Of a stretch of 44,569 nucleotides of DNA, positions 1 through 44,569 are shown piece after piece. The first letter of the stretch is position 1; every line of letters starts with the position of its first letter. The position numbers and the translations under genes are program-made. Below the pieces are notes generated by a model. It did not search any database, was not told the origin of the DNA, and saw only the letters and a program-made list of their open reading frames with translations. This DNA is from a virus. The DNA lies in the IMG/VR virus record IMGVR_UViG_3300036894_000035, positions 1-44,569 of that record. One strand, 5' to 3'.

Positions 1-344
1 ATCAGTCCATAACGAGGATTGTCATGGCATCGAAAATTGCAGAGGCGGCAAATGGTACGGTTGCAAGATGCACGACTGTAGTGACCCGCTGTGGGATGCC
101 GCACTGAACCTCGCATTTGACGGTGACGGTGATCGCACCTTTGAATTTGAATGCAGCATGGCTTTCTCAAGTGCCTGCAACGAGTATTGGAAGTCCAAGC
201 ATCCAGAGGCGGTGACAGCATGACCGTCAACGAGACGCCCACCGCAACCAACCTCGTAAACGCCTACCTCACGAAGCTCGGTTTGTATCGCAAGAGCGGC
301 ACTCTTCGTGAAGCCAAAAGAATTCTCTTTGCAGCACTTCCATA
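1..344. repeat. Terminal direct repeat, left copy
   Basis: This stretch is repeated at the right end of the window (44232-44569). The copies differ by an in-frame 6-base tandem duplication (GGTGAC near 122-133 here, present once at the right end) and one substitution before the integrase start (gacagcatg here, gaccgcatg there). The repeat marks either a circular genome cut with overlap or terminal redundancy. Confidence 0.95.
2..223 (+). CDS. Cys-rich hypothetical protein upstream of integrase, 5'-truncated copy
   Basis: This is the C-terminal part of the gene that is complete at 44029-44448; the window begins inside it. The frame starts at base 2 and ends at TGA 221-223, which overlaps the integrase ATG at 220 (ATGA). 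Several Cys and His residues in CHGIENC and CKMHDC suggest metal binding. This copy reads FDGDGDRTF where the right-hand copy reads FDGDRTF, because of the 6-base duplication. Function is unknown. Position and overlap suggest co-translation with the integrase. Confidence 0.75.
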   Translation, partial: SVHNEDCHGIENCRGGKWYGCKMHDCSDPLWDAALNLAFDGDGDRTFEFECSMAFSSACNEYWKSKHPEAVTA

Positions 345-1041
345 CCTCAATCCCGATAATCCAACGGCGGGCGTAGAAGCATACCTCGCTGTCCGCAAGC
401 CACAGGTAAGCGTCCGCACGCTTGAGAATGAGCGCGTGAGATTAGCCGCCATGTACCGCAGTGCGGGCACCCCCATCAACACTCTCAAATTCAAATTCAC
501 CGCACCCACGCCAGTCGTCTACACGGATGCGGAAATCAGGTCCATCCTGCTGGCAGCGAATGGTCGGGACAAGATGCTGTACCAGACATTGCTCATGAGC
601 GGCTTGCGCTTGCAAGAAGCTCAGACGCTCGAATTCGCCAACCTGCTGGACACGGGGATTCAGGTTTGCGTGCACGGTGATTGGAGCCCCAAGACATCAG
701 AAGAGCGCCTCATTCGGGTGCCGCGCCAACTTGTCGAAGAGTTACGGCGGCTCGCTCGTGTCAACGGTAGCGAGTTGGTTTTCCCCACTCGTAGGGGGAC
801 GCCAAACACAATCATGCTTCGCAGCCTCAAGCGTACAGCGAAGCGTGCGGGACTTGACCCTGCGGATTGCTGGATTCACAAGTTTCGCGCTTGCTTCGCG
901 ACTCGGCTGCTTCGTGCTGGATTGCCGTTGCCTGATGTTTCCAGACAGCTTGGTCATGCATCGGTCATCACCACGCAACGCTATCTCGCGCTTCTTCCTG
1001 CGGACGAGTTGCAGGACAAGATTGAGCAGTGTTGGAAGTAA
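220..1041 (+). CDS. int: Tyrosine-recombinase integrase
   Basis: Site-specific recombinase that would integrate the phage at attB and excise it. The protein has 273 residues with an N-terminal SAM-like/core-binding part (about 1-95) and a catalytic domain (about 100-270). All catalytic positions are visible: Arg130 in SGLRLQEA, Lys158 in WSPKTS, His220 and Arg223 in HKFR, His246 in LGHAS and the nucleophile Tyr255 in TTQRYL. The ATG at 220 is preferred because it overlaps the upstream stop (ATGA), implying translational coupling; the frame is open further upstream but only as a shadow of the upstream gene. Two tRNA-like sequences lie 180-500 bases downstream, where an attP would be expected. 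The N-terminal codons recur at the right window end. Confidence 0.95.
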   Translation: MTVNETPTATNLVNAYLTKLGLYRKSGTLREAKRILFAALPYLNPDNPTAGVEAYLAVRKPQVSVRTLENERVRLAAMYRSAGTPINTLKFKFTAPTPVVYTDAEIRSILLAANGRDKMLYQTLLMSGLRLQEAQTLEFANLLDTGIQVCVHGDWSPKTSEERLIRVPRQLVEELRRLARVNGSELVFPTRRGTPNTIMLRSLKRTAKRAGLDPADCWIHKFRACFATRLLRAGLPLPDVSRQLGHASVITTQRYLALLPADELQDKIEQCWK

Positions 1042-1096
1042 CGAGTAGATTCACCAACGCAAGTCAACCACCCGCGAGGGGAAAGAGGAAATCAAA

Positions 1097-1180
1097 ATGA
1101 CGCAAAAAGTGGGGGTTGGAAGTTTCCTATTCCAACCCACCAGCCGCCAGCCAGTGAAAATATTACTACCAGACACATAG
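1097..1180 (+). CDS. Possible 27-residue peptide after the integrase
   Basis: ATG at 1097 follows a plausible ribosome site (AGAGGA, 8 bases upstream) and the frame runs 27 codons to TAG at 1178. It begins MTQKVGVGSF. No family is recognised. The frame overlaps both the hairpin at 1109-1140 and the first copy of the tRNA-downstream repeat, so it may be chance. Low confidence. Confidence 0.3.
   Translation: MTQKVGVGSFLFQPTSRQPVKILLPDT
1109..1140 (+). terminator. Strong hairpin downstream of integrase, without a U tract
   Basis: GTGGG-GG-TTGGAA (1109-1121) pairs with TTCCAACCCAC (1130-1140), giving 11 pairs with a two-base bulge and an 8-base loop. No T run follows, so it is not a classical intrinsic terminator. 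It could be a weak terminator, an RNA-stability element or an integrase binding site. Confidence 0.35.
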
Positions 1181-1211
1181 ATAGGACACACTTCGACGGC
1201 AACGCCGAGGC
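1145..1211. repeat. tRNA-downstream repeat module, copy 1
   Basis: About 67 bases that closely match 1385-1452. Shared blocks are cgccagc, agtgaaaata, tactacca and cacttcgacggcaacgccga. On the minus strand the last block forms a hairpin (arms CTTCG and CGAGG/CGAAG; the change between copies keeps pairing through a wobble). It begins exactly 11 bases after the CCA of the adjacent tRNA-like element in both copies. Confidence 0.8.
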
Positions 1212-1221
1212 ACTGTTTTGG

Positions 1222-1292
1222 TGGTGGACGTAAGCGGACTTGAACCGCTGGGAACTGGATTATCAGGCCCTTTCCCGCACCCTGCTACGCCC
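1222..1292 (-). tRNA. tRNA-like element, 3' half resembles tRNA-Ile(GAT)
   Basis: Minus strand, 71 bases. A 7-bp acceptor stem (GGGCGTA with TACGTCC, one G-U), discriminator A and encoded CCA are present. There is a perfect T arm (AGCGG, loop TTCAAGT, CCGCT) and a canonical anticodon loop CTGATAA (anticodon GAT). The 5' side is abnormal: the expected partner of TCCAG in the anticodon stem is missing and the D-arm region is several bases short. Alternative pairing GGGAA/TTCCC is possible around it. It may be a divergent phage tRNA, a decayed one, or an attP carrying a host tRNA 3' half. Confidence 0.5.
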
Positions 1293-1384
1293 GTGAATTG
1301 ATTTGCACGCCGAAAATCACATTGGAAGCTGATGACATCGCGGGAAACTAAGGAAAATCATCGCTCCACAGGCGAAACGGTGAT

Positions 1385-1452
1385 CGCCAGCAAGTGAAAA
1401 TACTACTACCAAAACCGACTTTAGGGGCACACTTCGACGGCAACGCCGAAGC
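1385..1452. repeat. tRNA-downstream repeat module, copy 2
   Basis: Second copy of the module at 1145-1211, in the same orientation and lying 11 bases beyond the CCA end of the tRNA-like element at 1463-1539. Here the hairpin arms CTTCG/CGAAG pair perfectly. The fixed geometry suggests a duplicated tRNA-plus-hairpin transcription unit. Confidence 0.8.
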
Positions 1453-1462
1453 CTAGTGAAAA

Positions 1463-1539
1463 TGGTGGACTAGGTGGGATTCGAACCCACAACCTCCCGG
1501 TGTCAAATCGTTTGCTCTGCCAATTGGAGCTACTAGCCC
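1463..1539 (-). tRNA. tRNA-like element, resembles tRNA-Val(GAC)
   Basis: Minus strand, 77 bases including CCA. The acceptor stem GGGCTAG/CTAGTCC (one G-U), D stem GCTC/GAGC, T arm GTGGG/CCCAC with loop TTCGAAT, and anticodon loop TTTGACA (anticodon GAC, Val) are all in register. The 5' strand of the anticodon stem (AACGA) does not pair with the 3' strand (CCGGG), where CCCGG would be expected. Either the tRNA is non-functional, the stem is unusual, or the 3' half from the anticodon loop onward is an att core matching a host tRNA-Val gene. Confidence 0.65.
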
Positions 1540-1562
1540 TCGTGTTGTACTGTTTTTATGCG

Positions 1563-1588
1563 ATCCCTAGCGTTGACGCGCTGGGGAT
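1563..1588. repeat. Inverted repeat between the tRNA-like genes and the + strand operon
   Basis: ATCCC-T-AGCG (1563-1572) faces CGCT-G-GGGAT (1579-1588) around a six-base loop: ten pairs including one wobble in the + strand RNA. There is no adjacent T run downstream on either strand. It could be an operator or a processing hairpin separating divergent transcription of the tRNA-like elements (minus) and the 1634 gene (plus). Confidence 0.5.
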
Positions 1589-1619
1589 TGCACTCACAGT
1601 CAGCGATTTCCGCATTTTC

Positions 1620-1628
1620 GAGTATTAG
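1620..1628 (+). promoter_or_regulatory. GAGTATTAG box five bases before a start codon (leaderless-type -10)
   Basis: Exact GAGTATTAG, with TATTAG read as a -10 element, followed by five bases and then the ATG at 1634. This spacing would place the transcript start at or next to the start codon. The same 9-mer occurs at 36222-36230, 36792-36800 and 42489-42497 (all minus strand, all upstream of genes), with close variants at 2056, 20111 and 25022. No convincing -35 is visible here. Confidence 0.5.
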
Positions 1629-1633
1629 GGGAT

Positions 1634-2051
1634 ATGCCCCGACAAAAAGTTGTACTCACCGACCGTGAAGCCTCAATCCTAAACCGCATCCCAGCAGCAA
1701 CCACCGCCCTCCTCCTGTGGGCCGACCTCCGACGCAAAACTCAAGCCGCCAAAGCGCAACGTACACTCTTCGCTCATCAAAGTCAATCACCAGCTTGCCA
1801 AGCATGGTCCCACGGGGTTGTGGTCTCGCTGGCTCCGCGTCAACAGCATCCCATACGATTGGGCTTACGATTTGATGGCACGAGTCCCCGGCTCGGGCTT
1901 CTCACCGAAAGCCGCCAGACCCAGCACCGTTCGCCGCCGCCGAGTGATGGCGTATCTTAGCGCAATCTACAAAGTTGACGACCAGAAAGCCAAACGCTTG
2001 ATTTTCGACCAACTGACGACCTACATCAAAAAGCAATGGGGCGTTGAGTAA
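1634..2051 (+). CDS. DUF3102-like protein with apparent +1 frameshift
   Basis: Two overlapping frames read as one gene. The first begins MPRQKVVLTDREAS at 1634 and the second ends at 2051. The second frame carries KVNHQLAKHGPTGLWSRWL, which resembles DUF3102-type phage proteins (an IG-x-L-x-x-x-K-x-x-x-x-HG-x-W-x-x-W pattern). That conserved part extends upstream of any start codon in its own frame, so a +1 shift between about 1700 and 1770 is needed to join the halves. Possible causes are programmed frameshifting, a disrupted gene or a consensus error. The role of DUF3102 proteins is unknown. The start lies directly behind a GAGTATTAG box. Confidence 0.5.
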
Positions 2052-2055
2052 AAGC

Positions 2056-2064
2056 GGGTATTAC
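2056..2064 (+). promoter_or_regulatory. GGGTATTAC box before the NusG-like gene
   Basis: GGGTATTAC, a variant of the GAGTATTAG box, ends five bases before the GTG start at 2070. No Shine-Dalgarno sequence is evident, so this gene may be translated from a leaderless or very short-leader mRNA. Confidence 0.4.
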
Positions 2065-2069
2065 CCATA

Positions 2070-3266
2070 GTGATCCTTCAATATGGTTCCTCCCCCCTGA
2101 CCTGCGACTGGTACGGTTGTCTCCTATCCTCTGCGGAGACAGCCGAAATTGCGCTCCACCGAATCTGTGAGCGAATCCCCGCTATCTTCGGTGAGCATAG
2201 CGTAGAGTTGTTTTTGCCAGTAGAACCGCAAGATTTGGAGCCTCTGCGCCTCCAAACGGACAACCTTTTCTACATCCGCTCGGACTCATTCCCCCGCCTT
2301 TTGAAGCTGATTCGCGTTCAAGGCTGCCTCGGACTTTACACCGCTGGGGACTCGGGCCGCTCACAGGACGCCATTCCGATCCTCGATTCCGATGTGCAGG
2401 AATTCATCAAAATCGCACAGGAAGCCCACCAGCGCATCGGAGAGGGTGTGGGGGTCGGTAGCTTCGTCCGCGTGCTCAACGGCGAGCTACGGGGCTTCTG
2501 CGGCGTCGTACAGGACATATCACACCCCATGGCAACTGTCAAGATCGAACTTTTGGATAGGCTTGTCGTGCTTGAGACCCCAATCCGCAACCTAAAGTGC
2601 CTCGATAGCGTCCCAGCCGAGCGCCGAACTTGGTGCTACGGGCCGGAAGTGGAAGAGTTGGAGGATGTGAGCCTTCTTGAGCTTTACCTGAAATTTGACC
2701 CCAACACACCAGACGTTTTCTACCCGCAGGGGTTGGATGATAGGTACAACGGTAAACCAGCAACATTCGACGATGGGGTTCCGCACGACAAGCAAGCAAA
2801 CGTCAATAACCAGACGAGCGGCAAGGTAACGACACCCCACAAGAGCAGGGTTTCCCACCGTGTGCGGGAGCTAATCGCCGCTGGGCAACGGGACCCGTTC
2901 AAAATCATCTCCAAGGTCGTGAGCGAAATTAAAGCGGGCAAATGTCACCCCGTCAAAAACATCCTTGTGATTCGGCACATAATCGGCAACGAACTCCTTC
3001 GACAACTCGGTAGGCAGCCACGTCAGAAGAAGAATGTCTTGATGGCGAAGTTGCAGAGGCTCAGCAAGTCCAGCGGCATCCCGTACGCAACCTGTGTGAG
3101 TCAGCGTCCGTCGAAGCACCCAAAAGTTAAGCTCCCCACTGACCACTGCAAACGAGTGCTATGCAACCATCAACGCCAGAATCACAAGAAATACGGTAAC
3201 GGGTATTTCGCAGCGTGCAAGAAATGTTCATGTGTATTTTGGCGGGAATTGGAAGATAAGAAGTGA
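2070..3266 (+). CDS. NusG/Spt5-like NGN-KOW protein with C-terminal zinc region (candidate antiterminator)
   Basis: 398 residues from a GTG start. Residues about 11-118 look like an NGN domain: DWYGCLL opens it, LFYIRSDSFPRLLKLIRV matches the core of NusG proteins, and ILDSDVQEFI closes it. Residues about 127-178 are a KOW domain (GSFVRVLNGELRGFCGVV, then VKIELLDRLVVLETP). Known NusG and RfaH/LoaP proteins bind RNA polymerase at the clamp through NGN and change pausing and termination. The C-terminal 200 residues are not typical of NusG and end in Cys360, Cys365, His367, Cys383 and Cys386, a likely zinc ribbon. The inferred role is a phage-encoded processivity or antitermination factor. The stop overlaps the next start. 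Confidence 0.75.
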   Translation: MILQYGSSPLTCDWYGCLLSSAETAEIALHRICERIPAIFGEHSVELFLPVEPQDLEPLRLQTDNLFYIRSDSFPRLLKLIRVQGCLGLYTAGDSGRSQDAIPILDSDVQEFIKIAQEAHQRIGEGVGVGSFVRVLNGELRGFCGVVQDISHPMATVKIELLDRLVVLETPIRNLKCLDSVPAERRTWCYGPEVEELEDVSLLELYLKFDPNTPDVFYPQGLDDRYNGKPATFDDGVPHDKQANVNNQTSGKVTTPHKSRVSHRVRELIAAGQRDPFKIISKVVSEIKAGKCHPVKNILVIRHIIGNELLRQLGRQPRQKKNVLMAKLQRLSKSSGIPYATCVSQRPSKHPKVKLPTDHCKRVLCNHQRQNHKKYGNGYFAACKKCSCVFWRELEDKK

Positions 3267-3523
3267 TCCTACTCGGACAAATACTGAAGACTCACTGTAA
3301 GAATGGTCATGAGCGGTACCCCGCCAACCTGACGCCATCGGGCAATTGCAGGATGTGTGCCCGCCTGTACGAGGTTGCACGGAACTTCAGGCGTTACACA
3401 CCGAAGCGTGCACGCTTCGCTCCCAAGCTTGGTGAGAAACATCGCCCTGAGTGGGTCAATCCATGGCGTCCGACGATGAGCGATGGATTCATCGTGATGC
3501 AGCTTGACCCCGCTTTGGCTTAA
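3263..3523 (+). CDS. Small zinc-binding protein
   Basis: 86 residues from a GTG that overlaps the upstream TGA (GTGA), so it is probably co-translated with the NusG-like gene. The N-terminal half carries CKNGHERYPANL and CRMC, a C-x-x-x-H...C-x-x-C pattern common in short phage zinc proteins and at the front of some HNH nucleases. No HNH catalytic motif is present. The stop codon TAA (3521-3523) shares the palindrome TTAA with the stop of the convergent gene at 3520. Confidence 0.7.
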   Translation: MILLGQILKTHCKNGHERYPANLTPSGNCRMCARLYEVARNFRRYTPKRARFAPKLGEKHRPEWVNPWRPTMSDGFIVMQLDPALA

Positions 3524-3813
3524 ACTAGTTTACGGATTTCTGCTCGGACCCGCTCAATGATAGCGAATGGGTGCTGGGACGCGCTGTCCGCATCTATCCT
3601 CAACCGATTCAACATTGCGTGTAGGTCGGCGGAAACTACCGCTCGGACTTTGTTCTCGTCAGCCTTGACCTGCTTGCTGGAGCTACTCTCCGCTGCACTT
3701 ACCCTTGCTTCCGCAGCCCTGACCAGCTTGGCTTGGCGATAATGGTTCCAGATAGCGGCGGGTGCTCCCGCCGAAAAGAGTGCGCTGATGATGTGGACAA
3801 AATGGATGTGCAT
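3520..3813 (-). CDS. Membrane-anchored coiled-coil protein (possible lysis protein)
   Basis: 97 residues. A short hydrophobic N-terminus (about residues 4-22, HFVHIISALFSAGAPAAIW) is followed by a charged helical region rich in Ala, Glu and Lys, predicted coiled coil. A signal anchor followed by a coiled coil is seen in inner-membrane spanins (Rz) and some holin-like proteins, but no family is recognised. It is the last gene of the late operon, a common position for lysis genes. The ribosome site AAGGAG precedes the ATG. Confidence 0.65.
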   Translation of the reverse strand: MHIHFVHIISALFSAGAPAAIWNHYRQAKLVRAAEARVSAAESSSSKQVKADENKVRAVVSADLHAMLNRLRIDADSASQHPFAIIERVRAEIRKLV

Positions 3814-3821
3814 GATGCTCC

Positions 3822-4328
3822 TTATGGCAATGGTAGTATTGAGTAGTTAAGCGTGATGCCCAGTGTGCCATCCCCACCAGTAATCGCTGTCGGTGCAAAG
3901 AAATTGACCGCTGCTCCCGAGACTATTGTGTACGGGGTCAAACCTTCGCCGCAAATTCCAGTGAACGTGCAAGACGATGCGTGGACGACGACGCCACTTG
4001 TGGCAGCGCACCATGCGTACAAGCTAATCAAGTTTGCAGGATTCTGCACAGGCGGAGGTCCGTAAATAAACGAACAATTGCCAGACCCAGCGTACGTCGC
4101 CGTGCCATAGTGAAGCTGCATGTAGTAATACGACGGGGCAATGTAAAAGCCCGCTGCTGGAGCAGGGACGATTTGAACCGCCGTGGTGTGCAACGCAAGC
4201 AATTGCGCGGACGTGATCGTGACCGATGCCTGCTGGAAAGCGGCTACATTTGCTTCAGTGTAGGTGCTCTTTATTAACGATGCGCCTGTCGGATCGCTCG
4301 GGTCGTAAGTTGTGAGAGGATTTGCCAT
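3822..4328 (-). CDS. Virion-associated hypothetical protein
   Basis: 168 residues, rich in Ser, Thr, Ala and Tyr with beta-sheet character (FYIAPSYYYMQLHYG) and several Cys. It follows the 593-residue fibre gene by four bases, suggesting a fibre accessory protein, chaperone or receptor-binding tip. No known family is recognised. The ribosome site is weak, so translation may depend on coupling with the upstream gene. Confidence 0.7.
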   Translation of the reverse strand: MANPLTTYDPSDPTGASLIKSTYTEANVAAFQQASVTITSAQLLALHTTAVQIVPAPAAGFYIAPSYYYMQLHYGTATYAGSGNCSFIYGPPPVQNPANLISLYAWCAATSGVVVHASSCTFTGICGEGLTPYTIVSGAAVNFFAPTAITGGDGTLGITLNYSILPLP

Positions 4329-4332
4329 AGTT

Positions 4333-6114
4333 TTAGACCGCCGTCCTATTCATGATCCACCAGAGAGCGGAACCAGCCGAGCCAGTCTGGGAGCACATAT
4401 ATAGATTTCCACCGAACATAATTAGCTGCCCGATGGTGCCCGGCGATGCCGCGCTTGTAGGAGCGGCTGCGGCTGCCTTCGCCATGTACATAGCGCCGAG
4501 ATTGTCCACCGCCCAGACTTGTGTGGTGCCCGCCGCACCTGCGAAACAGTTAATCATGAAGTTCGCAGTGCCGAGCAACGCAGTCTCAGTGACGGCGACC
4601 TTTAGAGCCGTATAAGAGCCCGATGCCGTAAGGGTCTGGTTGATCGTGGGGGCGATTTGCATGGCAGTGAAGGTGCCAGCACCAGCCGTGGGTGCCCAGT
4701 TCAGATGCACGGAGTTGTTCCCGCCGAGGCTAACCTCTGCGCCGACGTTGATGCCTATGTATGGACCTGCCCCAGTTGTTGCCCATGTTGATCCACCATG
4801 CCCCAAGCTAACAAGAGGTTTTCCACCCGTGTAAGTAGCTGATGGAGACTGGGCGCTGCCAATCTCGGCGGTCCCCAACGCCAATTGATTGTACAAACCA
4901 AAGCTAACGCTTGTGCTTTGCGACGTTATGCTGCCTTGATTAGTACCTCCTTGATAGCCACGCATTATGTCCACACTGCCAGCAATCGTAGCCACTAAGA
5001 GTGGGAAACTAGCATTGCCCCCAATGCTAATTCCGCAAGTAGCTCCCGCTGGACCGATGATCTGTGGATCGGTAACGCCGTAGCTTAGCGGCGTCGGTAA
5101 CTGAATCTGCGCTGCACCTGTCGTTCCTGTGTGTGCGATGGTCAAGGTGCTGATGGCGTTCGTGCCCGCTGTCATCACCGAGCCTATCGTCCATTGGTCG
5201 TTGGCTGATGCAGCACCCGTCCAGTACTGTGCGCTCACACCGAGCAACGGCGAAGCATTAGTCGTGATCGCTGACGCGGTTGTTGTGTTCTCCCAATCCC
5301 AAAGCACGGCTGAAGTCTGGTTAAATGTCGTCGTGAAGCCAGCGTTCGCGATGCTCATGTTGCCATTAGCCGAACCGATATGATTCCAGATCACTGCCCC
5401 GCTGACGGCAATAGCAGCCGCCACAAACGCGTCCGTTGCGATCTGAGTACTAGCATCCCCCGGTGTGCCAGTTACGCTTGTAGGCGTTCCTGTGAGTGCT
5501 GGAGACGCTAATGGTGCTGCGCCTGTAACTTGAGCAACGGTGTAATCCCCAGAAACAGCTACAACCGCACCAGTACGACCGAAGACGCTGGTGACGCCGC
5601 TGACGATAGTTGTCCATGCAGGAAGACCGCCCACAACCGTGAGCACCTGACCCGTGGTGCCAATGCCCAATCTCGCCGCAGCGGGGGTGGAGTTGTTGAT
5701 GATGATGTCCCCCGCCGTAGTCATGGGGTTCACGAAACTTGCTGGAGCGTTGACCCACTGGATGGTTGTGCCCGTGGAGCTTAGTAACTGCCCAGCGGAG
5801 CCGACTGAGCCAAGTCCATCTTCCAGCGTACCAGTCACGTCCAAGTTGACGGTCTGAATATTTGCAAAGTCCGTCGTGCCAGTAAACATGCCGTTGTTGA
5901 GGGTGGTGATTGCGCCAGTGGAGCCGAAAACGCTTGTAACTCCACCGCCAGTGCCAGCGACGATGATGTCGAGTCCATTCGAGTCAATGACGCGGAACTG
6001 ATCTGCGGTGCTGTCATAGAATGCACGCGCAGTTAGGACAGGGGGATTCGCAGGCGGTCCATTCTGACCGTGAAAATCTTGGATGTTTCCCTTGTTGTAT
6101 GACGACTGGCTCAT
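4333..6114 (-). CDS. Tail fibre protein A
   Basis: 593 residues, low-complexity beta-rich Thr/Ala/Gly/Ser sequence. Residues about 10-52 (IQDFHGQNGPPANPP..., ending FRVIDSNGLDII) match the N-terminus of the next gene and look like a virion docking module. Residues 174-235 hold a module (SVFGRTGAVVAVSGDYTVAQ, then a TDAFVAAAI-type repeat) shared with the fibre gene at 20122-21372. TDAFV/TTAFV repeats are typical of phage side-tail-fibre shafts. The C-terminus (ALWWIMNR) is probably the globular tip. The ribosome site AGGGAAA precedes the start. Confidence 0.85.
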   Translation of the reverse strand: MSQSSYNKGNIQDFHGQNGPPANPPVLTARAFYDSTADQFRVIDSNGLDIIVAGTGGGVTSVFGSTGAITTLNNGMFTGTTDFANIQTVNLDVTGTLEDGLGSVGSAGQLLSSTGTTIQWVNAPASFVNPMTTAGDIIINNSTPAAARLGIGTTGQVLTVVGGLPAWTTIVSGVTSVFGRTGAVVAVSGDYTVAQVTGAAPLASPALTGTPTSVTGTPGDASTQIATDAFVAAAIAVSGAVIWNHIGSANGNMSIANAGFTTTFNQTSAVLWDWENTTTASAITTNASPLLGVSAQYWTGAASANDQWTIGSVMTAGTNAISTLTIAHTGTTGAAQIQLPTPLSYGVTDPQIIGPAGATCGISIGGNASFPLLVATIAGSVDIMRGYQGGTNQGSITSQSTSVSFGLYNQLALGTAEIGSAQSPSATYTGGKPLVSLGHGGSTWATTGAGPYIGINVGAEVSLGGNNSVHLNWAPTAGAGTFTAMQIAPTINQTLTASGSYTALKVAVTETALLGTANFMINCFAGAAGTTQVWAVDNLGAMYMAKAAAAAPTSAASPGTIGQLIMFGGNLYMCSQTGSAGSALWWIMNRTAV

Positions 6115-6123
6115 GCGTTTCCC

Positions 6124-6576
6124 TTAGTCATGGATCGCGATAAACTGTGCAATGATGTGGTGTGGTGCAGATGACTGGTTCATCACCGCGAAGGAGAATC
6201 CAGTACCGCTTGCCGCTAACTCAACTGAGCCGATAGCTATCAACTCCGTCGATGCGGCTGCTGGTACGGTCTCCAAAATTACGATCCCGTACGTAAGCGT
6301 GTAGTTGTTATCGGCGAATGGCGTGTCCCACGTTACTGGGATGACCAAGCTAGGGGTTGCGGAGGCAATCGTCCCACAGTCAACCCGTATCGCCTTGATG
6401 ATGGGCACCGTGGCTGGCGTAGGAATCAACTCCGTGCCGTCTGACCCGATTACATGGAAGGTATCATCCGAGGAGTCGTAGTACATCCGCGCTTCGTTTA
6501 CTGACGGCGGGGCTGGCGCTGCTGGTTGCCCAAAGAAGTCTAGGATGCTCGCACGAGCTACATTTATCTGTCCCAT
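6124..6576 (-). CDS. Short tail-fibre-like protein with shared docking domain
   Basis: 150 residues. The first 50 or so (ILDFFGQPAAPAPPSVNEAR, then YYDSSDDTFHVIGSDG) are homologous to the N-terminus of the 593-residue fibre. The remainder is a beta-rich domain. It probably attaches to the same virion site or forms a mixed fibre base. A good ribosome site (AAGGAG) precedes the ATG. No named family is recognised. Confidence 0.75.
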   Translation of the reverse strand: MGQINVARASILDFFGQPAAPAPPSVNEARMYYDSSDDTFHVIGSDGTELIPTPATVPIIKAIRVDCGTIASATPSLVIPVTWDTPFADNNYTLTYGIVILETVPAAASTELIAIGSVELAASGTGFSFAVMNQSSAPHHIIAQFIAIHD

Positions 6577-6585
6577 GGGGCTCCT

Positions 6586-7290
6586 TTACACGACTACTTT
6601 GGCTACGACGGTTCCTGCGGGCGGGGGTGATCCTGATTCAGTCACGCCTGTCATCTTGAAGCGAACGAAGCGGCTGCGTTCCGCTTGGAACGTTGCAGAC
6701 CCACCAGCCACGACGCCAGCCGTGACCGAGGCGACTACGCCCAAATCTTGGAACTGGGCATCATCGTAACGATCCGCGCTCTGCGCGGTGATTACTGCGG
6801 AGGTGGGGATCACGGGGAAAGTCACATCAAATCGAATGCTCCGTCCGTTGTCGGCAAAATCGGTTTGGACAGGGCCTACGCCCACGGCTTTGCTTGCTCC
6901 GTTGACGACTGCTTCGCCGATTTCGGGTTGAGGAATGACCACGGTGCCAGAGTCAACAGTCGTGGCTTCGTTCGATGCGGTTGCAGGGTACACAATCACA
7001 TACTGACCGGGCGTAGCCGTTGGAGTCACGCTGGTGATGACCACATTCGTGACGTTAGCCCCCGCGTTCGTCTGGAGAGCCGCTACACTGATAAGTGCGC
7101 CAGCGATGGGCACTTTGCCTTCAACGACCGTTGCGGTCAAGCTCACGACGTTGCTCGCCACAGCGACGGCGTTGACATGCATGACGGTTGCTTGAACTTG
7201 GTGGTTATACGAGCCCAGAAGGTACTCGGGCAAACCGGGAGTTAATCCCTCATAATTGAGGTTGATCGGGCTAACTTGGAAAAGGGGCAT
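6586..7290 (-). CDS. Virion structural protein, beta-sandwich type
   Basis: 234 residues, Val/Ala/Thr-rich. The middle (TATVVEGKVPIAGALISVAA) looks like an Ig-like/carboxypeptidase-regulatory fold, and the C-terminal half (RFVRFKMTGVTESGSPP) is also beta-rich. The position before the fibre genes suggests a baseplate, hub or head-decoration role. The ribosome site GAGGAT lies 8 bases before the ATG. Its 130-base 5' leader overlaps the + strand promoter at 7395. Confidence 0.7.
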   Translation of the reverse strand: MPLFQVSPINLNYEGLTPGLPEYLLGSYNHQVQATVMHVNAVAVASNVVSLTATVVEGKVPIAGALISVAALQTNAGANVTNVVITSVTPTATPGQYVIVYPATASNEATTVDSGTVVIPQPEIGEAVVNGASKAVGVGPVQTDFADNGRSIRFDVTFPVIPTSAVITAQSADRYDDAQFQDLGVVASVTAGVVAGGSATFQAERSRFVRFKMTGVTESGSPPPAGTVVAKVVV

Positions 7291-7394
7291 GTGTTTTATC
7301 CTCGTGGGTCTGCGTGAACAGCTACTTAAGGGACAGGAAGTCGGTAACCCACCGAAGTAACCAGAATTCCTATCTGTTTTAGTGAATGATTGGG

Positions 7395-7400
7395 TATAAT
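7395..7400 (+). promoter_or_regulatory. Consensus -10 (TATAAT) on the + strand within the late operon
   Basis: TATAAT preceded by GGG, directed opposite to all surrounding late genes and about 20 bases upstream of a small reading frame with a strong ribosome site. The -35 region (around 7372-7377, ctgttt) is poor. The promoter could also make RNA antisense to the 3' end of the 7486-9615 gene. Confidence 0.55.
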
Positions 7401-7418
7401 AGAGTCAGGAGAAACAAA

Positions 7419-7484
7419 ATGCTGGCACCTTTTGTGAGCGTCGTGATAATCATCATGGTCGTGATTTTCAACCGACCCAGCTAG
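7419..7484 (+). CDS. 21-residue membrane peptide, antisense-oriented
   Basis: ATG at 7419 follows AGGAG with a 7-base spacer and a TATAAT box. The 21 codons end in TAG at 7482-7484, one base before the convergent stop at 7486. After MLAPF come twelve nearly uninterrupted hydrophobic residues (VSVVIIIMVVIF) and then the polar tail NRPS, which fits a single short membrane helix. Small phage peptides of this shape include holin-like, superinfection-exclusion and toxin peptides; which of these it is cannot be told. The independent promoter in an otherwise co-directional operon suggests expression outside the late programme. Confidence 0.5.
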   Translation: MLAPFVSVVIIIMVVIFNRPS

Positions 7485-7485
7485 C

Positions 7486-9615
7486 TTACCTCGCTCTGAG
7501 CGGCGGTCCCTTGTAGTTTGGGGGATAAGTTATCCGCTTCAAGAAGTTGGCACGGTCTTCGTTCGCGACCCGCTCCTGTTGTTCCTTCAGGTAATCCTTA
7601 GCGGCACCCTCATCCACCATCCTCGCCCCACCCTCATTGCCGCCAACGGTGACCTTGGGTAGCTGCGTATAGGGTGCCCTCGCTGTGGTGAACGCTCGCG
7701 CACTTTCATTCACATCCGTCCCTTGCGCCTCAGAGGGCATCTCTACGGGTGAGGAGTTTGTCATGGGCGTAAACGCTCGCGCAGCACGAGCTTCAATCTT
7801 GGGATTGGACCTCAGGTCAGACCACTGCTCATGCGCCCCACTCACGGGGTGGTCTTTCACATACTTCTCAAACTCCGCATCGCTCATCTTGCTCGTGTTG
7901 ACGGGCTTGATGCTGGGTTTAGGCGCGGCACTTTTCAGGTTGGGTCCACCCATCTCGGTACGAGTACCATCAGGCTGGATTTTTGCGGTCTGCTCACCAA
8001 GTGCGGTCTTGATTTCATTGAAGGTGCTTTGCGGCCCGAGCTTTGCTGCCTGCTCTGGTGTCGCATCGTAAACGTGAGTGATCCCGTTAGTCGCTGTCAC
8101 ATGGAACTCATTCGCATCAGGCTTGAACTCGTGTGACTTGATTCCGCTTCTGAATGCTGCGCCTGTTGCTTTCTCTGGAGCTTCCGCAGCGGCTTTAGGT
8201 GCCGTGTTTTGATCGCGCATCTTTACATTCGGCTGATTCACTGGCTCGGTCTTCATGTTGTTCAATTGCTCAACCGCATCGTTACTTTTGCCGTTGACTA
8301 TGTCGGCAGACGAACGTCGGGTCATGGGCGGTTCTGGTGTCACCATAGTTGCGGGGGGAGCCATGGTTTGGGGTGGTACTTGAGCTTCAGCACCAGCCGG
8401 TGCTGGGGGAGTCACTGGAGGTGGAGGCGTACCTGCGGGTGCACCCGTTGCTGGAGGAGTAGATGGCGTCACGGGCGGTGCCGCGCTTGGAGGGGGAGCA
8501 GCAGGTTGAGGGTTTTTCGCAACCTTCAAATCGTTGATGGAGCGGGAGGCTTCACTCTGTGCTTTCTTGTAAATCTTCCACACCGCGTCAGGAACGTTAG
8601 GCGGCTGGACATGACTCATGTTCGGGTCGCTGGACACTTTTTCGCCCCCCGCGTAACTCTGAACTGTCTTTACAGCCTTTGAAAAATCTTTGTTTGCATA
8701 GTCAACACGGCGCGACAGATTATCGATAGATTTCTCGTTGACATCCATCCCCGCCTGCGCCATCTTTTTGCCGATTATCTTAACACCCTTCGCGATTCCG
8801 GGGAGGCCCATTTCGGCTGCCCCCATAGCTCCTGCCGCCTCTACTGCGGGAGCCGCTCCACCAAATACCGCTCCTGTTGCTCCAGCCACTAAGGGGGGAA
8901 TTACTCTCGCGACGGTGGGTCTTTCGAGCGTTCTACCAACGCCACGAAATGTGTTTACACCCGCATTCTTGATAGCTCCGGGTGCAGCCTTCGCTGCATC
9001 TATCGTGCTTGAGCCGATTTCTTGCTTGGCGATCTGTCCGCGAGTCTGGTCTACGGGGCGTTCGACTCCCTCTTCCATCGGACCAGACATTGGTTTTCCG
9101 CCCTTGGCAATTTTCAACGCAGAGTCGATCATCTTGCCGCCGACAACAGTTCCGCCAGCTTGACCCATTGCTTCGGGGGCGACATCTAACATCTGGGATT
9201 CAACGTTGCTCGCATCGCCGTGCTTGCCTTGTAAGGCATCCTTGTAGTACTTACCAGCCGTCATAACTGGAGCCACAGCCATGCGTCCTAACAGCTTTCC
9301 TGCTGGTCCTGCGTTTTTGTATGCGTTGTCGCCGAACTGAGCTTTTTCATCTTGACTTACAGGATCGGTAGCGGCGTGATAGACGCCTTTCACCGCAGCG
9401 ACGGGGTTGAGTGCCGATGCCGCAGCTTTACCTTCACGGGCGAGAGTATCCCCCATGCCTGAGTACCAATGGGTGTCTGGAGGCGTTGATCCAGCGGACT
9501 TATTTGTCTTGACAGCATCGCCCCACGGGTCTGAACCAGTGGAAGTGGGAGCGTCGGCAACAGCCGTAGTGCCTTTATTCGGATTCGATTTAACAGCGTC
9601 ATCCCAATCGCCCAT
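7486..9615 (-). CDS. Internal virion/ejection protein (large, Pro/Ala-rich)
   Basis: 709 residues. It starts with a repeated motif (GDWDDAVKSNP, then SDPWGDAVKTN), then has Gly/Ala-rich helical stretches that could be membrane-active (about 230-280, PPLVAGATGAVFGGAAPAVE). A Pro/Ala/Thr linker (about 370-430) and a charged C-terminus follow. The group of large Ala/Gly/Gln-rich proteins next to the tail genes resembles the internal core/ejection proteins of podoviruses. No lytic transglycosylase motif was recognised. The ATG overlaps the upstream stop (TAATG), implying coupling. Confidence 0.7.
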   Translation of the reverse strand: MGDWDDAVKSNPNKGTTAVADAPTSTGSDPWGDAVKTNKSAGSTPPDTHWYSGMGDTLAREGKAAASALNPVAAVKGVYHAATDPVSQDEKAQFGDNAYKNAGPAGKLLGRMAVAPVMTAGKYYKDALQGKHGDASNVESQMLDVAPEAMGQAGGTVVGGKMIDSALKIAKGGKPMSGPMEEGVERPVDQTRGQIAKQEIGSSTIDAAKAAPGAIKNAGVNTFRGVGRTLERPTVARVIPPLVAGATGAVFGGAAPAVEAAGAMGAAEMGLPGIAKGVKIIGKKMAQAGMDVNEKSIDNLSRRVDYANKDFSKAVKTVQSYAGGEKVSSDPNMSHVQPPNVPDAVWKIYKKAQSEASRSINDLKVAKNPQPAAPPPSAAPPVTPSTPPATGAPAGTPPPPVTPPAPAGAEAQVPPQTMAPPATMVTPEPPMTRRSSADIVNGKSNDAVEQLNNMKTEPVNQPNVKMRDQNTAPKAAAEAPEKATGAAFRSGIKSHEFKPDANEFHVTATNGITHVYDATPEQAAKLGPQSTFNEIKTALGEQTAKIQPDGTRTEMGGPNLKSAAPKPSIKPVNTSKMSDAEFEKYVKDHPVSGAHEQWSDLRSNPKIEARAARAFTPMTNSSPVEMPSEAQGTDVNESARAFTTARAPYTQLPKVTVGGNEGGARMVDEGAAKDYLKEQQERVANEDRANFLKRITYPPNYKGPPLRAR

Positions 9616-11252
9616 TACTTCACCGTCCAGCCGTCTTCTTTGGCGGCTGCCATAGCTTTAGCTTTGTCATTGCCATACTGATTGAGGTAATAGTGCATCG
9701 TGCTCTCACTTGGCGTACGCTCTGGCCCGTCATCCTCCGCACCAGCGTACTTAGCCGTGTTGCGGGCTTTAACTGTGTCCTCTTTGTAGCGTTCGCGTGC
9801 AAGGTGAACCATGCTCGCCATTTGATCTGGACCAAGCGTGAGACCGCTGAGATAGCCGTCCTTGTCGTACTTGGCACCCATGCGGCTGAGCCACGGCTGT
9901 GACTTCGCCGCTTCATCAATGATGGTCTGGGTCAGACGTGCGCCCTTCTGCAAGCCCATCGTCATGCCAAGATGGTTGGCAAGCAACGACAGCATTGCTT
10001 GCTGATCGTTTCCCGCACCTGTGTGACGGGGATCGGAGGCAGGCAGAGCGTCAGTGAAGTTCTTCGTCATGATGTTGGTGCGTTCAGCGGATGTCTGCGA
10101 GTCGCCGTAAATCTTGGCTACTTCCTTACGTGCTGCGACATCTTCAGCTTTGTTCTTGTGTCCTTCAGCGGTCGCTCTGGTTGCAGCAGCAATCTCACGC
10201 TGTCCAGTCAAGTTACTCGCAGCGGTGTCACGGGCGATCTTGCGATCACGTTCAGCACCGCTCAATTGAGCCGATGCCTTGCCGTCTTCAAGTCGCTTCG
10301 TAGCGATGGCATTGGAGTCCGTTGGCTGCACACCATAGGCGGCATCAAATGCCGTGGCTTGCTCTGGAGTCATGCCCTGCTCTAACGTCTTCAACTGCTG
10401 CCCATGCTGAGTTACTCCAGCGTCACCAACTGGAGTCTTGCCTTGATCTTCGGGCTTCACATCCTGATGACCCTGAGCGATGGCTTGGTTGGCACTCATT
10501 GACGTGTACGGAACACCTTGCGGGTCAAGACGCGGCCCACCATTGTTGCCGTGCAGCAAGTCGTTCATCGTCTGCTCGTCATTTGTGGTCCCAATCTTGA
10601 TTGCTGGGTTAGCCTTGGCTTCCGTTGCGTTAGCCGCAGCCAACTGCTTCATATTTCCAGCACTCTGAATGCGCGTATTCATTTGCGTGCCCGGAATGTT
10701 CGCCATTGTTGCGGGGGCTACGATGTCACCAGCGATGTTTCCCGCTGTTGCGAGACCATGCAGAATCTTGCCCATAATTCCGGGGTGCTCACTTACCATC
10801 GAGCCCCAAGGGTGAGCTTTCTTGAAGTCGGCTTCTTGCGCTTTCTGCTCGAAGTATCCCGAGGTGCCGGGTTCGGCTGTAACCTTTGGCTTCTCGGCTT
10901 CATAGGCGAGCTTGCCCGCTTGATGCATTAAGTCAGGTGGGATGCCGCCGCTCTTCAATCCTTCTTCGTTGAGCATTGTGCCGGGGCGAACCCTATCCCC
11001 TAATGCGGACGTAGGGAGAGCTTCAGGCGCAGTTACCATGCTTGGGGGAGCCTGAGTAGTCGGCAAACCAGCCTGTGCGTCTGTGGGCGCTGGTACGTCT
11101 TCCTGCGGACCAATCATTGGAGCAGGAGCGCCAGCCATTCTCTGGGGCGTAGGTGTATCTACCTGTTCAGGCTGAACCTGTATCGGGTCTTGCGGCACCA
11201 TAGTCTCTGGTACGGCTTGATCTGTATCTTCGTCGTAAGTTCTCGTTGCCAT
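9615..11252 (-). CDS. Internal virion/ejection protein
   Basis: 545 residues. The first 100 are Pro/Gln-rich and disordered, followed by a Gly/Ala-rich segment (about 160-185, IMGKILHGLATAGNIAGDIV) able to contact membrane, and a long helical Ala/Lys/Glu/Arg-rich C-terminal half. It has no similarity I can name. It lies between two other candidates of the same class with one-base overlaps on both sides, so a stoichiometric complex ejected with the DNA is likely. Confidence 0.7.
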   Translation of the reverse strand: MATRTYDEDTDQAVPETMVPQDPIQVQPEQVDTPTPQRMAGAPAPMIGPQEDVPAPTDAQAGLPTTQAPPSMVTAPEALPTSALGDRVRPGTMLNEEGLKSGGIPPDLMHQAGKLAYEAEKPKVTAEPGTSGYFEQKAQEADFKKAHPWGSMVSEHPGIMGKILHGLATAGNIAGDIVAPATMANIPGTQMNTRIQSAGNMKQLAAANATEAKANPAIKIGTTNDEQTMNDLLHGNNGGPRLDPQGVPYTSMSANQAIAQGHQDVKPEDQGKTPVGDAGVTQHGQQLKTLEQGMTPEQATAFDAAYGVQPTDSNAIATKRLEDGKASAQLSGAERDRKIARDTAASNLTGQREIAAATRATAEGHKNKAEDVAARKEVAKIYGDSQTSAERTNIMTKNFTDALPASDPRHTGAGNDQQAMLSLLANHLGMTMGLQKGARLTQTIIDEAAKSQPWLSRMGAKYDKDGYLSGLTLGPDQMASMVHLARERYKEDTVKARNTAKYAGAEDDGPERTPSESTMHYYLNQYGNDKAKAMAAAKEDGWTVK

Positions 11253-11890
11253 TAAAGGTTACCCATCCCTGTCATCACGCTGCCTGCGCCTGAAGCCGCC
11301 TGACCGAGGCTGCCGATAACTCCAGTCATATTTTGAAGCCAACCTGACTTTCCAGCGGCGATTTGCGTGTTGATGTCGCCAGTCTGGATACCCATGCTCT
11401 TGAGCATGGCTTCCGTGTCCGTGCCTGCCGAACCTTGCAACACACCTGCCGCCTGTTGCTGCTTCTCTTGCTGGAGTTTCGCGTCTTCGTTCGCTACGCC
11501 CAGCGAGTTACCGCTTAGAACTTGTTCTTTGGTTCGTGCGGCCTTATCCAAGGCGTTGCTGAACCCTCCGCTGTTTCGGGTCCGAGCAGACTCAAGGTTA
11601 GCTTCACCAGTGATTCCACCTGCTGCGCCCCCAGCGCCTTGTTCGCCGCCCACAAGTTGATTGTTGAGTTGCTCAGGCGTGTAGCCCGTTGGATGGAGAA
11701 GTTGCTGCTCCTCGTATGGCACGAGGGTCGAATTGATTTGGTTTGCATTTGAACCTTCCTGTGTAGCCACACCGCCAGCCGTAGTCGCGGCATTCTTCGC
11801 CGCATCGGATGCTGCGCGGTCGAAGCACCAGCGGAAATATTCGGGATTAAAAGTGCCGTCGAGATGTGCCTTACTTATGTTGAGATACAT
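11252..11890 (-). CDS. Internal virion protein, small (gp14/gp7-like by context)
   Basis: 212 residues, Gln/Ala/Gly-rich. The C-terminal 40 residues (NMTGVIGSLGQAASGAGSVM) are glycine-zipper-like and probably membrane-active. Size and order (small, then two large Ala-rich proteins) match the ejection-protein sets of podoviruses. The start overlaps the end of the GNAT gene by 16 bases. Function is inferred from context and composition only. Confidence 0.65.
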   Translation of the reverse strand: MYLNISKAHLDGTFNPEYFRWCFDRAASDAAKNAATTAGGVATQEGSNANQINSTLVPYEEQQLLHPTGYTPEQLNNQLVGGEQGAGGAAGGITGEANLESARTRNSGGFSNALDKAARTKEQVLSGNSLGVANEDAKLQQEKQQQAAGVLQGSAGTDTEAMLKSMGIQTGDINTQIAAGKSGWLQNMTGVIGSLGQAASGAGSVMTGMGNL

Positions 11891-12297
11891 TCTTCCATCC
11901 TTGTTGGCCTACTCCAGCTATGCCACTCACGATCACGTTTGAAACCCAACGCCTCCAGCCGCTTGCCAAAACTCTTCTCAAGATCGGGCGGGCACCAGAG
12001 CACCGCACAGTCAATACCTTGGAACCAAGCGTCTTCCATCCCCGCATCGTTCATCGCTTGTACCGCAGCCCATCGATCTTCTGGGTCGCCAACTTCGTGG
12101 TCTACCCACATATAAGTCTCGACCTGCATCATCAGTGCCCCAACAGCTACAACCTTGCCGTCTAATTCGGCAACTTTCCTGACCAAAAATAGGGGGGATG
12201 TGAGGTCAGGGAGCTTGTAGTCGTGCGCCATCTCCTGATGTAGCCGCTTGACGGCTTCGAAATCTGCGGGCGTATATTCCCTAATAATAGGTTTCAT
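11875..12297 (-). CDS. GNAT-family N-acetyltransferase-like protein
   Basis: 140 residues. The layout fits GNAT: IIREYTPADFEAVKRLHQEM (beta1-alpha1), AELDGKVVAVGALMM (beta2-beta4), a helix, and LEALGFKRDREW near the C-terminus (a typical GNAT beta6-beta7 ending). GNAT enzymes transfer acetyl from acetyl-CoA to amines. Such genes recur in phage tail/ejection operons, where their substrate is unknown. The acetyl-CoA P-loop (Q/R-x-x-G-x-G/A) is not clear, so activity is uncertain. It overlaps the downstream internal virion gene. Confidence 0.7.
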   Translation of the reverse strand: MKPIIREYTPADFEAVKRLHQEMAHDYKLPDLTSPLFLVRKVAELDGKVVAVGALMMQVETYMWVDHEVGDPEDRWAAVQAMNDAGMEDAWFQGIDCAVLWCPPDLEKSFGKRLEALGFKRDREWHSWSRPTRMEECIST

Positions 12298-12301
12298 AGA
12301 C

Positions 12302-12886
12302 TTAAAGTCCCTGTTCCTTCGTCAGCGTCTTGCCGAAGCCCGATCCTGACTGTTGCCCCGTTCCTGACGACGTGCCGCTTCCAGTGCTCGGTAAGAGCGT
12401 CATATGCGTGGTGCCAGTGCCAGTTACAGCCGTGGGGACACCGCCGCCAAACATGACTTTCTGTGACGGCAACGAGCCGGGGGATTGCTTGTACCCTTGG
12501 AAGTAATACTTGACTAGGTGCCCAAGATCGTCGTTTGTGGGCAGCGTGAATGGTGGACCACCGCGTGACGGCCCATGATGCAGCACAATGGGCTGAAGGA
12601 ACGCTGGATCGTTGACACCGATTTCGGTGAAGTAGTGAGTGTTCTTCTCACCAGCAGCAAAGTCCGTGTGGGTTACGTGGTATGTCTCGCCCACGTTCTT
12701 CACCGTGATAGCTTGAATAGGATGAGGGGTTGCAGAGTAGCCCGTGGCATTAGCTCCGAGGTTCTGACCGAGGTTATTGATGGCGTCAGTGATCTTGTCC
12801 AGAGCAACTCGCAGCATAGGATGCACTTTGGCGAGTGCCGCCGAGAACTGGGACAAATCGAATTTTGACTGCTGATTCTGACCCAT
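12302..12886 (-). CDS. Virion-associated hypothetical protein
   Basis: 194 residues. An N-terminal helical segment (FSAALAKVHPMLRVALDKI) is followed by a beta-rich middle (TVKNVGETYHVTHTDF) and a Gly/Ser/Thr-rich C-terminal tail. It lies two bases after the 1476-residue virion protein, so it is probably co-translated and co-assembled with it. GGAG occurs upstream of the ATG. No family is recognised. Confidence 0.65.
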   Translation of the reverse strand: MGQNQQSKFDLSQFSAALAKVHPMLRVALDKITDAINNLGQNLGANATGYSATPHPIQAITVKNVGETYHVTHTDFAAGEKNTHYFTEIGVNDPAFLQPIVLHHGPSRGGPPFTLPTNDDLGHLVKYYFQGYKQSPGSLPSQKVMFGGGVPTAVTGTGTTHMTLLPSTGSGTSSGTGQQSGSGFGKTLTKEQGL

Positions 12887-12888
12887 GG

Positions 12889-15800
12889 TTAATATGCTCC
12901 TGTGATGGGGCTCATCGGGTCGTTAGCCAGCCGCACCAGCATCTTGCTCAAGGTGTACTTACCCCCAACTTGATTCATGCGGAACTGGAAGAACATGCGG
13001 TTACAGGCAATGTCGATCTTCCGCTCTAAGTCAAACTGACCAGAGTTGAAAACGTTCGGGTCTGCAACGTTAAGAGTGATACCACCGGGCACAGACCGTG
13101 GGCGGTAGCAGTTAATGACGTTTTGGAGGAACGTGAGGTTCATGAGCCCCGCACCCTTCAAAGTGAGTTGCAGCCTGCGGTACATTTTTCGGCAGTTGCC
13201 AACCAGAGGACCAAACATCTGCTCTTGGTCAGGTTTGACGAAGCCGAACGTCGTGTACACGGAATCAATCGCTACGCCGTCATCGCTGAGTTGCGTGTCC
13301 AGCAGTTGGTAGATTTTGGACGACTGAATCCCGTTGCACAGGAAGAGCGGATTGCTCGTGTCAGGGCGCTGGATGAAGTCCGCATATGGCGTAGGGAGAG
13401 TCCATATTGACCATTTCCGGGACATGTCCCACGCTACGAGCTTGCCGGAGAACGTGACCTTCATTGGGGCAAGGTTCTCCAAAGCTGCTGCGGTGTTCAG
13501 TTCGCGGTAATTCATCACGAGAATGACGTTGGGTGATGTCGGGTTAGCGTTCACTGGCGCGTTAGGCAACCACTGATTCGGTGTTGCCATCGGGACGCCG
13601 ATGAGCACACGACGGTTGATCTGATCGTTGCGGAGCCAGATTGTGTTGCCGTAAGTCCAGTTGATCGCTTCCCACGTAGGACCGATTTCAGTGTTGATGC
13701 GGACTGGGGAACCACCGCTGAAAATGAAGACTCCCTGACGGTTGGCCAAGAAGACCCACTCTTCGCCTTGGTCGTATGCCAGCGGGCCGACAGCACCCAC
13801 AACGTTGCTGACTTCGTGGACATCCCAGCCACTCGGCTCTGAGTTAGCGGAGTCACTCGTGCTGAACATGCTTCCCGTCTTCAGGAAGTAGAGGATGTCC
13901 CACAAAACGAAAGCGCCCACTGTTGGCTGTTCGTTGGTCTCTGCCAAACCGATGAACCCAGTGTTTGAGTCAAATTGTTCTGGCGCGTTGACATAACTCG
14001 CAGTTACCTGTGTGCTGAGGATCGGCTCTTCAGTTGGGAAGACTTCGATGCGGTCAAGTTCCACGTCATTACCGCTGGGACTGCGGGCGGTCACTCGTAC
14101 CGAGTAAGTGACATTGGGATCGGTGATGGCAACGTTGTATTGGTCGAGATACGCGGACTGAGTAAGCATCCCAACTGTGACTGGCGGCGAGCCCACTTCT
14201 TCCGCATAAACGCGGAGTAACAATCCACTTGGCACAGTGGGGAAGCCAGTCGTGTTTAACGTGCCGATGTACGTCTGCTGCACACTGGTCATGCTGGCAA
14301 ACGGGATGATGAACGGGTAGTCGAGCCCCGTAGCGGGGTCAAACAAATCGACCACAAGGCTGCTGGTGCCGCTAAGTCCGTGCCCGCTGATGTAATAGCT
14401 GAACCCAAAGATCGGGCTCAGTTGCAATGTGCCGTTGGGGACTACCGCTGTCCAGCCCGGTGGTTGAGCACCATTCAGGGTGACATTGGTGATATTGGTC
14501 GTGACGGTGCTGAGGGGTTGGAACCCGCCGTCAAACGAGCAGTTGAGGTAGTTGTACACTTTGTCTTCTTCGCCGCCGTACAGCATTCGTCCAGCGTAGG
14601 CGACGGCCCACACCGAGTTACCAAGCTCGACGTTGGAAAGATAATCGCTACCTTGCTGGTCCACGCTCAAGCTGGCGAGAAGCACGGAGTCAGTGAAAGT
14701 GCCCGTCCAACTCGTGCTCGTGTTGTCGTTGATGATTGTGGCTGAGTAAGTTACGCTCACGCCGTTGTCAATGATGGTGACTGGGTTTGGAATGTAGAAG
14801 TAGAAGCCGCCAGCAACGCCGTTCGCACCTGAGCCAGTGAAGGCGAGGATGCGTGCGATGGTGTCAGGTGGACCAATGAGAATGTTGTTGACGGTGAGGC
14901 TATTCGCACTGCCCACGGTGTCGAATTGAACGAATGGTGAGCCGGGTGTGATTTCGCCGTTGCGTGTGAGGAAAAACAGGACGCAACGTCGCGTACCTGC
15001 CCCGATGTTGCCGCCAGTGGTTAAGGTGCCGCCGCCAGAGTTGCCGTAGATTGGATTGATGCCCGGAATAGGCAGCGTGCCTACCGTGATCGTGCCGGGA
15101 TCAAACTGGAAGATAGATGCGTTGACGACGGCGTTTCCCGTCTCACCCGCTGCACTAGTGTTGGGTCCAGTAAGTGCGATGGTGATGGTGCCGCCGCCAA
15201 TGCTGACGATTGATTGCTGAGTTACGTTGAAGATACCGTTCCCGTTAAGGGTGCCCGTGACGGTGATAAGCTGACCTACGAGCGGCGTGGTGCCACTTAC
15301 GAGCGTGTAGCCGTAACTAGCTACGTTCGCAGTTAGGCTGGTGCTGGTGATGCTGAGTTGTGCGCCGTTAAGTTCGGCGGTGATTGTCCATGCGCCGTCC
15401 CATGCGCCGATGGTCACGCCACTTAGGGTCACAGAGTCGCCTACGCTAACATCTGCTGCTGGCGTTGTAAGTGTGAGCGTAGCCAGTGACACCTGATAAG
15501 TCGCTCCTGCGATGTCTCCCGCTACGGGGGCACCGTAAATAGCTTGCGACACCGATACGGAATAGGTGAAGTAGTATTGATTCGTCGCCAGATTTAGACC
15601 AACGCTGGTTACGATCTGGGTGCCGTTTCCACCAGCCATAGCACCCGACATGCCGCTGATATAGATGAGGGAGCCCAAGATGATGAGCGGGTCTTGCGCT
15701 CCGTTGTAAAACAGCGTGATTACGTTGCCCGGTGCTTGGTTGTTCAAACCGACAGTCCACGACGCACCTTGAAACGGATGCGACGGAGCTTGGGTGATAC

Positions 15801-17319
15801 CGAGCGGAGAAGCCTTGATTGGATAGCTCGTGGACGTTGCGATTACGCTCGGAGCAGCGCCCGGACCAACTTGGGAGATGCGATCAAAGTTGTCGGTGCC
15901 GTCATACTGGCGCGGCACATCCGTACCCTGAGTCAGGTCGGAGAAACACATGTATTCGCGACCAAACTGAGTTACACTCTTGCAGTAGGCGTTGGGCACG
16001 ATCCCTTGGAAAAGGTTGACCAAAACGTTGGGATTGCCGATTACGTCCTCACCCCAAATCACACCGTTGGCGTCCAGTGCGAGTGTTTCGCATGACCCCG
16101 AAGGTGGGGCGTAGGTTTTGACATAGTTGAAGTTGTCGCTGGTGCCTGTGGTGAAAACCTGCACCGAAACATAATCAAGAGATGTGAGCGACGGAGGCGG
16201 GTTTCCGATCACGCGGATTCCTACGCCGAATTGAGACGAATTGACATCGGAGTAAGCCCATGACTGACCCCAGTTATCGGTAGCATCACCGAACAGGAAT
16301 GGAGTTATGGCTCCAGTTGGAGGAAGAGCTAGAATCTTAGGCTCGGTGACAGCAACGCCGCCTTTCAGCAGGTAGACTTCAACCGTGACCGTTCCCGTCT
16401 GCTTTGCATACAGTCCGACTTGAATGCCCGTGATCGCGCTAGTTGCCGCAACACTGAAACCGTAGCCCAGCACATTGAGTTGTGCGCTCTCGCTTACTCC
16501 CACGAAAGCGTAAGTGACGGTGATTTTGACAGCGTTGACCCCCACGGTGTCATTACCCGTGCCCGTGGCATCGCTGAAAATCAGAGTGACGCCGAAATAC
16601 TGGGCGTTGACATCCGCCGACGAAAGACTCGTCCCCCAAAGGTCGGCTGAGCCGCCTAGCGTGATGGTGCTTCTTTCTGAACCGAGCGTTGCCGCAGCGG
16701 TCTTGGCGGTGCCAACGGGCACTTGACCAGACGATAGTTGAACAGTCCATGTGCCAGCCGATCCGATGCCGGGGGTCGTGTACGCTTGGTTGAAACTAAC
16801 GGTGAACCCCGTTGGCACCGTCGAAAGCGGAAGGTTGAATCCGTAATTGAAACCAGTAAGTGGCTGGGTCGTGCGATACGCCACACCAGAACCGGGCAGA
16901 GTTACAGCGGACGCAAGATTGAAGCTCGTCAGTGTGATGTTTTGCGGGTTAGCCCACGGCACAGGTGGAGTGCCGAGATTGGTACTCGTTTGGGTGGGCA
17001 GCGATGGACCAACGCTTCCGCTGGCCACAAGATTGGCGGTAGTGACCGCGCCGTCAAGCGCGAGAATGTTGTTGGGGTTGATCCAGAAGACTCCCGCGTC
17101 TAACTGGTTGGTTGAGGAGCCGCCATTAGGACCAGATGACAAGCCGCTGAAGCTGTAAACGCTTTGCTCACCGGGACGCATGAGCACGGAGCCGATCTGA
17201 AAATCGTTGTTGTAGCAGAATGGTGACGCACCTTCAGGTACGTCGATGTCCGTGACTTCACTGATTAGCCCACCGAAATCGGTGAGGGGCACTGATGCGT
17301 AAGTTTGCTGTTGCGGCAA
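12889..17319 (-). CDS. Very large virion protein (tail hub/stabilisation-type N-terminus)
   Basis: 1476 residues, the largest gene. The N-terminus (LTDFGGLISEVTDIDVPEGA, then YNNDFQIGSVLMRPG) resembles the start of podoviral DNA-stabilisation/tail-hub proteins, where a 'GGLN...A-x-N...G-x-L-x-x-R-G' pattern is usual. The middle is many Ig/fibronectin-like Thr/Val/Gly-rich repeats. The last 300 residues are less repetitive (DLERKIDIACNRMFFQFRMN) and probably form the conserved structural domain. The start is a TTG at 17319: AGGAG sits six bases upstream and no ATG is better placed. It is likely a tail tube/adaptor assembled from propeller and Ig modules. Confidence 0.7.
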   Translation of the reverse strand: MPQQQTYASVPLTDFGGLISEVTDIDVPEGASPFCYNNDFQIGSVLMRPGEQSVYSFSGLSSGPNGGSSTNQLDAGVFWINPNNILALDGAVTTANLVASGSVGPSLPTQTSTNLGTPPVPWANPQNITLTSFNLASAVTLPGSGVAYRTTQPLTGFNYGFNLPLSTVPTGFTVSFNQAYTTPGIGSAGTWTVQLSSGQVPVGTAKTAAATLGSERSTITLGGSADLWGTSLSSADVNAQYFGVTLIFSDATGTGNDTVGVNAVKITVTYAFVGVSESAQLNVLGYGFSVAATSAITGIQVGLYAKQTGTVTVEVYLLKGGVAVTEPKILALPPTGAITPFLFGDATDNWGQSWAYSDVNSSQFGVGIRVIGNPPPSLTSLDYVSVQVFTTGTSDNFNYVKTYAPPSGSCETLALDANGVIWGEDVIGNPNVLVNLFQGIVPNAYCKSVTQFGREYMCFSDLTQGTDVPRQYDGTDNFDRISQVGPGAAPSVIATSTSYPIKASPLGITQAPSHPFQGASWTVGLNNQAPGNVITLFYNGAQDPLIILGSLIYISGMSGAMAGGNGTQIVTSVGLNLATNQYYFTYSVSVSQAIYGAPVAGDIAGATYQVSLATLTLTTPAADVSVGDSVTLSGVTIGAWDGAWTITAELNGAQLSITSTSLTANVASYGYTLVSGTTPLVGQLITVTGTLNGNGIFNVTQQSIVSIGGGTITIALTGPNTSAAGETGNAVVNASIFQFDPGTITVGTLPIPGINPIYGNSGGGTLTTGGNIGAGTRRCVLFFLTRNGEITPGSPFVQFDTVGSANSLTVNNILIGPPDTIARILAFTGSGANGVAGGFYFYIPNPVTIIDNGVSVTYSATIINDNTSTSWTGTFTDSVLLASLSVDQQGSDYLSNVELGNSVWAVAYAGRMLYGGEEDKVYNYLNCSFDGGFQPLSTVTTNITNVTLNGAQPPGWTAVVPNGTLQLSPIFGFSYYISGHGLSGTSSLVVDLFDPATGLDYPFIIPFASMTSVQQTYIGTLNTTGFPTVPSGLLLRVYAEEVGSPPVTVGMLTQSAYLDQYNVAITDPNVTYSVRVTARSPSGNDVELDRIEVFPTEEPILSTQVTASYVNAPEQFDSNTGFIGLAETNEQPTVGAFVLWDILYFLKTGSMFSTSDSANSEPSGWDVHEVSNVVGAVGPLAYDQGEEWVFLANRQGVFIFSGGSPVRINTEIGPTWEAINWTYGNTIWLRNDQINRRVLIGVPMATPNQWLPNAPVNANPTSPNVILVMNYRELNTAAALENLAPMKVTFSGKLVAWDMSRKWSIWTLPTPYADFIQRPDTSNPLFLCNGIQSSKIYQLLDTQLSDDGVAIDSVYTTFGFVKPDQEQMFGPLVGNCRKMYRRLQLTLKGAGLMNLTFLQNVINCYRPRSVPGGITLNVADPNVFNSGQFDLERKIDIACNRMFFQFRMNQVGGKYTLSKMLVRLANDPMSPITGAY

Positions 17320-17393
17320 ATGTAGCTCCTAACAAAAATGGCAGCAGCGTTTTAAGTCTGCCGCCATCGGACATACCCTGATAAAGGGGTTGA

Positions 17394-18635
17394 TTAGATT
17401 TCGCGGTTAAACGACGCCGCGAATGCGATTGTGTCGCCGCTGACGCCTGCGGGGATACTGACCACGCTGGAGCCGGGGCTGTTAATGGCTGTTGCAGCCG
17501 CAATTGTCACTGCGCCTGAAGTAGTCACAACACCCGCGATGGCGCGACCGTTGAGGGTTCCGCCGCCGAGTGTGATAGAGGTGTTAGCGAGGATCGTGCC
17601 GACCATGTTGGTCGTGGTGCCGAGCGTCATCGAGCTTCCGACCAGCCAGACTACGTTTGCAGCCGTCGCACCATTCGTTAAGGAGATGGTTTGGGCGTTG
17701 GCAAGCGAAATCGTGGACGATCCCTTGAACACGTAAAGACCGGGACCATTCAGGACGAGACCCAAAGAGCAGGTTGCCGCACCGAATGAGTAGTTGCCGG
17801 GGGTGACGACGTTGGAGCCGCTGAATGCCGTGCTCAAGTCGAGAGCCCCACCCAGAGACGTGAACGTCAGGGCGGAATAGGCGTTGTAGGCGACGAGGGC
17901 CGCTGCTTGACCCGCAGCCGCATTTACGTTGTCCACGGTTGCGGTACCGCCGTCGAAGTTGATGGTCGTGGTTGGGAATGAGCCAATCACGCCGCCAGTT
18001 ACGACCGTGGAACCCGTGTTGGTGATTCCAGCCGCGGCAAGGATGGCGTAAGTTGCCGCGATACCGAGTTGGGCTGCAACACCCCCGCCGTTGTTGTTGG
18101 CGATTTCGACTTCAGGCGCATAGGTCGTGCCCGTCTCGAAAATCATCAGGGATTGCGTGGCATTGTTCCAGCGGTAGTTGTAGCCGTTGACGCCAGTGAA
18201 ACGAGCTTCCACTGGGACAGCGGTGACTACCTTCAGAGCTTCCATGCTCCAATTCACAGGCAATCCGCCTGCAAGATAAGGAGCGGGACCAGCTTCAATG
18301 GCGACTGTGCCACGGATGGTCTGCTTGTTGCCGCTGAAATCCGTACCACTTGGGTACGGCAAAAGGGTAAGAGCTACGCCCGCGATGCGGGTTGCCGTGG
18401 GTGCAGTTGGGGGCGAACCACCAGCGACTTCAACGACGGCGAAATAGCTCACGACTGTGAGGGTTGTGGCGGTACTGGCGGCAACCTTGTAGGTGCCGTT
18501 GTTCCCTTTGTTGGTCCAGCCAACGATTTCGTAAGTTTGACCGACAAGCGCGTTTGCGGCCCCACCAGTGATCGTGCCTGTGTAGACGGTTTGCCCGTAG
18601 ATTGATTGTGCGACGGATGTAAGTGCGAGTGACAT
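17394..18635 (-). CDS. Virion appendage protein with DUF3494 (ice-binding-like) domain
   Basis: 413 residues. Residues about 1-185 are a phage-type beta-rich module (SIYGQTVYTGTITGG, then NKGNNGTYKVAASTATTLTV). Residues about 190-385 match the DUF3494/ice-binding protein pattern: LGIAATYAILAAAGITNTG at the start, VTPGNYSF, LNGPGLYVFKGSSTIS, NGATAANVVWLVGSSMTLGT, VGTILANTSITLGG and LNGRAIA. Known members are secreted beta-solenoids that bind ice or act as adhesins in microbes. No signal peptide is present and the gene sits inside the virion operon, so the domain is probably displayed on the particle. Whether it binds ice or a glycan cannot be judged from sequence. Confidence 0.8.
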   Translation of the reverse strand: MSLALTSVAQSIYGQTVYTGTITGGAANALVGQTYEIVGWTNKGNNGTYKVAASTATTLTVVSYFAVVEVAGGSPPTAPTATRIAGVALTLLPYPSGTDFSGNKQTIRGTVAIEAGPAPYLAGGLPVNWSMEALKVVTAVPVEARFTGVNGYNYRWNNATQSLMIFETGTTYAPEVEIANNNGGGVAAQLGIAATYAILAAAGITNTGSTVVTGGVIGSFPTTTINFDGGTATVDNVNAAAGQAAALVAYNAYSALTFTSLGGALDLSTAFSGSNVVTPGNYSFGAATCSLGLVLNGPGLYVFKGSSTISLANAQTISLTNGATAANVVWLVGSSMTLGTTTNMVGTILANTSITLGGGTLNGRAIAGVVTTSGAVTIAAATAINSPGSSVVSIPAGVSGDTIAFAASFNREI

Positions 18636-18709
18636 GGGGGTATCCCCTCCTCAGGGTTGCGTACAGTGGCCGACATGCCACCTTCACCTAAGCATCTGGA
18701 AGTCGGGAA

Positions 18710-19423
18710 TTACGCCCCGATGATGTCCCCGAAACAATGGGGGTGAAAAGTAACGCTTCCTCCAGAGAATGACGCAGCGGCACATCCCCAAGGATTTCCA
18801 ACCGTGCCCGTGAAGCCTGTGGCAAGAGTGCCGCTGCTCGCATTCAGTTGATATTGAGACCTGCCCGGGGTCGCGGACGCAGGACTTATGCTCAACGTGT
18901 ATCCAGCGCCCGCAGTAGCCGTTGTCGAACCTTCCCCCGCAGCCGCGACGATTACGAAATCAGTTCCAGCGTCCACCAAGCTTCCGGCATTCGTTGGCGA
19001 TGTGGTCTGAGAGGACAAGGTATTCGTTTGATCCAACGTTGTTGGTCCGCTGATTTCCCAGCAGGCAAACTCAACCGTCAGCGACGGTGACGTTCCGCTC
19101 GCCGTGGCGGTGACACTCGTTGAGAGCGATGAAGCCATCGCTGACGCCGACAAAATGTAAAAGATTGAAGCTTTACCGCCGAGGTGGTTCGTTGAGTCGC
19201 CATACGAACCTGAAGCGGCCAATATCCACGTGAATCCCGCAGTGACGGGTGCCTGAATTGTGGGAGGAAGCCCTACATTAGAGGACGAATCTTGACCCCA
19301 CACCACAAGGATCAGCAGGCTTCCCGCCGTGGTTGTGGTCGCGTAGCCGTCGCCCGTAGCGGTCGCGGTTGTCGTGCCCGTGCCGACGGCTACTATTTTA
19401 CTCTGGATTAAACTGTTGCTCAC
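18710..19423 (-). CDS. Beta-rich virion surface protein
   Basis: 237 residues from a GTG that follows the preceding fibre-fragment stop directly (TAAGTG). Composition is Thr/Ser/Ala/Gly-rich with a jelly-roll/Ig-like look (GSLLILVVWGQDSSSN, then SLTVEFACWEISGPTT and GTDFVIVAAAGEGS). Similar sequences occur as surface or repeat domains in phage structural regions. It lies between the DUF3494 protein and the fibre locus, so a tail-decoration or receptor role is plausible. Confidence 0.65.
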   Translation of the reverse strand: MSNSLIQSKIVAVGTGTTTATATGDGYATTTTAGSLLILVVWGQDSSSNVGLPPTIQAPVTAGFTWILAASGSYGDSTNHLGGKASIFYILSASAMASSLSTSVTATASGTSPSLTVEFACWEISGPTTLDQTNTLSSQTTSPTNAGSLVDAGTDFVIVAAAGEGSTTATAGAGYTLSISPASATPGRSQYQLNASSGTLATGFTGTVGNPWGCAAASFSGGSVTFHPHCFGDIIGA

Positions 19424-19531
19424 TTAGGGCCTCGTAGCGATGATGGTCAGATTAAGGCGCTGACAAGTTGTGACGCTGTTGACGTTGAACTGCATTTCAG
19501 TACCAGCGGCAATCCAACGACGTTGGACCAT
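19424..19531 (-). pseudogene. Detached copy of the tail-fibre C-terminus
   Basis: A frame ending at TAA 19424-19426 reads ...AAGTEMQFNVNSVTTC, then QRLNLTIIATRP. This parallels the intact fibre end at 20122 (...SAGDQIQFNVNSVTTC, then TRLNLTLICTRP). The frame is closed by a stop just upstream and has no good start, so it is a remnant rather than a gene. It lies beyond the HNH gene at 19578, suggesting that the nuclease invaded the fibre 3' end and the fibre end was duplicated or replaced. An alternative 43-codon frame (MASTGPANPTT...) covers the same DNA and starts at the HNH stop. Confidence 0.65.
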
Positions 19532-19577
19532 GAGACGCCTGTAGCTGTTGTCGGGTTAGCAGGACCAGTAGATGCCA

Positions 19578-20105
19578 TTAGAGTGCTGCCCCCCAGTTAC
19601 GCACCAGCATCACGGCTTGCTCGTAGGAAAGGTTGCTTTTGGAACGGTTGGCTTTAAGACTAATAACCCAGATGTTGTCTTTGGTGTAACCACGAAGCGT
19701 GTCTCTGCGATCTAACTGGGGACTGTTATCATGCATAAAGCCGACGCCGTGCGTGAGGGGGATGCCAAGGAGCGGACAAAACTCGGGGATAATCACGTCT
19801 CCGGGTTGGATGTTAAATTCCATATTGTTTTTCTTTGCCCGACCTTTCGCGTTCTTCCACATCGTGTACTCGATTGCTTGCCGTCCACCTACCCAGCGTG
19901 CCATGCCGTTCGCTGCTCGCGCACTTCTTGGTGAACAACCACAACTTCTTCCACCCTTCGGCGAGTTTAGAGTTGGTCCCGTGAGTACCTTCTCTGTCCC
20001 GCAATCGCACCGCACTAACCAGCGTGACCTACCTTTTTGCGCTTCTGCGCTCTTGATGACAACCCAGCGACCAAATCGTTTTCCGACCAAATCTAAACGT
20101 CTCAT
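19578..20105 (-). CDS. HNH-type homing endonuclease
   Basis: 175 residues. The N-terminal module (GKRFGRWVVIKSAEAQKGRS, WLVRCDCGTEK, RSCGC) is the DNA-binding zinc-like motif often found in phage HNH proteins. The core reads CPLLGIPLTH, PQLDRRDTLRGY and NIWVISLKANRSKSN, an HNH variant with the D-R/N-x-x-G-Y...N-x-W/V-x-x-x-x-x-N pattern. It would cut a cognate DNA site so that its own gene is copied. It is free-standing between the fibre gene and a duplicated fibre end, and preceded by GGGTATTAG five bases from the ATG. Confidence 0.85.
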   Translation of the reverse strand: MRRLDLVGKRFGRWVVIKSAEAQKGRSRWLVRCDCGTEKVLTGPTLNSPKGGRSCGCSPRSARAANGMARWVGGRQAIEYTMWKNAKGRAKKNNMEFNIQPGDVIIPEFCPLLGIPLTHGVGFMHDNSPQLDRRDTLRGYTKDNIWVISLKANRSKSNLSYEQAVMLVRNWGAAL

Positions 20106-20110
20106 CCTGT

Positions 20111-20119
20111 CTAATACCC
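20111..20119 (-). promoter_or_regulatory. GGGTATTAG box before the HNH gene
   Basis: Minus-strand GGGTATTAG followed by five bases and the ATG at 20105. This gives the homing endonuclease its own leaderless-type promoter inside the late operon, overlapping the end of the fibre gene. Confidence 0.45.
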
Positions 20120-20121
20120 AA

Positions 20122-21372
20122 TTATGGGCGGGTACAAATGAGAGTTAAATTTAGGCGGGTGCAGGTTGTGACCGAGTTGACGTTGAACTGAATCTGGTCT
20201 CCCGCACTGAGAGCGGTCGTCCAAACACTGACAGCCAAGTTCTCGTTCTTTTGAACTGCTGACAACGTAGGCTTGTCCGAAGATGCAATCGAACTGGTGG
20301 TCGGAAATCCCGCATACGTAGAGCGAAGGACATCGACAACCGCACTTCCAGCCTGATCCGCTGTCAAAACCCAGCCAGTCAAGGTCGCGTTAAATGGGAG
20401 GTCAATTTGCCCCTTAGCTCCAGTCGTGATCAAAGCACCGCCGCCATCAATGACGTATTGGATGGCGAACGTGCGTGACTGCCATGATGCAGCCGAAGAT
20501 GACGTGGCGATGATCTGTTGCCCAGCGGTCGGAGTGCCTGTTACCGTGATGCCGCCGACAGAGGTTGAGTTAATCGTTCCCGTGCCACTTACGGTCAATG
20601 AACCGCCCGTGCCAACAACTAGGGCGACAGTGTTTGTGCCTGCGGTGATCGCACTGAATGCCATTGTGGTGGGGATAGCAGCCTGTACGAACGCCGTTGT
20701 CGCGAGTTGGGTCGTGTTAGTGCCTAATGTGGCTGTCGGCGCAGCAGGGACGCCCGTAAACGTCGGGGAAGCCAATGGAGCGGCTCCCGTGACCTGAGCT
20801 ACGGTGTAATCACCACTTACAGCGACAACTACGCCAGTGCGACCGAAAACTGAAGATACAGCGTTGGGAGAGTTGATCCAGAGCGTGCCAGTTACGGTGC
20901 TGCTAAGAAATTGACCATTCGTACCCACAGCGCCCGTGCTATCCGCAAAAGTGCCAGTAACACTGAGATTTCCGTCTGTTGCGCTTCCACTTACTACCAA
21001 GCTGCCTGTGCTGATGGTTTGTACCACCCCAACGCCGGGGTTCAGTAGAACCTGACCGCCGCCTATGAAAGCAAACGGGCCGCAAACGGGCTGGTCAATC
21101 AGAACATCGGTTATCACGCCGTTGTTGGGATAAACATACACTTCGGTGTAGTTGCCGGGTACAGCGTAATAGAAGGCATCGCCATACGCATCTACGACGA
21201 CTGGCTGAGCCATCGGAGTGCCAGATGAATCGGCGTAGATGGAGGCTAATGGTGAAGGTGGGATTGAGCCTGTGGTTGCAGGCTGTGTACACACATAAAT
21301 TTGGGCTCCATTTAGAGCCTTACCCCAAGGGTCGATGTAAAATCTTTGCGCTCTGATGAAAGGTCCAGCCAT
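20122..21372 (-). CDS. Tail fibre protein B
   Basis: 416 residues. Residues about 1-100 form a common phage fibre-base module (GKALNGAQIYVCTQPATTG, ASIYADSSGTPMAQPVVVDA, GNYTEVYVYPN). The middle shares with fibre A a DSTGAVGTNGQFLSST-type segment and SVFGRTGVVVAVSGDYTVAQ. A TTQLATTAFVQAAI shaft repeat follows, and the C-terminal domain ends FNVNSVTTCTRLNLTL. It probably trimerises and binds the receptor. The ribosome site GGAGG precedes the ATG. An HNH gene and a second copy of the C-terminal coding end lie downstream. Confidence 0.85.
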   Translation of the reverse strand: MAGPFIRAQRFYIDPWGKALNGAQIYVCTQPATTGSIPPSPLASIYADSSGTPMAQPVVVDAYGDAFYYAVPGNYTEVYVYPNNGVITDVLIDQPVCGPFAFIGGGQVLLNPGVGVVQTISTGSLVVSGSATDGNLSVTGTFADSTGAVGTNGQFLSSTVTGTLWINSPNAVSSVFGRTGVVVAVSGDYTVAQVTGAAPLASPTFTGVPAAPTATLGTNTTQLATTAFVQAAIPTTMAFSAITAGTNTVALVVGTGGSLTVSGTGTINSTSVGGITVTGTPTAGQQIIATSSSAASWQSRTFAIQYVIDGGGALITTGAKGQIDLPFNATLTGWVLTADQAGSAVVDVLRSTYAGFPTTSSIASSDKPTLSAVQKNENLAVSVWTTALSAGDQIQFNVNSVTTCTRLNLTLICTRP

Positions 21373-21374
21373 GC

Positions 21375-22208
21375 CTAATATCCTCCGTTGTACCCGCTGC
21401 CATAGCCGCCACTTGGGTGTCCAGCACCATATGGGATACGCTGAGTAACGATGCCCTGCTGTTGACGGGACTGACGCTGGCGTAGGCTATTCATCAGTAG
21501 CTCTGACTCCGCTTTCATTGCAGGTGCAGCTTCGGCGTCACGTGCCAAGGTGTAGAGATAGGCGATGCGGAAGCTCAAGTAATCGGTGCAGTCTGGAATC
21601 GGGATGTAAGTCGAACCGAAAGCGGCTCCGAGACCGATCAACGGTAGGGCGGAAGAGTAGCGGAGCTTCACGTCACGAATAGTCGTCGCACCATTCATCC
21701 AGACAGAATCGTTTCTCCATTCCCACTCACCAAAACATTGGCCTTGATAACGAGAGCTAAGACTTTCGACTTGACGCATCAGGGTGAAAGGGGTGCCGCT
21801 GGCGTTCTGGCGTTCCCACACTTCCAGCATCGTGATGCAGTCACTTGGTAGGGTGAGTCCGTAGTTGAAGCCGAGTCCGTCAAAATATCCGCCGAGACTA
21901 AGATTGACTTGCACAGCGGGATTGGGATTGCCCACGCCGCTGGCGGAATTGACTGGAGTAAGACCGAGAACAAGAACATTGTCTTTGACCACCGACTGAA
22001 CGCCGCCATTGCCTAAGTCACGGTACAGGCTACGCAAAGCGGAGTTGACCATTTTCAGGGTGAATGGGGATAAAGTGGGGTCGTCGGTGAGAATCTGACC
22101 TTCACCCGGCGTGCCAGTAAGACCGGGCAGCGTGTCGGCTACAAGCGCACGGGCGAGGTCCATTACTTCTTCCAACAAAACAAACGACGGCACCGGGGTC
22201 ACGGGCAT
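21375..22208 (-). CDS. Head-tail connector/neck protein (candidate)
   Basis: 277 residues. A helical N-terminus (FVLLEEVMDLARALVADTLP, then FTLKMVNSALRSLYRDLG) precedes a beta-rich middle (LTLPSDCITMLEVWER) and a helical region (DYLSFRIAYLYTLARDAEAA). The tail is Gly/Tyr-rich (SGGYGSGYNGGY). Helix-beta-helix proteins of this size located between capsid and tail genes are often head-completion or tail-adaptor proteins; this is inference. The ATG overlaps the HNH stop (TAATG). Confidence 0.6.
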   Translation of the reverse strand: MPVTPVPSFVLLEEVMDLARALVADTLPGLTGTPGEGQILTDDPTLSPFTLKMVNSALRSLYRDLGNGGVQSVVKDNVLVLGLTPVNSASGVGNPNPAVQVNLSLGGYFDGLGFNYGLTLPSDCITMLEVWERQNASGTPFTLMRQVESLSSRYQGQCFGEWEWRNDSVWMNGATTIRDVKLRYSSALPLIGLGAAFGSTYIPIPDCTDYLSFRIAYLYTLARDAEAAPAMKAESELLMNSLRQRQSRQQQGIVTQRIPYGAGHPSGGYGSGYNGGY

Positions 22209-22759
22209 TAAGTCACCACCTCAAGAGAATTGTGGGTTGCGACTTCCTGACACAATTCTAAAAACTTGTCGTAAGTCCAATCCTTTTTGAGCATGTTTAT
22301 TTCGTGGCAACAGGGCACACAGTTATCTAACGTGTATCCCTTTGTGTTGTCCAAACGGTCAATGCCGTTGTAAACATAGATTTCACCACTACCCGCTGTG
22401 CTGACCGTGGAGGGAAGTCTTCCCGTGAAAAAACACGGGCTCGAAGTCAATCGTTTGAAGTCATCCTCAGTCAACTCCCAAGGTAGTCCCCGCTCCCTAG
22501 CGCCGATTTTGTAGCGACCTAACACCACGCGAAAAGCTGAGCCTGATTTGATTTTGTGCGTATGTGACGTTGGCGTTTTGCCGAGAAGACAGCCACAACT
22601 CCGTGTCTTTTTTTGGTTTATGCTGAGAATGACGGATGTGTTCCCGCAATCACAGAGACACTCTAAGTACGCGATCCCTTGGGGGTTGCGCTGTCCAGTC
22701 CTACCTACGACGGTGAGAAGCCCGTTTCTGAGCCCAATGAAGCTTTTTGATTTACCCAT
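22208..22759 (-). CDS. HNH-type homing endonuclease
   Basis: 183 residues from the ATG at 22759 (MGKSKSFIGLRNGLLTVV); the frame is open upstream but no start there has a better ribosome site. The N-terminal module has CLCDCGNTS and RSCGC. The HNH core has CFFTGRLP, YNGIDRLDNTKGYTLDNCV, then PCCHEINMLKKDW, the D-R-x-D-x-x-x-G-Y...N-x-V-x-C-C...N signature. It is closely related to the 37196 HNH protein (both have GRLP, GIDRID/LD and NxVPCC). It is inserted between two structural genes with a stop-start overlap to the downstream one. Confidence 0.85.
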   Translation of the reverse strand: MGKSKSFIGLRNGLLTVVGRTGQRNPQGIAYLECLCDCGNTSVILSINQKKTRSCGCLLGKTPTSHTHKIKSGSAFRVVLGRYKIGARERGLPWELTEDDFKRLTSSPCFFTGRLPSTVSTAGSGEIYVYNGIDRLDNTKGYTLDNCVPCCHEINMLKKDWTYDKFLELCQEVATHNSLEVVT

Positions 22760-22859
22760 GGAGTACCTATCTAAAGGTTTTGGTAGACGCATCACGAGGT
22801 CAAGAGGGTGAGCCATCTCAGGAGAAACGGCCCATCCCCTCTTGACTGGTCGTGAAGAT

Positions 22860-23159
22860 TTATGCCAGCGAGACTTTGCCAGCGGCTTGCTGTAAGGTTG
22901 CCTTTTGATACTCTTCGAAGTTCTTCTTGTCGGAAGCCACACGAGGCTCGATAAACTGCTCGAACTCAGTTTTGTCGATGATCTTTTTGTGGATCAAAAA
23001 GTCGGTCAAATCGACCAACATCGGCAGCATGGGACCGAGAGAGTTAGCCAACGACTGAAGCATCAGGTGTAGCTGCTGTAGATCGGCAATGGATGCGGGC
23101 TGTGTGATAGCCTGCACTTCGTTGAGCGTCATTACGCGGTCTGTCTTCTCGCTTACCAT
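22860..23159 (-). CDS. Small helical virion-operon protein
   Basis: 99 residues from ATG 23159 (MVSEKTDRVMTLNEVQ), overlapping the end of the preceding gene by 7 bases. Helical with a hydrophobic central stretch (LMLQSLANSLGPMLPMLVDL) and a charged C-terminal helix. It could be an assembly chaperone or connector subunit. No family is recognised. A gap of about 100 bases then separates it from the HNH gene. Confidence 0.65.
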   Translation of the reverse strand: MVSEKTDRVMTLNEVQAITQPASIADLQQLHLMLQSLANSLGPMLPMLVDLTDFLIHKKIIDKTEFEQFIEPRVASDKKNFEEYQKATLQQAAGKVSLA

Positions 23160-23977
23160 CTTTTGCTCACAGGAACATCGTCGATGCTTTTCTTGCCGCT
23201 CTCGACAGTGCGCTTCCAGTCGCGGACGCAAACGTCACCAGTTGCGTCAACGTGCCATGCGGTGCCGGGCTTTACGTTGTCGCCGCAGACTTCGCAGGTT
23301 TCCGCAGCTTGACTCGCCTTGTGCCAAGAGAAGCTTTCGCCCATGGCATCGGCTGCCACGTGGTGAACGGGCGTTAGGATGCCTTGGCTCCGCTTGTCAC
23401 CATAGAGTGACGCTGGGTTGCTGGCTTCAGCAGCACGAGCATCCACGAGCACCTTACGGTAGGTTTTGTCGCGGCGAGCTTCAGCAGCGGCAATTTCCTC
23501 GGGCTTCGGAGGGTTAGTCATGCTGTAGAACACGCCGAGCAGCGCGTAGTTGTTGCCCTCGGAGTAGACATCATTTTGGTTGATCTTCTCGTCGAGGTTG
23601 GGCGTGACGTGACCCGGACAAATGACATTCAGAGCCACGCGGAGAGCATCGCTGTAATAAACGACATCAGCGCCATCCTGATTTTTCTCGGCCTGTGGGA
23701 AGGGGTGCATGAACGAGCGGCAGAGCGCATACGATCCCTTTTTCTTTTCAGGGCGAGGCGGAATGACCGTGTGCTTCAGGAGTGGTGCGAGGTCCCGCGT
23801 GAGCGGCAGATCGTACACCGAGTAGACGTAGACATAATATTCTGGCTTCCGCAGGAGGTTGGGATCAAGAGTGGTGCTAAACTGGGCGTTGGCTTCCTTC
23901 GTCGCGGCAGAGGACAACGCTGATGCGCGTCCGTTGTCGTAAGGTAGTTCTGTGATAGTGCTATTCGCTTCTGGCAT
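23153..23977 (-). CDS. Hypothetical late protein with C-terminal zinc motif
   Basis: 274 residues. Tyr-rich segment (YYVYVYSVYDLPLTRDLAPL) at about 47-66. Near the C-terminus are CEVCGDNVKPGTAWH and CVRDW, a C-x-x-C...H...C arrangement suggesting one zinc site. It is conserved-looking, sits between the GroES region and the connector gene, and lies 10 bases after the upstream stop. Function is unknown; a head-proximal structural role is suggested by position only. Confidence 0.65.
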   Translation of the reverse strand: MPEANSTITELPYDNGRASALSSAATKEANAQFSTTLDPNLLRKPEYYVYVYSVYDLPLTRDLAPLLKHTVIPPRPEKKKGSYALCRSFMHPFPQAEKNQDGADVVYYSDALRVALNVICPGHVTPNLDEKINQNDVYSEGNNYALLGVFYSMTNPPKPEEIAAAEARRDKTYRKVLVDARAAEASNPASLYGDKRSQGILTPVHHVAADAMGESFSWHKASQAAETCEVCGDNVKPGTAWHVDATGDVCVRDWKRTVESGKKSIDDVPVSKRW

Positions 23978-23987
23978 GTGTTACTCC

Positions 23988-24665
23988 TTAGACTTGATGT
24001 AATCCGGGCTTGGCACGGCGATAGGCTTCGTTCTTCCAGTTCGCTTTCCAGCATTGTTCGATTTCGTGCATCTTCTTGCTCAGTAAACTGGTGCGGCAAC
24101 CCTGCCCAGCAAACGAGACAACATCACCACCAAAAGCGGGTGCCGCATCCTTCAAAGTGTCAGCTATCTCGGCTATCTCAGCCTTGCGCTTCCGCTCTTT
24201 TATTTCCTTGATCGCTGTCCTGCGCTTTTCAGCGTTGTGATGAAGTGCCTTCATGATGATCGGCACACTCATGTCCAAGATTTCGGAAGACAACGGCATC
24301 CTAGTCGTGTGCATCCGTTTGTTGTTGACTTGTCGATGAGCGAAATCGAACAACGTCAGGTAGCGGCCCGAATAGGGGAACTCGCCACAAGTCTGTAGCC
24401 CAGTCGCTTCGTCACGATTCGCGTGATAGTAGGCGAAGGGTGTGCCGTAGCATTCAGGTGCCTGCCATAGCTGGAGTAACCATGAGTTGCCGCCTTCGGA
24501 GATTTCCCGATAGCCTGTACCCCAACCATGCCAGTGACCGCCACTGATACGCATGGCGCTGGCTCCCCAGATGACCCTGAACATGGGCTCTCCGTAGTCA
24601 TTCAAACCACCTATCCGACTTAACTCTGCCTGAAACCAAGCAGGACACTCATTTTGTTCAAGCAT
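23988..24665 (-). CDS. Hypothetical late protein
   Basis: 225 residues. The first 110 are aromatic- and Gly-rich (HWHGWGTGYREISEGGNSWL, then YGTPFAYYHANRDEATG). The C-terminal half is basic and helical (EKRRTAIKEIKERKRKAEIA). The ATG overlaps the GroES stop (TAATG), so the two are translationally coupled. No family is recognised; a minor capsid or accessory role is possible. Confidence 0.65.
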   Translation of the reverse strand: MLEQNECPAWFQAELSRIGGLNDYGEPMFRVIWGASAMRISGGHWHGWGTGYREISEGGNSWLLQLWQAPECYGTPFAYYHANRDEATGLQTCGEFPYSGRYLTLFDFAHRQVNNKRMHTTRMPLSSEILDMSVPIIMKALHHNAEKRRTAIKEIKERKRKAEIAEIADTLKDAAPAFGGDVVSFAGQGCRTSLLSKKMHEIEQCWKANWKNEAYRRAKPGLHQV

Positions 24666-25006
24666 TATTCTGTCTCGTACCCACGGATGTCGGCGAAACG
24701 CAACAGGGCGAGCTTCTCGCCATTGAACTCAAATTCCTCGGGTGTGTATTCGGAGTAGTAAGCAACGAGACCGATAAGCTGCTCGCCATCCTGAATGTTG
24801 GGTGCGACCGCAACCACCGTGCCTTTGAAAGGCTGGCGGATGTACTGCTCAGGGAGGTCGATACCGCCCTCGGATACCTTCTTGGCGTCCTCAATGGGGC
24901 GGATGAGCACACGGTCATTGAGACAGTGGAAAACTTTGGGTTTGAGTTTGTATTCTGGGACAGAGGTGAGGTAGTCGGGGCGGGAATCACTTACTTTCAA
25001 TGCCAT
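24665..25006 (-). CDS. groES: GroES-like co-chaperonin
   Basis: 113 residues. After a 20-residue extension the sequence follows Cpn10: LNDRVLIRPIEDAKK (first strand), a mobile loop with SEGGIDLPEQ whose G-G-I-x-L matches the GroEL-binding tripeptide region, GTVVAVAPN, GLVAYYSEYTPEEFEFNGE and LALLRFADIRGY at the end. Cpn10 caps the GroEL ring. Known phage versions such as T4 gp31 replace host GroES to fold the capsid protein. It is placed right after the major capsid gene. The ribosome site AGGAG precedes the ATG, and a GTATTAG box lies at 25022-25028. Confidence 0.85.
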   Translation of the reverse strand: MALKVSDSRPDYLTSVPEYKLKPKVFHCLNDRVLIRPIEDAKKVSEGGIDLPEQYIRQPFKGTVVAVAPNIQDGEQLIGLVAYYSEYTPEEFEFNGEKLALLRFADIRGYETE

Positions 25007-25021
25007 GGTGGTCTCCTGATG

Positions 25022-25028
25022 TACTAAT
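25022..25028 (-). promoter_or_regulatory. GTATTAG box upstream of groES-like gene
   Basis: Minus strand GTATTAG, a partial match to the GAGTATTAG box, followed by a leader of about 17 bases that includes the AGGAG ribosome site. It could add transcription of the GroES module independent of the capsid promoter. Weak evidence. Confidence 0.35.
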
Positions 25029-25032
25029 ACTG

Positions 25033-25428
25033 CTATTTAAGGGTTTCGTAGTTCGAGAGATAGGCGAGGGCATTGGCTGTCCATGAACCGGGATCGGGAA
25101 GGACAGCGGACTCAAGCAACGTCTGTTCTAAAAAGCTGAGCCTGTGGTTACAGGGATTGCAAAGAATGCCACGAATACACTCACCGCAGGTTTGCACTCG
25201 TCGTACTCGTGATGGACAGCAGGCGTGATCGTGATCAACGTGCATCCGTAACGGACCTGATGAAGTCGCAGGACACAAAGCACAGTGACTGCCCTGCTCT
25301 GCAAGTTTCTGCTCGTACCACTCCGGTGTTCGTTTGAACTTACCCCAAAGACTCATTCGCTGGACTAACTGCGGGTCTTTGCGCTTCGCTTCTCTGTACC
25401 ACTGTGCTAAGTACGCTTTCTTGGACAT
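25033..25428 (-). CDS. Recombination endonuclease VII-like protein
   Basis: 131 residues. The Endo VII family pattern is clear: CALC at 49-52, HVDHDH at 63-68 (the His-Asp-His catalytic core), then CGEC and GILCNPCN with paired cysteines. T4 endonuclease VII resolves branched DNA before packaging; many phage relatives are free-standing homing-type nucleases. The start ATG lies one base after the U tract of the terminator at 25430-25458, so its message must come from read-through or a start within the hairpin; the GGGGG of the hairpin arm may serve as ribosome site. Confidence 0.85.
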   Translation of the reverse strand: MSKKAYLAQWYREAKRKDPQLVQRMSLWGKFKRTPEWYEQKLAEQGSHCALCPATSSGPLRMHVDHDHACCPSRVRRVQTCGECIRGILCNPCNHRLSFLEQTLLESAVLPDPGSWTANALAYLSNYETLK

Positions 25429-25429
25429 G

Positions 25430-25458
25430 AAAAAACCCCCAGTAGTTAATACTGGAGG
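25430..25458 (-). terminator. Intrinsic terminator after the major capsid gene
   Basis: Minus strand RNA: CCUCCAGUA, loop UUAAC, UACUGGGGG, then UUUUUU. Nine pairs including one U-G are followed by six Us. It lies 22 bases after the capsid stop and ends one base before the endonuclease start. This would raise capsid mRNA relative to downstream genes. The opposite strand has only three Ts after the hairpin, so it is mainly one-directional. Confidence 0.85.
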
Positions 25459-25480
25459 TTTAATCTGTTAGGTGTTTAAC

Positions 25481-26809
25481 TTAGACTTGGGGCACTTGCG
25501 CGTTCTGAATGAACAGAGCGGCACGGGTGTTGCCAAGGGCCAGATTAAAACAAGTGACATAGGAAAATTGGTTGCTCGTCAAAACCTGACCAGTGTTCGA
25601 GAACAGCGGGAATACGGTGCTTCCACCGGGACCGCCGTACATGTAAAGGTCGAGGGTCTGCATCTCGAAGAGCGTCCATGCTTCTGGGCACACGAGGTCA
25701 AGACGACCTTGGGAGAAGTTGTCATACGTCCAAGAGACGTTGAGCTTGCGCCCACCGAATGTCGGTGTGTAATCACGTTTTCCCATGTCGAGGGCAGCAT
25801 CACCCTTGACTTCCTGTGCGTTCGCGATCAGGACACCGTAATAGAGGGACGCGATGGACTGTGCCATTTCTGGACCAGTTACCCATTCGCTGGACTCAAT
25901 TGCGGGGTTCTTCGGGCCGAGGGCACGTCCGAGCAGAGTTTCTGCGCGGTGAGCCAAGCCCATCGTTACGGGGTTTCCACCGAGGTTGATGTTCGGAGTC
26001 GTGAGGCGGTTCGGGTACAGGGCGAGGTTGACACCAGCCTTGAAGCCAGTGGTAGCCGCGCTGTGCCAGTAGCGGAGACCGAGCAAACTCTGCCCGATTG
26101 CGCCCGCGCCGTTCACGTAGATATAGGTGCCGATCCCAACCCCACCGGGAAGAGCCGTGGAGAAGAAAAGGGTGTTGGTCGGGCCGTCTGCGTAGCTGAT
26201 GGTTGCGGAACCGAGTAGGGTGCCGCCTTCAGAAGTGTAGAAGTCAACCACCTGTTGGTCCTGAAAGCTGTTCGCGCTGTTGATCGGGCCGATGCTGCTG
26301 GTCTGGTCGCCGACGCCGCCAGTCGTGATGACGCAGCCGACTGGGATGATGTCCAGAGCGCCTGAGCCATCAGACGAGCACAAGGAACTGATTCCCTGCA
26401 TCGTGCTGTCGAAGCTGTTCTTGAGTTCTTCGGCGCGGACGGAGTAGCCGTACTCGCTACGCTTTCCGCCACGAGTGGCGGCTTCAGCCAACCAGCTAAT
26501 GCCCGTGACGCTGGACAAGAAGACTGGACTGAGGTTGAAGGCTGCGAGCTTGGAACCAGTCGGAATGCCGAGTGGGGTGCCGTCGCCCGTACCTTGGGTG
26601 ATCGGGGAACCTGACTGCACACGGAATGGAACGCGGACTGACGGACGTGCCGTAGCTCCGGCTAAAGTTTGGAATGACGCGGGGACAACTTTTGCCATTC
26701 TTTTGAAGAAGGCATAGATGCTGTCATCCTTAAAAATGAGTTGTTCGAGTTTGGGAGAAAAACTATCTAACTCGATGGCTTCCGCTGCGGCTTCGTTTAG
26801 AATACCCAT
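25481..26809 (-). CDS. Major capsid protein
   Basis: 442 residues. Order (portal, scaffold, capsid) and the sequence support the call: an N-terminal helix (LNEAAAEAIELDSFSPKLEQ), then DSIYAFFKRMAKV, an E-loop-like segment (RPSVRVPFRVQSGSP), a long helix (YGYSVRAEELKNSFDSTMQG) and a C-terminal P-domain-like part (RLDLVCPEAWTLFEMQTLDL). This is consistent with an HK97-fold capsid of the type found in phages with a separate scaffold. No maturation protease gene is evident. A strong terminator follows. Confidence 0.85.
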   Translation of the reverse strand: MGILNEAAAEAIELDSFSPKLEQLIFKDDSIYAFFKRMAKVVPASFQTLAGATARPSVRVPFRVQSGSPITQGTGDGTPLGIPTGSKLAAFNLSPVFLSSVTGISWLAEAATRGGKRSEYGYSVRAEELKNSFDSTMQGISSLCSSDGSGALDIIPVGCVITTGGVGDQTSSIGPINSANSFQDQQVVDFYTSEGGTLLGSATISYADGPTNTLFFSTALPGGVGIGTYIYVNGAGAIGQSLLGLRYWHSAATTGFKAGVNLALYPNRLTTPNINLGGNPVTMGLAHRAETLLGRALGPKNPAIESSEWVTGPEMAQSIASLYYGVLIANAQEVKGDAALDMGKRDYTPTFGGRKLNVSWTYDNFSQGRLDLVCPEAWTLFEMQTLDLYMYGGPGGSTVFPLFSNTGQVLTSNQFSYVTCFNLALGNTRAALFIQNAQVPQV

Positions 26810-27051
26810 GTGATTGGTCTCTCTTTGTGGTTGAACTCAAGCTATCGCGTCTTCCTGAGGGACAGCGGTACTCGGTAAGAGAGTTTGGAAGGATGTAACT
26901 TCAACAAGTTTTGAGGTTTTCCCTCTCGGTCTGACTGTCACCGCCTTTGAAATTGGGAGGGTGGTCTCCCTTTCCGTGCTCTACTGAATAGGTGCCGTAG
27001 TCGGTTTTTTGCGGCGGTTCAAAGCTTGTTCCCGTTTTGAAGCCCGTCGAA
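26810..27051. other. 242-base intergenic leader of the capsid gene
   Basis: No reading frame is supported. It contains short inverted repeats (for example GGGAG...CTCCC near 26967-26982 and GAGGG...CCTC near 26912-26923) but no good T run on the coding strand. It is the largest gap in the late operon, so a capsid promoter, a processing site or a 5' UTR structure is plausible, though none is clearly visible. Confidence 0.5.
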
Positions 27052-28332
27052 TTATTTCCAAGTTACCAGTTTTCCACGGTAGGGGCCGCTCTTCATGAAG
27101 GCTTTGTTCGTGATGAAGAGCAACTGCTGCCGATCCTTCGACCAATCAATGTCAGCGTCCACTGGGGCTTTTGGAAGTGCGACAGGGACAGCCGAGCCGC
27201 CCATCTTGTTGGCGGGCGTATTGACCTTGGTCGGCGTGTTCTTCACGGTTGGGGTCGCCACGGACTTGTAGCGGCGTGCCATCACGTTGTTGACGGCTTT
27301 CGGAACGACGACATCGAGGTTAGCTTCGATATACTTCTGAATGTTCGCTGCGTTACGATCCTTCGCGGCGAAGTTTGCCTTCAAGGTGTCGGAGTAAGTC
27401 TTGGTGTTGAGCTTGCCTACTTCGGCGAAAATGCCCTGCTTGGCGTCGTGAATAGCATCTTTGCTCAGCTTGTGCTGCTTGATGAACGGAGCCAGAGCTT
27501 TGTCCAGCACAGCGTTGTAGTGCACGGAAGCCGCGTTACCCACGCCTGAGCGGAAATCGTTTTCTTGCTTGGTGCGGAACTCGGTACGATCCTTCTCGAA
27601 CTGCTCACGCTCTGGGTCAGCTTTGGGCTTAGCGCCTACCTGCTGTTGCTGCCCCTTGAACCATGCCGCCATCGTTTTGACAATTTTGTCGATGGCTGGT
27701 CCGTCGCCAGTTTGTAAGGCAGCGTCGATCTGGTTGAGAGCGTCAACGAATCCAGCCTGTTGCATGAACTCAAGCGCATGTGGGCGTAGGGCATTGCCGA
27801 ATCCTGCGGCATCAAGCTTTTTGTATTCGTCCATCGCTGCGGGGACGATCTTTTTGAAGCCTTCGGGGAAAGCTTCGCTCATGTCCTTGACGACGGACGG
27901 GTCGCCCTTCTCGAAGTTGGAATCCACGAGGTCAAGTGTTGAGGCTTTGGTTTGCAACTGTGCGATGCCGTCAGCACCGCCCGCTGTGTCTAACGCAGCC
28001 TTCATGGTACGGGCTTCGTCCACGGTCTTCACGCCTAACTCGTTCATCACGGCGTTGTGCTTGAAGTAGGTGTCATTCAGAAGCTTGGCGGTCTTCACAT
28101 CACCTGAAGCCTTGATAGCTTCGATGGCGGCCTTGATCTGCTTGGCACCAACTTCACCCGGCTTTACTTCCGCTTCAACTTCTTCAGTTGTTTCATCGCC
28201 CTCCGAGACGGTTTCTTCCCCGCCAACTTCTGGGGTCTCTACTTCGGTGGTTTCAACTTCGGGGGTAGTTACTTCTGCGGCGGGGGTTTCTGCGTTCATG
28301 GTTTCCATGAAGCCTGACATTCCTGATGACAT
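27052..28332 (-). CDS. Scaffolding protein
   Basis: 426 residues between portal and capsid genes. The first 60 residues are extremely acidic with TPEVETTEVETPEVG repeats. The centre is helical and coiled-coil-like (KPKADPEREQFEKDRTEFRT), and the C-terminus is basic (KSVATPTVKNTPTK, then SKDRQQLLFI). An acidic N-terminus, helical core and basic C-terminal capsid-binding tail are typical of phage scaffolds. An AGGAG ribosome site precedes the ATG. Confidence 0.8.
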   Translation of the reverse strand: MSSGMSGFMETMNAETPAAEVTTPEVETTEVETPEVGGEETVSEGDETTEEVEAEVKPGEVGAKQIKAAIEAIKASGDVKTAKLLNDTYFKHNAVMNELGVKTVDEARTMKAALDTAGGADGIAQLQTKASTLDLVDSNFEKGDPSVVKDMSEAFPEGFKKIVPAAMDEYKKLDAAGFGNALRPHALEFMQQAGFVDALNQIDAALQTGDGPAIDKIVKTMAAWFKGQQQQVGAKPKADPEREQFEKDRTEFRTKQENDFRSGVGNAASVHYNAVLDKALAPFIKQHKLSKDAIHDAKQGIFAEVGKLNTKTYSDTLKANFAAKDRNAANIQKYIEANLDVVVPKAVNNVMARRYKSVATPTVKNTPTKVNTPANKMGGSAVPVALPKAPVDADIDWSKDRQQLLFITNKAFMKSGPYRGKLVTWK

Positions 28333-28371
28333 GGTGCACTCCTGATCTTCCCGAGGCTCCTGATCCTCTGG

Positions 28372-30915
28372 TTACTGGATGTTCGACTGTGCGTTCTTTT
28401 CAGCCGTCTTAACAAATATCTTCGACTGGGCATCTGCCGCAGCCTTTGCGCCAAAGTCGGCGGCTTCTGCATCTTTGATTCCCGCCATTTGAGCCGCTTC
28501 AGCAGCTTCCTTCGCGGGGAGGTCCTTACTACTGATACTGATTGTTGGGGGCTTTGGCTGGATTTGTGCGTCAGCTTTCGCCTTGGCAATCTTCTTGTCA
28601 TTGGCTTCATTGTGTAATTGACGATGCAGCTTGACATTCTGCCACGCAGCCTGTTGCTGTTCATCGCCAGCTTTGAACTTGCGTCCTTCAATACCCAACA
28701 GCCACTCGTCGCAAGTCGCCATTTCGGTTGCGTGATCTTCAATGTCTTCGTCAATTTGCACGGTCGGAACTAACGGCGGTAACTGTTGCATCGCCTGCAT
28801 CATCTGCGGCAACATTTGCTGGAATTTCTGAATGCCTTCTGGACCTTCCTTCGCGGACTCTACTTGACCCTGCTGCACGGCTTCCTTGATCTTCATGATC
28901 TGCGGGTTGGGTTGTGGCCCGCTCTTCAGCAAGATTTCAATCTCACCCAACTGCTTGTCCGCGCTGACCTGCTCTGGGAATACAAGATGGCTGAGACCGA
29001 TAGCATCCTTCAACTCGCGTTGGTTGCTGGCGACCGTGAACAGCTTGACCAACATCGGGTTGTTCTGACCCTCACTCATCATCATCATGATTCGTGCTCG
29101 GGACTGGGCGGGTGTCTCAGGAATGTTGGAGTCAACATCTGGAAACACCAAAACATTTCCTTTAAGGTCGGATATTTCAATGACAACCTTCTGTCCTTCG
29201 ACGGATTGAGAGATTTCAGTTTCACCGCGTTCCGTGCGGCAACGGGCGGCACACTGTACCGCTTGACGGTAGATACAGGCTGTAGCAGCTTGGAATGCTC
29301 CCCAAGGTGAGGACAAACGAGCGAGAGCTTGGTCACGCTGCATCGCAGATGCGCCAACAGTTGGTGTGTCAACGTTGCTCTGAGCCCCGAACAGGCTCGG
29401 CAGCGCGGCTGACAACATCTGCATACACTCGGAGAAAAGGAAATTGATGAAGTCCATCATCGCGGGGTTTTGCTGCGGGACGGGCTCGATCATGCACAGT
29501 TCGGTGAACGGAACACCGGGCTGACGCTGGAATGGGTGAATCCCACCGGGCTTGTTTGGTTGGCTCTTCAGCGCCTCAATGTTGAAGGCGATGTTGTCCA
29601 TCCACTTCTGCGGGACGCAGGTGACGAAATACTCGAAGATCAAATCCATCAGGATGTTGAGGCGCTTCTGAACGCTGATGCACTTGGTGCCGAGTGCGGC
29701 CCTGTTCTGACCAGAGCCGGGGAACATCTGCATCACGTGGAGGCGATCTTCCATGACTTCGGGGCGGGCGTAGCAGAAAGTGTCTGCTGCCTGCACTACT
29801 ACGCAGCCATTCGGGAAAGCCTTGAGCAATTCGTTTCTTATTTCGCCAGCAGGCGCTACTAACCAGTTACACGGACGGAGCCATGTCTTGCTGATGGTCA
29901 CATCTTTGTTCAGGTTCTCACCGGAGACGTACTGCGAGGCGAGGGAGGATTGGCAATTCATTCTGGCGATGCGGTCTAACTCAGTAGAGCCGTCGCCATT
30001 CCCACCGGGCTTAATCTTGTCGGCGATGTCGCTGAACATCCCCTTGGCGGTGCTTTCGTCAACTTCGTATCGAATGCCGAGGTAGTTCATTTCGGCCATC
30101 GTTTGCACGTTCGGCATCTTGGTTTCAAGCTTGCCGTAAACGTCTACTTGCTCCATGCCGCGAGGACGCTGTTTTACTGCGGGCTCCGCAGCAGACTCGT
30201 TAACGTCATTGATTTCTTCCTGACCCTCTTGACCTTGAACTTCGGGCGTTGAAGGCTGCTCTTCATCCTCTGGCACCACTGGATTTTCGAGCGGGGCATC
30301 TTCGTAGCCGTACCGTTGACCGTCAATGACGAAGCGCGTGTCAAACACGATGCGTCCGTCCGTCCAGCCATAGCTGGCGGCTTGTACGTACAGGGATTTC
30401 AGGTCGCAGTTGCGGGCGAAGATGTCCTTGAATTTATTTGCTTCGTGAGCAGCGGTGATGTCTGGGTCGAAGCTCGGGTCACCGGGCTCGAAGCGGCAAG
30501 TGGGGAAGTCACGGGTAAGTGCGGAGGTTACGATGTCGCCGTGCGCTCCATAGATGTTGGTTTCGTAGAGTGTTGCCCACGCTTGTTGATTAGCTCCACC
30601 GAAGCCTGAGGAGTTACCCGGAATGCACCATCCACCGCCCGGACGTGGAAGGAGATACTGATAACCACGGTTGAACTGACGGGCTTCCCATGCTTGTGCT
30701 ACTTCGAAGCGATGTGACGCGGTGTCGCGTAACATGCAGGTACGAATGAAACCACAGACCCACTTCTCTGTTGGTTCACTGAGGTCGGCATTTTGTTCGA
30801 CGCTGTAGTCAACAGGACCAAGACTGCCGGGTTCAATAACGCCCGCGTCTTGATCGTCGGCATCCTGATCGTTGTCCGTGGTTTCGGGCGGCGTGTAGAT
30901 GTCTGTTTCTGCCAT
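28372..30915 (-). CDS. Portal protein
   Basis: 847 residues, long as in podoviral portals. The acidic N-terminus is followed by a conserved-looking body with FEVAQAWEARQFNRGYQYL, then YVQAASYGWTDGRIVFDTRF, LMDLIFEYFVTCVPQKWMDN and a large helical C-terminal part rich in Gln and Ala (QQAAWQNVKLHRQLHNEAND) that could form the barrel. The portal is the DNA gate at one capsid vertex and docks terminase. Position after terminase and before scaffold fits. An acidic insertion (about 200-230, PEVQGQEGQEEINDVNES) is unusual. Confidence 0.85.
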   Translation of the reverse strand: MAETDIYTPPETTDNDQDADDQDAGVIEPGSLGPVDYSVEQNADLSEPTEKWVCGFIRTCMLRDTASHRFEVAQAWEARQFNRGYQYLLPRPGGGWCIPGNSSGFGGANQQAWATLYETNIYGAHGDIVTSALTRDFPTCRFEPGDPSFDPDITAAHEANKFKDIFARNCDLKSLYVQAASYGWTDGRIVFDTRFVIDGQRYGYEDAPLENPVVPEDEEQPSTPEVQGQEGQEEINDVNESAAEPAVKQRPRGMEQVDVYGKLETKMPNVQTMAEMNYLGIRYEVDESTAKGMFSDIADKIKPGGNGDGSTELDRIARMNCQSSLASQYVSGENLNKDVTISKTWLRPCNWLVAPAGEIRNELLKAFPNGCVVVQAADTFCYARPEVMEDRLHVMQMFPGSGQNRAALGTKCISVQKRLNILMDLIFEYFVTCVPQKWMDNIAFNIEALKSQPNKPGGIHPFQRQPGVPFTELCMIEPVPQQNPAMMDFINFLFSECMQMLSAALPSLFGAQSNVDTPTVGASAMQRDQALARLSSPWGAFQAATACIYRQAVQCAARCRTERGETEISQSVEGQKVVIEISDLKGNVLVFPDVDSNIPETPAQSRARIMMMMSEGQNNPMLVKLFTVASNQRELKDAIGLSHLVFPEQVSADKQLGEIEILLKSGPQPNPQIMKIKEAVQQGQVESAKEGPEGIQKFQQMLPQMMQAMQQLPPLVPTVQIDEDIEDHATEMATCDEWLLGIEGRKFKAGDEQQQAAWQNVKLHRQLHNEANDKKIAKAKADAQIQPKPPTISISSKDLPAKEAAEAAQMAGIKDAEAADFGAKAAADAQSKIFVKTAEKNAQSNIQ

Positions 30916-31095
30916 TTACTTCCTTACATTCGCGGCGAAATTCGCACGCTTACGTTGTGCGGGATCGGGACTGTTCTTTTCTTTGGCTGTCCACTCAGAG
31001 GTAGACATTCCGTGGCGCTCGGCTTGACGGGCGAAGAGACCCTTAGTCCCCTTTTTCTCCATCTTCTCGGTTGCGGCTTGAATCCAGTGGCTCAT
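30916..31095 (-). CDS. Small basic late protein (59 residues)
   Basis: ATG at 31095 has a strong GGAGG ribosome site within the end of the upstream gene. The protein begins MSHWIQAATEKMEKKGTKGL and ends KRANFAANVRK, whose codons abut the portal start (stop at 30916-30918, portal ATG at 30915). Short basic proteins of this kind, with a leading SHWIQ, commonly sit beside portal genes in phages. Possibly a capsid or DNA-binding accessory; function is unknown. Confidence 0.75.
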   Translation of the reverse strand: MSHWIQAATEKMEKKGTKGLFARQAERHGMSTSEWTAKEKNSPDPAQRKRANFAANVRK

Positions 31096-31098
31096 TGA

Positions 31099-31263
31099 TT
31101 ACTTCCTCCGCGCTTCCTGCTTGTCACTAAATTTCTTTTTCTCGGGGAGGGATTTCGGAGAGCCCGTGGCACCGATCCATTCCTGTGCGCCAGACTTGCC
31201 CAACGCTTTTTCTGCGTTAGCTGTGTGCAGCCATCGGAACTGTGCTTTTGAGACTGCGGGCAC
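31099..31263 (-). CDS. Small basic protein, DUF3008-like
   Basis: 54 residues from a GTG at 31263. Sequence VPAVSKAQFRWLHTANAEKA followed by GKSGAQEWIGATGSPKSLP resembles the short phage proteins of DUF3008 type, whose pattern is 'MP-x-x-S-x-x-Q-x-x-x-M...EF-x-x-x-T-x-x-x-x-LP'. Start choice rests on this pattern, since the ribosome site is weak. The stop lies a few bases before the next ATG. Function is unknown; these genes usually lie near head genes. Confidence 0.65.
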   Translation of the reverse strand: MPAVSKAQFRWLHTANAEKALGKSGAQEWIGATGSPKSLPEKKKFSDKQEARRK

Positions 31264-31265
31264 AA

Positions 31266-31688
31266 TTAAATTCCCATCGACTGACCCATCTCGCGCATAT
31301 TGCCCGGCGGGTTCTCAGCTTCGCCGTGAGCGCCAGCTTCTTCTTTTTCGGGCTCTTCAGTGCTCGCAATTCCTGCGGCAGCCTTGCCCTCTTCGTGGGC
31401 TTCCTCTGCGGTTCCGTGATGGGACTCGTGCACGTGCCCACCTTCGTGATGACTCTGCATGGAATGCTTGTTCGCGGCGTGGTCGTGAGTGATGTTGACC
31501 TTGTGCGCGGGACCGTGCTCGGCAACTACCGAGTGAATGTCTTGAGCTTCACCCCCACCGCCCCCACCTTCGGTTGCGTGTTCGGCGTGTTCCGAGCCCG
31601 CTTCCTTCTTCATGCCAAGGCGCTTCTCGTACGCCTTCCCCATGCTCGGGCTGTTAAACGCTTTTCCATCTGAACTTTTGAACCCCAT
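31266..31688 (-). CDS. His/Glu/Gly-rich late protein
   Basis: 140 residues. It starts like many small phage head proteins (MGFKSSDGKAFNSPSMGKAY), then becomes highly biased: a six-Gly run after residue 40, and a His-rich section (NITHDHAANKHSMQSHHEGG, then HVHESHHG) flanked by Ala/Glu. The His clusters could bind metal ions. Probably disordered. The ribosome site AAGGAG precedes the ATG. No family is assigned. Confidence 0.65.
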   Translation of the reverse strand: MGFKSSDGKAFNSPSMGKAYEKRLGMKKEAGSEHAEHATEGGGGGGEAQDIHSVVAEHGPAHKVNITHDHAANKHSMQSHHEGGHVHESHHGTAEEAHEEGKAAAGIASTEEPEKEEAGAHGEAENPPGNMREMGQSMGI

Positions 31689-31691
31689 GAT

Positions 31692-32078
31692 TTAGTTCTC
31701 CTTGGCGACTGATGCCGCCGCTTTTTCTGTTGCGAGTCGCTCTTGCTCCATTTGGGCACCCCATTCGTCTTGAACTTCGGCCCAAGACTTACGAATGCCG
31801 GGACGGGGCTTTGCCTCTGCTTTAGGTTGCGAAAGTTGATACTCCCGCTGCACGTTGTTGACGTAGGCTTGCCCAGCTTGCGAAACAAATGGGTACGCAG
31901 CCAAACGTAATCTCAAATTTTCTGCTGCCTGCTCGTCTCTTTCCGCTGTAAGGCGTTGACGCTGGGTTTCGCAGTCGCAAAGGATTCTGGCGTGGTCGTT
32001 ACGGAGAAATTCGACCTCTGAGCGGAGTTGTGCGATCAATTCCTTGTAAAGCGTGGTGCTACTTGTGAACCATCCCAT
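31692..32078 (-). CDS. Coiled-coil hypothetical protein after terminase
   Basis: 128 residues. Residues about 9-60 are strongly coiled-coil (ELIAQLRSEVEFLRNDHARI, then RDEQAAENLRLRLAAYP). The C-terminal half is Gln/Glu/Lys-rich (PGIRKSWAEVQDEWGAQMEQ). No transmembrane segment is present. It lies between large terminase and the small head genes. Function is unknown. Confidence 0.65.
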   Translation of the reverse strand: MGWFTSSTTLYKELIAQLRSEVEFLRNDHARILCDCETQRQRLTAERDEQAAENLRLRLAAYPFVSQAGQAYVNNVQREYQLSQPKAEAKPRPGIRKSWAEVQDEWGAQMEQERLATEKAAASVAKEN

Positions 32079-32095
32079 ACAAACCTTTCTAGAAG

Positions 32096-33703
32096 TCAGT
32101 TTTTAACCCGATCCATCCAATTAGGAACCGTTATCTGCTTGATAACGTCATCCGCGTGACCACCCCGCATGGCTTGCTCGGCTAAGTACTGGTATCTCAT
32201 CCCATCATTCGGCATTTTAGCTACTTTTTCCGCATCCTTGACGGCTTTGGGTTTTGTGACAGGATTGAAGAAGCCCAGCAGCAGATATTTCAGGGCATCG
32301 AACAAATCGTCCGCCTTTGTGTCGGTCTTGAGCACATCTTCCCCTCGGTCGCCCTCACCCCGCTGAAATCCGGGCATGGCGGCGATGATGTCTTTGCAGT
32401 TATCGAGAAAAACGATGTCGCCCTGCTCGATAAGCTGCCAGAGATACACAGCGCCAGCGATGCGGTCGTTACAAGCAGGAGTTACGGGTGGAAGACCCAC
32501 TTCCCGAAGCTCGTTGGTCACATCGTCGGCGGGTCTGTGACTCGTGCTGGTGCCGCTACGGGAGAATTTTTCGTGGGAGAAAAAGATATGCTGGATTGTT
32601 TCGGTTTCGCCCAACGAGTTCTTGATGAGAGCGACCAAATCACGGGAACTGGTCTCGTTCTTGGCGATTTCCCGATAGATCACGATGACGGATTTGTAAG
32701 ATTTCTCGCCGGGAGCCTTGTACAGTGCACGTCTGCCGAACAAGATGCCACTGAAGTGACCCAGACCAAAGTCCCAGCCCACCGCACCTACTTCCCAGTC
32801 CTGCCAGACGATGGCATCGGGGTGTTTACGCAGGTTACACACGTGATAGCTCTCGGAAAAGTTCCCGTAGTACTGACCACTGCGGACATTGGGGTCACCG
32901 TACAGACGGAGCTTCTTTAGCTCGGGCGGTAAGGCTTGGAGGTCCTTCAAATATTTGGGGTTGATGCGAAGAAAATTGGGATTCTCCAAAACGGTGGAGT
33001 GCGTGTAGAAATAATCCTTCGGGTCGTACATCAAAACGGGCTTGCCGTTTTCGTACATATAATATCTGCCTTGCGTGTCATGGACCGCGCCCTCAGGGAT
33101 TCTCCAAGGCTTGTGGTCGATCCACAAAGCTTTTATGAAACCAAATCCGATGCCGAACGGGTTCGTGCAAGCCATCATTTGCGGAATGGGGTACGCGCCA
33201 TTGGCATCAGGCTTGACGCCGGGGTTAAGACGGTTACGACCTTGAAGCTTGGACCACGATTCATGGCGAAACTGTCCAGCTTCGTCCACGCCAATAAAAG
33301 CAAACGACGATGACAAGTACTGGTCAAGGTCGGCTTCGCTATTGTTGGTGCATGAGCCGAAGAAGATGCGGCTACCGTTAAAAAAGGTAGCTACTAATTT
33401 TGTAGAGTTGAGCGTGTAAATCTTTTCGGCTATCTCTGGCGGCCATAGCTTTTTCAAGTCAGAAACAAGACCCTGTTCCAACTCGCGAAACTTTCTGCGG
33501 AGCAGAAGAGCGTCGCAGTTTCCAAAGCGGAGAACGAAAGAGAACAGGGCGTGCAGGAGCAAGCACTTTGACTTGCCCGAACCATAACCACCGATCATCA
33601 GCAGGTTCGCTGCGTCAGAGTCGTGGATAGCTTGCTGGTGGGCATAGCAAGATTCTGGATACCACGCAGAGTTGATCGCGGCGTTTAGGTCAAACGGCGG
33701 CAT
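32096..33703 (-). CDS. terL: Terminase large subunit
   Basis: 535 residues from the ATG at 33703, chosen because AGGAG lies six bases upstream; the open frame continues upstream across the HNH gene but without a better start. ATPase motifs: Walker A GGYGSGKS (38-45) and Walker B FIGVDE (136-141). Nuclease (RNase H-like) motifs: VGWDFGLG with Asp311, and KADDLFDAL (464-471) near the C-terminus. It cuts and pumps concatemeric DNA into the prohead through the portal. The start overlaps the HNH stop by 14 bases, a sign of later insertion of the nuclease gene. Confidence 0.95.
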   Translation of the reverse strand: MPPFDLNAAINSAWYPESCYAHQQAIHDSDAANLLMIGGYGSGKSKCLLLHALFSFVLRFGNCDALLLRRKFRELEQGLVSDLKKLWPPEIAEKIYTLNSTKLVATFFNGSRIFFGSCTNNSEADLDQYLSSSFAFIGVDEAGQFRHESWSKLQGRNRLNPGVKPDANGAYPIPQMMACTNPFGIGFGFIKALWIDHKPWRIPEGAVHDTQGRYYMYENGKPVLMYDPKDYFYTHSTVLENPNFLRINPKYLKDLQALPPELKKLRLYGDPNVRSGQYYGNFSESYHVCNLRKHPDAIVWQDWEVGAVGWDFGLGHFSGILFGRRALYKAPGEKSYKSVIVIYREIAKNETSSRDLVALIKNSLGETETIQHIFFSHEKFSRSGTSTSHRPADDVTNELREVGLPPVTPACNDRIAGAVYLWQLIEQGDIVFLDNCKDIIAAMPGFQRGEGDRGEDVLKTDTKADDLFDALKYLLLGFFNPVTKPKAVKDAEKVAKMPNDGMRYQYLAEQAMRGGHADDVIKQITVPNWMDRVKN

Positions 33704-34196
33704 TGGTTCTCCTGCTACGCCGATTGTTTGCCTGCCCCCTTTTCGTAGCCCAGCGGACGTTACCGGGCTCATAGTGACCGTCATTGTCGATGCGGTCTAC
33801 GGAGTAGGCACGTTTTGGTTCTGGCTTGTCGCCAAGTTCCGCATACCACTCTTCGAAAGAGTTGAACTTGAATTGAATGCCGCGACCGCCGTAGTCCGGC
33901 CAGTTTTTTGTGTTGGGATCAGTGCAGCGCTGTATGGCTCCCGTAAAAGCTGAATGCTCCGGTGAAACGTTATGCGTGCGTGCGTGACCGTGACGGAGCG
34001 TTCTCGCGACAGTCAGTTCTATCTTGAGACATCCGCAGCTTCGTGTGTTCCCGTTCCGCAAGTTAGTCCCGCGTGCCTGTATCTGGTTGCCACAGGAACA
34101 TTCGCAGGCCCAGATAACTCCGCACCTATCACGCCCTACTTCGGACAGCACGGTCAACCTGCCGAAAACCTGCTTGGTCAAATCTATTTTTCTCAT
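33690..34196 (-). CDS. HNH-type homing endonuclease between terminase genes
   Basis: 168 residues from ATG 34196 (MRKIDLTKQVFGRL) with AAGGAA upstream. N-terminal module: CECSCGNQIQARGTNLRNGN and RSCGC. Core: HSAFTGAIQRCTDPN, YGGRGIQFKF, YSVDRIDNDGHYEPGNVRW and QANNRRSRR, typical of HNH/AP2-type phage homing nucleases. It lies exactly between the candidate small terminase (stop 34201) and the large terminase, a known hot spot for such insertions. It may still be transcribed with the operon. Confidence 0.88.
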   Translation of the reverse strand: MRKIDLTKQVFGRLTVLSEVGRDRCGVIWACECSCGNQIQARGTNLRNGNTRSCGCLKIELTVARTLRHGHARTHNVSPEHSAFTGAIQRCTDPNTKNWPDYGGRGIQFKFNSFEEWYAELGDKPEPKRAYSVDRIDNDGHYEPGNVRWATKRGQANNRRSRRTNAAV

Positions 34197-34200
34197 GATG

Positions 34201-34629
34201 TCATTCCTTCCCGTCCTCAACAAACTCGGGCAAGCCGATGGCGGGCTCACGCTGCCGCTGTCCTACTGATGGCAGGACCACAACACGAACGCCCTGATTG
34301 GGGTTATCAAGCTCCTCACGGGACGGCGGGGCTTTACCTTCCAGCCTCTCCATCAAGACGGTGATAGCCGCGATAGCTTGGGAAGCGCCAGTCTTCTCGC
34401 TGTTGGCGATGCGGATGAGGCTATTGACCATTTTCTCGGCTTGTTCTTTCGTCACGAGTAACTTGATCGCGTCTTCGAACACTCGGCGGAAAGCAGGTAA
34501 TTCGTTTCTGTCCACGGCCCACTTACCGTTTGCAAGAGATTCTTTCTTCGGCTCGGGAGTGAACTGGTCCCCTGCTTGGGCATCTTCGTTTGGGGCGGTG
34601 CCCAAGGGCCATGGTTTATCGTTACTCAC
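34201..34629 (-). CDS. Candidate small terminase subunit
   Basis: 142 residues from a GTG at 34629 that overlaps the end of the winged-helix gene. The centre is helical (NELPAFRRVFEDAIKLLVTK, then EKMVNSLIRIANSEKTGASQ and AIAAITVLMERLEGKAPP) and resembles the oligomerisation/N-terminal helical part of phage small terminase-like proteins. The flanks are charged and likely disordered. The call rests mainly on its place directly upstream of terL (separated only by an HNH gene). The neighbouring winged-helix protein is the alternative DNA-recognition subunit. Confidence 0.55.
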   Translation of the reverse strand: MSNDKPWPLGTAPNEDAQAGDQFTPEPKKESLANGKWAVDRNELPAFRRVFEDAIKLLVTKEQAEKMVNSLIRIANSEKTGASQAIAAITVLMERLEGKAPPSREELDNPNQGVRVVVLPSVGQRQREPAIGLPEFVEDGKE

Positions 34630-35020
34630 CGTAACCGCCCTTCGGGATGCGGTTATGGGATTGATTGGGGCGGTCGTGCATACGCTGCTCCCGTTCCTGC
34701 TTCTCTTTCCAGTTGGTTTGAATGAGAGCGATAGCGATGCGACCAGCTTCGGTGAGCCGCCAAGCGATGACGAGAGGATTCGCGTTCGGATATTTCCCGC
34801 ACGTAGGACAAGCCACACGAGCGGTGTTAGTGACTTTGCCCGCCTCTTCAGCCCAGCCCCTTTGGATGAGCTTGTGGATGAGCGGGTAAATGGCATTACG
34901 ATGGGTGCCCTCGAACAACTCGCCGAGGTCGTTCAACGTAAGTCCTGAAGGACCAGCATTCTCGAAGAGAATCATCAGGCGCTCGGCCTTGGTTTGTTTC
35001 CATTCTCGGGAGACTGACAT
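34622..35020 (-). CDS. Winged-helix DNA-binding protein
   Basis: 132 residues. The sequence RLMILFENAGPSGLTLNDLG, then FEGTHRNAIYPLIHKLIQRG and WRLTEAGRIAI follows a winged-helix fold (helix, recognition helix, wing, closing helix). A CPTC pair at about 70 may bind metal. RBS GAGGAGC lies 8 bases upstream. It is the first gene of the packaging module, so it may be a regulator of late genes or the DNA-binding part of the terminase. Confidence 0.7.
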   Translation of the reverse strand: MSVSREWKQTKAERLMILFENAGPSGLTLNDLGELFEGTHRNAIYPLIHKLIQRGWAEEAGKVTNTARVACPTCGKYPNANPLVIAWRLTEAGRIAIALIQTNWKEKQEREQRMHDRPNQSHNRIPKGGYGE

Positions 35021-35128
35021 TTACTTGCTCCTCGTCCATGGGTGGATGATCTGGCGATAGATTTTCGGTGGGCATTGACCAGAGGACAACCGTACGGCCT
35101 TGCGTTTTCGTTTGGCGATGGCTTTGAT
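35021..35128 (-). pseudogene. Small gene interrupted by the TnpB element
   Basis: Just outside the right end of the IS element the minus strand stays open for about 36 codons (IKAIAKRKRKAVRLSSGQCP, ending HPWTRSK) to a TAA at 35021 that touches the next ATG (TAAATG). On the other side of the element, the gene at 36274 ends TAATGAGCGC, supplying an orphan ATG. The simplest reading is that the element split a short basic protein gene just after its start codon. No start remains for the downstream part. Confidence 0.5.
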
Positions 35129-35131
35129 CCT

Positions 35132-35152
35132 CCCAGACTGAAGTCTGGGATT
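35132..35152. repeat. Element end hairpin, right end (3' of tnpB)
   Basis: Palindrome with 8-9 bp arms and a 2-4 base loop. In known IS605 elements this region is the transposon end and also the 3' end of the guide (omega) RNA, so the bases just beyond (around 35106-35125 on the minus strand) would be the guide. Confidence 0.75.
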
Positions 35153-35162
35153 CCTGACTGAA

Positions 35163-36215
35163 TCATGCGTGGGCATAACTCACCTCGTGGGCCAATCCAG
35201 CCCCGGCAATGAGGGCATTGCGGGCGGAATTGACATCCCGCTCGTGGTGGGCACCACATGCCCCGCACACCCATTGCCTTACCTTGAGCCCCGCCAAGCC
35301 CGTCGGCCCAGACAAAGCGCCACAGGTAGAGCAGGTTCTCGTGGAATTTTTGTTCTCGGGAAAGACGAGTTCCGTGCCGCCGATAAGGCTCTTGTACGAA
35401 AGATTACGTCTCAACCCACCGTGCGCCGAATCGCACACGGATTTTCCAAACCTCTTTGCTATCGCCCGATGATTGTCTTTGAGAAAACAGATAATCTTGT
35501 TCTCGGCAACCAACGTCCTGCTCAACTTGTGATTCCGATCCTTGCGCTTGTTTGAAACCCTCTCATGTATGCGTGCCGTTAGTTGCTTGCGGTGCCCTCG
35601 CTGTGCTTGAGCAAGCCGCTTGGCGGCGATCCGTAGCTCGCGGGGATGTTCGATAATCTCGCCGTCGCTGAAAGTGAGCAAATCCTTGAAGCCGGGGTCG
35701 ATGCCGATGACGCCTTCTGCCGTGCGAGTTATAGTCTTCGGCTCGGCATCAATGAACAAGCACAGATGCCAACCCGATGCCCGCTTGACCAGACGACCAC
35801 ACTTGATCTTGCCTTCGGGAATGTCCATCCCGTGAAACCTGACTTTACCAATGCCCGGAAGCCGTATCTTGTTCCCCTCGGGTTCCGTAATCGGGTCGGG
35901 GAATGGTATGGAGTTGAGCGGTCTCCGCATTCCCTTAAGCCGTGGTTTCTTCGCCAATCCTTTGAAACACCGTGACCATGACTGGTGAACCGTGACAAGC
36001 ACACCCTGAATTGTGTGCGACGGAATGCCCAGTTTTTCTCCGTGGTTCGCCAACAAGTTTTGGAACTCGTGCTTGGGGAAATAAATCTTGTCCTTGGCGT
36101 TTAGCTCAACCTTCCGCACACCCCAATTCCAGATGGGGGTCAAGTGGTAGAGCCACTGACCACACGTCTGCTCTTGTTTGGTGTTGAGCCGAAGTTTGAG
36201 TTGGCACTGGATCAT
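35163..36215 (-). CDS. tnpB: TnpB, transposon-encoded RNA-guided nuclease
   Basis: 350 residues, slightly short for the family. An N-terminal helical DNA/RNA-binding domain is followed by the beta-barrel part (PLNSIPFPDP, then KIRLPGIGKVRFHG). The split RuvC site is intact: Asp173 in GIDPG, Glu238 in LVAENK and Asp327 in HERDVNSARN. The zinc ribbon has CSTC (295-298) and CGAC (317-320). Known TnpB proteins cut DNA next to a target motif using an omega RNA from the element's right end, favouring element retention. The start is a leaderless-type ATG six bases after a GAGTATTAG box. Likely active as a nuclease. Confidence 0.92.
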   Translation of the reverse strand: MIQCQLKLRLNTKQEQTCGQWLYHLTPIWNWGVRKVELNAKDKIYFPKHEFQNLLANHGEKLGIPSHTIQGVLVTVHQSWSRCFKGLAKKPRLKGMRRPLNSIPFPDPITEPEGNKIRLPGIGKVRFHGMDIPEGKIKCGRLVKRASGWHLCLFIDAEPKTITRTAEGVIGIDPGFKDLLTFSDGEIIEHPRELRIAAKRLAQAQRGHRKQLTARIHERVSNKRKDRNHKLSRTLVAENKIICFLKDNHRAIAKRFGKSVCDSAHGGLRRNLSYKSLIGGTELVFPENKNSTRTCSTCGALSGPTGLAGLKVRQWVCGACGAHHERDVNSARNALIAGAGLAHEVSYAHA

Positions 36216-36221
36216 ATTTGT

Positions 36222-36230
36222 CTAATACTC
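36222..36230 (-). promoter_or_regulatory. GAGTATTAG box before tnpB
   Basis: Minus-strand GAGTATTAG, six bases and then ATG at 36215, with no Shine-Dalgarno sequence between. It is inside the element, between the left-end hairpin and tnpB. The match to boxes at phage genes means either the element captured a phage promoter or the box reflects the host's -10 preference. Confidence 0.5.
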
Positions 36231-36245
36231 AAAAGCATTCGCTAA

Positions 36246-36266
36246 CCCAGACTGAAGTCTGGGATT
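36246..36266. repeat. Element end hairpin, left end (5' of tnpB)
   Basis: Identical 21 bases to 35132-35152 in the same orientation. It directly follows the stop of the upstream gene at 36274, so it may also act as a termination or stability hairpin for that gene. Confidence 0.75.
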
Positions 36267-36273
36267 GCGCTCA

Positions 36274-36750
36274 TTAGAGCCTTTCAATGGCGTTGAGTTT
36301 ATGGGCAACGTCTTGGAGAGAGGTCCAGAGTTCGGGAAGGGCGGGAGTGACCGATGAGCCAGCGGCTCCCTCGTAAGCTTCGGGGACAAAACGATTGCAA
36401 TGGATGACGGGATCGTTATCAGCCGATGGCTGCGCTGGGTCCAGAGGGTAGGTGACGCCATCTGCGGTAGCAGGGTGGGTGATGCCCTTGCGGTTTGGAG
36501 CGGTCTTCGGGAACTTGTCGTCCACACAGAGGTCGCAGATGAAATTGGCTGGGTGCTCGCAGGCGGCATTCGGGGCAGGACGGTTCCAGATGGCAGGACC
36601 GGGGTAGGTGTCGAAATTCGGCACATCGGTCTGGAGGGCCGAACCGAACAAGCTAACGGGGTCGCCGTATGAGCCGTTCATGCCGGGTACGAACCCTACT
36701 TCTGGGGATTCTTTGGGAATGAAAATTTTCTTGTTTTTAGGCAGCGACAT
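36274..36750 (-). CDS. Hypothetical Pro/Cys-containing protein
   Basis: 158 residues, MSLPKNKKIFIPKESPEVGF onward. It is Pro-rich and contains CEHPANFICDLCVDD, a C-x-H...C-x-x-C cluster that may bind zinc. The last 25 residues are helical (LWTSLQDVAHKLNAIERL). No family is recognised. AGGAG precedes the ATG but lies within a hairpin (see leader feature). It lies just before the tnpB element at the head of the late operon. Confidence 0.65.
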   Translation of the reverse strand: MSLPKNKKIFIPKESPEVGFVPGMNGSYGDPVSLFGSALQTDVPNFDTYPGPAIWNRPAPNAACEHPANFICDLCVDDKFPKTAPNRKGITHPATADGVTYPLDPAQPSADNDPVIHCNRFVPEAYEGAAGSSVTPALPELWTSLQDVAHKLNAIERL

Positions 36751-36800
36751 TATGGCTCCTGATGGAGCAGGTTTGGTGACCTGCTTACTGTCTAATACTC
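36751..36800 (-). promoter_or_regulatory. Promoter box plus two-hairpin leader covering the ribosome site
   Basis: Minus strand: GAGTATTAG (36792-36800), then GCAGGT-CACCAA-ACCTGC, then GCTCC-ATCA-GGAGC whose 3' arm is the AGGAG ribosome site of the gene at 36750. The second stem hides the ribosome site. The first stem's 3' arm nearly touches it, so the two may compete. It is suggestive of translational control or an RNA-binding protein site. Confidence 0.5.
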
Positions 36801-37184
36801 AGAAAGTCGGAAAAGTTTTTTCCTAAAATTTTGGGACATGCCGATTGGAAAACTCGAAAAATTGGGACCCAACGTATAGCTCCCGCCGCGCAGAGCATGG
36901 TCAGAAAGAGCCCTGTATGGGGGTAGGAAAATCGTCCTGATGGTCCTCCCCGAGCAGGAAGAGGGGAGAACTGGGAGTGATGAGCACGGGGCGAGCGGCT
37001 CACCTAAGGGGCATGTCATTGTTATCAGTAGGTTACGGTGAGTATATGGATAACTGTATAGGTATGGAATTATGTAAGTGGTTGATAAGACGTGGGCTAA
37101 TTGTGCCTCAAACAACACTTTGAATCACCGTTACCAAGTAGTCATCAAGGATGGGTGGGGCGGCGAAGGCATGTAATCTCATGG
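36801..37184. other. Intergenic region between divergent units (384 bases)
   Basis: No supported gene. It contains GGAAAA...TTTTCC (near 36810-36823), and a 12-base CTGTATAGGTAT at 37054-37065 whose reverse complement occurs at 39829-39840 beside the candidate origin. It probably holds regulatory sites for the minus-strand late operon and the + strand HNH/methyltransferase genes. Confidence 0.5.
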
Positions 37185-37190
37185 TATAAT
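37185..37190 (+). promoter_or_regulatory. TATAAT five bases before the HNH start codon
   Basis: Perfect TATAAT, preceded by GG and followed by GGGGC and ATG at 37196. Spacing again implies transcription starting at the start codon (leaderless). No clear -35. Confidence 0.5.
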
Positions 37191-37195
37191 GGGGC

Positions 37196-37777
37196 ATGGC
37201 TTACCATAAAAACCTGACGAAACAGCGATTCGGAAAACTCGTCGTCCGTTGTAAATACGGACGGCGGGACAAGTTCGGTCGGACGCTTTGGGTCTGTGAC
37301 TGTGATTGCGGTCGAGAGGCTCGTGTTATAACCGCCAACCTACGATTCAATGCCGATGGCTCGCCACGCCAAGGAAGCTGCGGCTGTGACCAAGGCATAA
37401 GACCTACAGGCCGGGTGCCCGCCCACAAATACCTCCTAACAGACTACAGAGGTTCTGCAAAAGCCAACAATCGTCCTTTCGAACTCACGGAGGACGTTTT
37501 CATCAAGTTGGTGACCTCCCCGTGTGACTATTGCGGTCGTCTACCAGAGCGCCAAGTATCGCCAAGCCGCCGTCGTAAGAATGCCGACTATGCCGCCTTC
37601 CGTTGGAATGGCATCGACAGAATCGACAGCAACGGGGGATACGTTGAAGGAAACGTCGTGCCATGCTGCCAGCCATGCAACGAGATGAAATCCGACAAGT
37701 CCCGTGATGAATTTTTACAGCTTATCGCCGCTATCTACCGCCACAGGATTGCCAAGAGCGCCAAAACAGTGATTTAG
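37196..37777 (+). CDS. HNH-type homing endonuclease
   Basis: 193 residues. N-terminal module with WVCDCDCGREARVITANL and GSCGCDQG. HNH core: CDYCGRLPERQ, FRWNGIDRIDSNGGYVEGNV, then VPCCQPCNEMKSDKSRDEFL. This is the D-R-I-D-x-x-x-G-Y...N-x-V-x-C-C...C-N signature and close kin to the 22208-22759 protein. It is expressed on the + strand ahead of the methyltransferase gene with a 38-base gap. Probably a free-standing homing nuclease. Confidence 0.88.
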   Translation: MAYHKNLTKQRFGKLVVRCKYGRRDKFGRTLWVCDCDCGREARVITANLRFNADGSPRQGSCGCDQGIRPTGRVPAHKYLLTDYRGSAKANNRPFELTEDVFIKLVTSPCDYCGRLPERQVSPSRRRKNADYAAFRWNGIDRIDSNGGYVEGNVVPCCQPCNEMKSDKSRDEFLQLIAAIYRHRIAKSAKTVI

Positions 37778-37815
37778 AATGTTGGAACTACTCACCCCGT
37801 CCTTTAGAGGGTGAC

Positions 37816-38664
37816 ATGGGTTTCGACATTCAATGCGACGACGTTCTAAAGGCCCTACCACGTTACCCAGACAATACATTCAATGGGTGCCTCACCGACC
37901 CGCCCTACGAGCTTGGCTTTATGGGTAGGGACTGGGACAAGTCTGGCATTGCTTTCAGCGTCCCTATGTGGCAAGAAATCTACCGCGTCTTGACGCCGGG
38001 AGCGTATGTGCTGGCGTTCGGATTCCCACGTACTCACCACCGTCTGATGGTTGCTATGGAGGACGCTGGGTTTGAGTTGAGGGATGTTTTCATGTGGTGC
38101 TACACCAGTGGCTTTCCCAAAGCAAAATCCTGCTTAAAACCTTCTTGGGAGCCCGTTATTTTGGCCTGCAAACGCGGTAAAAAGGTGGTGCCTTTGAACA
38201 TTGACGCCTGTCGAATCGGAAATGAGAAGCGGTGGAATAAGACCGCCAACAACATCAAGGATTCGGGGTGGGGAATGCGCCCACAGTACACTGGAGGCAA
38301 GCAATCGGGTAAACAAGTGATTGGGCGTTGGCCCGGAAACCTCCTCTTCCAAGAGGATGATCGTCTGGGTAACTACTTCTTTTGCTCGAAGGCGTCTAAA
38401 AAAGAGAAGGACGCGGGGTGTCTCAACGGCAACATCCACCCCACCGTGAAGCCCCTTGATCTGTGCAAATGGCTGGCAACGCTCATTAAGCCCACAGGCG
38501 ATACTAAGCTGCTGGTGCCTTTCAGCGGTAGCGGCAGTGAGTTGATAGGTGGGTTTCAGGCGGGTTGGGATGAAATTGTAGGGATTGAACTTGAATCCGA
38601 TCACGTTGAACTGGCTAAGCAACGAATCGAACACTGGTGTTCATCCCAACCCGTCTTGGTTTAA
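37816..38664 (+). CDS. DNA methyltransferase (N4-cytosine/N6-adenine, beta-type order)
   Basis: 282 residues. Catalytic motif IV DPPY is at 28-31 (LTDPPYELGFMGRDWDKSG) and the SAM-binding motif FSGSGSE at 236-242, the order of beta-class amino-methyltransferases. PTVKPLDLCKWLATLIKPTG before motif I is also typical. Ribosome site GAGGGTGAC precedes the ATG. No restriction endonuclease partner is adjacent, so it is an orphan: it could protect phage DNA from host restriction or mark DNA for regulation. The recognition sequence cannot be inferred. The TAA shares TTAA with the convergent stop at 38661. Confidence 0.9.
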   Translation: MGFDIQCDDVLKALPRYPDNTFNGCLTDPPYELGFMGRDWDKSGIAFSVPMWQEIYRVLTPGAYVLAFGFPRTHHRLMVAMEDAGFELRDVFMWCYTSGFPKAKSCLKPSWEPVILACKRGKKVVPLNIDACRIGNEKRWNKTANNIKDSGWGMRPQYTGGKQSGKQVIGRWPGNLLFQEDDRLGNYFFCSKASKKEKDAGCLNGNIHPTVKPLDLCKWLATLIKPTGDTKLLVPFSGSGSELIGGFQAGWDEIVGIELESDHVELAKQRIEHWCSSQPVLV

Positions 38665-38804
38665 CGGTGGGCGTTGGCGACGTATGCTGCGACCGATGCT
38701 GGCTTGATGCCGTACTTCTTCGCAAGTTCATAGACGGTGCTTCCGTCCTCATGGCCGCGAATCATCTTCCGCTTTTCGCTGTCGGATAGCTGGCTCTTTC
38801 TCAT
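38661..38804 (-). CDS. Small helix-turn-helix protein (47 residues)
   Basis: Begins MRKSQLSDSEKRKMIRGHED and continues with STVYELAKKYGIKPASVAAY, a clean HTH like those of transposase/resolvase-type and small phage regulators. AAGGAG lies 7 bases upstream of the ATG. It converges with the methyltransferase gene and shares the TTAA at the stops. Possibly a DNA-binding regulator. Confidence 0.75.
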   Translation of the reverse strand: MRKSQLSDSEKRKMIRGHEDGSTVYELAKKYGIKPASVAAYVANAHR

Positions 38805-38845
38805 GCTGGTCTCCTTCCTTTGATATTTTGACTACACAACACAGA

Positions 38846-39460
38846 TTAGTTCCCGGCTGCGGCTGCTTTTCCCTTCACCATACCGCCGCTGATGCGAATT
38901 TCAAAGCGTTCGCGGGCTGTTACCATCGTGTCCACGTTTTTTTGAAGTTGCTTAATGATGTGGTCGAATACATCAAGAACTTGGTCAGTCGGATAACCGT
39001 TGTCATAGTGCCCGTTCAGTTTGCTTGTCCAGTCCCGCACAAACTGAGAACGACGGTTGTGCATACCACCAAGGTCTTTTTTGAGTTCACTCAACAGGGC
39101 TTGTGGTTTCCGCCCCGGTTCATGATTTATCGCCTTCCTGAGGGTCTTAACTGGGATGCCACAATAATCGGCAGCCGCTTTCTCCCGTTCTTTTTGATCC
39201 GTAATTGAGCGAACGGGTTCAAGGTTTTTCAGGAGGATGTTCTTCGCCTCGCGAACGCCCGTCTTGTGGAGGTTGGAACGTACCTGATCGCACGCCAACT
39301 TGAGGTTTTTCATGCTCTCAACTTGGTTGAGCGAACTGTTGATAATGGCTTTTTCCTTCATGCCACTCTGAATCAGCAGTTCAACCGTCTGTTTCAAGTC
39401 CTCAAATTTCGGGGGTTTAGGCCCCGTACAGTTGGCCCCCGCACCTATCACTGGCAGCAT
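38846..39460 (-). CDS. Hypothetical helical DNA-binding-like protein
   Basis: 204 residues. Mostly helical and charged. AAADYCGIPVKTLRKAINHE looks like a helix-turn-helix, and ELKKDLGGMHNRRSQFVRDW is basic. It lies between the candidate origin and the small HTH gene. The start is uncertain because no clear ribosome site precedes ATG 39460; an internal start such as the Met at residue 34 is possible. Role in replication or regulation is inferred from context only. Confidence 0.6.
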   Translation of the reverse strand: MLPVIGAGANCTGPKPPKFEDLKQTVELLIQSGMKEKAIINSSLNQVESMKNLKLACDQVRSNLHKTGVREAKNILLKNLEPVRSITDQKEREKAAADYCGIPVKTLRKAINHEPGRKPQALLSELKKDLGGMHNRRSQFVRDWTSKLNGHYDNGYPTDQVLDVFDHIIKQLQKNVDTMVTARERFEIRISGGMVKGKAAAAGN

Positions 39461-39711
39461 AGACCCCCCGGGCTCCCCGGCCCCCCGCCCTCTTCGGCCA
39501 AAAGTAGGACCCTAAGTCAATGGCACATCAGTGTTAGCTGAGTAGGAAGAAAGTGGAATGGGTTTGCACATCAGTGGGGGTAATAGGTTACTGATGGGTG
39601 AGGCGCTTTGGTCAGGGGGAAGATTATTATTGGTGTGACTTAGGTAATGTCTTCGAGCCCCCCTTGGTCGCGGGCTGCGCCCGCTCCCATCGCTGTTCAC
39701 TTCAAGCAGAT
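39461..39711. other. Noncoding region left of the iterons
   Basis: No convincing gene: a 62-codon minus frame exists but is Pro/Ser/Arg-rich without a ribosome site. The segment holds a C-rich stretch (39466-39490) and the hairpin GCGGGC-TGC-GCCCGC (39670-39684). Possibly part of the origin. Confidence 0.5.
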
Positions 39712-39957
39712 GGGGACAATGGGGACATATACGTGTTTCAACTCAATTGAATCGATAACTTCGTTAGTCATCAAATTGTCCCCACGTGATTACGAGAGAG
39801 AGATTAAATCCTCTCTTATTATATAGTTATACCTATACAGGGGTTGGGGACATTCTTGGGGACAAAGCGGGGACTGGGGACGTTATTGTCCCCAAGAGTA
39901 GCGCATTTTGATGAAATGTCCCCAAGGTTGGCACCCATTGTCCCCTTACTTATCCCC
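39712..39957. repeat. Iteron cluster, candidate replication origin
   Basis: Eight exact GGGGACA copies, four forward (39712, 39721, 39846, 39858) and four reverse as TGTCCCC (39777, 39887, 39917, 39939), plus near copies at 39869, 39876 and 39951. A fuller consensus is TGGGGACAWT. Between the groups lies an AT-rich stretch (39796-39836) with an inverted repeat AGAGAG...CTCTCT, suited to duplex opening. The cluster ends within the last codons of the prim-pol/ATPase gene. Repeated short sites beside a replication gene are the hallmark of iteron origins; function is inferred. Confidence 0.7.
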
Positions 39958-42216
39958 ACGCACTTTGACTCGCCCTTTGGCAAGCTCACTCATCTTGATC
40001 TTCTTCATGTCCCTCGCATCGCCATCATCATCGAACAGGGGTTCAGGGATGAGGGTTCCCATCTTGAGTAGCGCCTCAACGGTGCGAAGCATGAGGTCAG
40101 CATCGATCTTGCGGTGCCAACGATTGTCGTGAGATAGTCGTCGCCAGCTTCTAAACTCGGTGAGCGCACCATCCTTGATGAGGGCGGGCAAGAGCTTCGA
40201 GTCTGCGAATGCCGCCTGTCGGTTGTTCAACTCGGATTGAGAGGTCACAAACTTAGTCCTCAACACAGCTTGCCAATTCATGAATTCGATAGCACCGACC
40301 ATGTAATCATGATCGACCTCGCTGCGGCCAGAAGCACTGGCTGTCAGGCAAGCGATCTTCATCGCATTCTGCACCAGCCGATTGCCCTTGTTACCTTCCT
40401 TAGCCCATTGGTCCTGTTGGGCATCAATAGCTGCTTGCGCTTCATCTGTGATCGTGGTCACGAAGCCGCAATCGCTGTTGTTCGCCTTAGCCATCATCTC
40501 TTCGCTTGGCTCATCGAGGTCAACGTCGTTGCGGGAGATGTAATGCCAAGGACGGTAGGTGAATGGTTGGTTGGTATAGCCGATCAGGAAGCGTTGGTAC
40601 AAGCCATGCGCTGTGCTCTGTGAGAATAGCTCAACGAACCTACTCGTATCCTCTTCGTCCGCTGGCAACCCACCAATCCATGAGAGCCGACAGTTGACTG
40701 TGATGTTGTCCTTGCCATCTGGCTTAATGTATTCGTTGTCATCCCATAAGCCGCACAGCTTGCTTGCGAGCGTACTGCAATCCATGGTGGTCTTGCCCAA
40801 CACATCGTTGATTTCGCTGGTCTGAAGCAAGAGCTTGCGGAACCCGGGAATCCTTGGTGGTTTGGAGCCGCGCTTTTCGCTCTTACCAGCGTGGTCACCA
40901 AGGGTGCGAGTGAGTTGCATATCGCCGCCTATGTCAGCCTTGAGGTAATCGAGATTCTTGCGAAGCTCAACGCTCTGTACCGCACGATCTATTGCAACGC
41001 TCTTGCCCGCACCAGATGAGCCAACGAGCACAACGTAGAGATTCAATCGATTGTCGAGCATCCTGTCGAACAGTGGTTTGGCACTAAATGCCGCCAGTAT
41101 AGCTGGGTAGGCGAAGCCAAGGGGCACCTGCATCGCTCGTGCCAACTCACCAAGCTTGCCTCTCATGCACGACTCTGGCATTTCGAGGCTATACTCTGGT
41201 GCAACTTGAGTTGTAACTTCGGTTGTGGGGGCAACGGGCGTCTCGACCTCATGCTCAAGCGTGGCGTGCTCAAGCCCGCACGCACAGTTTGGTTTGTAGC
41301 ACTTTTCGGTGGGGGTGATTTCATGTTGTATACAGGATGGTTCGATGCTGGTAACAGCATCCGCATCCTCGAAGTCCGCATCGATCATGACCTCATCTTC
41401 AGGCCATATTGCACCTGTGTATTTCTCGCCTTTCTTCTCGTTCATGAAGGCGATCAATCCTCCTATGGTCATGTTGCTGCCATCACAACCAGCGGCTAAA
41501 TCCTTCCAACCAAGGTGCTCACCATCGTAGTAGAACCCACAACACAGATCGATCTTGCCTTCCGACGTGTGCGGTGCGCCCTTCACTGGGCAATTGAGCG
41601 GTGAGTGCCAATCGCCGTTGTGATTCATGGGCTCAAGCTCGAAGAAGTCAACAAAGTCGTCCCAATCGAAATCCTCATCGAGTGTGACCATGCCCTTGAG
41701 CACAGTCTTGGGCGCTCTATTCTTCTCAATCCAATCCGCAAGCTCATCTGGGAACGGGATAGGTGGAACGTTGTGATAGAACTTGTACACGCCGCCATCA
41801 TCACGAGTGCAGCCGGGAGCGCACACACTTAGGTTGTTGCTCTTCAACTCGAATATCGTGCCCTCAGCGTCCTTGATGGTGACATTGCCAAGTGCCCGCG
41901 ATCTGTCTGTTGGCGTGAAGAACAAATGATAGCCGTGAGGACTCTTGCTGGTGAGTGTTTGCTCAAGCTCTGGGAATCCAATAGCTCGTGCGGCTTTGAG
42001 CCTGTCGAGATCGCCAATGGCAATCTGGTCTGGCTTGGCAACGCACACAAGGTTCCAATCATGGTAGCCATTCGAGTCCCATGCCTCAATCTGTGTTGGG
42101 TCTGTCGTGGCGAGGTTGGGCCAATCTTTGAGCGTTGATGCTCGTGCCCCGGGCTTGGCTGGAACTACAGGAATACCAAAGGCGATCAGTGGCGCTGCAA
42201 TGTCTTTAAGACTCAT
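39946..42216 (-). CDS. Replication protein: prim-pol primase with P-loop ATPase/helicase domain
   Basis: 756 residues. The start ATG at 42216 overlaps the upstream stop (TAATG) and follows GGAGAGG; an upstream in-frame ATG lacks this. Residues about 1-170 match bifunctional primase/polymerase (prim-pol): IPVVPAKPGARASTLKDWPN, the DxD-like IGDLDRLKAA and SPHGYHLFF. Residues about 195-260 form a CHC2-like zinc region (CPVKGAPH...CC...CDG). From about 360 there is a DUF3987-like ATPase with Walker A GSSGAGKS (399-406). It would prime and unwind phage DNA at the adjacent iteron origin. Confidence 0.85.
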   Translation of the reverse strand: MSLKDIAAPLIAFGIPVVPAKPGARASTLKDWPNLATTDPTQIEAWDSNGYHDWNLVCVAKPDQIAIGDLDRLKAARAIGFPELEQTLTSKSPHGYHLFFTPTDRSRALGNVTIKDAEGTIFELKSNNLSVCAPGCTRDDGGVYKFYHNVPPIPFPDELADWIEKNRAPKTVLKGMVTLDEDFDWDDFVDFFELEPMNHNGDWHSPLNCPVKGAPHTSEGKIDLCCGFYYDGEHLGWKDLAAGCDGSNMTIGGLIAFMNEKKGEKYTGAIWPEDEVMIDADFEDADAVTSIEPSCIQHEITPTEKCYKPNCACGLEHATLEHEVETPVAPTTEVTTQVAPEYSLEMPESCMRGKLGELARAMQVPLGFAYPAILAAFSAKPLFDRMLDNRLNLYVVLVGSSGAGKSVAIDRAVQSVELRKNLDYLKADIGGDMQLTRTLGDHAGKSEKRGSKPPRIPGFRKLLLQTSEINDVLGKTTMDCSTLASKLCGLWDDNEYIKPDGKDNITVNCRLSWIGGLPADEEDTSRFVELFSQSTAHGLYQRFLIGYTNQPFTYRPWHYISRNDVDLDEPSEEMMAKANNSDCGFVTTITDEAQAAIDAQQDQWAKEGNKGNRLVQNAMKIACLTASASGRSEVDHDYMVGAIEFMNWQAVLRTKFVTSQSELNNRQAAFADSKLLPALIKDGALTEFRSWRRLSHDNRWHRKIDADLMLRTVEALLKMGTLIPEPLFDDDGDARDMKKIKMSELAKGRVKVRGDK

Positions 42217-42482
42217 TAGCCTCTCCAATGGATGCAGCGATCAGATGGACGCCGATCTTGTGGTGAATACAGTTTTTCATACTGTGGGCGGCAATCGTCG
42301 CAGATTGCGATGGGGTAGACAAGCTCTTCGATCTTGGGGCCGCGTTTGCGTCTGGACAATCCAAGTTCGCCTCGAAGCCTGTAGAGGTAAGTTGGACTCA
42401 CCCCCAACGCTTTGCCCATTGCTGCGTAGGTCAGCATCGGGCGTAGTTCATGCATTTGTTTGAATCTCGTGCGAAGGTTCAT
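42216..42482 (-). CDS. HTH protein with C-terminal zinc motif, first gene of the replication operon
   Basis: 88 residues. LTYAAMGKALGVSPTYLYRL is a helix-turn-helix, followed by a basic linker (GLSRRKRGPK) and CDDC...CIHW, a possible zinc site. The ATG at 42482 is six bases from a GAGTATTAG box with no ribosome site, so leaderless translation is likely. The stop overlaps the primase start. It may regulate its own divergent promoter or deliver the primase to the origin. Confidence 0.75.
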   Translation of the reverse strand: MNLRTRFKQMHELRPMLTYAAMGKALGVSPTYLYRLRGELGLSRRKRGPKIEELVYPIAICDDCRPQYEKLYSPQDRRPSDRCIHWRG

Positions 42483-42488
42483 ATCTAC

Positions 42489-42548
42489 CTAATACTCGGT
42501 AGTCGAGAAATTGTTAACGGGTTTCTAAACTTTGGAGTATTGTATATA
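42489..42548. promoter_or_regulatory. Divergent promoter region of replication and small-gene operons
   Basis: Minus strand: TTAACA (42512-42517), 17 bases, TATTAG (42489-42494), then the ATG at 42482. Plus strand: TTAACG (42514-42519), 18 bases, TATTGT (42538-42543), overlapping TATATA, then the gene at 42561. The two -35 elements overlap within palindromic GTTAAC, so polymerases should compete. CTCG-GTAGT-CGAG (42495-42507) lies in the minus spacer and could be an operator. Confidence 0.6.
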
Positions 42549-42560
42549 GAGGACTCAGAA

Positions 42561-42761
42561 ATGTACGCACCTAATCACCCAACCAAAGCCGATTACGACG
42601 AAGCTCTCAGGGCCATCAAACTCACCCACTGGAAGCAATCACGGGACTACTACCAGCTAATCATCGACCGTTACCAGTATCAAAACCCACCGCAACGTGA
42701 TTGGGTTGCAGAGAAACGCATGACAGAGTTTCGCAAAATGAAAACAGGAAAAATCCAATGA
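42561..42761 (+). CDS. Small hypothetical protein, first gene of the + strand early operon
   Basis: 66 residues. ATG at 42561 is preceded by GAGGA with a 7-base spacer. The sequence (KADYDEALRAIKLTHWKQSR, then DYYQLIIDRYQYQNPP) is helical, charged and aromatic-rich. No family is recognised. The stop overlaps the next ATG (ATGA). Confidence 0.7.
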   Translation: MYAPNHPTKADYDEALRAIKLTHWKQSRDYYQLIIDRYQYQNPPQRDWVAEKRMTEFRKMKTGKIQ

Positions 42762-43093
42762 CCTTACACGGCAAGCTCTTCATCCGCATCCGTAAGCAGT
42801 TCTGGACTCTTCAGGGTGGGAAGCACCGAGGGCGCAGCGGCGGGCAGTTCACCAAATGGCTCCTGAATGAGGGCTTGAACGCAGGCACAGTGTACGTGTA
42901 CATCAAACTGGCTCAGACTGGCAAAGACGTGGGCGACAGACCATCTCGGCAGCGAATCACCTATTGGCAGGAGTTCGCCAAGAAGATCAAGAACGCCAAT
43001 GACCGCGAGCGCGTGGTGTTGCTCAGGGCCGCAGTGAGCTACTTGGTCACACTGTACAACATCCCAGCCAAGGTGAGGGTGAGTGCCGCGTGA
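42758..43093 (+). CDS. Basic hypothetical protein
   Basis: 111 residues from ATG 42758, overlapping the previous stop. Basic N-terminal part (MTLHGKLFIRIRKQFW, then GGKHRGRSGGQF) and helical remainder (YWQEFAKKIKNANDRERVVL). Probably nucleic-acid binding. No known family. Confidence 0.65.
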   Translation: MTLHGKLFIRIRKQFWTLQGGKHRGRSGGQFTKWLLNEGLNAGTVYVYIKLAQTGKDVGDRPSRQRITYWQEFAKKIKNANDRERVVLLRAAVSYLVTLYNIPAKVRVSAA

Positions 43094-43140
43094 TACGCAT
43101 TCCCCTCACTCAGCCGTTTGAAGCCCCAGAGGAGAAATAA
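43090..43140 (+). CDS. Possible 16-residue coupling peptide
   Basis: A GTG overlapping the upstream TGA (GTGA) opens a 16-codon frame (beginning MIRIPLTQPFEAP) whose TAA overlaps the next ATG (TAATG). The seamless overlaps on both sides are the only support. It may simply carry ribosomes to the next gene. Confidence 0.35.
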   Translation: MIRIPLTQPFEAPEEK

Positions 43141-43211
43141 TGGGATACGAGTTGGTTGTAATCACACCAGAGCAAGTTGAAGACATCATCACCACTAAGG
43201 AGACGGAATGA
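43140..43211 (+). CDS. 23-residue peptide
   Basis: ATG at 43140 has an excellent AGAGGAG ribosome site five bases upstream. The peptide begins MGYELVVITPEQVEDIITTK and ends with TGA overlapping the next ATG (43208). Strong translation signals make it likely to be made. Function is unknown. Confidence 0.5.
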   Translation: MGYELVVITPEQVEDIITTKETE

Positions 43212-43405
43212 AAATCACCGACAAATACCTGCTCAACGTTGCGGAATTGGTGTACGAGAGCATCTGCGTAGAGAAGAACGCAGAGGCCATCGCAATCCTC
43301 CGTAAGCTGATTGGTGATGCGAACGCTTCGCAACCACAGAGGAGAAGTAATGCCGTTGATAACGCGGCTTGGGTTCAACTCGGGATCAGGGTGCGACGTT
43401 CCTAA
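43208..43405 (+). CDS. Small hypothetical protein
   Basis: 65 residues, ATG preceded by AAGGAG and overlapping the previous stop. The first 40 residues form a helical domain (KYLLNVAELVYESICVEKNA, then EAIAILRKLIGDAN). The rest overlaps a second gene in another frame starting at 43350. No family is recognised. Confidence 0.6.
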   Translation: MKITDKYLLNVAELVYESICVEKNAEAIAILRKLIGDANASQPQRRSNAVDNAAWVQLGIRVRRS

Positions 43406-43433
43406 CAAATCTACTTGGGGAGCAATGGAATGA
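43350..43433 (+). CDS. 27-residue peptide overlapping the previous gene in another frame
   Basis: ATG at 43350 with an AGAGGAG ribosome site nearly identical to that at 43140. The frame (MPLITRLGFNSGSGCDVPNK onward) ends at TGA 43431-43433, which overlaps the next ATG at 43430 (ATGA). The signals are as good as those of its neighbours, and it overlaps the last 56 bases of the 43208 gene. Function is unknown. Confidence 0.45.
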   Translation: MPLITRLGFNSGSGCDVPNKSTWGAME

Positions 43434-43624
43434 ACAAGAAAATCGTAACGGTGAGTGACGGGCTGCTGCACTTCATGGAACGTGCTCGTGAATTGGCACG
43501 TAGGGTGGATCGCGGGGAGACCTTCGAGCCTTCGGTAGTCACCTATGTAGAGGTTAAGCCAACTGAAGTGGCTAACCATCTACTTGATGGAGATTTCGAT
43601 TCCGCCTTTGGAGACCAAAAATGA
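43430..43624 (+). CDS. Small hypothetical protein
   Basis: 64 residues from ATG 43430 (MNKKIVTVSDGLLHFMERAR), with GGGGAG 10 bases upstream and ATGA overlap to the peptide before it. Helical N-terminus, acidic C-terminus (NHLLDGDFDSAFGDQK). The stop overlaps the next ATG. No family is recognised. Confidence 0.6.
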   Translation: MNKKIVTVSDGLLHFMERARELARRVDRGETFEPSVVTYVEVKPTEVANHLLDGDFDSAFGDQK

Positions 43625-43941
43625 GATGGTATCTAAGATTCCGCATCAGATCGAGCGAGTTTCTCGGCTGGTCGCATGGCTTTGAGCTTGGCGAAAAGCC
43701 GTACAACTTTTTCTACTGTGGTTGTGGTTGCGAGACCATCAAGGGAATGCTTGGCGAAGGTGACGTGGGTGGGCTATGTGCTCACTGCGATCACGTCTAC
43801 GCCAAGACGACATGGTGCGAGGAAGCACAAGACTTGCACTTCGCTTACTGGTGTCCAACCTGCCCACCGGACCTACGCAAGTGGGCGATCAATGCCCTGC
43901 GTGGACTTGATCGTGCAGCCGAAGTCGGCACTTCCGACTGA
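43621..43941 (+). CDS. Cys-rich zinc-binding hypothetical protein
   Basis: 106 residues, ATGA overlap with the preceding gene. A cluster CGCGCE, then CAHCDH, a single C and CPTCPP would suit two zinc sites. The C-terminal helix is basic. The gene ends in an inverted repeat AGTCGG-CACTT-CCGACT (43923-43939) with no T run. Function is unknown. Confidence 0.65.
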   Translation: MRWYLRFRIRSSEFLGWSHGFELGEKPYNFFYCGCGCETIKGMLGEGDVGGLCAHCDHVYAKTTWCEEAQDLHFAYWCPTCPPDLRKWAINALRGLDRAAEVGTSD

Positions 43942-43954
43942 GTTACCTAAGTAA

Positions 43955-43999
43955 TGGCACTTCGGTGCCATAGACAGCAAAACTACAATGCGATACAAT
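43955..43999 (+). promoter_or_regulatory. Promoter of the integrase transcription unit with adjacent palindrome
   Basis: TAGACA (43971-43976), 17 bases, TACAAT (43994-43999): a good sigma-70-type promoter upstream of the gene at 44029 and, across the window junction, the integrase. TGGCAC-TTCG-GTGCCA (43955-43970), a perfect hairpin/palindrome, ends at the base before the -35 and could be an operator or a terminator stem for the preceding operon. Confidence 0.65.
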
Positions 44000-44028
44000 G
44001 TAGTTAGTTGCTGGGAGGCAACCATCGA

Positions 44029-44448
44029 ATGGAAACAGAGTTGACCTACACGCAGGAATGCAAACTTCGTGCCGCCGTGAAGCGGTTGAAATTCACGGAA
44101 GCTGAACTCATCGCAGGTAGTGCGGGACTCAGAGCCGTGGGTGAATGGGTTGACAATACGGATTGGGATTACTTCCCCCGTGGCAAGATGAATGCCATCA
44201 TCATTCGTGTACTTGGTCGTGAGTGGACACCATCAGTCCATAACGAGGATTGTCATGGCATCGAAAATTGCAGAGGCGGCAAATGGTACGGTTGCAAGAT
44301 GCACGACTGTAGTGACCCGCTGTGGGATGCCGCACTGAACCTCGCATTTGACGGTGATCGCACCTTTGAATTTGAATGCAGCATGGCTTTCTCAAGTGCC
44401 TGCAACGAGTATTGGAAGTCCAAGCATCCAGAGGCGGTGACCGCATGA
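44029..44448 (+). CDS. Cys-rich hypothetical protein upstream of integrase (complete copy)
   Basis: 139 residues from ATG 44029, preceded by GGGAGG ten bases upstream; a TTG seven codons earlier is in frame but lies before that ribosome site. Begins METELTYTQECKLRAAVKRL. The second half has HNEDCHGIENC and CKMHDC, then CSMAFSSAC, so metal binding or disulfides are likely. The stop overlaps the integrase start (ATGA). An excisionase or att-site accessory role is possible from position but no such motif is recognised. Confidence 0.75.
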   Translation: METELTYTQECKLRAAVKRLKFTEAELIAGSAGLRAVGEWVDNTDWDYFPRGKMNAIIIRVLGREWTPSVHNEDCHGIENCRGGKWYGCKMHDCSDPLWDAALNLAFDGDRTFEFECSMAFSSACNEYWKSKHPEAVTA

Positions 44449-44569
44449 CCGTCAACGAGACGCCCACCGCAACCAACCTCGTAAACGCCTACCTCACGAA
44501 GCTCGGTTTGTATCGCAAGAGCGGCACTCTTCGTGAAGCCAAAAGAATTCTCTTTGCAGCACTTCCATA
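44232..44569. repeat. Terminal direct repeat, right copy
   Basis: Matches 1-344 with a 6-base deletion relative to that copy and one substitution (C here, A there, just before the integrase ATG). Joining the copies closes the integrase operon: 43955 promoter, 44029 gene, integrase. Confidence 0.95.
44445..44569 (+). CDS. int: Integrase N-terminus, 3'-truncated copy
   Basis: First 41 codons of the integrase (MTVNETPTATNLVNAYLTKL onward), cut by the window end. Coding sequence is identical to 220-344. This confirms that the 44029 gene and the integrase are adjacent and overlapping in the true genome. Confidence 0.9.
   Translation, partial: MTVNETPTATNLVNAYLTKLGLYRKSGTLREAKRILFAALP

Follow-up and report, generated by a model that had tools for sequence, protein, structure and literature searches.

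A DUF3494 domain of the ice-binding family encoded within virion genes of tailed phages

INTRODUCTION

The DUF3494 domain is known from microbial ice-binding proteins that include AnpIBP (PDB 7BWX), EfcIBP (6EIO), FfIBP (4NU2) and SfIBP_1 (6BG8). The ice-binding strands of AnpIBP have been published, and substitution of either S153 or T156 by tyrosine leaves 17% of its activity (PMC7277481). Reports of DUF3494 also extend to substrate-binding proteins and to places free of ice (PMC12337378). A search of openly available journal papers found none linking DUF3494 with phages.

Exchangeable domains of another kind are familiar on phage particles, and Fraser et al. (2006) reportedly described promiscuous Ig-like domains on phage virions. 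According to a later source, such domains are promiscuous in structural proteins and are thought to aid adsorption (PMC9022992). Podoviruses of the SU10 type possess a portal, an adaptor and a nozzle, and the SU10 nozzle already holds inserted Ig-like domains (PMC9509320).

Here we describe a DUF3494 domain encoded by a whole IMG/VR virus record of 44 569 bases, which we term the window, and compare it with its relatives in other viruses and in cells.

RESULTS

Architecture and predicted fold of the protein

The DUF3494 domain is encoded by a virion-operon gene of 413 codons on the minus strand (17394..18635), identified from the open reading frame, a PF11999 match and an AlphaFold2 model. It begins with ATG at the position given in an earlier note on this DNA, and a Shine–Dalgarno sequence (AGGAGG, 18646..18651, minus) lies 10 bases before the start codon. 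Starting at the N terminus, the protein comprises a first module (residues 6–73; 18417..18620), a second module modelled with low confidence (residues 81–185; 18081..18395), the DUF3494 or Ice_binding (PF11999) β-solenoid domain (residues about 186–390; 17466..18080) found by profile, model and Foldseek, and a 23-residue C-terminal tail of low pLDDT (17397..17465), all on the minus strand. From its sequence, this tail possibly forms the final strand of a module that received the DUF3494 insert.

The assignment to DUF3494, proposed in the earlier note, is borne out by the PF11999 profile. This matches residues 198–379 with E = 3.3e-22 and 79.6 bits (the curated cut-off is 28.7), spanning model positions 1–203 of 208 and hence nearly the whole profile. 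The score is nearly three times the cut-off, far beyond chance. The AlphaFold2 model, calculated from 38 aligned viral sequences, shows the domain as a β-solenoid with a long helix (residues 239–254). The pLDDT of the domain is mostly above 90, with block means of 86–98 for residues 190–385; the N-terminal 185 residues are modelled poorly. In a Foldseek search of the PDB 31 chains of DUF3494 ice-binding proteins rank first (E from 3e-9 to 6e-7), and nothing else matches below E = 0.07. The predicted fold is therefore the solenoid that the note anticipated, and its significant PDB neighbours are all ice-binding chains. Among the solved relatives of the window domain the ice-binding proteins score best, with 5UYT at the top. 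PHROGs gave no match for the 413-aa protein. Profile and fold prediction together confirm that the window gene carries a complete DUF3494 domain.

The 'phage-style beta module' noted earlier in front of the domain is real, and it recurs across many related viral loci. It has a length of ∼65–75 aa with the pattern YTGTITGGAxNA..GQ....GFTN.GNNGT....STATTL, and occurs singly or in up to three tandem copies per protein. In the window it reads YTGTITGGA...GNNGTY..ASTATTLTV. A home-made HMM found the module, which occupies residues 6–73 (∼68 aa) of the window protein, in 56 proteins from 43 viral loci, duplicates included, and in none of the cellular loci scanned. The YTGTITGGA module is also present in L020, L032, L017, L034, L040, L041 and L026, and its carriers include adaptor-like and nozzle-like proteins. 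Pfam gave no match for it in the matched proteins scanned. No relatives were found for the second module.

Surroundings in the window

The DUF3494 gene belongs to a series of genes on the minus strand that also encodes a terminase, a protein weakly matching the SU10 adaptor and tail-fibre-like proteins. The terminase large subunit (32096..33784) matches Terminase_3 above cut-off and PHROG TerL with E = 1e-27. A protein of 277 aa (21375..22208) is a putative head–tail adaptor, its SU10_adaptor match (E = 0.0086) falling below cut-off. Directly downstream of the DUF3494 gene is a protein of 1476 aa (12889..17319, minus), a candidate tail nozzle judged by gene position and an N-terminal motif; neither this nor the neighbouring 847-aa gene matched any family. 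For an SU10-type assignment of the window's own phage the sequence offers the sub-threshold adaptor match, beside these two genes without family matches.

The virion operon also contains two HNH/endonuclease VII-like genes (19578–20105 and 22208–22942, minus), probably homing endonucleases. Two tail-fibre-like proteins (4333–6114 and 20122–21372, minus) share a segment that is 45% identical (residues 90–235 and 135–233), which suggests that a fibre stem was exchanged or duplicated. A transposase (35163–36215, minus; PHROG 506, E = 4e-58) lies between the packaging and replication regions. Elsewhere the window encodes an integrase, a Prim-Pol replication protein, a DNA methylase and the transposase.

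DUF3494 in other viral genomes

The domain had been called unusual for a virion. The virion context stands, and the domain is not isolated, since well over a hundred viral stretches carry it. When IMG/VR was first scanned, four domain sequences served as queries and 42 loci were recovered from 35 contigs. Each of these 35 records exceeds the PF11999 cut-off; together they contain 58 copies, with at least two copies in 17 of the 35 and six in a record of 223 kb. A broader profile, used for a second scan, gave at least 169 related stretches, in a viral sampling that relied on peptide patterns taken from these same sequences. Virion proteins fused to DUF3494, which the earlier note suggested seeking in phage genomes, are found in IMG/VR; INPHARED (50,697 records searched) contained neither a match to the window protein nor any DUF3494. 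In the viral structure library BFVD the domain occurs only in the giant Hyperionvirus, in three proteins (A0A3G5A745, A0A3G5ACG7 and A0A3G5AEI1).

In the 223-kb record G007 an 837-aa open reading frame (L009:9431-11944) has two DUF3494 domains, and the frame that follows (L009:12678-14117) has a third. Inspection by eye of L003:13903-17459, downstream of a DUF3494 gene, reveals reading frames resembling a sugar-nucleotide epimerase, an aminotransferase and a glycosyltransferase. No paper giving the habitats of the IMG samples was found; several of the sample numbers may denote boreal or subarctic peat.

Every one of these records is metagenomic, as would be expected if the association had arisen through faulty assembly or through cellular DNA in the viral contigs. 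However, many samples have yielded separate contigs that show this pattern and have hallmark genes next to the domain, and the domain boundaries fall within single open virion genes. Artefact of this kind has a negligible probability.

Carrier proteins and mobility

In blastn comparison with the loci of the first scan the window matches only within the domain (17474–18074, about 67–87% identity). The window terminase has no match in 30 DUF3494-bearing IMG/VR records; the same query matched 271 records of INPHARED.

Several classes of virion protein carry DUF3494 in the relatives: adaptor-like, nozzle-like and tail sheath proteins, in addition to stand-alone genes. In L016 and L020 it interrupts a head–tail adaptor-like protein, and in the adaptor homologues of L026, L040 and L041 both flanks are present with DUF3494 absent, giving a clean empty site. 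In the large β-propeller-type (nozzle-like) protein of L046 the domain lies between residues 471 and 694–709. In the L016 homologue the corresponding flanks are joined at position 976 with zero residues between them, and in that of L041 they are separated by ten residues (1292 to 1303). The nozzle-like protein of L040 and L041 has DUF3494 near its N terminus instead, and that of L026 at a third site. Two contractile tail sheath proteins from the second scan contain the domain, in L207 (1–4341; PHROG tail sheath E = 7e-24) and L224 (3350–6757; E = 5e-5). In L002, L022, L028 and L008 it is a separate gene near TerL and an SU10-type portal; the L008 copy closely follows the major head protein. 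Some viral copies adjoin fn3/PKD domains.

In a Foldseek search with a model of the nozzle-like protein, the DUF3494 chains are followed by the tails of phages Pa223, VP1 and SU10. The model has low confidence (mean pLDDT 56), and because the fold is poorly modelled the matches are taken as supporting only; they are in line with a tail nozzle. Profiles of the adaptor and nozzle-like proteins found nothing useful among solved structures beyond the DUF3494 part.

In these comparisons the viral DUF3494 behaves as a mobile insert that moves as one block. Exact peptide patterns located no close relative of the whole window protein in IMG/VR, nor its flanks without the domain, and a search of INPHARED for the protein or its flanks gave nothing above noise. 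No domain-less relative having been found, insertion into the window protein itself is inferred and not observed.

Lineage and selection

A tree was built from 136 domains, 76 of them viral and 60 cellular. In it 72 of the 76 viral sequences fall into one clade (SH-aLRT 86) with a core of 63 members (SH-aLRT 98); the trees are quick and unrooted, and the cellular sample comprises two broad groups and three loci. The window domain is placed deep within a clade of viral sequences only, with phage sequences of up to 76% identity closest to it. A recent origin of the window gene from a host is therefore rejected, contradicting the earlier suggestion of a domain acquired from the host, if taken as a recent event. 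An ancient origin of the viral domain from a cellular gene is likely. Two small viral groups (L045, L046 and L224) lie outside the main clade, suggesting separate acquisitions of DUF3494. For pairs of viral domains dN/dS is about 0.08–0.14 where synonymous change is unsaturated; on these codon comparisons purifying selection is shown. Two database genomes with oddly placed DUF3494 genes were considered as prophages, and on checking these proved to be ordinary cellular genes.

The N terminus of the window protein (MSLALTSVAQSIYGQTVYTG) has no signal peptide as judged by hydropathy rather than SignalP, in agreement with the earlier note. By the same measure strongly hydrophobic N termini are found in 3 of 71 viral and in 53 of 61 cellular reading frames, and two of the three viral examples resemble true signal peptides. 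These data bear upon the idea that the gene is a passenger, an auxiliary copy of the host's secreted ice-binding protein that acts outside the virion. In its favour, cells of both bacterial groups that were sampled commonly have DUF3494 genes, and the two signal-like N termini belong to frames on viral contigs (L182 and L204). Yet a signal peptide is absent from the window protein and nearly all its viral relatives, whereas most cellular proteins have one; moreover, DUF3494 is fused into virion proteins and the viral domains form their own clade. A passenger role is accordingly very improbable.

The presumed binding face

The ice-binding strands of AnpIBP were mapped onto the window domain by sequence alignment, with gaps in places in strand 2 and at the ends of strands 4 and 5. 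They correspond to AGITNT, STISLA, SSMTLG, TSITLG and GAVTIA, of which the second is less certain. On the outward face all 22 aligned positions are T, S, A or G, with the alignment of strand 2 gapped. These four residues fill 89% of the outward positions in 37 viral domains and 86% in 71, compared with 50 and 51% elsewhere. The equivalent of AnpIBP S153 is kept in 69 of the 71 viral domains, and that of T156 in 68; in the window protein the two correspond to S334 and T337. In the viral domains the outward positions are conserved above other columns (p = 0.0005 for 37 and 0.0016 for 71 domains), in a column-sampling test that assumes independence between columns. The cellular sample, the more diverse of the two, shows no such excess of conservation at these positions. 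An S/T-rich face is also found in cellular relatives, and is partly structural.

The face also bears on other possible roles of the domain. It might be structural filler, a stable solenoid acting in loops as a ligand-free spacer or stabiliser, for example against freeze–thaw or desiccation. The domain is indeed found at many sites in many proteins, and a compact rigid fold is tolerated as an insert. But a pure spacer has no need of a conserved flat face of small residues, and the outward positions are more conserved than the other columns; a role as filler is hence improbable.

Alternatively the domain could be displayed on the virion as an adhesin that binds polysaccharide of the host cell surface or matrix, so raising encounter with the host. 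Ig-like domains are found in structural proteins of phages in a similarly promiscuous pattern (PMC9022992), some DUF3494 copies stand beside fn3/PKD domains, and the family is represented among substrate-binding proteins (PMC12337378). Receptor-binding faces, by contrast, usually diversify with the host, and here, among phages whose genomes are unrelated, the presumed face is better conserved than the remainder of the domain. Nor do the structure matches include a known glycan-binding DUF3494. We consider glycan the ligand in a minority of plausible outcomes, and rather unlikely overall. A receptor-binding role, as suggested in the earlier note, is possible in principle; the conserved flat Thr/Ser/Ala/Gly face fits better with one common ligand, such as ice, than with a host-specific receptor.

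DISCUSSION

The explanation that we favour, and believe to be probable as a whole, is that of a mobile, phage-specific DUF3494 domain on the virion exterior of tailed phages that probably binds ice. Its two parts differ in strength. That the domain is a displayed adhesion domain of the virion is very likely. Given such display, that ice is the main ligand is somewhat favoured from the character of the face; the occurrence of DUF3494 in ice-free places (PMC12337378) counts against it.

The earlier proposal of a surface-attachment appendage is upheld for the relatives, by the insertions into adaptor, nozzle-like and sheath proteins, and for the window protein the placement comes from gene order. 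The position of its gene, between that of the putative adaptor and the large nozzle-like one, suggests that the product would join the head–tail or neck region of the virion. Adaptor, nozzle and sheath proteins assemble as multimeric rings. Carriers of this kind should therefore present many parallel copies of the domain, so that weak single contacts would add up. The flat face might then bind ice, either at crystal surfaces or at the ice–water boundary in freezing soil. Binding could keep virions in place at liquid films in which host cells collect; alternatively, it could stop crystals from damaging or expelling them. The broadest form of the proposal is that many tailed phages display an exchanged ice-binding domain on connectors, nozzles and sheaths, that these are the first ice-binding viruses known, and that their life cycle includes placement at the ice–water interface. 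We offer this tentatively, and its chances are a little short of even.

If the face does bind ice, these viruses would be particles with their own affinity for ice in ice-structured habitats and not just passengers, which would alter how models treat the survival of phages in freezing soils, their encounters and their transport. Even with another ligand, the domain would be a widespread virion adhesion module that PHROGs and INPHARED did not show. The phage domains may serve as stable ice-affinity domains for laboratory use. The domain is single, small and soluble, making the question of its ligand simple to test directly.

The window domain can be compared with several known systems. It is like AnpIBP, EfcIBP, FfIBP and SfIBP_1 in its Pfam family and in its predicted fold with the helix, and like the microbial ice-binding proteins generally in the flat b-face of small residues, on which the equivalents of S153 and T156 of AnpIBP are kept. 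Those proteins are cellular and are secreted or anchored, whereas the phage domain has no signal peptide, belongs to a separate clade and in relatives is embedded in virion proteins, its binding of ice being presumed. The bacterial ice adhesins SfIBP and MpIBP (region IV) embody a similar idea, an ice-binding domain carried by a surface appendage, but are found on the cell surface; the ice-binding domain of MpIBP belongs to another type. The Hyperionvirus proteins in BFVD are likewise DUF3494 encoded by a virus, though by a giant virus and not a tailed phage. With the SU10-type tail the likeness lies in an adaptor and nozzle of that kind as carriers in the relatives of the window gene. These carriers differ in holding a DUF3494 insert, and the window's own adaptor and nozzle are assigned from a weak match and by position, respectively. 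The Ig-like and fn3 domains of virions are similarly exchangeable, occur in several classes of structural protein and are displayed in many copies. They have the Ig fold, while the window domain is a β-solenoid of the ice-binding family without matches in PHROGs or INPHARED. Virion display of exchangeable domains is thus known from the Ig-like domains, and by analogy a solenoid of the ice-binding family would here play the same pattern.
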